48,967 nucleotides of DNA from a virus: positions 1-48,967 of IMG/VR virus record IMGVR_UViG_3300042888_002518, one strand, 5' to 3'. The notes beneath the pieces are model-generated. The model worked only from the letters and a program-made list of their open reading frames with translations. It ran no database searches and had not been told where the DNA came from. Both the position numbers and the translations under genes were made by a program. Every line of letters begins with the position of its first letter. Positions within the stretch are counted from its first letter, which is position 1. Shown here in pieces: positions 1 through 48,967 of this stretch.

Positions 1-38
1 CTACCGGAACGCTGTTCTCTGAATATCCATACTATCAT
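1..38 (-). CDS. 5' end of a gene running off the left edge
   Basis: Only the first 12 codons are visible, reading MIVWIFREQRSG. The start is supported by a late-promoter-like box (AATAAATA) five bases before the ATG, the same arrangement seen at eight other genes here. There is no ribosome binding site. The product cannot be named. It could also be a chance ATG, since so little of the frame is visible. Confidence 0.45.
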   Translation of the reverse strand, partial: MIVWIFREQRSG

Positions 39-43
39 ATGTC

Positions 44-51
44 TATTTATT
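44..51 (-). promoter_or_regulatory. Late promoter box AATAAATA
   Basis: T4-late-like box five bases upstream of the ATG of the gene that leaves the window on the left. The match is by eye to the T4 late consensus TATAAATA. Confidence 0.5.
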
Positions 52-52
52 A

Positions 53-146
53 TGGTACTCCCTACAGGATTTGAACCTGTGACGCTCTCTAATCTGGAGA
101 CGATGCTGGATATAAGCCAGGTGTTTTACCGCTAAACTAAGGGAGC
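53..146 (-). tRNA. tRNA with long variable arm, apparent anticodon UAU
   Basis: Acceptor GCTCCCT/AGGGAGT (G-U at the end), D stem GTTT/AAAC, T arm ACAGG-TTCAAAT-CCTGT, A73 and an encoded CCA are clear. The anticodon stem CTGG/CCAG closes the loop CTTATAT, giving UAU (isoleucine AUA codon). Unusually, a variable region of about 24 nt can form a six-pair stem, as in class II tRNAs (Leu, Ser, Tyr), which do not use this anticodon. The amino-acid identity is therefore uncertain. Confidence 0.75.
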
Positions 147-147
147 G

Positions 148-804
148 TTAAATCTTGAAAGTAAATGCAAAAGATATCGTGTTATCTTCACGCCAATCTT
201 TTGTGTACAAGTCTTGAATTGAAAAGCTAGTTTTCTCACTTAATTTATATTTGACTTCTGCTCTGTTCTGAATGAAGGTTCTAGAACCTTGTTCAATCAT
301 GAACTGATTGCTTGCAGTAAGCTTTTTGTTTAGTTTATGACTAATCCAAATACTTTCACGGACTACTACATCGCTATATCCGCCTGTGCCGTGCTTGTAG
401 CCAACACTAAGTTCGTTTGATATCTTAGTTTTATCATTCTTTATAATTCTAAAACCGTGCCCAATGCTATAGACTGCTTGATCTTCTGAGAATGTTCTTG
501 GATCATGTCTATATCTAATACCTGCTTGAACATAGTGCTTAGCATGAATGTCTTGATTGACCTTAGCAAATGCGTTAATCTGTTCTCTAGAAGTTACACC
601 GTTAGCACTCTTATAAAGAATATCACTTTCAAATGAGTATTCTCTAGGGCCCGTGTCAGTAACATGCTTGAACGCACCAGTAAGCACAATGTTATCGTCA
701 TTGATAACAGTGCCGCCTAATGAACCTGTTGTTTCTCTCTCAACCTGTGCATATGCAGGGAAAGAAAATAATAATGCTGCTGATAGTATAAGTGTTCTAA
801 ACAT
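148..804 (-). CDS. Predicted outer-membrane beta-barrel protein (DUF481-like)
   Basis: The 218-residue product starts with a clear signal peptide (about residues 1-20, ending PAYAQ). The rest is made of alternating, amphipathic short strands with many aromatic and charged residues, and it ends FAFTFKI, as expected of a small outer-membrane barrel. The pattern recalls the DUF481/YdiY group of Gram-negative barrels, but that family call is tentative. I chose the ATG at 804 because it begins the signal peptide and has a TTGGAG binding site. A late-type box GCTAAATA lies further upstream. It sits between tRNA genes, which is unusual. It may alter the host surface, for example by masking receptors; that is inference. 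Confidence 0.65.
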   Translation of the reverse strand: MFRTLILSAALLFSFPAYAQVERETTGSLGGTVINDDNIVLTGAFKHVTDTGPREYSFESDILYKSANGVTSREQINAFAKVNQDIHAKHYVQAGIRYRHDPRTFSEDQAVYSIGHGFRIIKNDKTKISNELSVGYKHGTGGYSDVVVRESIWISHKLNKKLTASNQFMIEQGSRTFIQNRAEVKYKLSEKTSFSIQDLYTKDWREDNTISFAFTFKI

Positions 805-821
805 GTGAATCTCCAAACTAC

Positions 822-829
822 TATTTAGC
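822..829 (-). promoter_or_regulatory. Late promoter box GCTAAATA
   Basis: Box upstream of the barrel protein gene. Here a normal leader with a TTGGAG ribosome binding site separates box and ATG. Confidence 0.5.
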
Positions 830-833
830 AATT

Positions 834-909
834 TGGTGCTCTATACAGGAGTCGAACCTGTTATCTCCGGGTTACGAATCCGGCGCATCGCCAGCAATGC
901 TTATAGAGC
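834..909 (-). tRNA. tRNA-Thr (CGU)
   Basis: Cloverleaf with acceptor GCTCTAT/ATAGAGC, D stem GCAT/ATGC, anticodon loop TTCGTAA, T arm ACAGG/CCTGT, A73 and encoded CCA. The last pair of the anticodon stem is an A-C mismatch. It reads the threonine codon ACG. Confidence 0.9.
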
Positions 910-911
910 AT

Positions 912-996
912 TGGTGCCCCGAGAGGGACTCGAACCCCCACTCCTTTCGGAAGCGGATTTTGAATCCGCCGCGTCTACCGGTTCCGCCATCGGGGC
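912..996 (-). tRNA. tRNA-Leu (CAA)
   Basis: Class II tRNA with acceptor GCCCCGA/TCGGGGC, anticodon stem GCGGA/TCCGC with loop TTCAAAA, long variable arm, A73 and encoded CCA. It reads UUG. Confidence 0.93.
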
Positions 997-1084
997 AAAT
1001 TGGTATCGGTTCAGCCTAGCGCATAGTTTGGTGTGCCTTGAGAACACTCCGGGGCCCCGCGTTTCTCTTCCGATTTCTGAATTT

Positions 1085-1169
1085 TGGTGCGGATGAAGGG
1101 ACTCGAACCCCCACACCTTACGATACAGGTACCTAAAACCTGGGCGTCTACCAATTCCGCCACATCCGC
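1085..1169 (-). tRNA. tRNA-Leu (UAG)
   Basis: Class II tRNA with acceptor GCGGATG/CATCCGC, anticodon stem CAGGT/ACCTG with loop TTTAGGT, long variable arm, A73 and encoded CCA. It reads CUA. Confidence 0.93.
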
Positions 1170-1326
1170 AAAGTAGTATAAATGTATTTACTCGCCGTAA
1201 CTAGTGTCTCAAATTTAGTTACCGATACTAACTCAATAGTACTGCTACGGACATCAGGTACACTCCTGTTTGGTTTGAGAATGAAACAGGGTCACATATG
1301 GTCACCGTACACACACGAGTAAAATC

Positions 1327-1402
1327 TGGTGCTCCCAGACGGGCTTGAACCGCCGACACCCTGATCTTCAATCAGGTGCTCTACCAACTGAGCTACAGGA
1401 GC
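1327..1402 (-). tRNA. tRNA-Phe (GAA)
   Basis: Acceptor GCTCCTG/TGGGAGC, D stem GCTC/GAGC, anticodon stem CCTGA/TCAGG with loop TTGAAGA, A73 and encoded CCA. It is the first tRNA downstream of the early-type promoter just upstream. Confidence 0.93.
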
Positions 1403-1417
1403 ATTATCTATAATCTT

Positions 1418-1446
1418 ACTATAACAAACAACGATACCGTTGTCAA
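1418..1446 (-). promoter_or_regulatory. Early (sigma-70-like) promoter before tRNA-Phe
   Basis: TTGACA (1441-1446), a 17-nt spacer, then TATAGT (1418-1423) on the minus strand, preceded by GG. It points into the downstream part of the tRNA array. Confidence 0.8.
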
Positions 1447-1456
1447 CCTTTATATT

Positions 1457-1532
1457 TGGTGGAGCCTAGCGGGGTCGAACCGCTGACCTTTTGTCTGCCA
1501 GACAAACGCTCTACCAACTGAGCTAAGGCCCC
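1457..1532 (-). tRNA. tRNA-Ala (GGC)
   Basis: Acceptor GGGGCCT/AGGCTCC, D stem GCTC/GAGC, anticodon stem TTTGT/ACAAA with loop CTGGCAG, A73 and encoded CCA. The body closely resembles bacterial tRNA-Ala(GGC), including GGTCAGCGGTTCGA. Confidence 0.93.
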
Positions 1533-1596
1533 AAATCTCTCGGGGCCTGCACAGCCCCTTCCCCCGTAACAATTGTGCAGTACTACAGGGAGTACT

Positions 1597-1604
1597 CATA
1601 AATA
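1597..1604 (+). promoter_or_regulatory. Late promoter box CATAAATA
   Basis: Plus-strand box four bases before the ATG at 1609. It indicates a near-leaderless start for the oxygenase gene. Confidence 0.65.
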
Positions 1605-1608
1605 CTGT

Positions 1609-2232
1609 ATGCTTTTTGACCCTAGACAGATTAAACACCTAACTGAATCAGTGGATGCTAATCTAATTAAGACCTTATTAAATTCTGCAAAAGAAGCAAA
1701 GTCTGCTCAAGCCACCGTAGGAAGCGTAGTCAATGACAGTTATGTTGCTGTTCATGATCCAGCCATTTGCACTGCTAACTTCGTAGACTATAAGAACTTC
1801 GCTAATAGTGTCACGCAGCTTGTAAAACGCTGTGAGGAGCTAGTAGAGCATCATTATAGTGTAGAGTGTGTCACATACTCTATCGATTTTCTTCACTATC
1901 CTGATGGAACTCATTATTGGCCCCACATTGACGGGCAATATGTTGACGGAACATCTGTTCGCCGTAGTGATGTAAACCGAGATATAACCTGCGTAGTTTA
2001 TCTCAATGATGATTATCAAGGAGGCGAGGTATATTTTCCGTTCTTTGACAGTGAAAAGAGACCTAATGCAGGAGACATTCTTATGTATCCTGGCAGTTGG
2101 CAATATCTTCATGGTGTCAAGAAAGTTCAAGGCGTTCGTTATGCGATTGTAATTTGGTTCCATACAAGCCCTGAAATGTATCAGGACGAGGATATCAAAC
2201 ATCCTCACATATTAAAAACACTTACTCGGTAA
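1609..2232 (+). CDS. 2OG-Fe(II) oxygenase (prolyl 4-hydroxylase-like)
   Basis: This 207-residue protein carries the iron-binding H-x-D pair (H106, D108, in WPHIDG), the distal histidine H168 in YLHGV and the 2-oxoglutarate-binding R177. The strands YLNDDYQGGEVYF and GDILMYPGS are typical of P4H-type dioxygenases, which hydroxylate proteins or small molecules using 2-oxoglutarate and oxygen. I set the start at the ATG at 1609 rather than the in-frame ATG 36 nt upstream, because a CATAAATA late box ends four bases before it. It is one of few plus-strand genes and lies inside the minus-strand tRNA array. Its substrate is unknown. It is one of four dioxygenase-like genes in the window. Confidence 0.88.
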   Translation: MLFDPRQIKHLTESVDANLIKTLLNSAKEAKSAQATVGSVVNDSYVAVHDPAICTANFVDYKNFANSVTQLVKRCEELVEHHYSVECVTYSIDFLHYPDGTHYWPHIDGQYVDGTSVRRSDVNRDITCVVYLNDDYQGGEVYFPFFDSEKRPNAGDILMYPGSWQYLHGVKKVQGVRYAIVIWFHTSPEMYQDEDIKHPHILKTLTR

Positions 2233-2309
2233 TGGTCGGGGTAGCCGGATTCGAACCGACGACCACTTGTCCCCCAGACAAGTGCGCTACCAGGCTGCGC
2301 TATACCCCG
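2233..2309 (-). tRNA. tRNA-Pro (GGG)
   Basis: Acceptor CGGGGTA/TACCCCG, anticodon stem CTTGT/ACAAG with loop CTGGGGG, T arm GTCGG/CCGGC, A73 and encoded CCA. Its 3' end abuts the stop codon of the plus-strand oxygenase gene. Confidence 0.92.
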
Positions 2310-2316
2310 TTGTGCT

Positions 2317-2404
2317 TGGCGGAGTCGGTGAGATTCGAACTCACGGTACCTTTCGGTACGCTACCTTTCCAAGATAGTCTAATCGGCCACTCTAGCACGA
2401 CTCC
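2317..2404 (-). tRNA. tRNA-Ser (GGA)
   Basis: Class II tRNA with acceptor GGAGTCG/CGACTCC, anticodon stem CTATC/GGTAG with loop TTGGAAA, a long variable arm, G73 (normal for serine) and encoded CCA. Confidence 0.92.
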
Positions 2405-2542
2405 GTAATATGGCGCGCCCGCTTATTTTCTATACTGGGGCTACTTTCGGAAGGTAGTCCATGCATGCGGACGCATAAGAATGGAGCCAGCGGTAACGGT
2501 ATGTTCGTCACTATAATAGTGGGTATCACTCGCCGGCATAAG

Positions 2543-2734
2543 TTAAAGTCCGAGAAACTGCATTACTAGCTTGAAGGGCCAGACATGTTCCCAGAGAAAG
2601 TGTTCTAGTGGATAGCTGATAGTTACGCCAATCCAAAATCTATAATCAGTAATCAAATTTGAACACGAATTCATACACCGAACTAATAGTCCAGTCTTCT
2701 TATCTTCGTGATAATGAGGTTCTTGCAATGGCAT
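2543..2734 (-). CDS. Small protein with hydrophobic C-terminal half, unknown function
   Basis: Sixty-three residues starting MPLQEPHYHEDKK. The first half is polar with two cysteines; the second half is hydrophobic and tryptophan-rich (YRFWIGVTISYP, HFLWEHVWPF) and may be a membrane segment. The ATG at 2734 is preceded by AAAGGATA at good spacing; a longer reading would run into the tRNA-Val gene. No family recognised. Confidence 0.6.
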   Translation of the reverse strand: MPLQEPHYHEDKKTGLLVRCMNSCSNLITDYRFWIGVTISYPLEHFLWEHVWPFKLVMQFLGL

Positions 2735-2750
2735 AAAGTATCCTTTAAAA

Positions 2751-2825
2751 TGGTACACCCTATCTGGTTTGAACAGATGACCTTCGCTGAGTCAAAGCGA
2801 TGCTCTACCGCTGAGCTAAGGGTGC
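2751..2825 (-). tRNA. tRNA-Val (GAC)
   Basis: Acceptor GCACCCT/AGGGTGT (G-U end pair), D stem GCTC/GAGC, anticodon stem TCGCT/AGCGA with loop TTGACTC, A73 and encoded CCA. Confidence 0.92.
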
Positions 2826-2831
2826 ATGAAT

Positions 2832-2908
2832 TGGCTCTCTTAGTAGGACTTGAACCTACAGCAACATGGTTAACAGCCATGCTCCCCTACCGTCAGGGAC
2901 CTAAGAGA
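2832..2908 (-). tRNA. tRNA-Asn (GUU)
   Basis: Acceptor TCTCTTA/TAAGAGA, anticodon stem CATGG/CCATG with loop CTGTTAA, T arm GTAGG/CCTAC, G73 and encoded CCA. Confidence 0.92.
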
Positions 2909-2915
2909 ATAAAAC

Positions 2916-2993
2916 TGGGGTGAAAGACGGGATTTGAACCCGCGACATTCGGTACCACAAACCGACGCTCTAACCAACTGAGCTACAATCACC
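2916..2993 (-). tRNA. tRNA-His (GUG)
   Basis: Has the extra 5' G(-1) opposite C73 that marks histidine tRNAs, an anticodon stem TCGGT/ACCGA with loop TTGTGGT, T arm GCGGG/CCCGT and encoded CCA. The acceptor stem has two adjacent U-U oppositions at pairs 5 and 6, so it is less stable than usual. Confidence 0.88.
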
Positions 2994-2998
2994 ATAAT

Positions 2999-3072
2999 TG
3001 GCATACGCTGTAGGAGTCGAACCCACGCTAACTGGGTTGGAACCAGTCGTGCTACCGTAACACTTAGCGTAC
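2999..3072 (-). tRNA. tRNA-Trp (CCA)
   Basis: Acceptor GTACGCT/AGCGTAT, anticodon stem ACTGG/CCAGT with loop TTCCAAC, T arm TGGG/CCTA type, G73 and encoded CCA. Confidence 0.9.
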
Positions 3073-3079
3073 ATGAAAT

Positions 3080-3156
3080 TGGTGCCCGCGGAAGGATTCG
3101 AACCTCCGACCCTCAGATTCGTAATCTGATGCTCTATCCAGCTGAGCTACGCGGGC
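3080..3156 (-). tRNA. tRNA-Arg (ACG)
   Basis: Acceptor GCCCGCG/CGCGGGC, anticodon stem TCAGA/TCTGA with loop TTACGAA, A73 and encoded CCA. A34 would need deamination to inosine by host TadA to read CGU, CGC and CGA. Confidence 0.92.
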
Positions 3157-3163
3157 ATTAACT

Positions 3164-3240
3164 TGGTGGACCCTGAGGGATTCGAACCCCCGACATCCTG
3201 TTTCGAAGACAGGCGCTCTATCCGGCTGAACTAAGGATCC
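3164..3240 (-). tRNA. tRNA-Arg (UCG)
   Basis: Acceptor GGATCCT/AGGGTCC (one U-G), anticodon stem CCTGT/ACAGG with loop CTTCGAA, T arm CGGGG/CCCTC type, A73 and encoded CCA. It reads CGA and CGG. Confidence 0.92.
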
Positions 3241-3246
3241 GTGAAA

Positions 3247-3322
3247 TGGTGCCGCTTGCAGGATTTGAACCCGCCACCTACGGTTTACTAAACCGTTGCT
3301 CTACCAAATGAGCTAAAGCGGC
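3247..3322 (-). tRNA. tRNA-Thr (AGU)
   Basis: Acceptor GCCGCTT/AAGCGGC, D stem GCTC/GAGC, anticodon stem ACGGT/ACCGT with loop TTAGTAA, A73 and encoded CCA. An A34 threonine anticodon is rare in bacteria, which normally use GGU and UGU. Confidence 0.9.
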
Positions 3323-3330
3323 ATTAAGTT

Positions 3331-3404
3331 TGGATGCCCCCCGAGGATTCGAACCTCGATAGCTAGTACCAAAAACTAGCGTCTTACCTTTAGACGAAGG
3401 GGCA
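3331..3404 (-). tRNA. tRNA-Gln (UUG)
   Basis: Acceptor TGCCCCT/GGGGGCA with the U1-A72 pair typical of glutamine tRNAs, anticodon stem CTAGT/ACTAG with loop TTTTGGT, and encoded CCA. Position 73 is U instead of the usual G. Confidence 0.9.
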
Positions 3405-3452
3405 ATGTAACTTGTATAATATATATGCTTTGCAGCATCGTGTAAACTATTT

Positions 3453-3528
3453 TGGATGCCCGACTAGGGCTCGAACCTAGAACCTACTGAGTCAGAGTCA
3501 GTCGATCTACCAATTGATCTATCGGGCA
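3453..3528 (-). tRNA. tRNA-Gln (CUG)
   Basis: Acceptor TGCCCGA/TCGGGCA with U1-A72, anticodon stem ACTGA/TCAGT with loop CTCTGAC, U73 and encoded CCA. Together with its UUG neighbour it covers both glutamine codons. Confidence 0.9.
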
Positions 3529-3538
3529 ATGTATCATC

Positions 3539-3617
3539 CATTATTTAAGAACACTAGAGGCGTATACAAATTTTTCAAGTTTGGCACCATGTTCTACTCG
3601 CATGTTCTTAAATAATG
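3539..3617. repeat. 15-bp perfect inverted repeat
   Basis: CATTATTTAAGAACA at 3539-3553 is repeated in inverted orientation at 3603-3617, with 49 bases between the arms. In RNA it could form a long, AU-rich hairpin just upstream (in transcription) of the tRNA-Gln pair. It could also be a protein-binding or recombination site. Confidence 0.75.
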
Positions 3618-3797
3618 AATGGTTAGCCTTTTGTTGATAAGCGATCTATGTTTCCTGGCATTTCAGGATTGACCGCTTGAGAGGATCGTAATGTCCTCAT
3701 CTGATAGTTTTTTCATCACTCACAAGTGAATCCATCCTTACCACCGCCCGTTCATTTTTTATAGTGCTTTGCAGCCTCGTTCCGACTTGCACTTTGT

Positions 3798-3831
3798 AAA
3801 AGGAAAACCCCAAGAACTTGAGTCCCCGGGG
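3798..3831 (-). terminator. Possible weak terminator
   Basis: On the minus strand a CCCC/GGGG stem with a 16-nt loop is followed by TTTTCCTTTT, just past the stop of the small gene 3861-4004. The stem is short, so this is tentative. Confidence 0.3.
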
Positions 3832-3860
3832 TCTAAATAAACTAGTTTAACTATGTCTAC

Positions 3861-4004
3861 TTAACCGCCGGGTTCTTGTTCCACTGATGGAGTAAAGTCG
3901 CCGCGAATACTTGTATTATATACTGCCGCAACTGCACCCATCGGAGCCAATAATTGTCCCCAGAGAGTATGTTGTTTCAGTGATATGTTACAAGTAGTTT
4001 TCAT
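3861..4004 (-). CDS. Small protein of unknown function (47 aa)
   Basis: Reads MKTTCNISLKQHTLW and ends EQEPGG. No family recognised. Support is contextual: a CTAAATA late-type box lies eight bases before the ATG, and a full early promoter is about 100 bases upstream. No clear ribosome binding site is seen. It may be expressed with the tRNA array downstream. Confidence 0.45.
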   Translation of the reverse strand: MKTTCNISLKQHTLWGQLLAPMGAVAAVYNTSIRGDFTPSVEQEPGG

Positions 4005-4012
4005 AGTAAGTT

Positions 4013-4020
4013 TATTTAGT
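4013..4020 (-). promoter_or_regulatory. Late-type box ACTAAATA
   Basis: Box eight bases before the ATG of the 47-residue gene, a slightly longer gap than at the leaderless genes. Confidence 0.4.
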
Positions 4021-4088
4021 CCTGGTTAATAATAGTGCATTTTAACGGGTAGTTTTTCAACTTTTCGTTAATTCGCATTACATATACT

Positions 4089-4117
4089 CTTATATATCAT
4101 TTCAAAACTGTTGTCAA
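4089..4117 (-). promoter_or_regulatory. Early (sigma-70-like) promoter of the small gene/tRNA array
   Basis: TTGACA (4112-4117), 17-nt spacer, TATAAG (4089-4094), preceded by GG. It points toward the small gene and the tRNA genes. Confidence 0.8.
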
Positions 4118-4146
4118 CCTTTTTTTCAACATTTTGAAATTTTATT

Positions 4147-4323
4147 TTAAACAGCGATTCCTGCTTCCATAACAATCTTTCGGGCAGCATATGCCACCGT
4201 CATACGAGTAATGTCAATCTCACCTTCGTCAATCATCTTTTCACAGATGATAGCTGCACCTTCGAAAGCATATTCTTCCCAGGCGTAAAGTTCAACATGA
4301 CGACAAAATTCGATAACAGTCAT
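4147..4323 (-). CDS. Small acidic protein of unknown function (58 aa)
   Basis: Starts MTVIEFCRHVELYAW. It is helical in appearance and acidic, with no recognised domain. The ATG at 4323 has a good AAGGAG site and lies below a strong early promoter, so it is likely an early host-takeover protein; that role is inference. Confidence 0.75.
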   Translation of the reverse strand: MTVIEFCRHVELYAWEEYAFEGAAIICEKMIDEGEIDITRMTVAYAARKIVMEAGIAV

Positions 4324-4355
4324 AACCGATCTCCTTTTTCTCACTCTATATATTA

Positions 4356-4384
4356 CTTATAGCACCGAAAGATCGTTATGTCAA
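4356..4384 (-). promoter_or_regulatory. Early (sigma-70-like) promoter
   Basis: TTGACA (4379-4384), 17-nt spacer, TATAAG (4356-4361), preceded by GG. It is followed by TAATATATAG in the leader, a motif also found after the promoter at 22003-22031 and before ahpC. Confidence 0.85.
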
Positions 4385-4392
4385 CCGTTTTC

Positions 4393-4908
4393 CTACATTG
4401 CAATTTTACCGATTGCGTTGATAACTGCTGCAATCTTGCCAACTGCCTGTAGTTCAGTAACAGTCATGCCTTCCTTCTTAAGAACATCATAGTGATTCTT
4501 AACGCAGAAGTGGCACTTACCGACGATACTTGCAGCAAGCGCATACATTTCAAACTTCTTCTTTGAAACGCCGCCGTGAGTAGCATAAGCATTCATACGC
4601 AAGCCAGGCGGAAGACCCTTCAAATCAGGATCCTCAGTCATTTCAACAAATGGATAATAAACATTGTTCATGCCCATAAGTGCTGCGGCAGTCTTTGCTG
4701 CTTCACGCTCATCAGTACCCATCAACGGACCATTCATTGAAATCTCAAATGCAAGGTCGCCGTTACCTGCTGCTACTGCTGCTGCAAATGCACAAGCATG
4801 TGCATCTACCTCATCAAGTCCTGAACGATTCATTACAGCATCAAGATTAAGCTTGATATCTTTTGAATGATCAGGGATTGATTCCTTTACCTGATCTACC
4901 CAACTCAT
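4393..4908 (-). CDS. ahpD: Alkylhydroperoxidase AhpD-like protein
   Basis: The 171-residue protein matches AhpD in length and in its C-terminal carboxymuconolactone-decarboxylase-like domain. The redox motif is C132-H-F-C135 with H139, preceded by E120, the proton-relay set of AhpD. In Mycobacterium AhpD reduces AhpC using electrons from dihydrolipoamide. The start codon overlaps the ahpC stop by four bases (ATGA), so the two are translationally coupled. The pair should form a complete peroxide-reducing system fed by host lipoyl enzymes. Having both partners in a phage is unusual. Confidence 0.88.
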   Translation of the reverse strand: MSWVDQVKESIPDHSKDIKLNLDAVMNRSGLDEVDAHACAFAAAVAAGNGDLAFEISMNGPLMGTDEREAAKTAAALMGMNNVYYPFVEMTEDPDLKGLPPGLRMNAYATHGGVSKKKFEMYALAASIVGKCHFCVKNHYDVLKKEGMTVTELQAVGKIAAVINAIGKIAM

Positions 4909-5450
4909 AGAGTGTCACCGCCGATTGGACGACTGCATGGGCAAAGTTCACCGGTCTGCAATGCATCAAGAATGCGAAGTGTTTCTTCTGGGCTACGACC
5001 AACATCAAGGTTGTTAACAGTAACATGCTGAATCACATTGTCAGGGTCAACAATGAATGTTGCACGAAGGGCTGCTCCGGCTGGACCGTAGAAGATACCC
5101 AACTGACCTGCAAGCGAAAGGTCATCACGAGCAACATCAGCAAACATCCATGATGAAGTCTTCTTTAAATCTTCGTGAGCATTCTTCCATGCAATCTTAC
5201 AGAATTCATTATCGGTTGAACCAATAAGCAAAACTGCATCACGGTCAGCAAAGTCGCTATTCAACTTATCGTAAGCAACGATTTCTGTTGGACATACAAA
5301 AGTAAAGTCCTTAGGATAGAATACGATTACCTTCCACTTGCCTTCAAAACTATTTTCTGTGATGGTTTCAAACGCACCATCGATATCTAATGCACCTGGC
5401 TTTACACCGATTACTGCAAAAGATTCAATCTTATCACTAACTGTCTTCAT
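4905..5450 (-). CDS. ahpC: Alkyl hydroperoxide reductase AhpC (2-Cys peroxiredoxin)
   Basis: This 181-residue peroxiredoxin has the peroxidatic cysteine C53 in the signature DFTFVCPTE and a C-terminal resolving cysteine in GELCPCSRP (C170, with an extra C172). It reduces hydrogen peroxide and organic peroxides in the cytoplasm. The second cysteine two residues on is not usual for AhpC and may change its recycling. The ATG has an AAAGGAG site, and ahpD follows with a four-base overlap. Likely purpose: protecting phage DNA synthesis and the iron enzymes encoded nearby (ribonucleotide reductase, oxygenases) from oxidative stress; that is inference. Confidence 0.93.
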   Translation of the reverse strand: MKTVSDKIESFAVIGVKPGALDIDGAFETITENSFEGKWKVIVFYPKDFTFVCPTEIVAYDKLNSDFADRDAVLLIGSTDNEFCKIAWKNAHEDLKKTSSWMFADVARDDLSLAGQLGIFYGPAGAALRATFIVDPDNVIQHVTVNNLDVGRSPEETLRILDALQTGELCPCSRPIGGDTL

Positions 5451-5478
5451 TTTATTCTCCTTTGTTTCTTTCTATATA

Positions 5479-6060
5479 TTATTTTTGTGTGGCGCGATAC
5501 ATTTTTCGTGCGCCCTGTGGTCCTGGGTGAATACCATCGCCTCGGTTAAGTTCCGGCGAATACTTTTCAAGTGGGCCCAAAAAGATTGCGCCTTCTTGAC
5601 GAGCAACTTCTGCTAATCGTGCATTTGCATTTTGTTTGGCAAAGTTAACACGATACCAACCATAGCGATTTTTAATCCAAGGGGAACTCTGTGACCCTGT
5701 ACCAACAAGATACACAGTTGCACCAGCTTGTTTCAATAGACGAATCTGCTGATTGATTAATGCAGTGTTAAGATTACGACCTTCGCCGTTCTTGCGCTCA
5801 TAAGTGCTGTTACTAGCACCACTACTAAGAATAACAGTAGCACCATTAGCCTTACCGGTTGCAATAAACTTTTTTACATAGCCTAGGATAACTCTAGTAT
5901 CCATGCCGCCCTTGCGCCAAACATGATGTCCGGCACGATCAATTCCACTTGAGTTTGCAATACCGACCGCAATACTGTCGCCGATGACATATGTTGCTGC
6001 ATTTGCGGGTACCGCGAAAGCAAATAACGCTGCTAAACTTAATATCAAATTCTTAAACAT
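5479..6060 (-). CDS. Secreted SGNH/GDSL-type hydrolase
   Basis: A signal peptide covers about residues 1-21 (ending PANA). The mature part opens with the block I motif IGDSIAVG (catalytic S29) and ends with the block V motif DGIHP (D175, H178). These give the Ser-Asp/His triad of SGNH esterases, which remove acyl groups from sugars or lipids. I used the ATG at 6060, with AAGGAG eight bases upstream, instead of an in-frame TTG one codon earlier. It is adjacent to a second, shorter SGNH gene. Export suggests action on peptidoglycan, O-antigen or capsule acetyl groups in the periplasm. Confidence 0.85.
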   Translation of the reverse strand: MFKNLILSLAALFAFAVPANAATYVIGDSIAVGIANSSGIDRAGHHVWRKGGMDTRVILGYVKKFIATGKANGATVILSSGASNSTYERKNGEGRNLNTALINQQIRLLKQAGATVYLVGTGSQSSPWIKNRYGWYRVNFAKQNANARLAEVARQEGAIFLGPLEKYSPELNRGDGIHPGPQGARKMYRATQK

Positions 6061-6071
6061 CAATCTTCTCC

Positions 6072-6476
6072 TTAAAGTCCAGAATCTTTTACGATTCTAC
6101 GGTAGCCGGTAAAAGTTGGATGAACCCCATCTTTACTGAGAGACTTAATAGTTACTGTTGAGTCGCCATATTGGCTAGCAATTTTCTTAACAATAGCCTG
6201 CTTTGCCGGCTTGATTGCAGGTACAATCCAAACCACTCTTTTAGCTTGGATTTGTTTACGCAACTTGTTAAGTTCTTTTTCACTATTCAGATACCTGGTA
6301 TCGTTGCTACCTAAGCTAATGACTACTGTATTTGCATCCAACTGCTTGGTGTGCAGATATACATCATTCCAATGCTTTGAATTCCAACCACTGTGGGCAT
6401 AAGATACGCAATGCGTCGGCGCGACCATCTTTGTACCAACTGCGATGCTATCGCCTAAAATCAAACATTCTAACAT
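6072..6476 (-). CDS. SGNH/GDSL-type hydrolase without signal peptide
   Basis: A 134-residue minimal SGNH fold with block I LGDSIAVG (S10), block III SLGSND (G56, N58) and block V DGVHP (D116, H119). All catalytic residues are present. It is related to the neighbouring secreted enzyme (both have GDSIAVG and DG[IV]HP) but is shorter and lacks a leader, so the pair looks like a duplication with different destinations. The ATG has a GGAGAAG site. It could be a virion component or a cytoplasmic esterase. Confidence 0.85.
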   Translation of the reverse strand: MLECLILGDSIAVGTKMVAPTHCVSYAHSGWNSKHWNDVYLHTKQLDANTVVISLGSNDTRYLNSEKELNKLRKQIQAKRVVWIVPAIKPAKQAIVKKIASQYGDSTVTIKSLSKDGVHPTFTGYRRIVKDSGL

Positions 6477-6487
6477 TATCTTCTCCT

Positions 6488-6892
6488 TTAAAAATCTGCA
6501 TTATGGTGTTGCCAAATCTTATCAGTGCCACCTAGATGGCCCCAATCGCTATCAACAACCATTTTGCTACTAATACCGCCTCTTGGCCTAAACTTGATTT
6601 CAAGTCGCATTCTAAATGGAGTGTATGCTTCCATTAAATGCTTGTACATAACATCAATTGCCCGTTCATAACTAATGATAGTATCTCTATATTGTAGCAG
6701 GTATTCTTTCAAACTCTTTAGTTCAATCGTCTTTTCATTGCCATGAAACCAGATGCGAATATGCCCAAAGTCAGGTTGATTCTTTACTCCAAGAAAAGTA
6801 AATTCTGGAATATCAATCTGTTGTTCGTATCCGTTTGCTGCATTTGGCAAACTAGCTAATGTGTTTTCTATATTCTTCCAAAGTTTTGGCAT
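6488..6892 (-). CDS. QueF-like protein lacking the catalytic cysteine
   Basis: The 134-residue sequence follows the NADPH-dependent 7-cyano-7-deazaguanine reductase (QueF) pattern: NQPDFG (D41), IELKSLKEYL (57-66), a Glu in the position of the substrate-binding Glu (E76) and FRPRGGIS (101-108). QueF makes preQ1 for queuosine. However, the nucleophilic cysteine of the usual FTxLCPxTGQPDF is missing: here the stretch is FTFLGVKNQPDF, with Gly35 in its place and one residue fewer. It should not form the thioimide intermediate. It may bind a 7-deazaguanine for DNA or tRNA modification, or do something new. Its start overlaps the upstream stop (TAATG). Confidence 0.75.
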   Translation of the reverse strand: MPKLWKNIENTLASLPNAANGYEQQIDIPEFTFLGVKNQPDFGHIRIWFHGNEKTIELKSLKEYLLQYRDTIISYERAIDVMYKHLMEAYTPFRMRLEIKFRPRGGISSKMVVDSDWGHLGGTDKIWQHHNADF

Positions 6893-7572
6893 TAACTATA
6901 TTCCTTTCTTAAAATCTCAAATGTCTCTTCCCAAGTTGAAACATTATATTGTTTAATTGCATGTTGTGCAATAGTATAATCATTTCCACCAGGATATATC
7001 TTATCTCCAAAGAACACAAACGGAGATATGTATTCTACTATCTGGCTCTTATCTTTTCCTACAGGATGAATATCTATTCCGGTTTCGCCTGCGACTGTGG
7101 CCTCTAGATTTGGAAAATTTTCGCGGATAAGGAATGCGTAAAAATTTCGCTCATCTACACGAGTATCGTATTCCAAATATTCAGAACGATCATTAATGTC
7201 TGCATTGCGTCCAATGACACTGAAATTGCAAGAACCGGGGCGCATTTCAATATGATTTCCGGTCCGCTTTGGAAAGGAACTCAACTGCAATAGGCTTTCA
7301 AGATATTCATGTTGTTCGATAGTCAATGCAAAGTCATTGACATACTGTAGCTCTCCGCTCACATAGAGAGCGTTTCCGCAGCAGCTATACACACCTTTGA
7401 CAGTGTTGCATATCTCTTTGCCAAGCTGCTCTAGCGTCTTCTCGTAGTCGCTTCCGGACACAAGATATACATTATTGTTTTGGCAGAATGAAAGGAACCA
7501 TTCCCCAAACGATGGAAAGATACGCTGTCTACTGAGTGTCAGCGTACCGTCTACATCAAATACATAATTCAT
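6892..7572 (-). CDS. Phosphomannomutase, eukaryotic-type HAD family
   Basis: The 226 residues fit the HAD-type phosphomannomutase family, best known from eukaryotes (PMM1/PMM2), not the usual bacterial alpha-D-phosphohexomutase. Visible motifs: nucleophile site FDVDGTLT (D6, D8), VSGSDYEKTLEQLG, the substrate loop FSVIGRNAD, and FFGDKIYPGGNDY near the C-terminus. It would interconvert mannose-6-phosphate and mannose-1-phosphate for GDP-mannose synthesis. Slightly shorter than typical (about 245). Coupled by TAATG overlaps to both neighbours. It may supply sugars for glycosylation together with the GT4 enzyme encoded at 10653-11639; that link is inference. Confidence 0.8.
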   Translation of the reverse strand: MNYVFDVDGTLTLSRQRIFPSFGEWFLSFCQNNNVYLVSGSDYEKTLEQLGKEICNTVKGVYSCCGNALYVSGELQYVNDFALTIEQHEYLESLLQLSSFPKRTGNHIEMRPGSCNFSVIGRNADINDRSEYLEYDTRVDERNFYAFLIRENFPNLEATVAGETGIDIHPVGKDKSQIVEYISPFVFFGDKIYPGGNDYTIAQHAIKQYNVSTWEETFEILRKEYS

Positions 7573-8213
7573 TATTTCAGTCCTTCCTTAACTTTGTCGT
7601 TAAGCACTGTATCAATTTCCATAATATATCTAGCAATCACTCTATCTTCCGCAGTGCTAGGAAGAATTGCTGCATGGGCATATATCGAAGGATATATACA
7701 CAGTTTTCCCGGAAGAAATTCAAATTCTTTTACCGGGTCACCAAAAACCATATTATTATACATCATAGTAGATCCAGAGTTACCCACCAAATGAACTAAG
7801 AACGACCAATAATTATTAAACTCATCACTATCAGAATGCACATCCATCTGTCTCATTTGAAATTTAGGGTCTGTGCTAGTTAGGTTTATATTGAGATTGA
7901 CTGTGGCATTAAATTTAGCAGTAGGGTCAATTTTTAAAAATTCATTCTTAACAATAGTAGTAAGTTCATAGACAAAAGGAGGTGTGATCGCTTCATTCCA
8001 AATGTCGTTGTCACACAACGCACAAACTAGCGTGTTACCATCGTCTACCCTAAAATGATAGTTACCACTAGATGCATGATACGGTAAAGACCTCCAATCA
8101 TACCCGTCTATGGATTCTTGTAAAGATTTAGAAATAGGGAGAATTCTCTCATATAACCTATCCAAACTTGTGAGGGTATGTATATTTTTATATTGTCTTT
8201 TAGGTAAGGCCAT
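7572..8213 (-). CDS. 2OG-Fe(II) oxygenase family protein
   Basis: Contains the facial triad H126-x-D128 (in MDVHSDSDEF) and H180 (in SIYAHAA), with R191 or R195 as candidates for binding 2-oxoglutarate. The order of strands matches small phage dioxygenases that act on proteins or nucleotides. Two in-frame ATGs exist upstream, but the one at 8213 is preceded by a TTAAATA late box with a five-base gap, matching the leaderless pattern, so I chose it. It is followed immediately by the phosphomannomutase gene (TAATG). Confidence 0.8.
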   Translation of the reverse strand: MALPKRQYKNIHTLTSLDRLYERILPISKSLQESIDGYDWRSLPYHASSGNYHFRVDDGNTLVCALCDNDIWNEAITPPFVYELTTIVKNEFLKIDPTAKFNATVNLNINLTSTDPKFQMRQMDVHSDSDEFNNYWSFLVHLVGNSGSTMMYNNMVFGDPVKEFEFLPGKLCIYPSIYAHAAILPSTAEDRVIARYIMEIDTVLNDKVKEGLK

Positions 8214-8218
8214 ACACT

Positions 8219-8226
8219 TATTTAAT
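8219..8226 (-). promoter_or_regulatory. Late promoter box ATTAAATA
   Basis: Five bases before the ATG at 8213; it decides the start of the second oxygenase gene. Confidence 0.55.
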
Positions 8227-8252
8227 AACTTCATCAATAGCGTAAGTTTATA

Positions 8253-9314
8253 TTAGAATGCAAGGGCACTATAATCGTACAGTGCCTTTTCCTTGACGCG
8301 GGTCAGAATGAGACGGGCGCCCTTGCTTTCAAAGATGAACTTACCTTCCTGACTGTTCAGATTGATAAGATGCTCAGGGGCAAAGCGAAGGTCAACCCAA
8401 TTAGAATCATCATCGTTCGGGTCAGGATCGTATTCAACATTTACGCCCTTCATAGCAAGCGGGTTGCCCATCCAAACCTTAGGGTCAACTCCGGAGATTT
8501 CTTTTCCGCCATCAATCAACTTGATTTCGTACTTAGCACCATCATCATACTCAGGCTTAGCGTTGAGCATTTCAAGTGCTTCGGTCGGAGTCTCGTTATA
8601 TCGATTCATTTCTTCAACAAGTGCCTTAAGCATGTCAAAGTTGAACTGCCCGAACAAGCTGGTCAGCGAACAAATCTGATCAATGTACTGCTTGCTGTTG
8701 AGGTTGTCTTCACAATATTCACGAATGAAGATTTGGTCAAGACCCTTGAAGTCAAGCAGATAGAAGATACGACCAGGACGATTGCGCATGTGCGAATCAA
8801 CTCGCCACTTGTCATTCACTGTAAGAATGTACAGCTTCTTAGAACCGAACACACCATCAAGCAATGTCAGGATTTCTTCCTGCTTCTCGCGGTCATAGAC
8901 CTTCTCAAATTCGTCAAAGAGAACGATACACGGCTGGTCAATGTCCTGCAGCAGCTTGAAGAAGCCGTCACCAGTCCAATCACGATTGATTACGATAGTA
9001 GGGACACCCTGCTTCGCAAGTTCAACCGAAATGTTCTTAGCAAGAAGTGTCTTACCAGAACCCTTTTCACCGTTCAACAGAACACCGGTCTGTTGCGGGC
9101 GCTTCCAGAACGAGTTGATGATTCGGTCAGTATGACGCAATGTGTTACCATACATCTTTGTAGGGATTTCAAAATTATCAATAGATTCAAGATAGAAATT
9201 ACCCATTGGGTCTACCGCAACAGTGTAGTTGCCTGCAGGAAGCTGCTCATGCAAATCCATTGCTTCCTTGCTGGAAACACGAAAACTTGTGCCGTTCTTC
9301 AAAAAATATGCCAT
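8253..9314 (-). CDS. AAA+ ATPase
   Basis: A 353-residue protein with Walker A GEKGSGKT (82-89), Walker B VLFDEFEK (131-138), a sensor-like LTVNDKW and arginines in SHMRNRPGR. The N-terminal 60 residues have no nucleotide-binding motif and may bind the target. The C-terminal region after about 250 is variable. Proteins of this type remodel complexes or unfold partners; in a phage it may act in assembly, replication or takeover of host complexes. The ATG has an AAGGAT site. The partner is unknown. Confidence 0.85.
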   Translation of the reverse strand: MAYFLKNGTSFRVSSKEAMDLHEQLPAGNYTVAVDPMGNFYLESIDNFEIPTKMYGNTLRHTDRIINSFWKRPQQTGVLLNGEKGSGKTLLAKNISVELAKQGVPTIVINRDWTGDGFFKLLQDIDQPCIVLFDEFEKVYDREKQEEILTLLDGVFGSKKLYILTVNDKWRVDSHMRNRPGRIFYLLDFKGLDQIFIREYCEDNLNSKQYIDQICSLTSLFGQFNFDMLKALVEEMNRYNETPTEALEMLNAKPEYDDGAKYEIKLIDGGKEISGVDPKVWMGNPLAMKGVNVEYDPDPNDDDSNWVDLRFAPEHLINLNSQEGKFIFESKGARLILTRVKEKALYDYSALAF

Positions 9315-9326
9315 CTTAGTTTATCC

Positions 9327-9527
9327 TTAATTAGCTACAAATGCGGCAGCAATTATTACCAATAATACGGCAATCGCTTGCCACTTAACTCTTGAAAACA
9401 TCATTTGAGTTTGCTTTGCACGAGATTCAGTTGTTTGTTCTTGTGAAAACGCGGTAAGTCCACGCAGTAACGCAAACAAGGTAAATCCAGCTGCAATAGC
9501 AATTAGAAAAATAAGCAGAAATATCAT
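9327..9527 (-). CDS. Small twin-membrane-segment protein, HIG1-like
   Basis: Sixty-six residues with two hydrophobic segments (about 1-24 and 48-64) joined by a polar hinge. The segment MFSRVKWQAIAV recalls the (M)RxRVxxQxxAI signature of HIG1-domain proteins, which in alphaproteobacteria and mitochondria associate with respiratory complexes. The homology is by eye only. Its start codon overlaps the stop of a tiny upstream gene (ATGA). It may tune host respiration during infection; that is inference. Confidence 0.55.
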   Translation of the reverse strand: MIFLLIFLIAIAAGFTLFALLRGLTAFSQEQTTESRAKQTQMMFSRVKWQAIAVLLVIIAAAFVAN

Positions 9528-9607
9528 TTACGAAACAATCCTACTATTACCACAAGACATATAATAAGTCCTGCGTATCCCAATAAACCGATCATCGTAT
9601 CATTCAT
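9524..9607 (-). CDS. Tiny single-membrane-segment peptide (27 aa)
   Basis: Reads MNDTMIGLLGYAGLIIC and ends VGLFRK: one membrane helix with a positively charged end. Its stop overlaps the next gene's start (ATGA), the coupling used throughout this window, which argues that it is real. The binding site is weak and there is a second in-frame ATG five codons in. Confidence 0.5.
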   Translation of the reverse strand: MNDTMIGLLGYAGLIICLVVIVGLFRK

Positions 9608-9610
9608 TCT

Positions 9611-9787
9611 TCATTTCCCACACCACTCAAGTAATCCGCCGTTAGTATCAGACCACGGACAATATTGTTCCCATAACGCTGACGATTGTTCAGGATTTTC
9701 TTTCATCAATTTGTCTACATTGACTCTAGATTTATATCCAGCCAAAGTCCAATCATGCGTTTTTAAGGCAGTTTCTAAATCGCTCAT
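9611..9787 (-). CDS. Small protein of unknown function (58 aa)
   Basis: Starts MSDLETALKTHDWTL; tryptophan-rich, no recognised domain. The ATG overlaps the upstream stop (TAATG), and GGAGGAAAT upstream is a good binding site. It is part of a run of small coupled genes. Confidence 0.7.
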   Translation of the reverse strand: MSDLETALKTHDWTLAGYKSRVNVDKLMKENPEQSSALWEQYCPWSDTNGGLLEWCGK

Positions 9788-9981
9788 TAGGCATTTCCTC
9801 CACACCATTGTTCCGCTTTTTTATATGCGGTACTTACTCTTTTATATCGTTTGCTTTCACTGACAGTTTTCATGGTGTGAGCATAACGAACAAAGTATCC
9901 TTGGTCATCTTCGCACACTGTGGCACCTTTTCTGGTGCCAGATGTTCCCCAAACAGACCTTAATACTTTCATCTTACTCAT
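9787..9981 (-). CDS. Small basic protein of unknown function (64 aa)
   Basis: Basic and lysine-rich in its second half (SESKRYKRVSTAYKKAEQW), which would suit nucleic-acid binding. The start is at ATG 9981, eight bases inside the upstream gene, with GGAGAGC nearby; an ATG three codons later (9972) is also possible. No family recognised. Confidence 0.65.
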   Translation of the reverse strand: MSKMKVLRSVWGTSGTRKGATVCEDDQGYFVRYAHTMKTVSESKRYKRVSTAYKKAEQWCGGNA

Positions 9982-10276
9982 GCTCTCCAGTAGCACTACG
10001 ACCCCATCCTGACTTACGCACGAACAATTCTGGTTTTACTGTTGCAGTAGTATATGTCGCAACCGTTAAGGCTGCTGCGCCAATAAGTACAGCATGGGCG
10101 ATTAGATTCACTCCCATAAACGCATATGTGCCAGTTGCAATTGAGAACGCAATAGCCCACATCCAACCTAGCACTTGATATACCATATGCCGAATGTTGC
10201 CCTCAGGGATATTTCGCAGGGGACTCTTGTTATAATCAAAAATAAAATTCCAACTTGCTAATATAATATTCTTCAT
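9974..10276 (-). CDS. Membrane protein of unknown function (100 aa)
   Basis: Two predicted membrane helices at about residues 32-52 and 56-78, flanked by polar ends (start MKNIILASWNF, end RSATGEHE). A GAGGA site precedes the ATG. With the two membrane peptides just downstream it makes a small membrane-protein cassette. Confidence 0.75.
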   Translation of the reverse strand: MKNIILASWNFIFDYNKSPLRNIPEGNIRHMVYQVLGWMWAIAFSIATGTYAFMGVNLIAHAVLIGAAALTVATYTTATVKPELFVRKSGWGRSATGEHE

Positions 10277-10286
10277 TAGTGTATCC

Positions 10287-10610
10287 TCAAAATTTCAACA
10301 GGTTAAATGCGAGAAGAATATCCCGCTTGTCTTCATCAATGGGATGAACTGCGATTGCAGTCATTTCCCCATCGTTCAAGTCCGGCTCGACAAAATGCAC
10401 ATACTTAATGCCAAACTCAAACAGAATCTTTTCAACGGCAAGAAGTGCCTCAAGATTCCTAACTCCGACACAGGTAAAATATGTATTATCTGCATCAGCA
10501 TCTTTACCTAACACGGACCCTAGCTTGTACGCAACATGTGCAGTCTGCACAAGCTGGTACTCCTTAAAGATATCTTGCCGGGTAAAGAAATATGCGTATT
10601 GTTTAGTCAT
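10287..10610 (-). CDS. Hypothetical protein, possibly Pth2-like fold
   Basis: The 107 residues begin KQYAYFFTRQDI, continue with QLVQTAHVAYKLG and end with an EPDLNDGEMTAIAV strand. The order (beta strand, helix with an AH pair, then FVEPDLNDGEMTAIAV) resembles archaeal/eukaryotic-type peptidyl-tRNA hydrolase 2 and related phage proteins, but the catalytic signature is not convincing. It is first in its operon, directly under a consensus early promoter, so it should be expressed early. Confidence 0.7.
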   Translation of the reverse strand: MTKQYAYFFTRQDIFKEYQLVQTAHVAYKLGSVLGKDADADNTYFTCVGVRNLEALLAVEKILFEFGIKYVHFVEPDLNDGEMTAIAVHPIDEDKRDILLAFNLLKF

Positions 10611-10616
10611 AGTCTC

Positions 10617-10645
10617 TTTATAACAAACTATGAATCAAATGTCAA
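10617..10645 (-). promoter_or_regulatory. Early (sigma-70-like) promoter
   Basis: TTGACA (10640-10645), 17-nt spacer, TATAAA (10617-10622), preceded by GG. The -10 box lies only about seven bases before the ATG at 10610, so this leader too is very short. Confidence 0.82.
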
Positions 10646-10652
10646 CCTTTTT

Positions 10653-11639
10653 TTATATGGTGACTAGATTATTTTTGAAAATATCCCAGCAGTTTTCCCA
10701 AGTCCACTTTTTGCTTTTTTCGTAAACACTGATCCTATTAAGTTCTAAACAGTGGTCAATAGCAACAGACAGACTATTATCCATAAAGCCTGTTTCGTGT
10801 TGGTCAATAACATCTTTAGGACCAGTAACATTGTAAGCTGCGACAGGGACACCACAAGCCATTGATTCAATCATTACAATACCGAATGTATCTTCTCTGC
10901 TTGGAAACACGAATACATCACTGTTAGCATAATATTCTGCTAACTCGTTGCCACGCTTTACCCCAACAAATTCTACATTAGGATATTTTGATTCTAGTTC
11001 TTTTCTATAAGGACCATCGCCTACTACAATCTTTTTAGCATTAGGATACGCCAGTGAACAAAAATCATCTAGTCCTTTTTCTTTACTGACTCTACCCACA
11101 TTGATTAAGGTTAGACCAGATGTTTTTGTTCTAGGGTAAAATATCTTAGTATCTACTCCTCGGGTCCATGACAGTATATTGCCAGTAAAGCCATTGTCTT
11201 TTAATTCTTCTACCATAGTCTGAGTAGTAGTTAGTACAACACCGCTATGTTTGTGGAACCAACGCAAATAGGTGTATGTATATTTTTCAGGTACATGATA
11301 TATTCTTTCTATAAATTCTGGAAACTTAGTGTGATAGCTTGTATTATATTTCCACTTATGTCTATCAAGCCAAAGTTTAGCAGCAAGACCAATTGGGCCT
11401 TCTGTTGCGATATGCACATAGTCTGGATTTATATCTTTAATCTTTTTACCTATCCTAAGTGGGATAGAAAGTTTTACCTCAGGATATCTAGGTGCTGAAA
11501 AATTATAGAAACAATGCGGATTGATGAACTCTATCTTAAAGTTGTCTTTTCCAGCCAGCATTTTTAGATTTTCAAATGTGGTTGCTACACCATTCACCTG
11601 TCCATCAATAATATCGGTAATTACGAGTATAGTTTTCAT
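10653..11639 (-). CDS. GT4-family glycosyltransferase
   Basis: A 328-residue GT-B enzyme. The N-terminal half is a Rossmann-like acceptor domain, and the C-terminal half has the donor-binding signature with GRVSKEKGLDDF, VVGDGPYRKELE and the E-x7-E motif in EDTFGIVMIE. Members transfer hexoses (often mannose or glucose) to lipids or glycans. It follows, via a 34-residue peptide and an LpxH-like hydrolase, with four-base overlaps. In alphaproteobacteria similar hydrolase-glycosyltransferase pairs occur, so the module may come from a host. The sugar acceptor is unknown. Confidence 0.88.
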   Translation of the reverse strand: MKTILVITDIIDGQVNGVATTFENLKMLAGKDNFKIEFINPHCFYNFSAPRYPEVKLSIPLRIGKKIKDINPDYVHIATEGPIGLAAKLWLDRHKWKYNTSYHTKFPEFIERIYHVPEKYTYTYLRWFHKHSGVVLTTTQTMVEELKDNGFTGNILSWTRGVDTKIFYPRTKTSGLTLINVGRVSKEKGLDDFCSLAYPNAKKIVVGDGPYRKELESKYPNVEFVGVKRGNELAEYYANSDVFVFPSREDTFGIVMIESMACGVPVAAYNVTGPKDVIDQHETGFMDNSLSVAIDHCLELNRISVYEKSKKWTWENCWDIFKNNLVTI

Positions 11640-11740
11640 TTTATGACGAAAGTGTTTTTATGCTTGAGTGACTTTTTTAGTGACTTCATCCAAAGCTCTT
11701 TTTCTTTTTTTTGGTCTTTATTCAAAATAGCTTCATACAT
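11636..11740 (-). CDS. Small basic peptide (34 aa) between phosphoesterase and GT4 genes
   Basis: Reads MYEAILNKDQKKEKELW and ends KNTFVIK; lysine-rich and likely helical. It overlaps the upstream stop by eight bases and the GT4 start by four (ATGA), which fills the gap exactly and supports translation. No binding site beyond a weak AAGAAAG. Function unknown. Confidence 0.5.
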   Translation of the reverse strand: MYEAILNKDQKKEKELWMKSLKKSLKHKNTFVIK

Positions 11741-12518
11741 CTTTCTTACTAGTTTTTGTACCTTCATTTTTCATCTCCTGCCAAGTTATGATTTCCCAGC
11801 GACCATCATGATGCTCTACTAATGCAGTGCATGATTCTACCCAATCGCCATCATTCATATAAACAATACCATCTATAATTTTTATTTCAGCGTTGTGGAT
11901 GTGGCCGCAGATTACACCGTCGTAGCCTTTGCGCTTACAATAAGCAGTTACATTTTGTTCAAACTTAAACATAAAATCTACTGCCTTTTTGACTTTATGT
12001 TTGAGAAACTTTGATAGCGACCAATATCCAAAGCCCATCCTGTGTCTAATCCAATTGAACCTACTGTTTAGTTCCAGTACAAAGTCATAAGCTTTATCAC
12101 CTAGGAAGCTTAACCAAGGGGCCAATCTAGTGATACCATCAAACAAGTCACCGTGTACCACGAGATACTTTTTGCCATCTACCCCTATATGGGTATGCAT
12201 ATTGGCGATTTGCATTCTGCCAAAACTTGCTGCATAAGGAATCATAGGTCGCAAGAATTCGTCATGATTGCCGGCGACATAGATCACATCGGTATCTCTT
12301 TTGCTGTGACCTAATATTCGTCTAACCACATTAGTATGTGATTGTTTCCAGCGTAGTTTGTTTTGCTGCATCTTCCATGCATCTATAATGTCACCTACTA
12401 GGTATAAAGTTTCGCAGGTGTTATGCTTTAGAAAGTTATTGAGAAGTTCTGCTTTACAGGATTTGGTACCCAAATGGACATCACTGATAAAAATTGTTCT
12501 GTATGTTTTCTGCGACAT
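11733..12518 (-). CDS. Metallophosphoesterase, LpxH-like (UDP-2,3-diacylglucosamine hydrolase group)
   Basis: A 261-residue calcineurin-fold hydrolase with all metal-binding motifs: FISDVHLG (D13, H15), YLVGDIIDAW, VAGNHDEF, VVHGD and CGHIHNAE. The SDVHLG and long helical insert with FEQNVTAYCKRKGYD match the LpxH-like group found in alphaproteobacteria, which cleave UDP-diacylglucosamine or related pyrophosphates. A late box (GCTAAATA) lies five bases before the ATG and there is no ribosome binding site. The downstream GT4 gene suggests a two-enzyme glycolipid modification module. Confidence 0.85.
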   Translation of the reverse strand: MSQKTYRTIFISDVHLGTKSCKAELLNNFLKHNTCETLYLVGDIIDAWKMQQNKLRWKQSHTNVVRRILGHSKRDTDVIYVAGNHDEFLRPMIPYAASFGRMQIANMHTHIGVDGKKYLVVHGDLFDGITRLAPWLSFLGDKAYDFVLELNSRFNWIRHRMGFGYWSLSKFLKHKVKKAVDFMFKFEQNVTAYCKRKGYDGVICGHIHNAEIKIIDGIVYMNDGDWVESCTALVEHHDGRWEIITWQEMKNEGTKTSKKDV

Positions 12519-12523
12519 ACAGC

Positions 12524-12531
12524 TATTTAGC
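12524..12531 (-). promoter_or_regulatory. Late promoter box GCTAAATA
   Basis: Five bases before the ATG of the phosphoesterase gene, which has no ribosome binding site. Confidence 0.65.
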
Positions 12532-12760
12532 TTAGCTTGTTGCGAATAACTGTTGTAACATTATTGATATCGGTGTTCTGTCTGCGAAGCTGTCTGCTAT
12601 TAAGTTCGAGTGCGGTAGCCATCTTGTGCAATTGTTCGCTTAACATGCGAACCTTTTCTTCTAAAACTTTAACACGCTTTTCTGAATCAGTGTTACTAGG
12701 AGCTGCCTCCAGTAAGGATTCGGTGTCTATCATTGGTTTGTTTGTGTACATCTTTTTCAT
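12527..12760 (-). CDS. Coiled-coil protein of unknown function (77 aa)
   Basis: Starts MKKMYTNKPMIDTES. Residues about 28-60 form a clear heptad coiled coil (KRVKVLEEKVRMLSEQLHK). I start it at 12760, because an AATAAATA late box ends five bases upstream; the longer reading frame begins inside the preceding gene. It may be a small structural or scaffold partner. No family recognised. Confidence 0.65.
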   Translation of the reverse strand: MKKMYTNKPMIDTESLLEAAPSNTDSEKRVKVLEEKVRMLSEQLHKMATALELNSRQLRRQNTDINNVTTVIRNKLS

Positions 12761-12764
12761 GATA

Positions 12765-13550
12765 CTATTTATTTTTAATTTCATCTAGTGATTTAGTTTT
12801 CATTAAGAATTTATCAGGGTCGCCCGGAAGTAATAGAGAATCAGTATGAATCAACCTAAATGTAACAGCTTTTCTGGTAGTGCGATCTTTATCTAAATTC
12901 ATACTTACCCCATGCAATGCAACACCACCATTAAACACGAATGCACTGTTTGGTACAGGCCGATACACAAATCCTGGATCACCATCTATCCAAAATTCTC
13001 CTCCATCGGATACTGAATTTAAATAAATAGTGATACTGTACTGATTAATCTCGTTTACCGAAGTATTGTATATAGCTGGCTCTCCGTCAATATGATAATC
13101 TAGTGTCTTTTCGTAAGCTAACACATTAATAAGACCTCTTATCGGAATCCATTTGTTAGGCTCATCATTGAATGGAGGTAGTGTTTTTATCTTTTCTAAA
13201 ACTTGAAAGAATCTAGGATGAATATTTCTACCTAATATTTCTCGTGACCAGTCGTATATTGTATCTTTGGTTTGATAATACCATTCTTGATTTTCAGGAA
13301 GGTCAAATAATTTTCTATCGTAGTCATCATAAAAATTTCTTTGATTAGCAGTAGCGTGGGCTTTGCCTTTAAAATAATATATAGTTTTGTCCCAGTCTAT
13401 GCCATGTACATGGGCTTGTTCCCAGCAGCTTAGGAGAGAATCAAACTCTTTTGGAGTAAGCAAATCTTCTATTAAATACCCGGTCAAGTTTGTTACATTA
13501 AGCTCATATCTAGGATTGACTGAAATCTCAATAGGAGTAACGGTTGGCAT
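12765..13550 (-). CDS. 2OG-Fe(II) oxygenase family protein
   Basis: The 261-residue sequence carries H153-x-D155 (in DYHIDGEP), distal H213 (ALHGVS) and an arginine about a dozen residues later (R223 or R226), the iron and 2-oxoglutarate set of dioxygenases. The strand SITIYLNSVSDGGEFWIDG fits the double-stranded beta helix. A late box CTTAAATA ends four bases before the ATG and overlaps the stop of the protease gene, with no ribosome binding site. The substrate may be a protein, given the protease and ligase genes around it. Confidence 0.8.
   Translation of the reverse strand: MPTVTPIEISVNPRYELNVTNLTGYLIEDLLTPKEFDSLLSCWEQAHVHGIDWDKTIYYFKGKAHATANQRNFYDDYDRKLFDLPENQEWYYQTKDTIYDWSREILGRNIHPRFFQVLEKIKTLPPFNDEPNKWIPIRGLINVLAYEKTLDYHIDGEPAIYNTSVNEINQYSITIYLNSVSDGGEFWIDGDPGFVYRPVPNSAFVFNGGVALHGVSMNLDKDRTTRKAVTFRLIHTDSLLLPGDPDKFLMKTKSLDEIKNK
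12766..12773 (-). promoter_or_regulatory. Late promoter box AATAAATA
   Basis: Five bases before the ATG at 12760; it lies within the 3' end of the oxygenase gene. Confidence 0.6.
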
Positions 13551-13553
13551 ATG

Positions 13554-15290
13554 TTATTTAAGGACAAATGTAGCTAAGAAAATACTAGTACTACTGGTCT
13601 CTGCTAATGCTCTGGTTATGTCAACATTCATTGTTGCCGGATCAATAGTTTGATCTATTTGGAAAAATAGTATCCAAGGTGATTCAAGCGAAACTGTACT
13701 ACTTGTCGCATAGGTTTTATATCTAACCATTCGAATGGTTTCACCTTCATCTAACGGAACAGTAGGTTTGTTAACGGATAATAATCCAGATGCACTATCT
13801 AAATTCATAAATTCGCTGTATAGCGTATCATAATTTGGCTCTTCAAAAGAAAATGTCCAAACAAAGCTTTCATCAGGAAACAATGTAGCATAAGATGAAG
13901 TGTCGATTATAGTATTCAAGTCTAAATTAAAGACATCATTACCAACACTAAATGCTCCTAAATAGAGATCCAAAGAACTTGCTTGCACATCTTTTGTACC
14001 GATTAAGTGAACTAGTTTATTTTGGTTTGCACTAAATTTATCGTCATCGAATAAAATTGCATCTTTAGTAGAGGTGTCAATAATTTTAGTGAGTAACAAA
14101 GGATAAGGTAGTTCATCTGCAAACAAAGCCGCAAGCTGTCCAGCAGCACCCGATACATACCCAGCAGCAATGGATGTACCTGAACTAATCATATATCCAC
14201 CAGCTTTATCGGCAAGCGCAACCTTGTCGCCCGGTGCAAAAACATCAAGTCGTTGACCGTAGTTAGTAGTTAAGCCGGAATCAGTAGGTGCAATATTGTT
14301 GAAGCCTGCCGGAATGTCATACCGATCAGTTGCACCAACAGTCAATACCTCTGGCATACCTGCAGGAGTAATAGTGTTAACATCGACCCCTGAGTTACCA
14401 GCAGCACAGACTACCGTTACTCCTGCATCAAGCAATTGTCTAAACTTTGACTCTAGCCAGCCATTCTCATCTACTGCCCAAGAAGCATTGACAATTCGGG
14501 TAATATTTGGATTAGCCACTGTTTCTGCAATAATAAGATCGATCAAGTTACCGACATCTAAGAAACTACAATAACCAGTTGAATCTGCAATCTTACAACT
14601 TAGCACCTTAACATTTTTGGCTATACCAACATTTGTACCAAAAATTGCAGATGCTATTGTAGTACCGTGACCAATCTCATCATCAAAATTCGCAAATATA
14701 GGGGCTTTCCAAAAATCAGCATGTTCAGTACCTGCAAATTCTGGGTGATTCCAGGCGACACCGGAGTCAATTAAATATATTTCAGGAATACTTTTAATTA
14801 CTAGATTGTCATAGTATTCAAACCCATTGAGTAGGGGACGATAGGTGCTAGCAACCCGAATTCTTGCCCATTGACCATCTGCACTTAAAGGATCGATACC
14901 TACTTGATCTGCATTTACTCCATTAATCGAAGATGTTGCATGAAATACTACATGTTCTGCGGCAACGGGATCAAGACTATCCACTAAATCAAATAGTGCT
15001 AATCCTTGACTAGTTCCAATATGATAGAATCCGCCGCCCAAATCTGCGATTAGTGTTATCAATTCACTGACTTGAGAGTTTGCAATATCACCCTTCATAA
15101 TAAATTCTACGGTGTCTGTAGTTCTACCTTCAAGGCGAGCAAACGATTCTGCACCTGCACTGTTCTTTGCAACCTTTAGCTTTCCCCAAGGAATTTCAAC
15201 TGAGGTTGCGCCATCAGTGACCGCAAGTCCGGTCTTTGCAGCAAAGGCTGCGTAATTTTCGTGGGTATCAAATGTAACAATTACGGACAT
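13554..15290 (-). CDS. Subtilisin-like serine protease (S8 family)
   Basis: A 578-residue protein with a complete catalytic triad: D175 (YLIDSGVAWNHPEF), H208 (DEIGHGTTIAS) and S373 (SSGTSIAAG), plus the oxyanion N299 (AAGNSG). About 160 residues precede the protease domain and about 170 follow, the latter beta-rich. There is no signal peptide, so it may be a virion component (for example a tail protein that cuts host-surface proteins) or a maturation protease. The ATG has TTGGAG upstream and a late-type CTAAATA box further away. It is divergent from the next gene, whose own late box lies nearby. Confidence 0.92.
   Translation of the reverse strand: MSVIVTFDTHENYAAFAAKTGLAVTDGATSVEIPWGKLKVAKNSAGAESFARLEGRTTDTVEFIMKGDIANSQVSELITLIADLGGGFYHIGTSQGLALFDLVDSLDPVAAEHVVFHATSSINGVNADQVGIDPLSADGQWARIRVASTYRPLLNGFEYYDNLVIKSIPEIYLIDSGVAWNHPEFAGTEHADFWKAPIFANFDDEIGHGTTIASAIFGTNVGIAKNVKVLSCKIADSTGYCSFLDVGNLIDLIIAETVANPNITRIVNASWAVDENGWLESKFRQLLDAGVTVVCAAGNSGVDVNTITPAGMPEVLTVGATDRYDIPAGFNNIAPTDSGLTTNYGQRLDVFAPGDKVALADKAGGYMISSGTSIAAGYVSGAAGQLAALFADELPYPLLLTKIIDTSTKDAILFDDDKFSANQNKLVHLIGTKDVQASSLDLYLGAFSVGNDVFNLDLNTIIDTSSYATLFPDESFVWTFSFEEPNYDTLYSEFMNLDSASGLLSVNKPTVPLDEGETIRMVRYKTYATSSTVSLESPWILFFQIDQTIDPATMNVDITRALAETSSTSIFLATFVLK
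13555..13562 (-). promoter_or_regulatory. Late promoter box CTTAAATA
   Basis: Four bases before the ATG at 13550; it overlaps the protease stop codon. Confidence 0.6.
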
Positions 15291-15320
15291 GGGTATAAGT
15301 CTCCAAATATAGTATATGAG

Positions 15321-15328
15321 TATTTAGT
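15321..15328 (-). promoter_or_regulatory. Late promoter box ACTAAATA (protease gene)
   Basis: Minus-strand box upstream of the protease gene, with a TTGGAG leader between. It is only three bases from the plus-strand box of the divergent gene. Confidence 0.5.
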
Positions 15329-15331
15329 CCA

Positions 15332-15339
15332 GATAAATA
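15332..15339 (+). promoter_or_regulatory. Late promoter box GATAAATA
   Basis: Plus-strand box seven bases before the ATG at 15347, forming a back-to-back pair with the box of the protease gene. Confidence 0.5.
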
Positions 15340-15346
15340 TTCAAGT

Positions 15347-16135
15347 ATGATTAAAGCACATGTTATAAGCGATCTAAATTTATGCGACAACGAATGGGCG
15401 GATCCAATTGACGAAACCATGCCAGAGTGTGACATAGTATTTGTTAACGGTAATAACGGAGTATTCCAAAGATCAGTACTATTAGCCGAAACTATATGCA
15501 AGAAATATCCTGATATCCAAGTAATATATCTAAACGGTAAGCGTGAGTTACTTCGTCAAAAAGAAAAAACCATAATAAATGACGGAATGACCGCAAGAAA
15601 ATTTTATTCTGAACTTTGGCCAAAAAATTTACATTTTGCGGTTGAGAAACCAATTCAGCTTACTATTAAAGAAATTAAACTTGATATCCTATGTATGCAC
15701 GGCTATCCATTTATACCAAATGATGATATAGATAATAAGATTTGGAAAAACACAAGTTGGTACAGGTATGTGAATCATGGATTAACAACCGATCCTAATT
15801 ATAACAGACCAAAAGGAATAAGTGATGCATCAAGAGGAGAGTTTCCTATATGGTCCACGCCTGACCTATGCCGAATTGAACATGATAGAGAATACGAAAT
15901 TGTAAAAAAGTGGAGTGATTGCAGAGAAGAAGGCGTAATTAAGATTTTGGCTACTAGCATAAGTCCCATCAATGATAACAGTCTGATTGGGGTAGAGTAT
16001 GCAATGTATCCAAATATATCCCCTGATCATTGGGTCGTTGGTAGCTACCAAACTGATACGGTTTTTTCTGATTATCACTTGCACGGAAATCCGGGGCGCG
16101 GCTTATCTGCTAGAACTAGAACTTTCACTATATAA
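15347..16135 (+). CDS. Degenerate metallophosphoesterase-like protein
   Basis: The 262 residues start KAHVISDLNL and have FVNGNNG, YLNGKREL and MHGYPF where calcineurin-type phosphoesterases have SDLH, GDI, GNHE and HGH. The fold is probably the same, but most metal-ligand histidines and aspartates have been replaced, so catalysis is doubtful. It lies in plus orientation and its 3' end overlaps the convergent asparagine-synthetase-like gene by 33 bases. It could be a regulatory or binding derivative, or an unrelated fold. Confidence 0.7.
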   Translation: MIKAHVISDLNLCDNEWADPIDETMPECDIVFVNGNNGVFQRSVLLAETICKKYPDIQVIYLNGKRELLRQKEKTIINDGMTARKFYSELWPKNLHFAVEKPIQLTIKEIKLDILCMHGYPFIPNDDIDNKIWKNTSWYRYVNHGLTTDPNYNRPKGISDASRGEFPIWSTPDLCRIEHDREYEIVKKWSDCREEGVIKILATSISPINDNSLIGVEYAMYPNISPDHWVVGSYQTDTVFSDYHLHGNPGRGLSARTRTFTI

Positions 16136-17086
16136 CTTATCTATCGCACTAGATTGATTCTCAGTTAAAACTAATACGCCGCAAGCTGTTCCAAATTTCT
16201 TTTGTAGGGGTACCCTAAACATCTTTTCAAATGCCCAACCATCATTAAACTTCTCTGCAAAATAATCTTTTATCAACTCAAACCCGGTGTACTTGTTGTC
16301 TTGCGGAATTATATCAAATCCATGATTACTGTACCCTGCGACTTTACCGGCATACCTAATAGCATTAGTATCATCCATTATTCTGGGATATCTAGTATTC
16401 CATTCTACATCATGTTCTGGAGTTAGTAACGCTATTGACCAACAAAGAGCAGGATCATATCCTAAAAAATTACCAATTACAGGAAATTGATTTTGGTTAC
16501 TATATTCAATATAGTTCGATTGTGCTGCGCTAGGAACCGGTCCCCATTCAGAATGATTTCTAGCAAATGCAGTTCCGCCGCAGCATATACCCGTATATCC
16601 TAAATTTCGTAGCATATCAAACATTTTGTAGTGTGTAATGAAATGAGGGCTCGTGCATTTGTACTTTGTTCCAATTTCAATACAATCTCTAGTAAGAAAT
16701 TGAATGACATTTAGCTTCAAAATTATCGGTTCAATACTGTTTTTATGGCAATACTCTAGTGCAACAGAAACATCATGTTGATTAAGATTGTTTTCGAACT
16801 CCATAATAGCAACATCAAATTTTAACCCTGCTTCTTGCCAACACTGAATCATTGCTTGGCTATCAATGCCTCCGCTAAGACATAATACTGGGTTATCGCT
16901 TAGTTGGGCTGCGGCGGCTTTAGCAGCACTACTTCGGTACCATGATGTACTTTCACGGTCTAACTTTAGTGATGCAAAAAAATCTGCATCCAAATCAACA
17001 GTGTATGTTATGCACTCAGCAAAGGGATCTAATATATCTGTAAAAGTTAGCCAGCGATTTCTAAATGGCTCAAATTGGAATGACAC
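16103..17086 (-). CDS. Asparagine-synthetase-like ATP pyrophosphatase
   Basis: A 327-residue protein with the PP-loop SGGIDS (71-76) that binds ATP in the synthetase domain of asparagine synthetase B, beta-lactam synthetase and lasso-peptide cyclases, and a later CCGGTAF motif. It has no N-terminal glutaminase domain, so it must use free ammonia or catalyse another amide-forming step. It starts with GTG, overlapping the upstream oxygenase gene by 17 bases, and ends with a run of serines. It may activate a carboxyl group on a protein, peptide or nucleotide; the substrate is unknown. Confidence 0.78.
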   Translation of the reverse strand: MSFQFEPFRNRWLTFTDILDPFAECITYTVDLDADFFASLKLDRESTSWYRSSAAKAAAAQLSDNPVLCLSGGIDSQAMIQCWQEAGLKFDVAIMEFENNLNQHDVSVALEYCHKNSIEPIILKLNVIQFLTRDCIEIGTKYKCTSPHFITHYKMFDMLRNLGYTGICCGGTAFARNHSEWGPVPSAAQSNYIEYSNQNQFPVIGNFLGYDPALCWSIALLTPEHDVEWNTRYPRIMDDTNAIRYAGKVAGYSNHGFDIIPQDNKYTGFELIKDYFAEKFNDGWAFEKMFRVPLQKKFGTACGVLVLTENQSSAIDKLYSESSSSSR

Positions 17087-17702
17087 GGCGTACTAACTTG
17101 TCTAAGATATCATTAGATGCTATTATATTTAATACTAGCATGGTGCAATCATCAGTAAAACTAAAAAGACTATGTGGTCTAGTGGTATTGATAAAGTATG
17201 TCCTACCAGTTTCTAATGGTAACACTTCTTCTTCCTGAATCCACTTCATTTGATTCTTGCCAAAATTATTGATAGGCACTAGTATTCTAAAAGTAGGACT
17301 ATCGATTATTGCACCGTTATCCCTATGCGGAGGAAAAAATCCACCTGCGTTTAGTTTTAAGAAGTGTACTCTACCTAAATTGTTCCCGAAAAAATCTAAG
17401 AATGGATTTAGTTCGGGAATGAATTCAACAACATTAGTTCTCACTTTGAAGTCAGCTTCCCAATAATTGGTTCCGTGCATTTGGTTCCAGTCACGCAGAC
17501 TATATAGGTCAGGTTCTCCAGAGAATCTACCGTCTAAGCTAGTCACGCTAAGTCCATATCTGTTGTTTGGTTTATGAGGCTGGTATTTTACCCAACCCGG
17601 GTGTTTGTCTAATATACTTTGAGCGCGGAGTGTGTCCCAATGAGGGAAATCGAATTCGATAACTTGCCCAAAGTTAGTGATCATTTCGGTCAAATAACTC
17701 AT
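17070..17702 (-). CDS. Aspartyl/asparaginyl beta-hydroxylase-like oxygenase
   Basis: The 210-residue sequence has the H-x-D pair H126/D128 in FFPPHRDNG and the distal H177 in NTTRPHSLFSF, typical of the Asp/Asn beta-hydroxylase (cupin) family. These enzymes hydroxylate Asp or Asn side chains of proteins with 2-oxoglutarate. An ATTAAATA late box lies four bases before the ATG with no ribosome binding site. Coupled to the AsnB-like gene downstream, it could act on the same substrate; that is inference. Confidence 0.82.
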   Translation of the reverse strand: MSYLTEMITNFGQVIEFDFPHWDTLRAQSILDKHPGWVKYQPHKPNNRYGLSVTSLDGRFSGEPDLYSLRDWNQMHGTNYWEADFKVRTNVVEFIPELNPFLDFFGNNLGRVHFLKLNAGGFFPPHRDNGAIIDSPTFRILVPINNFGKNQMKWIQEEEVLPLETGRTYFINTTRPHSLFSFTDDCTMLVLNIIASNDILDKLVRRVIPI

Positions 17703-17706
17703 GATC

Positions 17707-17714
17707 TATTTAAT
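17707..17714 (-). promoter_or_regulatory. Late promoter box ATTAAATA
   Basis: Four bases before the ATG at 17702; it lies just before the stop codon of the upstream RimK-like gene. Confidence 0.6.
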
Positions 17715-17715
17715 A

Positions 17716-18606
17716 TCAAATCATACCTATTTTATATTTGATGTACTCTGCAATCTGTCCTGCAACATCTACTTGACAGTATTTTTCAAAACCTTCGAAA
17801 CCTGGGGCAGAATTAGCTTCGCATATCTTGTAGCCATCTTTGTCAAAGAGCAAGTCGATACCGGCTATGTCTAACCCGCAGATTCTAGCAGCTTCTCTAG
17901 CTAGATAATCAATTTCACTGTTGACTTCAAATGGTTCGCCTCGTCCGCCTGCTGATATGTTAGCTCTAAAGTCGCCTTCAGGTGCATGTCTTTTCATAGC
18001 ACCGATAACTTTTCCACCTACTACAAACACTCGTAAGTCTTCTCCGGGCTTAGCATCAATGTATTCTTGAACTAGTAGAAGCTTTGGCGTATCCAAATTA
18101 CCAACGAACTCCATCATCTTCTTAAATGATGTTTTGTTCTCGCATAGATAGATACCTTCGCCATAGCTACCACTGATAACTTTAACAACACAGGGCCATC
18201 CTATCATGTTGTCAACAATATCTACCTCTACAGGGAAACGCACCAGCATAGTATTTGGAATAGGTAGTCCATGACTAGCTAGTAGCTGATGAGACCGCAT
18301 TTTATCCTTTGCAATTTCTACGCTAAGTGAGGAATTGATGCAGCGTATGCTTTCTTCTTCAAATTGTCTAACTATTGCGGTGATGAATTCAGTCGTGCCG
18401 GAACCCGTTCTTGTTAGTACGAGCTTTGGCATGTCAAACTCTTGTCCATTGTATTTGACACCATGACCGGTGCCTTTTCCTACAATAACATCAAAGTTAT
18501 CTGGATGGTAAATGGTTGCAGGAATGCCTAAGTCAGAAAGACTTGTTACGAGACGACGATTTTCATATTCGCTCTCGTCCTTTTTTGACAAAATTAGTAT
18601 TGACAT
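17716..18606 (-). CDS. RimK-like ATP-grasp ligase
   Basis: A 296-residue ATP-grasp enzyme of the RimK type: central KVISGSYGEGIYLCE (ATP lid), the GEDLRVFVVGGKVIGAM strand, and the metal-binding C-terminal IDLLFDKDGYKICEANSAPG. RimK adds glutamates to the C-terminus of ribosomal protein S6; relatives join amino acids or amines to peptides and cofactors. Length and motif order match RimK (about 300). A late-type box (GCTAAATA) lies upstream, with an AAGGG site before the ATG. Possible targets are host ribosomes or a phage protein. Confidence 0.9.
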   Translation of the reverse strand: MSILILSKKDESEYENRRLVTSLSDLGIPATIYHPDNFDVIVGKGTGHGVKYNGQEFDMPKLVLTRTGSGTTEFITAIVRQFEEESIRCINSSLSVEIAKDKMRSHQLLASHGLPIPNTMLVRFPVEVDIVDNMIGWPCVVKVISGSYGEGIYLCENKTSFKKMMEFVGNLDTPKLLLVQEYIDAKPGEDLRVFVVGGKVIGAMKRHAPEGDFRANISAGGRGEPFEVNSEIDYLAREAARICGLDIAGIDLLFDKDGYKICEANSAPGFEGFEKYCQVDVAGQIAEYIKYKIGMI

Positions 18607-18626
18607 TTCCAGCCCTTATTATATTG

Positions 18627-18634
18627 TATTTAGC
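18627..18634 (-). promoter_or_regulatory. Late-type box GCTAAATA
   Basis: Upstream of the RimK-like gene, with a normal leader containing AAGGG. Confidence 0.45.
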
Positions 18635-18656
18635 TGAAATGAGTAAGCTAACCATA

Positions 18657-18684
18657 GGAATAGCAGGACTTAGCCTGCTATTCC
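18657..18684 (-). terminator. 11-bp hairpin after the SPFH gene
   Basis: GGAATAGCAGG pairs perfectly with CCTGCTATTCC around a six-base loop, between the SPFH stop codon and the late box of the RimK-like gene. No U-run follows on the minus strand, so it may be a Rho-independent-like terminator with a poor tail, an RNA processing signal, or a stabiliser of the mRNA 3' end. Confidence 0.55.
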
Positions 18685-18702
18685 ATTAAGCTGTTTTGTG
18701 TA

Positions 18703-19500
18703 TTATTTAACGTTAACGATACCCTTGAAGTCATAAGGAACGATAATGGTAGAAACCTTACCTTCCTTGACTGCTTCGGCGATAGTCACGAGAGCAGTTG
18801 CTTCCATGTACTTCGTTGCTCCAGCGTTAGCATTAAGAGCAGCAATACGCTCGGCTTCAAGCTTTGCAGTACGAACTTCTACCTGCTTCTGCTTTTCAGC
18901 ATTTTGTGCTTCAACCAAAAGGTTAGCTGATGCTACGATATTCGCAGCAGGCTTAACCTGACGAACAAGAACCTGTGAGATCGAAATCGCACCATCTAGC
19001 TTTTCAGCAGCGAGACTGGCGACGATTTCCTGACGAACAAGCTGCTCAATTTCAGCACGATTGTCTGCCATCTTCAACGACTCGTACTTACGAGCAACCT
19101 TATATGCAGCATTACGACCCAATTGACGAATGTAGTTATACATCAAAAGAGTATCGCCTTCTTCGGTATCAGCATGGAAACCGCGATTCTTTTCTACATA
19201 GATTTCAGCAGCACTAGTTGGGTTGATCGAATAGATAACTGCCATATCAAAGTCAGCAACAGTTGAGTTGTCGCTAGCAAGCGGAGTCAAGTCAGCAATA
19301 TCAACCTGAACATCTTTGGTCGGGAAAGTAAGAACTTCACCGAACAATGTCTGATTGATAGAACCAGGCTGTAGTTCAGTGGTTTCAATAGTCTTGTCGA
19401 ACGAGCGTCGGACGCCGACTTCACCTGTTTCAATACGAGTACACGCAGCAGTCGTGGCCATCAAACCAGCGAGAACGGCAATCTTAGCAATACGATTCAT
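18703..19500 (-). CDS. SPFH/prohibitin-domain lipoprotein
   Basis: A 265-residue protein with a lipoprotein signal peptide (lipobox ATTAAC, C20), then an SPFH/Band 7 domain starting near RIETGEVGVRR, and a long alanine- and glutamate-rich helix near the C-terminus (AEKQKQVEVRTAKLEAERI). Such proteins form ring-shaped scaffolds on membranes and regulate proteases such as FtsH. With a lipid anchor it would sit on the periplasmic side. It has a good AAGGAAG site and its own early promoter inside the upstream small gene. Possible roles: controlling FtsH or excluding other phages; both are inference. Confidence 0.9.
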   Translation of the reverse strand: MNRIAKIAVLAGLMATTAACTRIETGEVGVRRSFDKTIETTELQPGSINQTLFGEVLTFPTKDVQVDIADLTPLASDNSTVADFDMAVIYSINPTSAAEIYVEKNRGFHADTEEGDTLLMYNYIRQLGRNAAYKVARKYESLKMADNRAEIEQLVRQEIVASLAAEKLDGAISISQVLVRQVKPAANIVASANLLVEAQNAEKQKQVEVRTAKLEAERIAALNANAGATKYMEATALVTIAEAVKEGKVSTIIVPYDFKGIVNVK

Positions 19501-19514
19501 TTTAATTTACTTCC

Positions 19515-19691
19515 TTAAAAGATTAGAACGATTAATGTTGCAGCAACAATCGCTAGCAACGAACACAATGTACTATAGCCTAACCACTTTGTCAAGCTAA
19601 TTTTTTCTTTTCCGGTCATTTTCCGAAAAATGTCAATCCCAAAAAAGAAAATGAGAAAAAGTGAAATAAAGGCAACAATTATTTTAACCAT
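19515..19691 (-). CDS. Small two-helix membrane protein (58 aa)
   Basis: Starts MVKIIVAFISLFLIFFF; a second hydrophobic segment ends LLAIVAATLIVLIF. An AAGGAG site precedes it and a consensus early promoter lies 33-61 bases upstream. The promoter of the SPFH gene lies inside it. The two membrane proteins are probably co-expressed. Confidence 0.75.
   Translation of the reverse strand: MVKIIVAFISLFLIFFFGIDIFRKMTGKEKISLTKWLGYSTLCSLLAIVAATLIVLIF
19567..19595 (-). promoter_or_regulatory. Early promoter of the SPFH gene
   Basis: TTGACA (19590-19595), 17-nt spacer, TACATT (19567-19572). It lies within the coding region of the small membrane protein. Confidence 0.65.
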
Positions 19692-19723
19692 ACATAGGTC
19701 TCCTTAGCGTTTACGAAGATTAA

Positions 19724-19752
19724 GTTATAGCAGATATTTAGGGGGTTGTCAA
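19724..19752 (-). promoter_or_regulatory. Early (sigma-70-like) promoter
   Basis: TTGACA (19747-19752), 17-nt spacer, TATAAC (19724-19729). The -35 box overlaps the end of the preceding gene. Confidence 0.8.
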
Positions 19753-20003
19753 GAGTTTTGGCTATCCGTTTTGTGACCTTGGATAAACTTTTTCTCTTGA
19801 AAAGTAGGCTTATTGAAAACCTTTTCTGAATGACACACTTGGCACTTAGGATTGCCACAGTCTAGTGCATGGTGCTTTGCAAGCCTATGCGGCTGCTTTA
19901 GCAGATGAGTCAAGCCAAACGCTTTAGCGATACGCATTTGCTTTTTAATTACATTTGCAGTGTGATGTAGGCGCTTAGCTTTCTTGCTGCGGTCGTCGCT
20001 CAT
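19749..20003 (-). CDS. Small basic protein with cysteine motif (84 aa)
   Basis: Strongly basic, with a CGNPKCQVCHSEK segment whose cysteines and histidines could bind zinc, preceded by HRLAKHHALD. Similar small basic proteins are common in marine and freshwater T4-like phages, in my recollection, but have no known function. The start overlaps the preceding 51-residue gene by four bases (ATGA). Confidence 0.75.
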   Translation of the reverse strand: MSDDRSKKAKRLHHTANVIKKQMRIAKAFGLTHLLKQPHRLAKHHALDCGNPKCQVCHSEKVFNKPTFQEKKFIQGHKTDSQNS

Positions 20004-20155
20004 TTATCTAGTCTTGATTTAACGCTGTGCGGATTTTTTTGAGTGTTAAGGGCATCTTGCTGCTGTTGTTTAGTCCAGCGCATATTTTTTACATTACCGT
20101 GGTCAATTACTTTTTGAATTAATTTTCTTCCTGCGCCCAAACGATTCAAGTTCAT
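20000..20155 (-). CDS. Small basic protein of unknown function (51 aa)
   Basis: Starts MNLNRLGAGRKLIQKV and contains NMRWTKQQQQDALNTQ, ending SRLDK. An ATAGGAG site precedes the ATG and an ACTAAATA late-type box lies upstream. Its stop overlaps the next start (ATGA). The basic character suggests nucleic-acid binding; no family recognised. Confidence 0.7.
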   Translation of the reverse strand: MNLNRLGAGRKLIQKVIDHGNVKNMRWTKQQQQDALNTQKNPHSVKSRLDK

Positions 20156-20172
20156 GCTATATCTCCTATAAC

Positions 20173-20180
20173 TATTTAGT
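20173..20180 (-). promoter_or_regulatory. Late-type box ACTAAATA
   Basis: Upstream of the 51-residue gene, separated from it by an ATAGGAG leader. Confidence 0.45.
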
Positions 20181-20598
20181 CATCGTAAGGTACGATTTTC
20201 CAACCTAATTGTAAGAAATCGTCTTCTATTTCGTCTGACACTACCCCTTCTGGCAGATAACCTTGCACAGTCATGCCTCCTAATGGGCCGCCGGATCCTG
20301 AACAATACCAATCTATATAATCACCCTCGCCTAATATATCAGCGACGATGCCGCCGGCATCTCTCCAGCTAGCAGTCCAATATTCTTCTTTCAAAAGCTG
20401 CCAAACATCTAATCTGATAAACTGGTTGTTGCATATAGCGGCGTAAATATTCTGTGCGTAAACTTGATTGGCTTTAGCTTTATCTATAACCCATTGAGTA
20501 TTTCTTAAATCGTACTCAAGATTATTTTTTTGCCATAGTGGATCTTGCTCTTGCTCACGCTTAAGCTGATCGAAAGTTTTTGATAAATCGTCAGACAA
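20176..20598 (-). CDS. Conserved-looking phage protein of unknown function (140 aa)
   Basis: Tryptophan-rich and acidic; segments such as LEYDLRNTQWVIDKAK and GGIVADILGEGDYIDWYC recall a hypothetical family of T4-like marine phages, by memory only. No upstream ATG avoids a long overlap, so I place the start at a TTG (M)SDDLSKTF, eight bases inside the preceding gene. An ATG 14 codons upstream is the alternative. Function unknown. Confidence 0.7.
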   Translation of the reverse strand: MSDDLSKTFDQLKREQEQDPLWQKNNLEYDLRNTQWVIDKAKANQVYAQNIYAAICNNQFIRLDVWQLLKEEYWTASWRDAGGIVADILGEGDYIDWYCSGSGGPLGGMTVQGYLPEGVVSDEIEDDFLQLGWKIVPYDD

Positions 20599-20947
20599 GT
20601 TCTTTTTCGTAGAGTTCAAACCCAATGCCTTTACATACATAGATATTGCGGTTAACAACAAACAGGTCGCCGACCATTGAAGAACGATGACCATACTTGC
20701 GACCGCCGACGGTCATGAGCGGCATAACAACTTCAACATTTTCGCTGAAATCTTCGTTATGTTCGCCACTTTCGAAAGTCGAACCCATGCTCCACGAACC
20801 AAAAATGTTTTGAGTACGAGCAAATGCATACTCACATGCATCCAGTTCAGCTTCTTTGAATCCCAGCTGGTGCGCGGGCACATTCACAAGCGCAACAGTG
20901 TCCATTGCACTCGTAGTAGCATCAAAATGAATAACCTTGACCAACAT
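20591..20947 (-). CDS. Hypothetical protein (118 aa)
   Basis: Starts MLVKVIHFDATTSAMD. It looks like a mixed alpha/beta protein, with a late strand-rich part (GDLFVVNRNIYVCKGIGFE). A CGGAGAT site and an early-type promoter precede it. No family recognised. Confidence 0.75.
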   Translation of the reverse strand: MLVKVIHFDATTSAMDTVALVNVPAHQLGFKEAELDACEYAFARTQNIFGSWSMGSTFESGEHNEDFSENVEVVMPLMTVGGRKYGHRSSMVGDLFVVNRNIYVCKGIGFELYEKELV

Positions 20948-20978
20948 ATTGTATCTCCGTTTTCTCAGCTTATAATTA

Positions 20979-21007
20979 ACACTACACTATTTTTGGGTAA
21001 GAGTCAA
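20979..21007 (-). promoter_or_regulatory. Early-type promoter
   Basis: TTGACT (21002-21007), 17-nt spacer, TAGTGT (20979-20984), preceded by GG. The -10 box is weaker than in the other cases. Confidence 0.6.
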
Positions 21008-21015
21008 CCGAAAAA

Positions 21016-21270
21016 TTAAGAGTTTGGAGGATTTTTATAAAGTAATGTGGTGCGCATTTCAAGCAGACATATTAAATCAGTCATCAATTCTAGTTCTTCG
21101 TCGGTAATTGATTGGTCAGCTTGATATTTTAAGAAAACAAATTCTGATATTTCATTAAGCTTTTCTAATAATGCAGTGTCTACTAACTCCCCGTTCTTTA
21201 CTTGCTCCATAAGAACAATCAATCTTCGGGACATATCTCGCAGCCGCATTTCGGTGTTAGGTTCTAGCAC
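21016..21270 (-). CDS. Helical protein of unknown function (84 aa)
   Basis: Almost entirely helical by pattern (MSRRLIVLMEQVKNGE, ELELMTDLICLLEMR). It starts with GTG, with AGGAAAC upstream; an in-frame ATG seven codons later is the alternative. No family recognised. Confidence 0.65.
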   Translation of the reverse strand: MLEPNTEMRLRDMSRRLIVLMEQVKNGELVDTALLEKLNEISEFVFLKYQADQSITDEELELMTDLICLLEMRTTLLYKNPPNS

Positions 21271-21305
21271 TATTTCTTGTTTCCTAAATAAAAGGTTCTA
21301 CATAC

Positions 21306-21536
21306 TTAGTCTAGAGAAACACCAAAGTCTTGCTTTTTTCCGGTAAAATGATCGTCAGTGACGCATACGAAGCGGTAGCGAATATTTTCACCTTCCATAG
21401 TAAGATTAGCTTTTGCGGTAGAACATGCGTCCATTGATGTATATGGGATTTCTACCTTACCCAAAAAATTATCATCGTTATTTACATTATCTGTATGATA
21501 CGAAAATAGAAAAACAATCAACCAAGCCTTAACCAT
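21306..21536 (-). CDS. Small, possibly exported protein (76 aa)
   Basis: Starts MVKAWLIVFLFSYHTD, a short hydrophobic segment that could be a signal or anchor, followed by a polar domain with two cysteines (DACSTAK, FVCVTDD). The start overlaps the preceding stop (TAATG). Function unknown. Confidence 0.65.
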   Translation of the reverse strand: MVKAWLIVFLFSYHTDNVNNDDNFLGKVEIPYTSMDACSTAKANLTMEGENIRYRFVCVTDDHFTGKKQDFGVSLD

Positions 21537-21973
21537 TATTTGTACTCCTTAAACCATTTGAGAACATTCTGCTTATTCTTATCAAAGAACGAAACATCCA
21601 TACCGAAATGCTTCTTGCTCTTGAACAACTTGCCCTGCCAAGCGTAGCCGCCAGCATTCTTAGGGCGATACTTCCAAACAAGTTCACCAACGACCTCGCC
21701 GTTCTTCTTTACAGCGAAAGTGTGAAACTTTTCGTTGGTGAGGTCGGCAAAGCCGTTCATGACTTTAGCGAGGGCCCACTGCACTTCGGGAGTGTGAGGA
21801 CGAGCAACCTGCTCATCAATGTACACAGTGCGACCATCTTCGGTCTTAATGATGATATCCTGAATCATTTCCTCAGGGTCATCAGTAGTGCAGACATATG
21901 TTCCAACGACCTTAACTTCGTCGCCGGCTGCGGTGTACTCAAAACCTTCGATAAGATCACCAACCTGAAACAT
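21536..21973 (-). CDS. Hypothetical protein (145 aa)
   Basis: Starts MFQVGDLIEGFEYTAAGDEV with a small beta-barrel-like N-terminal part (KVVGTYVCTTDD), then a lysine- and aromatic-rich C-terminal part ending KWFKEYK. A GAGGAG site and a consensus early promoter precede it. No family recognised. Confidence 0.75.
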   Translation of the reverse strand: MFQVGDLIEGFEYTAAGDEVKVVGTYVCTTDDPEEMIQDIIIKTEDGRTVYIDEQVARPHTPEVQWALAKVMNGFADLTNEKFHTFAVKKNGEVVGELVWKYRPKNAGGYAWQGKLFKSKKHFGMDVSFFDKNKQNVLKWFKEYK

Positions 21974-22002
21974 GAGAAGCTCCTCGCTCTTGCTATATAT
22001 TA

Positions 22003-22031
22003 GTTATAGCAAAATGGGTAGCCTTTGTCAA
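22003..22031 (-). promoter_or_regulatory. Early (sigma-70-like) promoter
   Basis: TTGACA (22026-22031), 17-nt spacer, TATAAC (22003-22008), preceded by GG and followed by TAATATATAG. The -35 box covers the end of metK. Confidence 0.82.
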
Positions 22032-23134
22032 CCGTTTTTTTCAAAAAGGTTGATTTTTTCCCATGGCAGATAGTCTTTACCAAAGTGACCGTAGTTAGTA
22101 GTAGAAGTGTAGATTGGTCTGAACAGATCGAAGCGTTCAATAATTCCCTTAGGAGTTAAATCAACATTCTTGATAACCCAATCAGTGAGTTCTCTGCTGT
22201 CTCTATCACTTTCAACATACACTGACATTGGTTGTTCGAGACCGATAGCATAGCTTAGCTGTACCGTAGCCCAGTCTGCTTTGCCACTAGCAACTATATT
22301 CTTTGCTAGATAACGAGCCATATAAGCTGATGAGCGGTCTACCTTAGTTGGATCTTTTCCAGAGAATGCGCCACCGCCATGCGGTGCAGACCCGCCGTAT
22401 GTGTCAACAATGATCTTACGACCAGTTAATCCAGTATCTCCGTCAGGTCCACCGATAACAAATCTACCTGTAGGATTAATTAAGAATTTAGTGTCTTTAT
22501 CAATTAGGTCTTTTGGAAGTAACTCTCTGATAAAGGTTTCAATTGATCCACGCAATTCATTAATTTCGATATCAGGGCTATGTTGAGTTGAGCAAACAAT
22601 CTTATCAATTCTTTTAACGGTGTTGTCATCGTTATATTCTACAGTAACTTGACTTTTTGAGTCAGGACCAAGCCAAGGAGCTTCTCCTGTTTTGCGAACA
22701 ATTGACAGTGCTTCGACAATTTTGTGACTGTAATAGAGTGCTGAAGGCATGTGATTATCAGTTTCGTTACATGCATAACCAAACATCAATCCTTGATCTC
22801 CGGCACCAAAATTATCAGTTCCCAAAGCAATATCAGGGCTTTGTCCGTGCATTAAATTAGCGATCTTAACATCTTGCCAATGAAAGCCTTCTTGCTCATA
22901 CCCAATAGTTTTAATAACTTTTCGCACAAGATAGTCAACATCTAGTGAATCTAATTCACCCTTATATTCTCCTGCAACAACAACCTGATTAGTAGTAACT
23001 AATGTTTCACATGCACATCGGTATGTTGGATCTTGGGCGCTCATTAATAAGTCTAAAACGCTATCGCTGATAGCATCAGCTACTTTATCAGGGTGTCCTT
23101 CCGACACTGATTCACTAGTAAATAAATATGACAT
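22028..23134 (-). CDS. metK: S-adenosylmethionine synthetase (MetK)
   Basis: A 368-residue enzyme with the family signatures: FTSESVSEGHPDKVAD at the N-terminus, GAGDQGLMFGYA, and GGGAFSGKDPTKVDRS. It makes S-adenosylmethionine from methionine and ATP in the cytoplasm. It is full length (bacterial MetK about 380) with all visible motifs intact. It stands alone under a perfect TTGACA-17-TATAAT promoter, so strong early expression is expected. A phage could need it for DNA or cap-like methylation, polyamines, or to offset SAM loss. No methyltransferase gene is visible in this window. Confidence 0.97.
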   Translation of the reverse strand: MSYLFTSESVSEGHPDKVADAISDSVLDLLMSAQDPTYRCACETLVTTNQVVVAGEYKGELDSLDVDYLVRKVIKTIGYEQEGFHWQDVKIANLMHGQSPDIALGTDNFGAGDQGLMFGYACNETDNHMPSALYYSHKIVEALSIVRKTGEAPWLGPDSKSQVTVEYNDDNTVKRIDKIVCSTQHSPDIEINELRGSIETFIRELLPKDLIDKDTKFLINPTGRFVIGGPDGDTGLTGRKIIVDTYGGSAPHGGGAFSGKDPTKVDRSSAYMARYLAKNIVASGKADWATVQLSYAIGLEQPMSVYVESDRDSRELTDWVIKNVDLTPKGIIERFDLFRPIYTSTTNYGHFGKDYLPWEKINLFEKNG

Positions 23135-23154
23135 TGTATTCCTTTATTGATACT

Positions 23155-23183
23155 ATTATATAGTAGATTTTTGCTGCTGTCAA
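23155..23183 (-). promoter_or_regulatory. Consensus early promoter of metK
   Basis: TTGACA (23178-23183), 17-nt spacer and TATAAT (23155-23160): a perfect sigma-70 consensus on the minus strand, about 20 bases before the metK ATG. Confidence 0.9.
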
Positions 23184-23190
23184 TAATTTT

Positions 23191-26100
23191 TTAACTGATC
23201 CAGCAATCGCAATTGCATTCAATTACCCGATCAATTGCTTCTTGTACCGAAGGTACAGCAGGTAACAATGTACTGTTAGTGTATCTTGGGTCTAGGTTAG
23301 GTGGTAAATTGTTTGGATCAAAATCTGCCGCCGGTTGAATGATTATCGGATAATTGAGTGGTCCGGTTTCCACTGTAGGTCCAACCGGAACTAATGGTGC
23401 TACTACAGGGATAGGTTGCCCTTCGATAATAGGCGTTATGTCTCCGGGTGCAGTGCTAGGTTTGATTTGGAATCCGGGAATTCCAAATTGATTCGGATCA
23501 AAATTGTTATTGGGGCTGCCATTCTGATTAAGGTTAGGATTATTGGCTATTTGAGGAGAAACGAAAATTCCACTAGGAGTAGGAGTTATGACATCTGCTA
23601 TGTTTGGCACATCACTTTCAGTGTTAGGGTCTATTGCCTCATTGCTAGGAACTGCTGTAGAATGCCACGCGGGTAAAGTATATTCGTCAGCTTCGCTACC
23701 AAGACCAGTGCTTGCAATTCCAGTGCTTGCAATTCCAGTACCTGCTCTTGCTAGTGGGACCGTGCCATTAGTAGTTAATTGCTTTGCTTCGTTGTCAGTT
23801 AATGTATCAGGAATATCATTATCTTGATCGATGCCCAATAATTGAAGTCGTGCTTGATTTCTTTCCTGTCTCATCATAGCAATAGTGCTTTGACCGCCTA
23901 CAGTTCCCAAATTACTAATAGCTTCTAGAAATTGCGCTGACATGTGAGGTCTAGTATCCTGTGCAAGTTGCGGAATATAATCTATTAAGTTCAACAACAC
24001 ACTAGGATAAGGTACACCAAACAAGTCCTTAGGCACTGCAACGGGACTAAATGCTTTATACCTTGCTCGTTGCTCAACCGCCAACTGAGTGCCCATCGTA
24101 TTCCAATATATGTTAAGATAATTTGCAATTGTAGGATTATTTTGAAGTATCGCAGCGATTTCTTCGTTTGCTTGACCTATATAGGCTTGCGTGACTTGAT
24201 TCATAGGTTGTGACCAGCCGGTCGTTCCAGCTGAGGTATTGGTGCCGCCTGTCGCAATAGCCCCTGACGATGTTATCGGTAATCCAGCAGTAGGAGGATA
24301 TTGTATAGTTACGGTAGGCGGAGTAGTAGTGTCGGTACCGGAACTGGTCAATGTAACTGATGTTACTCTACCGAATGAACCAGTGCCATTTGATCCTGCG
24401 AGTGAGTCATCAGTTCCTATAGTAGCAACAGCGGTTGCTCCACTTCCGCCTGCGATAGTAATAACAGGTGCTGCTGCGCCGCCTCTACCATAGCCGCCTC
24501 CGTTTTCAGTAAGAGTTACACCGGTAATCTTATAGAAAGTATCAAATGCTGGGCCCGGGCCAGTGTAAGTGGTATATTGCACTGAAACTGTTGCTGCTTC
24601 CCAAGTTACTGCTAAGAATAACTGATTGTAGATATTATACAATTTGGGTGTTTCTAACTGATTAGTTCTATCCTTAATCAATTTCCAAGGATAAGGCAGA
24701 CCTGACATGCATCCAAACAAATCACTCATAGTATAACTACCATATGGACCAGTGCCTAACGAACCTTTTGCTATACTTTGGTCTATCATTTGTTGATTAG
24801 TCGGTTTACTTGTACCGGCAACTAAAGGTAAGTTAGAAACATTTTCAATACCCTTGACCACTTTAGCAAACTGCATAATATCAAAATTTTCAATATTTCT
24901 AATTTGCCGAAGAGTAAATGACAATGCGCCTGCTGCAATAGCTTGACTAGGCGGCAATATGCTATTCAGGTATGAATCAAATCCTTGTGGAATATCTCTA
25001 TAATTTTTTGGAGAAGTACTTGTTTCAAATATAGGAGGAGCACCACTAGGTACAAGAGTTCCTACATACTCTTTCATTGCAGGAGAACTTAATGCAGGAT
25101 TGACCGAGCCACTCGTATATAACAAATAATAAGTTTTACTGTTTGTAGGTCCGGCGTCAGCATTGTACATCGGGACTGTTAGTGTAGTGAAACTGTTCGG
25201 AAACATTTTCTGTACATCTAGCAAGTCTGCTAAGGTTTGCAATCCTTGAGTTCTACACTGAATAGGAGAAATGATTGCATTTAAATTTTCGCCGGTCATC
25301 ATCAAGAAAGCGCCGTATATTTGGCGTTCTTGTTCTTGCGTAGGATTTAATATAACGCCTTCGGCGATTTCTGAAATATCAGTACTTGATAAGCCTGATG
25401 CTAATAGGACAAGACTCAAATCTTGTGAGATTGCACCTTGTGCCCCTAATGTGCGTAACAGATTTGATGGTAATCCAAAAGAATCTATATGTGACAGGTC
25501 TAATGCCATACCTAGATTCTCTAAATCAGTTCCTAAATTAGTAGTAGATAAACTAACTCCTGTTATGTCACCACTAATAAGATCATTCATATTACTATAT
25601 GTGCCATCTAAGAAGGTGTTTGCATTTGCAGTAGCTAATATTGACTGATTAGTTTGACTGATATAGCTTTGACCTACAGTAACACTTGCTAAAAACTCAC
25701 TATAGTCAGGTACCTGATATCCTTGTAGATATGAGGGTAGAGTAGCATCACTAGAATCAACTACAATACCGTTCCAATTGAATTCATTCCAAGCTTGTAG
25801 AGCATGATTACGAATCCATCCCCATTGCGTGATGCTATGATTGGGATTTACCATATTATATGGATACCAAGTAGCACTTTCTTTTTGATCCGTTACCCCA
25901 TATCCTTGCAAAGGGTCACCATATGAACCATCATAGTTACCATACCCAGATGTAGCTGGTCCCGGCAATGCACTAGAATAGCCTGATTGTCTTCCGAATT
26001 GTTCTGCAAGTGATGGGGCAGTAGATGAGGTAGTGGGTCTTGCCCAAACATTTGCGGGATCAAGAGGAATATATGTGGGAGGACAACTATTGCCTAATCC

Positions 26101-26376
26101 AGGAATAGTTGAAGATCCTATCGAAATAAGGTTATCATATACACTTGATCCGGCAGTAGTTTTTAGAACTACTCCTCTAGTATAGGCATCGTTGATTGCC
26201 CAAGTTAATAATCGTAAGCATGTTCCACTAACACAAGATCCAAAACTATATGAGTCATTTTTCTTACTCGTACCCATATAGGATTGTGCAACTGGATTAA
26301 TGTTGAATCCAGTATTATTCATGTAATCTCCGGTTACATTTACTCCTAATGGACTATTTTTTCCTGTGTCAGCCAT
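23191..26376 (-). CDS. Large virion structural protein (1061 aa)
   Basis: A long protein rich in Ser, Thr, Asn, Pro and Gly, with few charged residues. The centre has a glycine-rich beta-repeat unit (GGGYGRGGAAAPVIT, then PPTVTIQYPP) found in phage fibre and baseplate proteins. Toward the C-terminus it is proline- and asparagine-rich, ending IDRVIECNCDCWIS with a cysteine cluster. It precedes two small structural-looking genes and the nrd operon. I infer a tail or baseplate protein; the exact role is not visible. Confidence 0.75.
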   Translation of the reverse strand: MADTGKNSPLGVNVTGDYMNNTGFNINPVAQSYMGTSKKNDSYSFGSCVSGTCLRLLTWAINDAYTRGVVLKTTAGSSVYDNLISIGSSTIPGLGNSCPPTYIPLDPANVWARPTTSSTAPSLAEQFGRQSGYSSALPGPATSGYGNYDGSYGDPLQGYGVTDQKESATWYPYNMVNPNHSITQWGWIRNHALQAWNEFNWNGIVVDSSDATLPSYLQGYQVPDYSEFLASVTVGQSYISQTNQSILATANANTFLDGTYSNMNDLISGDITGVSLSTTNLGTDLENLGMALDLSHIDSFGLPSNLLRTLGAQGAISQDLSLVLLASGLSSTDISEIAEGVILNPTQEQERQIYGAFLMMTGENLNAIISPIQCRTQGLQTLADLLDVQKMFPNSFTTLTVPMYNADAGPTNSKTYYLLYTSGSVNPALSSPAMKEYVGTLVPSGAPPIFETSTSPKNYRDIPQGFDSYLNSILPPSQAIAAGALSFTLRQIRNIENFDIMQFAKVVKGIENVSNLPLVAGTSKPTNQQMIDQSIAKGSLGTGPYGSYTMSDLFGCMSGLPYPWKLIKDRTNQLETPKLYNIYNQLFLAVTWEAATVSVQYTTYTGPGPAFDTFYKITGVTLTENGGGYGRGGAAAPVITIAGGSGATAVATIGTDDSLAGSNGTGSFGRVTSVTLTSSGTDTTTPPTVTIQYPPTAGLPITSSGAIATGGTNTSAGTTGWSQPMNQVTQAYIGQANEEIAAILQNNPTIANYLNIYWNTMGTQLAVEQRARYKAFSPVAVPKDLFGVPYPSVLLNLIDYIPQLAQDTRPHMSAQFLEAISNLGTVGGQSTIAMMRQERNQARLQLLGIDQDNDIPDTLTDNEAKQLTTNGTVPLARAGTGIASTGIASTGLGSEADEYTLPAWHSTAVPSNEAIDPNTESDVPNIADVITPTPSGIFVSPQIANNPNLNQNGSPNNNFDPNQFGIPGFQIKPSTAPGDITPIIEGQPIPVVAPLVPVGPTVETGPLNYPIIIQPAADFDPNNLPPNLDPRYTNSTLLPAVPSVQEAIDRVIECNCDCWIS

Positions 26377-26379
26377 CTA

Positions 26380-26658
26380 TTAAAAATCAATCTTAGGTAA
26401 TTTAGGTAATCTGCCTTTTAAATCTGATACAGAAGGGATTGAGGGAAGTCCCAGCATAGGAGCTCCCTCAATCAATACCGTAGGATTAACAAACGGGGGC
26501 AAAGTGTTTTTAAGTTTAGCAACACCCGCTTTTGAAATTAATGATCCAATATTTAAAGGTACAGGTGCCCCGCCTGCAAATACACTTTTAGCCTTAGGAA
26601 TAAGATTTCCTACTTTGTTGATACTATCTGCGATTTTCTTTTTTGGATTCAGCTTCAT
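26380..26658 (-). CDS. Probable small structural protein (92 aa)
   Basis: Lysine-, proline- and glycine-rich (start MKLNPKKKIADSINKV, end RLPKLPKIDF) with low complexity. It lies between the 1061-residue protein and the beta-rich gene upstream, with three to four base gaps, suggesting a tail or baseplate accessory protein. No family recognised. Confidence 0.7.
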   Translation of the reverse strand: MKLNPKKKIADSINKVGNLIPKAKSVFAGGAPVPLNIGSLISKAGVAKLKNTLPPFVNPTVLIEGAPMLGLPSIPSVSDLKGRLPKLPKIDF

Positions 26659-26661
26659 TGG

Positions 26662-26961
26662 TTATCCTAAAATTAACTTCTTATCCGGAACAACTAAACC
26701 AGTAGTTGCTTCTATGTATTTAGCTTTCACAGAATCGTCGGTTAACGCATAGATAGTTACATTATTAATATTTAATCTCGCAGGATCCTTCGGATCTGCG
26801 GTAAACATACTCTGCATCAATCCCAATCCCTGAGGACCGGGGGCAACTGATACTGGGTCTTTTAACGATACCATATGGTTTTCAATTTCAGTAACTTTTC
26901 CTACAACTTCTTCACCGCTCGTAAGCTTGAATGTATAGGTTTCTCCAATTTTAATAGTCAT
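26662..26961 (-). CDS. Small beta-barrel (Sm-like) protein (99 aa)
   Basis: Residues about 1-40 read as an Sm-like or SH3-like barrel (ETYTFKLTSGEEVVGKV, HMVSLKDPVSV), followed by a looser part with LNINNVTIYAL. Similar small proteins accompany structural genes in T4-like phages in my recollection. It could bind RNA or act as a tail adaptor. Confidence 0.65.
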   Translation of the reverse strand: MTIKIGETYTFKLTSGEEVVGKVTEIENHMVSLKDPVSVAPGPQGLGLMQSMFTADPKDPARLNINNVTIYALTDDSVKAKYIEATTGLVVPDKKLILG

Positions 26962-26973
26962 CTTTGTTCTTTC

Positions 26974-27207
26974 TTATGCTGCTTCTGCTAAAAACTTAGC
27001 ACGAAGTTCTGTAAATCCACCGACGAGTTCTCCGTCGAGGAAAATCTGTGGTACAGTGCGGGCATTTGGTACTGCTTCTAGCAAGTTTTCCTTAGTATAC
27101 CCTTCACCAATCTTCTTTTCTTCGTATTCAATACCCTTCTGTTCTAGAAGTGTCTTTGCCTGTACACAATAGGGGCAGTGATCCTTTGACCACACAATTG
27201 CTTTCAT
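26974..27207 (-). CDS. Glutaredoxin
   Basis: A 77-residue glutaredoxin with the dithiol active site C11-P-Y-C14, the TVPQIF cis-proline motif (ARTVPQIF) and GGFTEL. It would reduce the C-terminal cysteine pair of the large ribonucleotide reductase subunit. It follows nrdB by only a few bases and has a good AAGGAG site, consistent with a shared nrd transcript. It is the functional counterpart of T4 NrdC. Confidence 0.93.
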   Translation of the reverse strand: MKAIVWSKDHCPYCVQAKTLLEQKGIEYEEKKIGEGYTKENLLEAVPNARTVPQIFLDGELVGGFTELRAKFLAEAA

Positions 27208-27218
27208 TCTTTTTCTCC

Positions 27219-28319
27219 TTATAAATTCGGTAGTTCATCGTAATCTAGTGAATCGCTCATCACTCCGATTACATATGATGTTGATTCTGATTCTTGAAGT
27301 GCAGTCTGCTTCTTGCTAGTATCCATATGCTTGTTGAACCAAGGAATAGGAGTAGTCTTCGGAGCTGGATTCCAATACTTAATGCCAATCTGCTTAAGAG
27401 CGTCTACTGAGTTGTAGTCAACAAAATCCATCATAATCTTTTCATTGAGACCGATGACTGGACCCTTCTTAAAGAGATACGCTGCCCACTCTTTTTCTTC
27501 ACGAATTACATCTTCGTAAATCTTACGAACTTCTACTTCGCAATCAACCTTTGCCTTAGCAAAACGAGGGTCTTCTTTGATAACCTGATTAATCATCCAC
27601 GCAGTCCACTCTTTGTGCAAGAGTTCGTCCTGTAGAATCAAGCTGATGATGTTACCATTGCCCATAAACATCTTGTTTTCGACCATTGCGAGACTTGTAG
27701 CAAATGATACCATAAAGCGGAATGCTTCAAGTGCGTAGCTTGCGTGTAGAGCTAGCCAAATCGCATTGATATGTTCTTGTTCGGCTACAGCTATTCCAAG
27801 TTCTTTCTTACAATTAAGAGCATGTAGCTTATCATAATACTCACCGACACTTGATGCCATATCAATGATTTCCTGAGTATCATGAATCGTGTTAAACACT
27901 TCTTTAGGAACATTGTAGATGTTGCGAATGATGTGGCTGTATGAACGAGAGTGGATGTTTGTTTCAAAGAAACTCCAGTTGCTCATGATGGCTTCAAGTT
28001 CGGGGATAGAGCAAACAGGAGTAAAGACCTGTGCCGGTGCTCTACCTTGCAAGCTGTCAAGCGCAGTCTGTCTAAGAACATTACTAGTAAAGATATGCGC
28101 AACGGCTTCGCTAGCATCCTTCATATCATTTGCGTCTTTAGAAAGATTGACTTCTTCTGGAACCCAAAAGAATCCACGAGCCGATTGTTCAATCTTCTGT
28201 AGCTTCTGGTACTTGACTTCTTCAAAACGCTGAATAGTTACAGGTCCTGCAGGGTCAAGAAACATCTTGCGATTAAGGTAGTCTGTTTTTGTTGCTAGAT
28301 TATATTGACTTTTGCTCAT
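27219..28319 (-). CDS. nrdB: Ribonucleotide reductase class Ia small subunit
   Basis: A 366-residue R2 protein with the diiron ligands in WVPEEVNLSKD, the E-x2-H in ETNIHSRSYSHII, EQEHINAIW and DELLHKEW. The radical tyrosine is present in HSRSYSHII. Length is close to the bacterial enzyme (about 375). With NrdA it reduces ribonucleoside diphosphates to dNDPs for phage DNA synthesis. The start overlaps the aldolase stop by one base (TAATG). Confidence 0.97.
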   Translation of the reverse strand: MSKSQYNLATKTDYLNRKMFLDPAGPVTIQRFEEVKYQKLQKIEQSARGFFWVPEEVNLSKDANDMKDASEAVAHIFTSNVLRQTALDSLQGRAPAQVFTPVCSIPELEAIMSNWSFFETNIHSRSYSHIIRNIYNVPKEVFNTIHDTQEIIDMASSVGEYYDKLHALNCKKELGIAVAEQEHINAIWLALHASYALEAFRFMVSFATSLAMVENKMFMGNGNIISLILQDELLHKEWTAWMINQVIKEDPRFAKAKVDCEVEVRKIYEDVIREEKEWAAYLFKKGPVIGLNEKIMMDFVDYNSVDALKQIGIKYWNPAPKTTPIPWFNKHMDTSKKQTALQESESTSYVIGVMSDSLDYDELPNL

Positions 28320-28951
28320 TAATAATTCCCCGATGCTAATACGATTTTACAAATATGTTCTAGGCGCTCAATGTGTTCATATGCTCGCCAAGGTGTAGTA
28401 TCAATTGCAACTACTCCGTGCCCTTTAATTCCTACAATGTCGTAAGCAATGTTGCCTTCACTGTCAAGACCTAAGTTCTTATGACACTGTGTAGCAAGTT
28501 CTTCACTGATAGGCGGAACATCGCCTACATTAGGAGCAACTCTAGTGTACCTGCCTAGTTCAGGGAAATGTGTCACTAACTCATTCAAGTTAATACCGGC
28601 GTGCATTGCAGCAACACAGTATGTAGGATGCACATGCACTACAACACGAATATCATCATTATGCTGGCCCAATGCTTTGAGCAAGCCGAAGTGCAATGGC
28701 AATTCGCCGCTTGGCTGTAACTCACTAGAGATAGCAGTGTATGGTAGAATCTTGCAAATTGTTTCAGTACCGGTATCTATTAGCCCAATCTTTTTGAATT
28801 GATCGGGCTGTAGTGTTTGCTTTCTTACACCACTAGGAGTGATATAGAAGTGGTCTCTATCATGATGACGAATACTGATATTGCCGTCGCGGCTAGTAAT
28901 CCAGTTACGAGCATAGGCATCCTTTAAAATATCGCAAATTGTTTCTAACAT
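28319..28951 (-). CDS. Class II aldolase/adducin family protein
   Basis: A 210-residue protein with the zinc site H106-x-H108 (VVHVHPTY) and H178 (IKGHGV), catalytic-type E83 (SGELPLH) and the substrate loop GNISIRHHD with ITPSGV. These match fuculose-phosphate aldolase, ribulose-phosphate epimerase and methylthioribulose-1-phosphate dehydratase (MtnB). It is inserted exactly between nrdA and nrdB with one-base overlaps on both sides, which is unusual. It might join the metK gene product in SAM or methylthioadenosine salvage, or process a sugar phosphate; which one is not clear from sequence alone. Confidence 0.85.
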   Translation of the reverse strand: MLETICDILKDAYARNWITSRDGNISIRHHDRDHFYITPSGVRKQTLQPDQFKKIGLIDTGTETICKILPYTAISSELQPSGELPLHFGLLKALGQHNDDIRVVVHVHPTYCVAAMHAGINLNELVTHFPELGRYTRVAPNVGDVPPISEELATQCHKNLGLDSEGNIAYDIVGIKGHGVVAIDTTPWRAYEHIERLEHICKIVLASGNY

Positions 28952-31260
28952 TATAACTTACAACTTTCACAATCACCATCGTCTTCAAAGAAGTCTATAA
29001 CTTCTAATGGCGCTTCATCTTCCTCTTCTTTAGAACCCTTCTTGTTAATCAAGCTATAATAGAGAGTCTTAATTCCCCACTTATGAGCAAGCATCAAGTT
29101 CTTTGCGATAAGAGTAGTCGGAACTTTACGATCAGGGAAGTGAGCAGGGTTATAGAAAGTATCAGTACTAATTGACTGGTCCATGTAAGCAGCAAGAACA
29201 GCAGAGGTCTTGAGGTAACCTACACAATCTGTTTGGTCCCACATAAGTTGATACTTGTTCTTTAGTTTCTGATATTCTGGGACAACCTGAATGAACGACC
29301 CTGCTTTTGATTCCTTTACAGAAATCAAACTCATTGGCATTGCAATTCCGTTAGTAGAATTGATAACTACTGAACTTGATTCTACTGGAGCGATTGCGCC
29401 AACTGTAGCATTACGCACCCCGTACTCTACCATGTCCGCACGAAGCGTTTCCCATTCAAGTTCAGGAGTAAAGTCAGCTAGTTCGTTAGATCCATTTGAG
29501 CGAAGCTCCCAAGAGAAGATTCCGTTACCATAACGAGTCTTATCACTGTCTAAGCACTTACCACGCTCTTTAGCGAGTTCAACATTTGCTTCCATCAAAT
29601 AATATGTTTGATGTTCTGCCCAACTCTTTACATCTTGTAGTGCTTCTGCTTCGCCATACTTGTATCCACGCTTGGCATGCCAGTATGCAAGATTAGTAAC
29701 GCCGATACCGATTGGTCTAATCTCATCGTTTGATAACTTAGACTGAATCGACAAGAAGTCCTGATAGTCAAGAATGTTGTTCAAGCTACGCAATAGAATA
29801 CGACATGCTCTACGCATGTCTTCTGGGTTTCTAAATGCACCCCAATTCATACTCCCGAGGGTACAAAGTGCAATTCGTCCTGCCGGATCATCTAGACGCT
29901 TGAATGACTTTGTGGGAAGAAGGATCTCGACACAGAGGTTTGATTGATAAATTGTATGATACTCAGGGTCGAATGGTCCCTGATTCATAACATTGTCAAT
30001 GAACACTAGATATATTCTACCAGTGTCAGTGCGTTCCTTGAGAATGCCTCCCTTAAAGACTTCCTCAGCACTCATTACCTTCTTACGCAAATCCTTACGC
30101 TTTTCATACTTCACATAAAGTTCTTCAAATCGCTTAGTATTCTGATAGAATGCTTCATAAAGATCAGGCACTTCATTTGGGTCAAAGAATGTGATATTCT
30201 CTTTGTTCTTGAAACGCTTCCAAAAGAATGCGCTGAGAACTACACCATAGTCCATGTGACGAACACGAGTTTCCTCAGTACCTTGATTGTTCTTGAGAAC
30301 AATCAAGTCATCAAACTGAAGGTGCCAGATAGGATAGAACACAGTAGCCGATGCATTGCGAATTCCGCCTTGTGAGCAAGAACGCAAGTCACCGAACCAC
30401 TTCTTCAGGAACGGAATCATACCAGTATGCATGATTTCGCCCCCTCGAATAGGCGAACCGAGGGAGCGAAGCCTGCCGATTTCTAAGCCAATGCCAGCTC
30501 GTTTGCTAGCATACTTAGCCATCATTTCTCCAGAAGCAAAGATTGAATCTAAATCATCGTCGCTACGAATAAGTACGCAGCTACTAAACTGCTTTGTTGG
30601 AGTACCAAGACCAGCAAGCACAGGAGTAGCAAGAGTAAACAACCCGTCACTAGCTGCATTGTAATATTCTTTAACAAGCTTAAGTCGTGTAGATGGACCT
30701 TCACTATGGAAGATAGTTGCGGCTGCAATTAGATAACGAACTTGTGGAGTCTCATAGATTTCTTTCGTTGCTCTATTGCGAACAAGATATTTTTCAATCA
30801 TCTGTTCGATTGCTGCGTATGAGTATTCCTCATCCTTTTCATGGTCGATGAAGTCATTCATCTTGTTCCAATCGTCTTCGGAATACCATTCTAAAAGTTC
30901 ATTAGTATATAGGCCTGTTGCTACATTAGTCTTAACGATTTCATACAATGAAGGCGGGTTAAAGTCTCCATATACATCTTTACGAAGCATAGATAGGCGT
31001 TGTCTGCCTGCGACATATTGATAATTAACATGTCCAACATCAGGGTTTGATTCTACATCAATCAAATCCACAATAGCTCTAAGAGTGATTTCGTCAATCT
31101 CTCGTGTAGTAATACCATCATAAAATTGTGGATGTGCTTTGATTTCTATCATAGATTGACTTACATCAGCCGTGCCATTGCACACCTTTGTAATCTGCTG
31201 CTGCCACTTTTCCAGGGCAAGTGGCTCTATGTTACCCGATCGCTTTCTTACATTAATCAT
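28951..31260 (-). CDS. nrdA: Ribonucleotide reductase class Ia large subunit
   Basis: A 769-residue R1 protein, full length for class Ia. Motifs include the ATP-cone-like N-terminus (VRKRSGNIEPLALEKW), the catalytic core with NLCVEILLP (active-site Cys) and GSMNWGAF, the radical-transfer tyrosines near the C-terminus (MWGIKTLYYS region) and the C-terminal cysteine pair in DCESCKL that glutaredoxin re-reduces. The start overlaps the preceding stop (ATGA). Partner of NrdB, it provides dNTPs for replication. Confidence 0.97.
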   Translation of the reverse strand: MINVRKRSGNIEPLALEKWQQQITKVCNGTADVSQSMIEIKAHPQFYDGITTREIDEITLRAIVDLIDVESNPDVGHVNYQYVAGRQRLSMLRKDVYGDFNPPSLYEIVKTNVATGLYTNELLEWYSEDDWNKMNDFIDHEKDEEYSYAAIEQMIEKYLVRNRATKEIYETPQVRYLIAAATIFHSEGPSTRLKLVKEYYNAASDGLFTLATPVLAGLGTPTKQFSSCVLIRSDDDLDSIFASGEMMAKYASKRAGIGLEIGRLRSLGSPIRGGEIMHTGMIPFLKKWFGDLRSCSQGGIRNASATVFYPIWHLQFDDLIVLKNNQGTEETRVRHMDYGVVLSAFFWKRFKNKENITFFDPNEVPDLYEAFYQNTKRFEELYVKYEKRKDLRKKVMSAEEVFKGGILKERTDTGRIYLVFIDNVMNQGPFDPEYHTIYQSNLCVEILLPTKSFKRLDDPAGRIALCTLGSMNWGAFRNPEDMRRACRILLRSLNNILDYQDFLSIQSKLSNDEIRPIGIGVTNLAYWHAKRGYKYGEAEALQDVKSWAEHQTYYLMEANVELAKERGKCLDSDKTRYGNGIFSWELRSNGSNELADFTPELEWETLRADMVEYGVRNATVGAIAPVESSSVVINSTNGIAMPMSLISVKESKAGSFIQVVPEYQKLKNKYQLMWDQTDCVGYLKTSAVLAAYMDQSISTDTFYNPAHFPDRKVPTTLIAKNLMLAHKWGIKTLYYSLINKKGSKEEEDEAPLEVIDFFEDDGDCESCKL

Positions 31261-31703
31261 TCTTCGCCTATTTTCTGTTTTAATGAACTTATATTGATAT
31301 GCTTTACGACTGTGAAGCTTGATAGATTGATATTTAACACCGACTCGGGCCAGTAATTCAATACATATTTTGCGTTATCTACCAAGACTAATACAGCATG
31401 TTCCTTATTATCGTCTAAAGCTTCCACAAAGTCAAGCTCTTTTACGCCCAATAGCAACAGTGTGTATACCATTCCTAATGCTCTAGCATAATAACAATAG
31501 TTGTTATAGTTGATGAGTTCCCAAGGGTTGGGCCAATCCTCAATATCATCTGGGTGCAGATAATGATTGCTGATGGGTACTCGTTGCCAAAACCTATCTA
31601 CTTCTATACAGATAGTAGATAAGTCTTGGTCAACTAAGTTTTCTTTTAATTTGAACCACTCGCGGAGACGAGTGTAATAGTCTAATAAGAATACATTAAT
31701 CAC
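31257..31703 (-). CDS. Hypothetical protein in the nrd operon (148 aa)
   Basis: Starts with GTG, reading (M)INVFLLDYYTRLREW. Tryptophan- and tyrosine-rich with DRFWQRVPISNHYLHPDD and NPWELINYNNYCYYAR, a pattern I recall from hypothetical proteins of T4-like marine phages. No in-frame ATG precedes it before a stop. It overlaps nrdA by four bases (ATGA), so it is the first gene of the nrd operon. Function unknown. Confidence 0.7.
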   Translation of the reverse strand: MINVFLLDYYTRLREWFKLKENLVDQDLSTICIEVDRFWQRVPISNHYLHPDDIEDWPNPWELINYNNYCYYARALGMVYTLLLLGVKELDFVEALDDNKEHAVLVLVDNAKYVLNYWPESVLNINLSSFTVVKHINISSLKQKIGEE

Positions 31704-31731
31704 AGTGTACTTATCATTTTATAGAGGCATG

Positions 31732-31737
31732 ATTATA
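31732..31737 (-). promoter_or_regulatory. Possible promoter (-10 box TATAAT) of the nrd operon
   Basis: A perfect TATAAT lies about 28 bases before the GTG start, but 17 bases upstream the sequence is GATACT, not TTGACA. It could be an activator-dependent (middle) promoter. Tentative. Confidence 0.35.
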
Positions 31738-31762
31738 ATACAAAATTAGGTTTGAGTATCTG

Positions 31763-32287
31763 TTAAGAAACTCTATATAACATGTACTGGTCAAACCATA
31801 TTTCAGTACTAATAGGTGTATCATCTGCACCATCCAAACGGGTTTGTACAAATACAGTTGATGGGTTTGTGAATGTATGAGTATAAGTTATCAATGACCA
31901 AGAGGTTGATACGCTCCCGCCACCTGCAGGTGCTTCTACATATGTACCGTCGCTTAAACAACCAAATATAAAAATACCTGCTGATGTAGAAACTGACGCC
32001 TTTGCATAAACTGAGGCGCGCCATGTTTGTCCTACAGCAGCAGGTGCCAAATTCCACGGAACACTATTATATGTTCCTATATGAGGATCTGCTCCGGTTA
32101 CTGTCATTTTCATGGGTATGCCACCTGCAGGACTTAAACTAGTACCGGCATCTCTACTTATTGTGCAGCCATTTGTGCCTGCACCTGATGCCCAAGCAAA
32201 TATGTCTAGTGGATAAGGAACTACATTGTTGATATCTCCTAATATCACTCCACCTGATATAGTTGCTCCGCTTATACTGACTGTCAT
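31763..32287 (-). CDS. Tail-associated carbohydrate-binding-like protein (174 aa)
   Basis: A beta-rich protein: SISGATISGGVILGD at the N-terminus, a jelly-roll-like region with WRASVYAKASVST and TYTHTFTNPSTVFVQTR, ending WFDQYMLYRVS. The latter half matches the general plan of CBM-like modules of phage tails. The first 17 residues resemble those of the next protein (MAVSIGGATVSGGIKAGD), implying a shared attachment peptide. It is the last gene of the adhesion region. Confidence 0.7.
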   Translation of the reverse strand: MTVSISGATISGGVILGDINNVVPYPLDIFAWASGAGTNGCTISRDAGTSLSPAGGIPMKMTVTGADPHIGTYNSVPWNLAPAAVGQTWRASVYAKASVSTSAGIFIFGCLSDGTYVEAPAGGGSVSTSWSLITYTHTFTNPSTVFVQTRLDGADDTPISTEIWFDQYMLYRVS

Positions 32288-32628
32288 GCCGCTACCGCCT
32301 GTACATATAATCTTTTACCTGTCCCAACGCAAGGATCACCAAAAACATCATTAGTAGCAGGAATATTTACTGTGCCGCTTTGACCTAATAGATAAGTGCT
32401 GACAACTGACATTGAAGTTGATGAATGACATGGACCGATTACAAATGAACCGGCTGTACCAGTTGGATCACCGTAACTAGCAAATTGCACTCCTACAAAA
32501 ATTGTACCCGGTGGTGCTGTCATTGCAACAGTTGTACCCTCAGCGCCTGTACCCGACACTGTATAGACAGGTTGATCTCCTGCCTTAATGCCGCCTGATA
32601 CCGTTGCACCACCTATACTGACTGCCAT
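32284..32628 (-). CDS. SUEL-type galactose-binding lectin-like tail protein (114 aa)
   Basis: The region from about residue 44 fits the SUEL (sea-urchin egg lectin) domain: FVGVQFASYGDPTG, IGPCHS, and the hallmark FGDPCVGTGKRLYVQA. SUEL lectins bind rhamnose or galactose. The cysteines expected in the middle are partly missing, with two left. The N-terminal 18 residues match those of the neighbouring CBM-like protein. It overlaps that gene by four bases. Likely a receptor-binding tip protein attached to a fibre. Confidence 0.75.
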   Translation of the reverse strand: MAVSIGGATVSGGIKAGDQPVYTVSGTGAEGTTVAMTAPPGTIFVGVQFASYGDPTGTAGSFVIGPCHSSTSMSVVSTYLLGQSGTVNIPATNDVFGDPCVGTGKRLYVQAVAA

Positions 32629-32646
32629 GCCGCCACCGCTTGTATA

Positions 32647-35600
32647 TTAACCATAAGTTGCGTTTAGTGTATACCACTGAGTTGTAGTAGTTGAAATATA
32701 ATCAAGTCTTGAACCAGCTGGCTGTGAGTATGCGGCGTTAGCAGCAGCACTATTGATGATACCGCTAGTAGCAGGGTAAACAGCCAATGCGTTAGCACTA
32801 GTATTAATTACCGTGATTCTGTATCCTGCTATAGCAGTAGGAAGTCTTACGCCAGCACCACTTGCTACAGTAGACACTACATTAAAGTCTTTAGTAATTG
32901 CAGTAGCGTTACCCTGAGCAGTACCAGCAGCACTAATAGCTGTTGCAACACTGAATACATGATTGTTAGTTGAAATAACATTTGCACCACTGATATTACC
33001 TGATACAGTAAGTGATGTCAATGTACCAACTGAAGTAATGTTTGGTTGTGCTGCTGTAGTAAGCGTTCCTGTAAAGAAGTTAGCAGAAACTAAGTTAGCA
33101 CCTGTAATGTTACCACCAGAGCCTCCACCGGCAATTAAGTTACCTGCCGTTACATTGCCGGTAACTGCTAGAGAGGTTAGTGTACCAACACTTGTGATAT
33201 TCGGTTGTGCAGCAGTTGTTACAGTACCCGCAGTACCCGCTGAAGTTGCGAATGTTGCGTTAGCTACAGTACCAGTGACATTAGCGCCTGCGATTGCAGA
33301 TAGACCGCTACCATTACCTGTAAAGATACCTGTATTTGCAGTAATGTTTGCAGCAGTAATGTTGCCATTTACACCGATGTTGCCTGCGGTAGCATTGCCG
33401 GTAATCGCAAGACTTGTCAATGTACCAACTGATGTAATATTAGGCTGCGCCGCAGTAGTCACAGTACCGGCAGTAGTTGCACTTGTAGCCGCACCACTCA
33501 ATGCACCAACAAATGTTGTCGCAGTGATAGAGTTATTTGATAGGTTAGCAATTAAACCAGTGCTTGTTAGTTCTGTGATGTTACCTGTTGCCGCATTTGC
33601 AAAGATGAGGAAGTTATTTCCTGTTCCGGCTGCTACGCTAATAAAATCGGCAACATTCGCATAAGCAACATTTAAGTTGTTTACACGAGTCGTACTTGTT
33701 ACTGTTAGAGGGGCAGTACCAGTTGTAACATTTGAAGTTAGTGTACTTGCTACAACCGCAGTAGTAGCATTTAAGTTACCAGCATTAGCATTACCTGTAA
33801 CTGCGAGTGATGTTAGCGTACCAACACTCGTGATGTTCGGTTGAGCATTTGTTGTCACAGTACCTGCGGTACCTGCTGAAGTTGCGAAGGTAGCATTTGC
33901 AACTGTACCAGTGACATTAGCACCGGCAATTGCAGTTAGTGCTTGACCATTACCAATGATGTTGCCAACACGCAAGTTGCCGTAAGTAGTGAATGTTACT
34001 ACTTCACTTGCAATAGTTGCTACTGAAGCCATACCAAACTCTGCGTTACTTACATCCCAGCCCATAAATGCGATACGGGCTTCACTATTGTAATAGTTGA
34101 GAGCAGAACCAACATCCTTACCGCTATTAGCAGTAGGAGCTGCACCGTTTGCACCGGTTTGAAGCTGAATGATTGGATCTTCAACTGCAATTGTTTCAAC
34201 ATTCAAGTAAGTTAAGTTACCGTTGATTGCGAGATTGCCAGTAACTACAGCGTTACCTGATACTAGAAGATCGCCACCGATTTGTCCAGCGCCAGTTGCG
34301 TTTAGTGTACCGTTAACATTGACGCCTGTGCCAGTTACTGTTACGACTGAGTTTCCTACAGCAGCGATTGTAACGTTGCCATTAGCAGTAGCAATATTAA
34401 CATTTGAGTTGCCGTTTGCGTGTGGACCAATCAAGTTGCCTACGGTAGTGTTTCCAGTGACAGCCAGACTTGTCAATGTACCGACAGATGTAATGTTTGG
34501 TTGTGCAGCGGTTGTTACGGTACCTGCTGTTGTTGCAGCACTTACAGTACCGGTGACATTAGCACCCGCAATTGCACTTAGACCACTACCATTACCAGTG
34601 AATACGCCTGTGTTTGCGGTGAATGCCGAAGCAGTAACAGTGCCACTTACACCGAGTGATGTGAGCGTACCAACTGATGTAATATTAGGCTGTGCTGCTG
34701 TTGTTACTGTGCCAGCAGTAGTAGCAGAACCAGCAGAAGTTGCGAATGTCGCATTTGCTACTGTACCAGTGACATTAGCACCTGCAAGTTGTGATAGGCC
34801 TGCCCCGTTACCCGTAATTAATCCAGAGTTGAGAGTGATTGTTCCGTTACCGAATACTGCATTAGCAGTTGCGTTACCAACTGTAAGACCGGTTAATGTA
34901 CCTACTGATGTAATGTTTGGCTGAGCCGCTGTTGTTACAGTACCGGCTGTTGTAGCACTTGTTGCTGCACCACTCAATGCACCAACAAATGTAGTTGCAG
35001 TAATTGAGTTATTTGATAGGTTAGCGATGAGGCCTGTGCTTGTTAGCTCTGCTATATTTCCGGTTGCCGCATTCGCAAAGATGAGGAAATTGTTTCCAGT
35101 TCCAGCCGCTACACTAATGAAGTCAGCAAGATTCGCTTGAGCAACATTCAAGTTTGCAACACGAGTAGTAGATGTTACAGTGAGCGGAGCAGTACCGATT
35201 GCAATGTTTGAAGTCAATGTACTTGCTACCACTGCGCCAGCAGTATTTAAGTTACCTGCACTTGCATTACCTGTTACGCCCAATGATGTGAGCGTACCAA
35301 CGCTGGTGATATTCGGCTGTGCTGCTGTTGTTACAGTACCAGCAGTACCAGCTGAAGTTGCGAATGTTGCGTTAGCTACAGTACCAGTGACATTAGCCCC
35401 CGCAAGTTGTGATAAACCTGCACCATTGCCAGTAATCAATCCACTGTTTAGTGTGATTGTTCCATTACCAAATACTGCATTAGCTGTAGCATTACCGACA
35501 GTTAGACCGGTCAACGTACCGACTGATGTGATATTGGGTTGAGCAGCAGTTGTAACTGTGCCAGCAGTAGTTGCAGCGCCGGTCAACGCCCCAACAAATG

Positions 35601-38600
35601 TTGTTGATGTTACGCTAGTTAGACCAGTTACAGTTGTTGTAGTGGTGCCAAGTGCAAGAGTTGTATTACCTAGAATTACGTTTGAGTTTGCTAGTCTTGC
35701 TTGAGCAAGAGTACCACTTGAGACGTTGCTTGCATTTAGTGTAGTTAAGTTAGCACCACTACCTGCAAACAATGTAGCATTTACAAGAGCAACACCATTA
35801 ATGTTTGAGTCAGTACCTGACATTGTGATATCAGCGTTTGCTGCTAATGTCAAACCAGTTAATGTACCAACTGATGTAATATTTGGTTGGGCTGCTGTCG
35901 TTACAGTGCCGGCTGTTGTAGCAGAACCAGCAGAAGTTGCGAATGTCGCATTTGCTACTGTGCCTGACACGTTAGCTCCGGCTACTGCGTTAGCTGTAGT
36001 TGCAAAAGCGACTGCACCAGTAACGTTTGCGCCTGCGATTGCACTTAAGCCACTACCATTACCAGTAAATACACCGGAGTTAGCAGTGATGTTAACACCA
36101 GTGATTGTCCCGTTAACACCAAGGCCAGTTAATGTACCAACACTAGTGATGTTTGGTTGGGCTGCTGTTGTTACAGTACCGGCTGTACCTGCTGAAGTTG
36201 CGAATGTCGCATTTGCTACAGTACCGGTGACGTTTGCACCTGCGATTGCGCTTAAGCCACTACCATTACCAGTGAATACACCTGTATTTGCAGTGATATT
36301 GGCAGCAGTAATGTTACCATTTACTCCGAGACCAGTTAATGTGCCGACTGATGTAATGTTGCCCTGTGCTGCTGTTGTTACTGACCCTGCGGTTGTAGCT
36401 GCACCAGTCAATGCACCAACGAATGTAGTAGATGTAACACTTGTCAATCCAGTTACAGTTGTTGTAGTCGTGCCGAGTGCAAGAGTTGTATTACCTAATA
36501 CGACATTTGAGTTTGCCAATCTTGCTTGTGCTAGTGTACCACTTGAAACATTGCTTGCGTTCAATGCAGTAAGTGCCGAACCATTACCAGTAAATACACC
36601 GGTATTTGCTGTGATATTTGCAGCAGTAATATTTCCGTTAACTGCAAGACCGGTCAATGTACCAACACTAGTAACCTGAGTCTGCGATGCGTTGACGCTG
36701 AACTCATTTCCGGTTAATGTTAAGCCTGTACCAGCAGTGAATGTACCAGCACCAGAGAACTGTACCCAAACAACTGCGGTTGTACCAACAGTAGTGACTG
36801 GGTCAGTCATTACCCAGCCGGTGTTGTCGTATAGTGTTCCAGCAGTAATGAATGTGAAGTCGCCTCCTGCCATTTCTGCGGGTGTGTCAAAATCAGTTGA
36901 ACGAGTTAGTACTGTTGTGCTAGTGCGATCATAGATACCATTGTGTGCTGTATTTGCTTCGTTTTTAACGAGGATGCGCATTCCGTTTGATAGGGTAACA
37001 CCGTCAATAGTGGTATATGTTCCAGTTGTAGTTAAGGTTGCGCCGACACCACTAGTACCATTGTTATATGTAACAGTACCACCTGAGATAGTTGCCAATG
37101 TAGTTTGTGTAGCTGCGTTACAACTATCGTGTGTATGCAAGCCCTGCGCAACATCATCAACATATTGCTTAGTAGCAGCATCAGTTGAGTTAACCGGAGC
37201 TGCAAGATTGATAATATTGTTGCTGGTCATGTCTAGGTTGCCAGCAATGCTGCTTACACCAGTACCAGTTACACTCAATACACCAGTAGTAGTTAAGTTG
37301 CCAGCAGCGACATTTCCTGTAACACCTAGTGAAGTTAATGTACCAACTGATGTAATATTAGGTTGTGCAGCGGTATATACTGTCCCCGCTACTAATGCGT
37401 TTGCTACTTGACCCGAAACATTGGCGCCTGCCACTGCGTTAGCTGTTGTAGCAAATGCTACTGCTCCGCTAACATTAGCTCCGGCAACTGCGTTTGCTGT
37501 TGTAGCAAATGCGACTGCACCAGTTACATTAGCCCCGACAATTGAGCTTAAGCCATTAGCATTACCGGTGAATACACCGGTGTTAGCAGTGATATTAACA
37601 CCGGTAATTGTTCCGTTAACACCAAGTCCGGTTAATGTACCAACAGATGTAATGTTTGGCTGAGCAGCAGTTGTTACTGTACCGGCAGTTCCTGCACTTG
37701 TTGCAAATGTCGCATTTGCTACAGTACCGGTTACATTAGCCCCTGCGATTGCACTTAGACCACTACCATTACCTGTAAACACTCCAGTGTTTGCAGTGAT
37801 ATTTGCAGCAGTAATATTGCCACTTACGCCCAATGATGTTAATGTGCCAACCGATGTAATGTTGGGCTGGGCTGCTGTAGTGACAGTACCAGCAGTTGTT
37901 GCACTTGTAGCAGCGCCTGATAGGGCACCAACGAATGTAGTTGCGGTAATAGAGTTGTTTGATAGGTTAGCGATTAGACCAGTGCTTGTTAGTTCAGAAA
38001 TATTACCGGTAGCCGCATTTGCAAAGATGAGGAAATTATTTCCTGTTCCAGCAGCCACGCTGATAAAATCAGCAACGTTTGCGTGATTGACATTCAAATT
38101 AGCTACACGAGTCGTTGAGGTTACTGTCAATGGAGCAGTGCCAGTTGTAACATTTGAAGTCAGTGTACTTGCTACTACTGCACCAGCAGTATTTAAATTA
38201 CCTGCACTTGCGTTGCCTGTGACCGCAAGTGAGCTTAGTGTACCAACCGAAGTGATATTAGGCTGGGCTGCTGTTGTAACAGTACCTGCTGTAGTTGCAG
38301 CAGTAGCACTAGCTACAGTACCGGTGACATTAGCACCCGCGAGTTGTGATAGGCCTGCGCCGTTGCCAGTAATCAATCCGCTGTTTAGCGTGATTGTTCC
38401 GTTGCCGAATACCGCATTAGCAGTTGCATTACCAATAGTTAGTCCAGTTAGCGTACCGACTGAAGTAATATTTGGTTGTGCTGCTGTTGTTACAGTACCG
38501 GCTGTTGTTGCTGCGCCAGTCAATGCGCCGACAAATGTTGTTGATGTAACACTAGATAAGCCAGTTACAGTTGTTGTCGTTGTACCAAGTGCAAGAGTTG

Positions 38601-41600
38601 TATTACCCAAGATAACATTTGAGTTTGCTAATCTTGCTTGTGATAATGTACCACTTGCAATACTAGATGCGTTTATTCCAGTTATTGATGACCCATTACC
38701 TGAGAAGGAGTTGGCACTTACTAAGTTAACGCCGGCAATCTGTGATCCAGCGCCTGACATTGTAATTTGTGCGTTTGCTACAAAAGTCAATCCAGCAAAC
38801 GAAGTACTTACTGATGTAATATTTGGTTGTGCCGCTGTTGTTAGTGTGCCACCTAATGTAGTTGCTACTACACCAGTCGCGCCTAAGTTACCAACGTTAG
38901 CATTGCCGGTCACATTCAATGTTCCAGCAACGTTTGCGCCCGTTCCCGTTACTACTACAATATTTGCATTACCTACGGCCGAGATATTAACATTGCCGTT
39001 AGCAGCAGGAATATTAACGTTTGAGTTACCATTTGAAAGTGATGTGCCAATTGGAATATTAGTTAGTAAACTACCATCACCGATAAAGAAGTTAGCCCTT
39101 GCTGCATTGCCAAGATTAGCATTGCCCGAAGATAGATTACCTGTTACTGCTAGCGATGTTAATGTACCAACAGATGTAATGTTTGGTTGTGCGGCAGTTG
39201 TTACAGTACCTGCTGTTGTTGCAGTAGCAACGGCACCGGTTACATTTGCACCTTGGATATTAGATAAGTTATTACCACTACCGATAAAGAAGTTAGCAGT
39301 TGCGGCATTTCCTAAATTAGCATTACCTGATGAGATATTACCAGTAACACCTAAACTTGTTAGGGTGCCAACAGATGTGATATTTGGTTGTGCTGCGGTA
39401 TATACCGTACCCGCTACAAGAGCATTGCCAACTTGACCAGATACGTTAGCACCTGCTACTGCGTTTGCTGTTGTAGCGAATGCAACTGCACCAGTTACGT
39501 TTGCGCCTGTAATTGAACTTAGTGCTGAACCGTTGCCTGATACGTTAGTGAATACGCCGTTTGTAGCGCCAATATTGCCAACATTTGCATTACCTGTAAC
39601 ACTCAATGCACCGGCAGTTGTTAAGTTGCCACCTGATACGTTACCGGTTGCAGTTAAACTAGTTAATGTACCAACGCTAGTGATGTTCGGTTGAGCATTA
39701 GTATAAACCGTACCTGCTACGAGAGCGTTGCCAACTTGACCAGTGACATTTCCACCAGCAAGAGCAGTTAGAGCTTGACCGTTACCGATGATATTTCCAA
39801 CACGCAAGTTACCATATGAAGTGAAGGTTACTACTTCGTCAGTGATACTTGCTTGAGAAGCCATACCGAATTCAGTATTGCTTACATCCCAACCCATAAA
39901 TGCTACACGAGCTTGTGTATCGTAATAGTTTAATCCTGTACCTACGTCCTTACCACTATTAGCGACCGGAGCTGCACCATTTGGTCCGGTTTGAAGTTGA
40001 ATGATTGGATCTTCAATTGCCAATGTCTCAACATTGACATATACTAAATTACCGTTGACAGTTAAGTTTCCACCGACAATTGCGTTACCGCTTACGTTTA
40101 AGTCTGTTAGTGTACCGACTGAAGTGATATTTGGTTGTGCTGCTGTTGTTACAGTACCGGCTGTTGTTGCGGTTGTTGCATTTGCTACAGTACCGGTTAC
40201 GTTAGCGCCAGCGATTGCACTTAATCCTGAGCCATTACCTGTAAATACTCCTGTGTTAGCAGTGATATTAGCAGCAGTAATATTACCACTTACACCTAAT
40301 GATGTTAGTGTACCGACGCTAGTGATGTTTGGTTGGGCTGCTGTTGTTACTGTGGCTGCTGAACCAGTTGCGTTACCTGTTAATGCACCAGTGAATGTAG
40401 TTGCGCTTACATTACCTGCACTGATATTACCAGTTACAGCTAAACTTGTTAATGTACCTGTACTTGTAATGTTGGGTTGTGCAGCAGTTGTTAATGTGCC
40501 GGCAACTGTTGTGAACACACCTGCGGCTGCTCCAATATTTCCAACGTTAGCATTACCAGTTACTGACAATGCGCCAGCAGTGTTTAAGTTTCCTGCACTA
40601 GCATTGCCTGTGACCGCAAGTGAGCTTAATGTACCTACTGATGTGATGTTTGGTTGAGCCGCAGTTGTAACAGTGCCAGCAGTTGTTGCAGTAGCAACAG
40701 TACCGGTTACGTTAGCGCCCTGTATGTTAGATAAGTTATTACCACTACCAATAAAGAAGTTAGCAGTTGCGGCATTTCCTAAGTTAGCATTACCTGATGA
40801 TAAGTTGCCTGTTACAGCAAGTGAGGTCAACGTTCCAACACTAGTAATATTTGGTTGTGCTGCGGTTGTTACTGTACCAGCAGTTGTTGCAGTAGCAACT
40901 GCACCTGTAACATTAGCTCCCTGTATGTTAGATAAGTTGTTACCGCTACCGATAAAGAAGTTAGCAGTTGCGGCGTTACCTAAGTTAGCATTACCTGATG
41001 ATAGGTTGCCTGTTACAGCAAGTGAACTTAGTGTACCGACAGAAGTGATGTTTGGTTGTGCAGCAGTGTATACAGTACCAGCTACAAGTGCGTTGCCTAC
41101 TTGTCCGGTTACATTGCCACCAGTTAGTGCAGTTAGTGCGGCGCCGTTACCAATAAAGTTAGTAGCAGATACATTACCGGCTATAGTCAATACGTTAGAA
41201 GAAGTGTTGAATGTGAAAGCGTTACTTGCGCCAGCGTTACCTGCATTGTTGAAGATTACTTCGCCATTTGAACCGGGAACAACGATGTTACCTGAAATGT
41301 TACCCTGTACGTTACCAATGAAGTTAGGTGCAGTGATGTTACCAGTAGAATTAATCGTACCTGCAACATTAACACCAGTGCCAGTAATAACTGCAATATT
41401 AGCATTACCAACTGCTGAGATATTAACATTGCCATTAGCAGGAATACTTACATTTGAGTTACCATTTGCAAGATTACCAATGAAGTTATTTGCAGCAATG
41501 TTGCCTGCATTAACAATTCCGCTGTTTGCAAGATTTAGGTTATCGCCAACTGGCAATTCATCTATAGTAGAGTTAGCTGCATCAACAATCAGTGGAAAAT

Positions 41601-41610
41601 ATTCTGCCAT
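32647..41610 (-). CDS. Giant repetitive tail-fibre protein (2987 aa)
   Basis: Built almost entirely from a Gly/Ala/Asn/Thr-rich repeat of roughly 30-60 residues with the core TAAQPNITSVGTLTSL followed by VTGN-type strands; more than 25 copies are visible. Two copies of a different module (YLNVETxAxEDPIIQLQT, then AFMGWDVSNxEFGMAS) occur near both ends, and a DAATKQYVDDVAQGLHTH segment lies in the middle. The C-terminus (AGYRITVINTSANALAVYP) is a separate domain. Such beta-solenoid or triple-helix repeats form long fibres. N-terminus: MAEYFPLIVDAAN. The ATG has AGGATA and a CATAAATA box upstream. Confidence 0.93.
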   Translation of the reverse strand: MAEYFPLIVDAANSTIDELPVGDNLNLANSGIVNAGNIAANNFIGNLANGNSNVSIPANGNVNISAVGNANIAVITGTGVNVAGTINSTGNITAPNFIGNVQGNISGNIVVPGSNGEVIFNNAGNAGASNAFTFNTSSNVLTIAGNVSATNFIGNGAALTALTGGNVTGQVGNALVAGTVYTAAQPNITSVGTLSSLAVTGNLSSGNANLGNAATANFFIGSGNNLSNIQGANVTGAVATATTAGTVTTAAQPNITSVGTLTSLAVTGNLSSGNANLGNAATANFFIGSGNNLSNIQGANVTGTVATATTAGTVTTAAQPNITSVGTLSSLAVTGNASAGNLNTAGALSVTGNANVGNIGAAAGVFTTVAGTLTTAAQPNITSTGTLTSLAVTGNISAGNVSATTFTGALTGNATGSAATVTTAAQPNITSVGTLTSLGVSGNITAANITANTGVFTGNGSGLSAIAGANVTGTVANATTATTAGTVTTAAQPNITSVGTLTDLNVSGNAIVGGNLTVNGNLVYVNVETLAIEDPIIQLQTGPNGAAPVANSGKDVGTGLNYYDTQARVAFMGWDVSNTEFGMASQASITDEVVTFTSYGNLRVGNIIGNGQALTALAGGNVTGQVGNALVAGTVYTNAQPNITSVGTLTSLTATGNVSGGNLTTAGALSVTGNANVGNIGATNGVFTNVSGNGSALSSITGANVTGAVAFATTANAVAGANVSGQVGNALVAGTVYTAAQPNITSVGTLTSLGVTGNISSGNANLGNAATANFFIGSGNNLSNIQGANVTGAVATATTAGTVTTAAQPNITSVGTLTSLAVTGNLSSGNANLGNAARANFFIGDGSLLTNIPIGTSLSNGNSNVNIPAANGNVNISAVGNANIVVVTGTGANVAGTLNVTGNANVGNLGATGVVATTLGGTLTTAAQPNITSVSTSFAGLTFVANAQITMSGAGSQIAGVNLVSANSFSGNGSSITGINASSIASGTLSQARLANSNVILGNTTLALGTTTTTVTGLSSVTSTTFVGALTGAATTAGTVTTAAQPNITSVGTLTGLTIGNATANAVFGNGTITLNSGLITGNGAGLSQLAGANVTGTVASATAATTAGTVTTAAQPNITSVGTLSSLAVTGNASAGNLNTAGAVVASTLTSNVTTGTAPLTVTSTTRVANLNVNHANVADFISVAAGTGNNFLIFANAATGNISELTSTGLIANLSNNSITATTFVGALSGAATSATTAGTVTTAAQPNITSVGTLTSLGVSGNITAANITANTGVFTGNGSGLSAIAGANVTGTVANATFATSAGTAGTVTTAAQPNITSVGTLTGLGVNGTITGVNITANTGVFTGNANGLSSIVGANVTGAVAFATTANAVAGANVSGAVAFATTANAVAGANVSGQVANALVAGTVYTAAQPNITSVGTLTSLGVTGNVAAGNLTTTGVLSVTGTGVSSIAGNLDMTSNNIINLAAPVNSTDAATKQYVDDVAQGLHTHDSCNAATQTTLATISGGTVTYNNGTSGVGATLTTTGTYTTIDGVTLSNGMRILVKNEANTAHNGIYDRTSTTVLTRSTDFDTPAEMAGGDFTFITAGTLYDNTGWVMTDPVTTVGTTAVVWVQFSGAGTFTAGTGLTLTGNEFSVNASQTQVTSVGTLTGLAVNGNITAANITANTGVFTGNGSALTALNASNVSSGTLAQARLANSNVVLGNTTLALGTTTTTVTGLTSVTSTTFVGALTGAATTAGSVTTAAQGNITSVGTLTGLGVNGNITAANITANTGVFTGNGSGLSAIAGANVTGTVANATFATSAGTAGTVTTAAQPNITSVGTLTGLGVNGTITGVNITANSGVFTGNGSGLSAIAGANVTGAVAFATTANAVAGANVSGTVANATFATSAGSATTAGTVTTAAQPNITSVGTLTGLTLAANADITMSGTDSNINGVALVNATLFAGSGANLTTLNASNVSSGTLAQARLANSNVILGNTTLALGTTTTTVTGLTSVTSTTFVGALTGAATTAGTVTTAAQPNITSVGTLTGLTVGNATANAVFGNGTITLNSGLITGNGAGLSQLAGANVTGTVANATFATSAGTAGTVTTAAQPNITSVGTLTSLGVTGNASAGNLNTAGAVVASTLTSNIAIGTAPLTVTSTTRVANLNVAQANLADFISVAAGTGNNFLIFANAATGNIAELTSTGLIANLSNNSITATTFVGALSGAATSATTAGTVTTAAQPNITSVGTLTGLTVGNATANAVFGNGTITLNSGLITGNGAGLSQLAGANVTGTVANATFATSAGSATTAGTVTTAAQPNITSVGTLTSLGVSGTVTASAFTANTGVFTGNGSGLSAIAGANVTGTVSAATTAGTVTTAAQPNITSVGTLTSLAVTGNTTVGNLIGPHANGNSNVNIATANGNVTIAAVGNSVVTVTGTGVNVNGTLNATGAGQIGGDLLVSGNAVVTGNLAINGNLTYLNVETIAVEDPIIQLQTGANGAAPTANSGKDVGSALNYYNSEARIAFMGWDVSNAEFGMASVATIASEVVTFTTYGNLRVGNIIGNGQALTAIAGANVTGTVANATFATSAGTAGTVTTNAQPNITSVGTLTSLAVTGNANAGNLNATTAVVASTLTSNVTTGTAPLTVTSTTRVNNLNVAYANVADFISVAAGTGNNFLIFANAATGNITELTSTGLIANLSNNSITATTFVGALSGAATSATTAGTVTTAAQPNITSVGTLTSLAITGNATAGNIGVNGNITAANITANTGIFTGNGSGLSAIAGANVTGTVANATFATSAGTAGTVTTAAQPNITSVGTLTSLAVTGNVTAGNLIAGGGSGGNITGANLVSANFFTGTLTTAAQPNITSVGTLTSLTVSGNISGANVISTNNHVFSVATAISAAGTAQGNATAITKDFNVVSTVASGAGVRLPTAIAGYRITVINTSANALAVYPATSGIINSAAANAAYSQPAGSRLDYISTTTTQWYTLNATYG
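33000..41200 (-). repeat. Tandem imperfect repeats within the giant fibre gene
   Basis: The repeat unit encoding AQPNITSVGTLTSL recurs at irregular spacing over about 8 kb, with copies differing mainly at third codon positions. Conserved protein with diverged codons shows old duplication and purifying selection, and leaves room for recombination between copies. The range is approximate. Confidence 0.85.
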
Positions 41611-41633
41611 TTTTTATCCTATTAACTTTCTTA

Positions 41634-41641
41634 TATTTATG
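41634..41641 (-). promoter_or_regulatory. Late promoter box CATAAATA (giant fibre gene)
   Basis: About 23 bases before the ATG of the 2987-residue fibre gene, overlapping the stop of the preceding gene; a normal leader with AGGATA follows. Confidence 0.5.
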
Positions 41642-42002
41642 CTTGGATCGGAATGGATATATTTCCAGCCCGCCCTACTATGGTAATACTACCTAAACTG
41701 ACTTGTATATTGACAGTGCCGGAAGAACGAGTAAACACATAGATATTTCCACCTGACGCTGCTGCCGGTGTTTGGAAACTTAAATTTCCTAAACCGTCAG
41801 TTGATAGTACTTGTCCATTTGCTCCGCCAGTAATATGTAAATTGGCTACTGCACCTAATGAAACGTTTGCACCAGTAAAAGAAACGTTACCAGTAGATGA
41901 CAGTCCGTTTGATGTTACGTTTGCGTTAGCATCAATAACATCGATGACAGACATATCACCTACTGAGTAGCCTAGTACCGAATTAAACTTTTTTATACTC
42001 AT
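41637..42002 (-). CDS. Small fibre-family protein (121 aa)
   Basis: Begins KKFNSVLGYSVGDMSV, the same N-terminal plan as the two larger fibres upstream (FNSVAGFSVGE, FNSLGGFSAG), then has one ITGGANGQVLSTDGLG unit and a short beta C-terminus (SITIVGRAGNISIPIQA). It looks like a minimal fibre: attachment peptide, one repeat, one tip. It might be a trimming product of a longer paralogue or a short-fibre subunit. Confidence 0.8.
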   Translation of the reverse strand: MSIKKFNSVLGYSVGDMSVIDVIDANANVTSNGLSSTGNVSFTGANVSLGAVANLHITGGANGQVLSTDGLGNLSFQTPAAASGGNIYVFTRSSGTVNIQVSLGSITIVGRAGNISIPIQA

Positions 42003-42030
42003 TAACTATTCCTATTACAGTCAGTAATGA

Positions 42031-45000
42031 TTATATCAATCTGTACTGCGTTGTCCAAACTGTAGAGTTACTACTTGCTGGAGTAACTTGAAGTGCAATA
42101 TTGCTTCCGCTGATATTGACTGCAAGACTTCCAGTAGTCGTACCTAAGTTAACTCCGCCAAAGATTGTGTAATCAACATTAGTTCCGTCAGTAACTGCCT
42201 GTACAGTAGCTACACTATACTTACTACCTGTAGAATCAATTGCTTTTACTAAGAACTCAACTCCAGTAACACCAGTCACTGAGAATTGTGCAATTGTTTG
42301 ATTTGCAGTAATAGCAGAAGTTGTTACTGAACCCCATGAAATGCCTGTATTTACAGATACATTTCCAAGATTTAATTGATTAGTAACATTAGCATTACCT
42401 GTAACAGTCAATACATTAGTTGAGTTGTTGAATGTGAAGTTAGCACTTGCACCAAAGTTGTTGTTAGTACCGTTGTTAAATTGGATTTGTGTGTTTGCAC
42501 CGGCTGCTTCTTGTAAGTCCCAAGGAGTGCCGTTTGCATAATACAGATTATCTGTCAATACACCAAGTGCCGATAGATTTGCAGAAACTCCCAACGTACC
42601 AGTGATATTTGCACCGGCTGATGTAGCGATGACTCTAGCGCCACCAACTGCATTCAACGTTACGTTACCGTTTGCAGTGATAGTAACGTTTGAGTTACCA
42701 TTTTGCAGCAATCCACTGTTGATAGTAGTGATGTTACCAGTTGTAATGACTGCGGTAGAAGTATTTAAGGTACCAACGTTAGCATTACCAGTTACGCTTA
42801 GTACTCCGCCAGTTGATATGTTTGCACCTGATAGATTACCGGTGACCGTAACACCGACTGTATCAATCAACATACTGCGTTCTGCTTTAGTCTTGTCAAA
42901 ACCATCAACAAAGAACTCAATGCTATTGAAAGTACCAGTGCTGTCAGTTGCGAATACTAAGTTACCTGATGTATTAGAACTATCTGGCGCACTCATAAAG
43001 AGATAACCTTCGTTTTCTTCGGTTACCGTGAAAGCAGCAGCATTAAATGTGTTGCTGGTGATACCAAGATCAATCCAGCCACTGATGTCATCGCCATTGT
43101 TTGGATAAGCAATAAAATCAGCACTTGCGGCTGGACCAGCACTTTCGTTATGTACATAAGCTTGCACAAAGTTATTAGCATTTGCAATACCACCAAAGAC
43201 TGGGTTAGTCAAGTTAGCAATTGCAGCTCCTGGTCCTGCCTGAACATAGTTAGCATAGAGATTGCCGGTGAAGTTAGCAGTATTACCTGCAAGTTGTAGA
43301 TTCACTGTTAAGTTAGGAAGAATCACGTTACCGCTAAAGTTAGCAGTATTACCTGCTAATGCTAAGTTAATTGTAGCATTATTAGCAGTGATATTGCTGT
43401 TAGCAGTTATGTTGTTAGCAAGAATATTAGCACTTGCGCTAACATTAGCAGCACTTACTAGTGCATTTGAATTAATGTTAGCTGCTAATACGTTGCCTGA
43501 TAAGGTTACGCTTGTACCTGTTGCTTCTCCGATGTTTGGAGTTGTCAACTGTGCGCTTGTCTTAACAACAATGTTTCCACCGACAATATCAGTTGTTACA
43601 CCATCAACATTTGCACTGATAACAGTACCGTTAATTGCGATGCCATTACCTGCTGTGTAAGAACCAGCAGCAGCAAACTGTGAGAAGGCAATGTTTGTAA
43701 TACCGAATGTGATTTCTCCAACTGGAGTTGTAAGAACGTATGACGAACCTGCAAATGTACTACCTGAAGTAATGAAGAAGTAGTCACCATAGCCTAACTT
43801 GCTTACTTCACTAGGGGCGTATTGATCTGCATCTGTTGCTCTGGTCATTACCCAAGCAGTTGAACCGTTACCTACTGTAGTAACTGTGTAGACACCGTTT
43901 TCAAAGCCATTTGTCTGACCTTGAACAAGTACTCTGTTTGTCATTGACAATGCAACACTATCAATTGTTAGTGCTGCGTTTGCACCCGCATTAGTCAATG
44001 TTGCGCCAACACCGGGGTTAGCAAGTGCAGCTTGTGATAAGCTAGTTCCATTGGTAAATGTTGCTTCAGCACCAGTATAAGTTGCTCTTACCGTAATTTG
44101 ATTGTTTGCTGGAACAGTTTCAACGAAATATGCGTTATCAGCAGTGACTCCGTTGAATGAGTTGTCCCAATAAATTTCATCGTCAACACTTAATCCGTGA
44201 TCTGCACTGAAAGTGAAAATCTTACCACCACTAATTGTAGTAGTAGTTAGAGAAGTTCCACCGTTAGCATAGGTTGCATTCAAGTTTGTTCCGCTTGTTA
44301 CACGAACTGCTGGGTGAATCTGTAGACCTGTTGCAACACTGTCAACATATGATTTTGTTGCCGCATCTTGTGCGTTTGTTGGATCTGCAAGTTGAACAAT
44401 GTTTCTGCTTGAAACATCAACGTTACCTGTACCAGTTGGAACAAGAATAATATTTTCATTGCCAGCAGCAGCAGTTAATGTAAGTGCTCCGCTATTTGAA
44501 GTGAGTGAAGGAGAAACGAGTGAACCGAATGTACCTGCACCATTAGCTTGAACATAACCAACTACATTTGCGCCAACACCGCTTACGACTATAACGTTAG
44601 CATTTCCTGTTGAAGAAATACCAATATTACCGTTTGCTGCAATACGAATATTGCTGTTACCGTTTAGTAGTTCACCTGCTTGAACAAAGTTTGCAATTGC
44701 TAGGTTACCAAGATTAGCATTACCTGCTGTTAAGTTAGCAGTAATGTTAGCAGCATTAGCAAATACAGTGTTTGTTGCGCTGATATTGTTAGCGTTAGCA
44801 ATGTTTCCTGTTACAACAAGTGCGCCGCCAATATTAACATTGCCGGAAGCGCCGATACCGCCGCCAACTTGCAACGCACCAGTTGATGTAGAAGTTGAGT
44901 TGATTGCAACTGTATCAATAAGAATAATGTTTGCTGCTTCAGTAGGCTGTCTCCAATAAGTTTGGACAGATTCGTGAATGATTGCACTATTACCAGACAA

Positions 45001-46185
45001 GTTGCCTTGTAGTCTAATTGCTGCCCAGTTTAATGTGTTAGCACCGTCACCGGCGATAAGTTTTAGATTAGCATTAGTAGCATTACCGTATCCACCGCGA
45101 ACTTCTAAAGAAGTATTTGAGTTATTTACGATTTGGTTGACGCCTGCTGCACCTAATATTACATTTCCAGTTGCAACTACCTGACCACCGGTAGTTAGAT
45201 TACCACCACTTACGTTACCAGTTGCAGTGACTAGTCCACCAGTACCTAAATTACCTACGTTAGCATTACCCGTAACACTTAATGTACCACCTGTGGATAG
45301 ATTACCACCGCTAACGTTACCGGTTGCAGTGACCTCACCACCTGTAGTTAGATTACCACCACTAACGTTACCAGTTGCAGTGATTAGTCCGCCAGTACCT
45401 AAATTAGCTACGTTAGCGTTGCCAGTAGCATTCAATGTACCAGCAACATTAACACCTGTACCAGTGAATACCGCAATACCTGTATTGCCTGCAACACTTA
45501 CAGTAACGTTTCCATTACCTGCAACAGAAACATTACTATTACCATTTGCAATTAATGATGTATCAATACCAGTTAAGAAAGCCCCGTTACCTACAAAGTA
45601 GTTAGCCGATATGTTACCATCAGCATTACGAACAGCAACAGTATTTGCTGTGTTAGCAACAGCAGAATTAAATCCATCAAGCAAGTCAGCGTTAAGATTC
45701 GAAACTAAAGTTGTAGAGGAAACAACAAACGGGGCAGTCCCGGTAGAAGTATTCGAAATTAATTGAGGAGCAGTAACATTAGCAGTAGCAAGAAGTTGTG
45801 CAGTTCCAATATTACCTACAGTAGCATTACCAGTAATATTTGCATAACCATTAATGTTAGCACCAGTTCCGGTGAAGATAACAACGTTACTATTGCCTGC
45901 CATACTAAAGGCGATATTACTATTAGCATATAGAAAGATGTTACTATTGCCATTAGAAAGAGTATCAAAGTCAATCGTCGCAAACGAGAGATTGCCAGCG
46001 CCATCAGTTACGATAGACTGTCCGGAAGTACCGCCGGTGATCTTAACATTTGCTATAGCATTGAGGTTACTTACCCCAGTAGTCGTGATGTTGGTAGTGG
46101 TGATATCACCGTTAGCTAAAATAATATTAGCGGGGGTTTCACCAACTGAAAATCCTGCTACTGAATTGAATGCTTTAATTGCCAT
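42031..46185 (-). CDS. Large repetitive tail-fibre protein (1384 aa)
   Basis: Begins MAIKAFNSVAGFSVGE, then ITGGTSGQSIVTDGAGNL and many short strands ending NATGNANV or SGGNLTTGG. It has a DAATKSYVDSVATGLQIHP module near the middle and a C-terminal domain (GVEFLVKAIDSTGSKYSV, IALQVTP) that resembles the C-terminus of the 512-residue fibre. Charged residues are rare. It has a GAGGAA site and a GATAAATA box well upstream. One member of a four-gene fibre family. Confidence 0.92.
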   Translation of the reverse strand: MAIKAFNSVAGFSVGETPANIILANGDITTTNITTTGVSNLNAIANVKITGGTSGQSIVTDGAGNLSFATIDFDTLSNGNSNIFLYANSNIAFSMAGNSNVVIFTGTGANINGYANITGNATVGNIGTAQLLATANVTAPQLISNTSTGTAPFVVSSTTLVSNLNADLLDGFNSAVANTANTVAVRNADGNISANYFVGNGAFLTGIDTSLIANGNSNVSVAGNGNVTVSVAGNTGIAVFTGTGVNVAGTLNATGNANVANLGTGGLITATGNVSGGNLTTGGEVTATGNVSGGNLSTGGTLSVTGNANVGNLGTGGLVTATGNVSGGNLTTGGQVVATGNVILGAAGVNQIVNNSNTSLEVRGGYGNATNANLKLIAGDGANTLNWAAIRLQGNLSGNSAIIHESVQTYWRQPTEAANIILIDTVAINSTSTSTGALQVGGGIGASGNVNIGGALVVTGNIANANNISATNTVFANAANITANLTAGNANLGNLAIANFVQAGELLNGNSNIRIAANGNIGISSTGNANVIVVSGVGANVVGYVQANGAGTFGSLVSPSLTSNSGALTLTAAAGNENIILVPTGTGNVDVSSRNIVQLADPTNAQDAATKSYVDSVATGLQIHPAVRVTSGTNLNATYANGGTSLTTTTISGGKIFTFSADHGLSVDDEIYWDNSFNGVTADNAYFVETVPANNQITVRATYTGAEATFTNGTSLSQAALANPGVGATLTNAGANAALTIDSVALSMTNRVLVQGQTNGFENGVYTVTTVGNGSTAWVMTRATDADQYAPSEVSKLGYGDYFFITSGSTFAGSSYVLTTPVGEITFGITNIAFSQFAAAGSYTAGNGIAINGTVISANVDGVTTDIVGGNIVVKTSAQLTTPNIGEATGTSVTLSGNVLAANINSNALVSAANVSASANILANNITANSNITANNATINLALAGNTANFSGNVILPNLTVNLQLAGNTANFTGNLYANYVQAGPGAAIANLTNPVFGGIANANNFVQAYVHNESAGPAASADFIAYPNNGDDISGWIDLGITSNTFNAAAFTVTEENEGYLFMSAPDSSNTSGNLVFATDSTGTFNSIEFFVDGFDKTKAERSMLIDTVGVTVTGNLSGANISTGGVLSVTGNANVGTLNTSTAVITTGNITTINSGLLQNGNSNVTITANGNVTLNAVGGARVIATSAGANITGTLGVSANLSALGVLTDNLYYANGTPWDLQEAAGANTQIQFNNGTNNNFGASANFTFNNSTNVLTVTGNANVTNQLNLGNVSVNTGISWGSVTTSAITANQTIAQFSVTGVTGVEFLVKAIDSTGSKYSVATVQAVTDGTNVDYTIFGGVNLGTTTGSLAVNISGSNIALQVTPASSNSTVWTTQYRLI

Positions 46186-46236
46186 TGTCTTTTTTCCTCT
46201 GTTAGACGCTCGTATTTGTCTTGGTACTTGTATCTT

Positions 46237-46244
46237 TATTTATC
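46237..46244 (-). promoter_or_regulatory. Late-type box GATAAATA (1384-aa fibre gene)
   Basis: About 50 bases before the ATG, in the gap between two fibre genes; the leader contains AGAGGAA. Confidence 0.45.
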
Positions 46245-46259
46245 GTTTTCGCTAGGTTA

Positions 46260-47798
46260 TCACTCCTCATAAGTCGTAACCTGCATTTTATGTGTTAGTA
46301 AATTAGCCGTCGTAGGCGTCACTGAAAGCACTATTTGAGCTGGTGTAATAATATTTCCAGCATCGTATGAAACAACAAAATCACTGAGATAACTATTGAC
46401 TGCCATAGTGCTAGTGTCATTATAACTTAGTGAATTACCTAACACCACTGATGTTAGCTTACTAATTTGTCTACTACCTCCTAAAGAGTCAGTAGTAATT
46501 ACTGTAAAATCGATCCCAGCAATATCCTCTGCTGGAACACTATAGATAACCTGATTAGGTGATGAGCTTGTAGTGGTAGCGGCATATACATTTGAATAAC
46601 TAAATCTAAAGGCGCCAGATCCCATAATGATAGTATTAGCTACAAGATTGCCTGCTACCGTAACAGTAGTAGTTGCTTCGTTAAATGTAAAGAACGGACT
46701 ACCGCCAAATGTGCCGATATCATTGTATTGAATCTGAGTATTACTACCACCAGGAGTGCCATTGCCTCCACCGCCGCCAGCGGTCCAAGATAGATTACCT
46801 GCTCCGTCGGTGCTTAATACATATCCATTGACACCACCTGTGATAGTAATATTTGCTAGAGTACCTAAATTAATATCACTTGCAACACTAAAATTAACGA
46901 TTGAATTAGCATTAGCAGTAAATGTATTTGCAAAAGTAGCATTGCCTAAGATGGTAAGATTAGTAGTAGATACTGCTCCGCTTACTGAAACATTTCCCCC
47001 ACTTAGCGTACCTGATGCCGCAATGTTTCCGGAGCTGGTAAGCGATGTAAGTGTACCGACACTTGTAATGTTTGGTTGTGCAGCATTAGTTACTGCTTGT
47101 GCAAGTGGAACACTCCCTACTAAATTAGCTGCTGGTAAGTTTGTAAGATTTGCCCCTGAGCCTGTAAACAAATTAGCTGCTACCGTATTTGTTACATTAA
47201 GATTCGATAATGTACCGACGCTAGTGATATTAGGTTGTGCTGCTGTTGTTACTGTTCCCGCGGTAACAGCACTTGAAACTGTAGCTGTTAGATTTTCAAC
47301 AACTGTAAGATTAGCAATTGTAAGAAGATTGGTGTCTTTATTGTAAACAAATCCTGCATCGCCGCCAAAGCTACCGCTGTCGTTGAACTGTACTTGAGTA
47401 TTGGCGCCACCTGGACTACCATTGCCACCGCCATTACCACCGGCTGCCCATGTTAGATTACCTTCACCATCAGTTTGTAAAAAGTATCCGTTGTCGCCGC
47501 CAGTTATTTTAAGATTAGCAATGTTTCCTAAAGATAGATTACTACCATTCCAAGTGACGTTAGGAATGCCACCAAACTGTCCATTATTATTGAATTGTAA
47601 TTGTGTATTAGAACCGGCTGCACTAACTGATAATGGAGAACCATTAGCATATTTGTAATAGGTAGCATACACCACATTAGCAAATACGTTACCGTTAGTA
47701 AGGACATTGGTTATTACATTGCCATTGGCATCTATTACAGGTACTTCTGGTAACCCTGCTGAAAAACCACCTAATGAATTGAAATATTCTGCTGCCAT
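46260..47798 (-). CDS. Tail-fibre protein (512 aa)
   Basis: Begins MAAEYFNSLGGFSAGLPE, with two TQxQFNxxGxFGG modules separated by glycine-rich linkers, a copy of TAAQPNITSVGTLSNL and a C-terminal domain (DFTVITTDSLGGSRQIS, IVLSVTP) shared with the 1384-residue fibre. It is the first gene of the fibre operon in transcription order, with a GATAAATA box and AGGCG upstream. Confidence 0.9.
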   Translation of the reverse strand: MAAEYFNSLGGFSAGLPEVPVIDANGNVITNVLTNGNVFANVVYATYYKYANGSPLSVSAAGSNTQLQFNNNGQFGGIPNVTWNGSNLSLGNIANLKITGGDNGYFLQTDGEGNLTWAAGGNGGGNGSPGGANTQVQFNDSGSFGGDAGFVYNKDTNLLTIANLTVVENLTATVSSAVTAGTVTTAAQPNITSVGTLSNLNVTNTVAANLFTGSGANLTNLPAANLVGSVPLAQAVTNAAQPNITSVGTLTSLTSSGNIAASGTLSGGNVSVSGAVSTTNLTILGNATFANTFTANANSIVNFSVASDINLGTLANITITGGVNGYVLSTDGAGNLSWTAGGGGGNGTPGGSNTQIQYNDIGTFGGSPFFTFNEATTTVTVAGNLVANTIIMGSGAFRFSYSNVYAATTTSSSPNQVIYSVPAEDIAGIDFTVITTDSLGGSRQISKLTSVVLGNSLSYNDTSTMAVNSYLSDFVVSYDAGNIITPAQIVLSVTPTTANLLTHKMQVTTYEE

Positions 47799-47823
47799 TA
47801 TAAACGCCTATAGTTTTATTAAG

Positions 47824-47831
47824 TATTTATC
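47824..47831 (-). promoter_or_regulatory. Late promoter box GATAAATA (512-aa fibre gene)
   Basis: About 25 bases before the ATG at 47798, in a gap that also holds the divergent box of the HNH-like gene. Confidence 0.5.
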
Positions 47832-47877
47832 AAAAACTGAAGTTTTGATTGGCGGAAAAAAGTTTTGAGGTTCGCTT

Positions 47878-47885
47878 TATAAATA
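47878..47885 (+). promoter_or_regulatory. Late promoter box TATAAATA
   Basis: Perfect match to the T4 late consensus, four bases before the ATG at 47890. Confidence 0.75.
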
Positions 47886-47889
47886 CATT

Positions 47890-48258
47890 ATGCTTACTCA
47901 TCCTCAGCCAAGACCTATTTGCAACCATTGTAAGTTTTCACTTGCAAAGCCTAACGGGAAGAGTAAACATGGATTCCAAAAGTGGCACAAGTATTGTGAA
48001 GATTGTGCTAAGTCGATGTATAACGGTAGATTCAAGCATCTACAGCACAAAGAAAATACCTGTGAAGAATGTAAGTTTGTCCCTGAAGACCGTATTCAAC
48101 TTGATTTGGTATACATAGATGGTAACAAAAATAATAAAAAGAAAAATAATCTATTGACACTATGCGCTAACTGTGCTAGACTGTATAATAAGAAGTTGCG
48201 TACTGGCAAGAAGTCAATCATGAATGCCACTGTTGACGGCGATACTAGAATCTCTTAA
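47890..48258 (+). CDS. Zinc-binding HNH-like protein lacking catalytic histidines
   Basis: A 122-residue protein with four CxxC pairs (C11/C14, C36/C39, C58/C61, C92/C95) and the HNH-type core LDLVYIDGNKNN followed by NNLLTLCANC. In active HNH nucleases the core is (V)HHIDGN...CANCH; here the histidines are replaced (LVYIDGN, and Ala96 after CANC). The fold and zinc sites are kept but cleavage is doubtful. It may act as a DNA-binding or regulatory protein. A perfect TATAAATA box lies four bases before the ATG. Confidence 0.8.
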   Translation: MLTHPQPRPICNHCKFSLAKPNGKSKHGFQKWHKYCEDCAKSMYNGRFKHLQHKENTCEECKFVPEDRIQLDLVYIDGNKNNKKKNNLLTLCANCARLYNKKLRTGKKSIMNATVDGDTRIS

Positions 48259-48659
48259 GAAATTTCTCCGACCATCTTAATGTTTTGTTTATCAAATACA
48301 TAATAGTTCTCAATGCCGCCCTCAAAGATACGCACTGAATCGTAGCCCATACCTTCGATTGAACTTAGATACTGTTCAATGATTTCCCAAGTGTCACTTG
48401 ACCTATCCATGTAATCACTCATAGTCTCAATATCTGTTTCGGTGTATGGATCATAGATAGGAAGTAGTGGCTCAATTTCATTCTCATCAAGTGAATCAAA
48501 CATCATGCCTAGGTTTAGTTTATACTGATATACTGTCCCGTAATTTTGGGAGAAAGTAGAACTGGAAGAGAAGTACATTCCGTCATGAGGTTCAGGATTG
48601 TCACCGCCGTGATAGGCAGTAACCATTGATGCCGCTTCAATAAGAGTATGAAAGTCCAT
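48255..48659 (-). CDS. Possible ADP-ribosyltransferase-fold protein (134 aa)
   Basis: Starts MDFHTLIEAASMVTAYHGGD. The strand order TAYHGGD, GMYFSSSSTFSQNYG, VYQYKLNLGMMFDSLDE and later YDSVRIFEGGIENYYVFD resembles small ART-like toxins and phage ADP-ribosyltransferases, where an H or R in the first strand, an S-T-S in the second and an E near the end bind NAD. Here H17, the SSS run and E's in the last part could play those roles; this is by eye only. The ATG at 48659 is chosen because TCTAAATA lies four bases upstream; a TTG 15 bases earlier would also fit. It converges with the HNH-like gene with a four-base overlap. Confidence 0.55.
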   Translation of the reverse strand: MDFHTLIEAASMVTAYHGGDNPEPHDGMYFSSSSTFSQNYGTVYQYKLNLGMMFDSLDENEIEPLLPIYDPYTETDIETMSDYMDRSSDTWEIIEQYLSSIEGMGYDSVRIFEGGIENYYVFDKQNIKMVGEIS

Positions 48660-48663
48660 GTTG

Positions 48664-48671
48664 TATTTAGA
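48664..48671 (-). promoter_or_regulatory. Late promoter box TCTAAATA
   Basis: Four bases before the ATG at 48659, directly after the T-run of the capsid-gene terminator. Confidence 0.65.
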
Positions 48672-48672
48672 C

Positions 48673-48699
48673 AAAAAGGAAGGGCTCGAAAGCCCTTCC
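48673..48699 (-). terminator. Rho-independent terminator after the capsid gene
   Basis: A nine-base perfect stem (GGAAGGGCT/AGCCCTTCC) with a four-base loop, followed on the minus strand by TTTTT. It lies about 30 bases past the stop codon of the major capsid gene. Confidence 0.9.
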
Positions 48700-48728
48700 C
48701 CGTATATCGTTCTGTGAACGTAACTTTC

Positions 48729-48967
48729 TTATTGGAAAGTCAAGTTCTGAACAGCAATCTCACCAACGTAGTCAGCAGCGTTACCGAATGATGACGCAGT
48801 GTTAGTTAGTTCAATGTAGCCGTAACGAGTCATGAATGACACGACTGGTTCGAATGTTGACGGATCAAGAACAACGCCTGAAGACATCAACGGAATGTAT
48901 GGGCAGTAGAATGCTGCTGCATCAGTTTCCGATGAACCCTTGTATCCAACAAGTACTGGCTGAGTGT
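48729..48967 (-). CDS. g23: Major capsid protein, gp23-like, C-terminal end (partial)
   Basis: Only the last 79 residues are in the window. They contain AFYCPYIPLMSSGVVLDP, TFEPVVSFMTRYGY and end GEIAVQNLTFQ, closely following the C-terminal region of T4-type gp23 (YCPYVPMM, VVDP, MTRYA). It forms the hexagonal shell of the capsid. The rest lies to the right of the window on the minus strand. A strong terminator follows the stop. Confidence 0.93.
   Translation of the reverse strand, partial: TQPVLVGYKGSSETDAAAFYCPYIPLMSSGVVLDPSTFEPVVSFMTRYGYIELTNTASSFGNAADYVGEIAVQNLTFQ

Follow-up and report, generated by a model that had tools for sequence, protein, structure and literature searches.

What does a QueF-like protein do once the cysteine that carries the QueF thioimide is gone? 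The question is raised by one gene of the IMG/VR virus record IMGVR_UViG_3300042888_002518, a stretch of 48,967 bp with 17 tRNAs that was analyzed over its whole length and is referred to here as the window. The open reading frame, at 6488..6892 on the minus strand, begins with ATG and encodes a 134-aa protein which, on the evidence of Pfam, alignment and AlphaFold2 (AF2) modelling, is a Cys-free QueF-like protein of the tunnelling fold (T-fold); the protein and its homologues are designated X below, and “X” in operon formulas denotes the Cys-free QueF-like gene. A reading made from the sequence alone had described a QueF fold devoid of its nucleophile and suggested a non-reductive role, in handling preQ0 or preQ1 or in acting on DNA bases.

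The window encodes a QueF-like protein devoid of cysteine

QueF was the only Pfam family matched by X (PF14489, E=1.4e-18), and the score of X against the NCBIfam equivalog model for preQ(1) synthase (TIGR03139), 77.2 bits, fell below the 86.9-bit cut-off. In a residue-by-residue alignment to Bacillus subtilis QueF (PDB 4fgc/4f8b), the site of the thioimide Cys55 is occupied by Gly35 (codon 6788..6790, minus strand), a Gly in all 49 sampled members of the family described below, and the loop before QPDF is shorter by one residue (..LCPKTGQPDF.. in B. subtilis QueF, ..LGVK-NQPDF.. in X). The cysteine count of the whole protein is zero. Both changes had been called in the sequence-only reading, together with the claim that X is without thioimide (nitrile reductase) chemistry, and the lack of Cys anywhere in the protein supports that claim.

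The QueF motifs that had been listed as kept (QPDF, ELKSLKEYL, E76 and PRGGI, the last extending to PRGGIS) are all present in the alignment, and their coordinates are given here on the minus strand. Asp41 in QPDF (codon 6770..6772), invariant in the 49 members, aligns with Asp62, the proton donor of QueF. The ELKSLK motif (residues 57-62, 6707..6724) is a signature of QueF associated with NADPH binding, a role that is predicted for X, and has E57, L58, K59, S60 and K62 invariant and L61 nearly so in the same members. SYER (74-77, 6662..6673), also invariant, stands in place of QueF FHED, with B. subtilis His96 replaced by Tyr75 and Glu97, the holder of the 2-amino-4-oxo-pyrimidine ring in QueF, retained as Glu76. 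Within PRGG (103-106, 6575..6586), R104, G105 and G106 are invariant in the 49 members, and a DSDW motif (114-117, 6542..6553), more than 90% conserved among them and absent from canonical QueF, is typical of the Cys-free clade. The suggested non-reductive role finds no favor in this pattern: the residues of the NADPH motif and the proton donor are invariant, which argues for a reductase.

An AF2 model built from a 49-sequence alignment (pLDDT 91, pTM 0.86), which supersedes a mediocre model from 11 sequences (pLDDT 71), has its best PDB matches in QueF (4fgc/4f8b/5udg; E down to 2.8e-9, for 4fgc; TM up to 0.77), followed by GTP cyclohydrolase I. Given this model and QueF as its best match, the predicted T-fold of X is solid; the QueF fold proposed from the sequence is borne out, and no unrelated fold was predicted.

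The closest known system is type II QueF, the unimodular NADPH-dependent 7-cyano-7-deazaguanine reductase of B. subtilis (TIGR03139; 4f8b/4fgc/5udg), to which X shows about 30-35% identity and TM 0.7-0.77. X shares with it the tunnelling fold, the QPDF Asp, the ring-holding Glu, E-x-K-S-x-K and PRGGIS; unlike it, X has neither Cys55 nor the full-length loop, carries YE-R for HE-D and a new DSDW...GG tail, and in its window copy stays below the TIGR03139 cut-off and lacks a queC/D/E-folE-tgt context, the family occurring in methionine operons with SAM riboswitches whereas type II QueF occurs with queC/D/E. The archaeal QueF-Like archaeosine synthase (PDB 5jyx), another T-fold structural match, acts on preQ0-tRNA and also uses a thioimide Cys, which is missing in X. 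GTP cyclohydrolase I (FolE) shares the tunnelling fold at 10-17% identity in the structural matches, but X has no Pfam FolE match. The phage QueFs of 7-deazaguanine clusters (Streptococcus phage Dp-1, Halovirus HCTV-1, Cellulophaga phage phi38:2) have a homologous fold and motifs and are phage-borne like X, but they keep the Cys and adjoin queC/D/E, folE or dpdA, neither of which is true of X. Because the Cys is kept in all 10 annotated phage QueFs examined (Dp-1, KVP40, HCTV-1, phi38:2 and others), the X family is distinct from the QueFs of DNA-modification clusters; with its different neighbors, X was accordingly rejected as an ordinary phage 7-deazaguanine gene.

Cys-free homologues form a clade in phages and bacteria

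Close relatives of X were found at 36 distinct loci in IMG/VR, and at least 80 were kept from GTDB genomes. The Cys is absent from all 116 homologous loci (36 viral and 80 bacterial), which also have in common the signature E-x-T-F-x-G...QPDF / ELKS-x-K-x-Y / SYER; RGG is present in nearly all of them and followed in most by a DSDW-type motif. Between members, dN is 0.09-0.22, and as pairwise dS is mostly saturated, dN alone is reported and no omega is claimed. With the Cys missing throughout and dN low, the loss is fixed and X is not a decaying QueF. Sequencing error and gene decay were likewise ruled out as its cause, all homologues being Cys-free and purifying selection strong.

In a tree with 12 canonical QueFs, all 49 sampled Cys-free sequences are set apart by a branch of length 2.5 (support 97/96; clade recovered in 98% of bootstrap trees), with long branches on some canonical QueF rows and a program warning of joins between these. 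The window protein falls together with those of two phage records (382 kb and 519 kb), with sequences from Pelagibacterales contigs adjoining this group, and the clade as a whole occurs in phages and several bacterial phyla. As judged from their sequences, these proteins are a distinct, Cys-free, widespread and uncharacterized family derived from QueF.

Many bacterial homologues lie in methionine operons, often behind SAM riboswitches

Genes within 300 bp on the same strand were considered adjacent, and the names metE, metY, metH, metF, thyX, folA and thyA in the X loci were assigned by reading translated sequences and by homology between loci. A methionine or thymidylate gene is adjacent to X in 42 of 80 bacterial and 21 of 36 viral loci, compared with 24 of 562 other ORFs of the same bacterial X loci, a control that is conservative because it is drawn from those very loci. 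The loci are not independent of each other; at least six different arrangements are. No such neighbor lies within 2 kb of X in 38 of the 80 bacterial loci.

In Bacteroidota, X lies between the halves of a split methionine synthase (metH-N_X_metH-C; 17-20 loci), followed in the same operon by metF at four of these loci (L163, L174, L191, L212). Chitinophagaceae carry it between a cystathionine-gamma-synthase-type gene and homoserine dehydrogenase (CGS_X_hom; 6), Syntrophorhabdus-type deltas behind thyX (thyX_X; 9), and a Methylococcaceae MAG contig (L181) in the order metK_X_metH_ahcY. The order on Pelagibacterales contigs is metY_X_metE, an arrangement read on 5 contigs. Among the viruses, where ahcY, metK or folA is the adjoining gene in the 21 loci, freshwater phages have metK_X_ahcY or X_ahcY (19), and a 519-kb phage record has X_folA_thyA. 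The neighbors share a theme: their products either form or consume methylene-tetrahydrofolate (methylene-THF) or methyl-THF, or drive the SAM cycle. A literature search yielded no paper linking QueF with metH, methylene-THF reductase (MTHFR) or SAM riboswitches in this sense.

Two features of individual contigs were recorded along the way. Three contigs of the Bdellovibrionales MAG F1-140 (L138, L139, L140) have the SAR11-type order metY_X_metE, probably through binning contamination, and two X-carrying phage contigs contain Betaproteobacteria-type permuted tmRNA genes (L101:18374-18711, L121:6647-7139), a hint at betaproteobacterial hosts.

The position between MetH halves (17 loci with both), sometimes with metF in the operon, would also fit a partner protein of methionine synthases, one that binds folate or NADPH without catalysis and serves as chaperone, channelling factor or regulator. 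We consider such a role quite improbable, because X also occurs without MetH, next to CGS/hom, metY/metE, metK/ahcY and thyX, and its invariant catalytic-type residues D41, E76, K59, K62 and R104 fit an enzyme better.

A SAM riboswitch was found upstream in 22 of the 29 bacterial X loci scanned, 19 of them SAM-I (RF00162) and 3 SAM-V (RF01826), and at one locus (L190) X is the first gene behind it. These 22 loci are members of a SAM-riboswitch methionine regulon, to which the window and the phage loci scanned do not belong, no SAM riboswitch having been found in them. Independently of these data, SAR11 metY has been described as controlled by SAM-V (PMC5069961). Taken together, gene neighbors and riboswitches place X in methionine/one-carbon metabolism, and the link of the family to the methionine/SAM pathway is strong. 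The role with preQ0, preQ1 or DNA bases that had been suggested from the sequence is not what they point to.

The window copy of X and its surroundings

Around the window copy, there is no methionine or thymidylate neighbor within 15 kb, and ahcY, metH, metE, metF, thyX, folA and thyA were not detected in the window. A 368-aa S-adenosylmethionine synthetase (MetK) is encoded at 22028..23134 on the minus strand (Pfam N, M and C domains, E down to 9e-57; 626 bits to a MetK homologue), 15 kb from X and on the same strand. Relatives of this MetK lie directly beside X in other phages, and we infer that MetK and X of the window belong to one functional unit. The immediate neighbors of X are a phosphomannomutase-like gene (phosphomannomutase/HAD-like, 6892-7572, minus strand), a gene for a 221-aa protein with a weak phage-family match, and two encoding SGNH proteins; these were not seen beside X in the other loci read, so that the pathway assignment of the window copy rests on the family.

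Further genes on the minus strand include an AhpC-type peroxiredoxin neighboring a carboxymuconolactone-decarboxylase/AhpD-like gene (4393-5450), a subtilase-type protease (13554-15290), a RimK-like ATP-grasp ligase (17716-18606) and an SPFH/Band-7 protein (18703-19500). The 17 tRNA genes form an array at 53-3528 on the same strand, including tRNA-Asn(GTT) and tRNA-His(GTG), both with queuosine-type anticodons. A diverged QueC-like PP-loop ATPase at 16103-17086 (minus strand) stays below the Pfam QueC cut-off. As had been stated from the sequence, no other queuosine gene was detected in the window: there is no member of the FolE, QueD or TGT families and no significant QueC.

Queuosine and 7-deazaguanine pathways

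If X were an alternative preQ0 reductase or another queuosine enzyme, it would replace canonical QueF without a Cys in organisms devoid of the canonical enzyme. Several counts agree with this: of 37 X genomes, 36 encode QueA, an enzyme dependent on preQ1 in tRNA; X is the sole QueF homologue in 29 of the 37 (genomes may be incomplete); and four of these 29, all Syntrophorhabdus-type deltas (G007, G008, G013, G016), combine a strong match to QueC with the absence of canonical QueF. In addition, TIGR03139 matches all 49 sampled Cys-free proteins, and the best bacterial relative (E=6.7e-29) probably passes its cut-off. However, a second QueF-family copy coexists with X in 8 of the 37 genomes, and QueC is found in every one of the eight; those second copies whose full sequence was read are canonical QueFs, located beside queC/queE in two genomes. 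X itself is found in SAM-riboswitch methionine operons and not with queC/D/E, and most genomes with X as the only homologue are without QueC, although these may salvage preQ1 or queuine. The phage protein contains no Cys whatever, and to our knowledge the thioimide step cannot be bypassed in QueF. The counts being mixed, coexistence and operon context led us to drop replacement of QueF as the main reading, and we give it only a small chance, although X may have a queuosine role in some lineages.

A second possibility concerns the large phages, in which X could act in 7-deazaguanine DNA modification, for example on 7-carboxy-7-deazaguanine (CDG) made by FolE, QueD and QueE. A comparable role is predicted for DpdL, a predicted CDG decarboxylase. 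The sequence-only reading had proposed a search for such genes in the rest of the genome. FolE, QueD and QueE do occur in the 382-, 210- and 519-kb relatives, together with a DSGG[FY]Q TGT-like protein, whereas QueC-like proteins there are only weak; the FolE/QueD/QueE/TGT-like genes of the 210-kb phage are within 12 kb of X. Proximity is nevertheless the exception, FolE/QueD/QueE being within 10 kb of X in just 1 of 36 viral loci and more than 90 kb away in the 382-kb record, and in the 210-kb record it is metK and ahcY that directly flank X. Bacterial X genes, moreover, are in methionine operons without such genes. The FolE/QueD/QueE/TGT-like genes of the large phages are probably a separate DNA- or nucleotide-modification system, and we regard action of X in it as very improbable; the bacterial gene contexts also make an identity of X with DpdL unlikely. 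Of the overall interpretation made from the sequence, the exclusion of a nitrile reductase therefore stands, whereas a 7-deazaguanine protein is, as far as the evidence goes, not what X appears to be.

The modification genes of these phages show features of their own. The TGT-like proteins, of about 535-577 aa (L064:10051-11655 in the 210-kb, L090:9910-11640 in the 382-kb and L099:112-1779 in the 519-kb record), have DSGG[FY]Q and FD[CA]ASP motifs, match no Pfam family and no PHROG convincingly, and adjoin FolE, QueE and glycosyltransferases. It is possible that they constitute a new DpdA subfamily with sugar hypermodification; comparing their profiles with those of known DpdA gave no significant match, and TGT PF01702 and phrog_887 proved to be poor probes that missed annotated phage DpdA-type proteins. 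Diverged QueC-like PP-loop ATPases with a CxxC-type C-terminus, whose scores equal or barely exceed the Pfam QueC cut-off, are encoded at 271439-272101 in the 382-kb, 206222-206845 in the 210-kb and 377961-378683 in the 519-kb record. At another locus (L014:3746-4594), a QueE-like radical SAM protein has a Cys motif that departs from CxxxCxxC (GCNFRCAGFGMPRG...TTGCD); its closest isolate relative, at 50% identity, is in Synechococcus phage BUCT-ZZ01, where queE, queD, folE, a phosphoribosyltransferase and a DpdA2-type protein are clustered.

A proposed reductase of folate-bound one-carbon units

The methionine context can be joined to the chemistry retained by the fold. In T-fold enzymes of the QueF group, a 2-amino-4-oxo-pyrimidine ring is held by a Glu, and QueF uses its E-x-K-S-x-K/RGG region for NADPH. 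In the methionine/thymidylate cycle, folate would be the only compound with a 2-amino-4-oxo ring. MTHFR links methylene-THF, used by ThyX and ThyA, with methyl-THF, used by MetH and MetE, and its gene metF typically has neighbors of the kind seen around X. Given the ring-holding Glu, folate as the ring metabolite, and the position of MTHFR between the products of the neighboring genes, we propose that X reduces a folate-bound one-carbon iminium. X would then be a repurposed, flavin-free NAD(P)H-dependent T-fold reductase of the methionine/SAM-folate cycle, most likely converting methylene-THF to methyl-THF, a reading to which we assign an even chance of being right.

Under this proposal, folate would sit in the tunnelling-fold site with its 2-amino-4-oxo-pterin ring gripped by Glu76, NADPH would occupy the ELKSLK/PRGG side, and the iminium or imine would be protonated or polarized by Asp41. 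The loss of Cys would remove only the nitrile-activation step, leaving the reduction of C=N or C=N+ possible; hydride would pass straight to carbon without a covalent thioimide, so that no Cys would be needed. In the most likely reaction, 5,10-methylene-THF would be turned into 5-methyl-THF, from which MetH and MetE take their methyl group, and in phages X may feed methyl groups into a SAM cycle reinforced by phage MetK and AHCY.

MetF (PF02219) and the flavin-free mycobacterial MTHFR share with X this proposed reaction and the typical neighbors metH, metE and ahcY. MetF is a TIM barrel and X a T-fold protein without a PF02219 match; any MTHFR function of X would be a matter of analogy and not of descent. 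The flavin-free MTHFR type is itself not covered by PF02219 (PMC7857596). Of 39 X genomes, 28 have metF (PF02219); the 11 without it comprise, among others, all three Crocinitomix genomes searched and another three with metH_X_metH (genomes may be incomplete). It was undetected in 6 of 11 genomes searched with X between metH halves (G011, G012, G017, G020, G022, G023). Its presence in 28 of 39, and within the X operon at four loci, means that X is no simple MetF replacement.

Loss of the thioimide step would also leave to a QueF derivative the chemistry of dihydrofolate reductase (DHFR), which acts on a pterin C=N bond, and X might accordingly be a dihydrofolate (or 5-methyl-dihydrofolate/quinonoid) reductase whose task beside ThyX, MetH and MetE would be to maintain folate in its reduced form. 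Consistent with this, folA was undetected in all five thyX_X delta genomes searched and in 12 of 37 X genomes overall (genomes may be incomplete). However, folA is present in the other 25 and adjoins X in one phage, ThyX makes THF such that recycling there requires no DHFR, and the pairing with metE, metH and metY and the SAM riboswitches point to methyl supply; we therefore hold a DHFR role to be unlikely. With folA missing in 12 of 37 genomes yet adjoining X in one phage, no single missing step explains all genomes, and strict replacement of either MetF or FolA was rejected for want of clean complementarity in the phyletic counts. Given these tallies (metF, folA, QueA/QueC), confidence in the exact reaction of X is moderate.

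Returning to the reduction of methylene-THF, we tentatively extend it to a further claim, which we rate as possible but distinctly short of even: X may represent a new structural class of MTHFR, a flavin-free tunnelling-fold enzyme of about 15 kDa that arose from QueF by Cys loss, is widespread among Bacteroidota, deltaproteobacterial lineages, Chloroflexota and SAR11-type bacteria, and belongs to a SAM-cycle module carried by large aquatic phages.

Implications

Automatic annotation probably misnames many X proteins as preQ(1) synthase, and if our reading is correct, queuosine-pathway reconstructions that count X as QueF would need correction. X would then be a previously unrecognized folate/methionine enzyme, possibly the missing MTHFR of bacteria that have metH and lack metF, and the loss of one residue would have turned a covalent nitrile reductase into a simple imine/iminium reductase. 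On the same condition, large phages would turn out to possess a module for SAM regeneration consisting of metK, X and ahcY.
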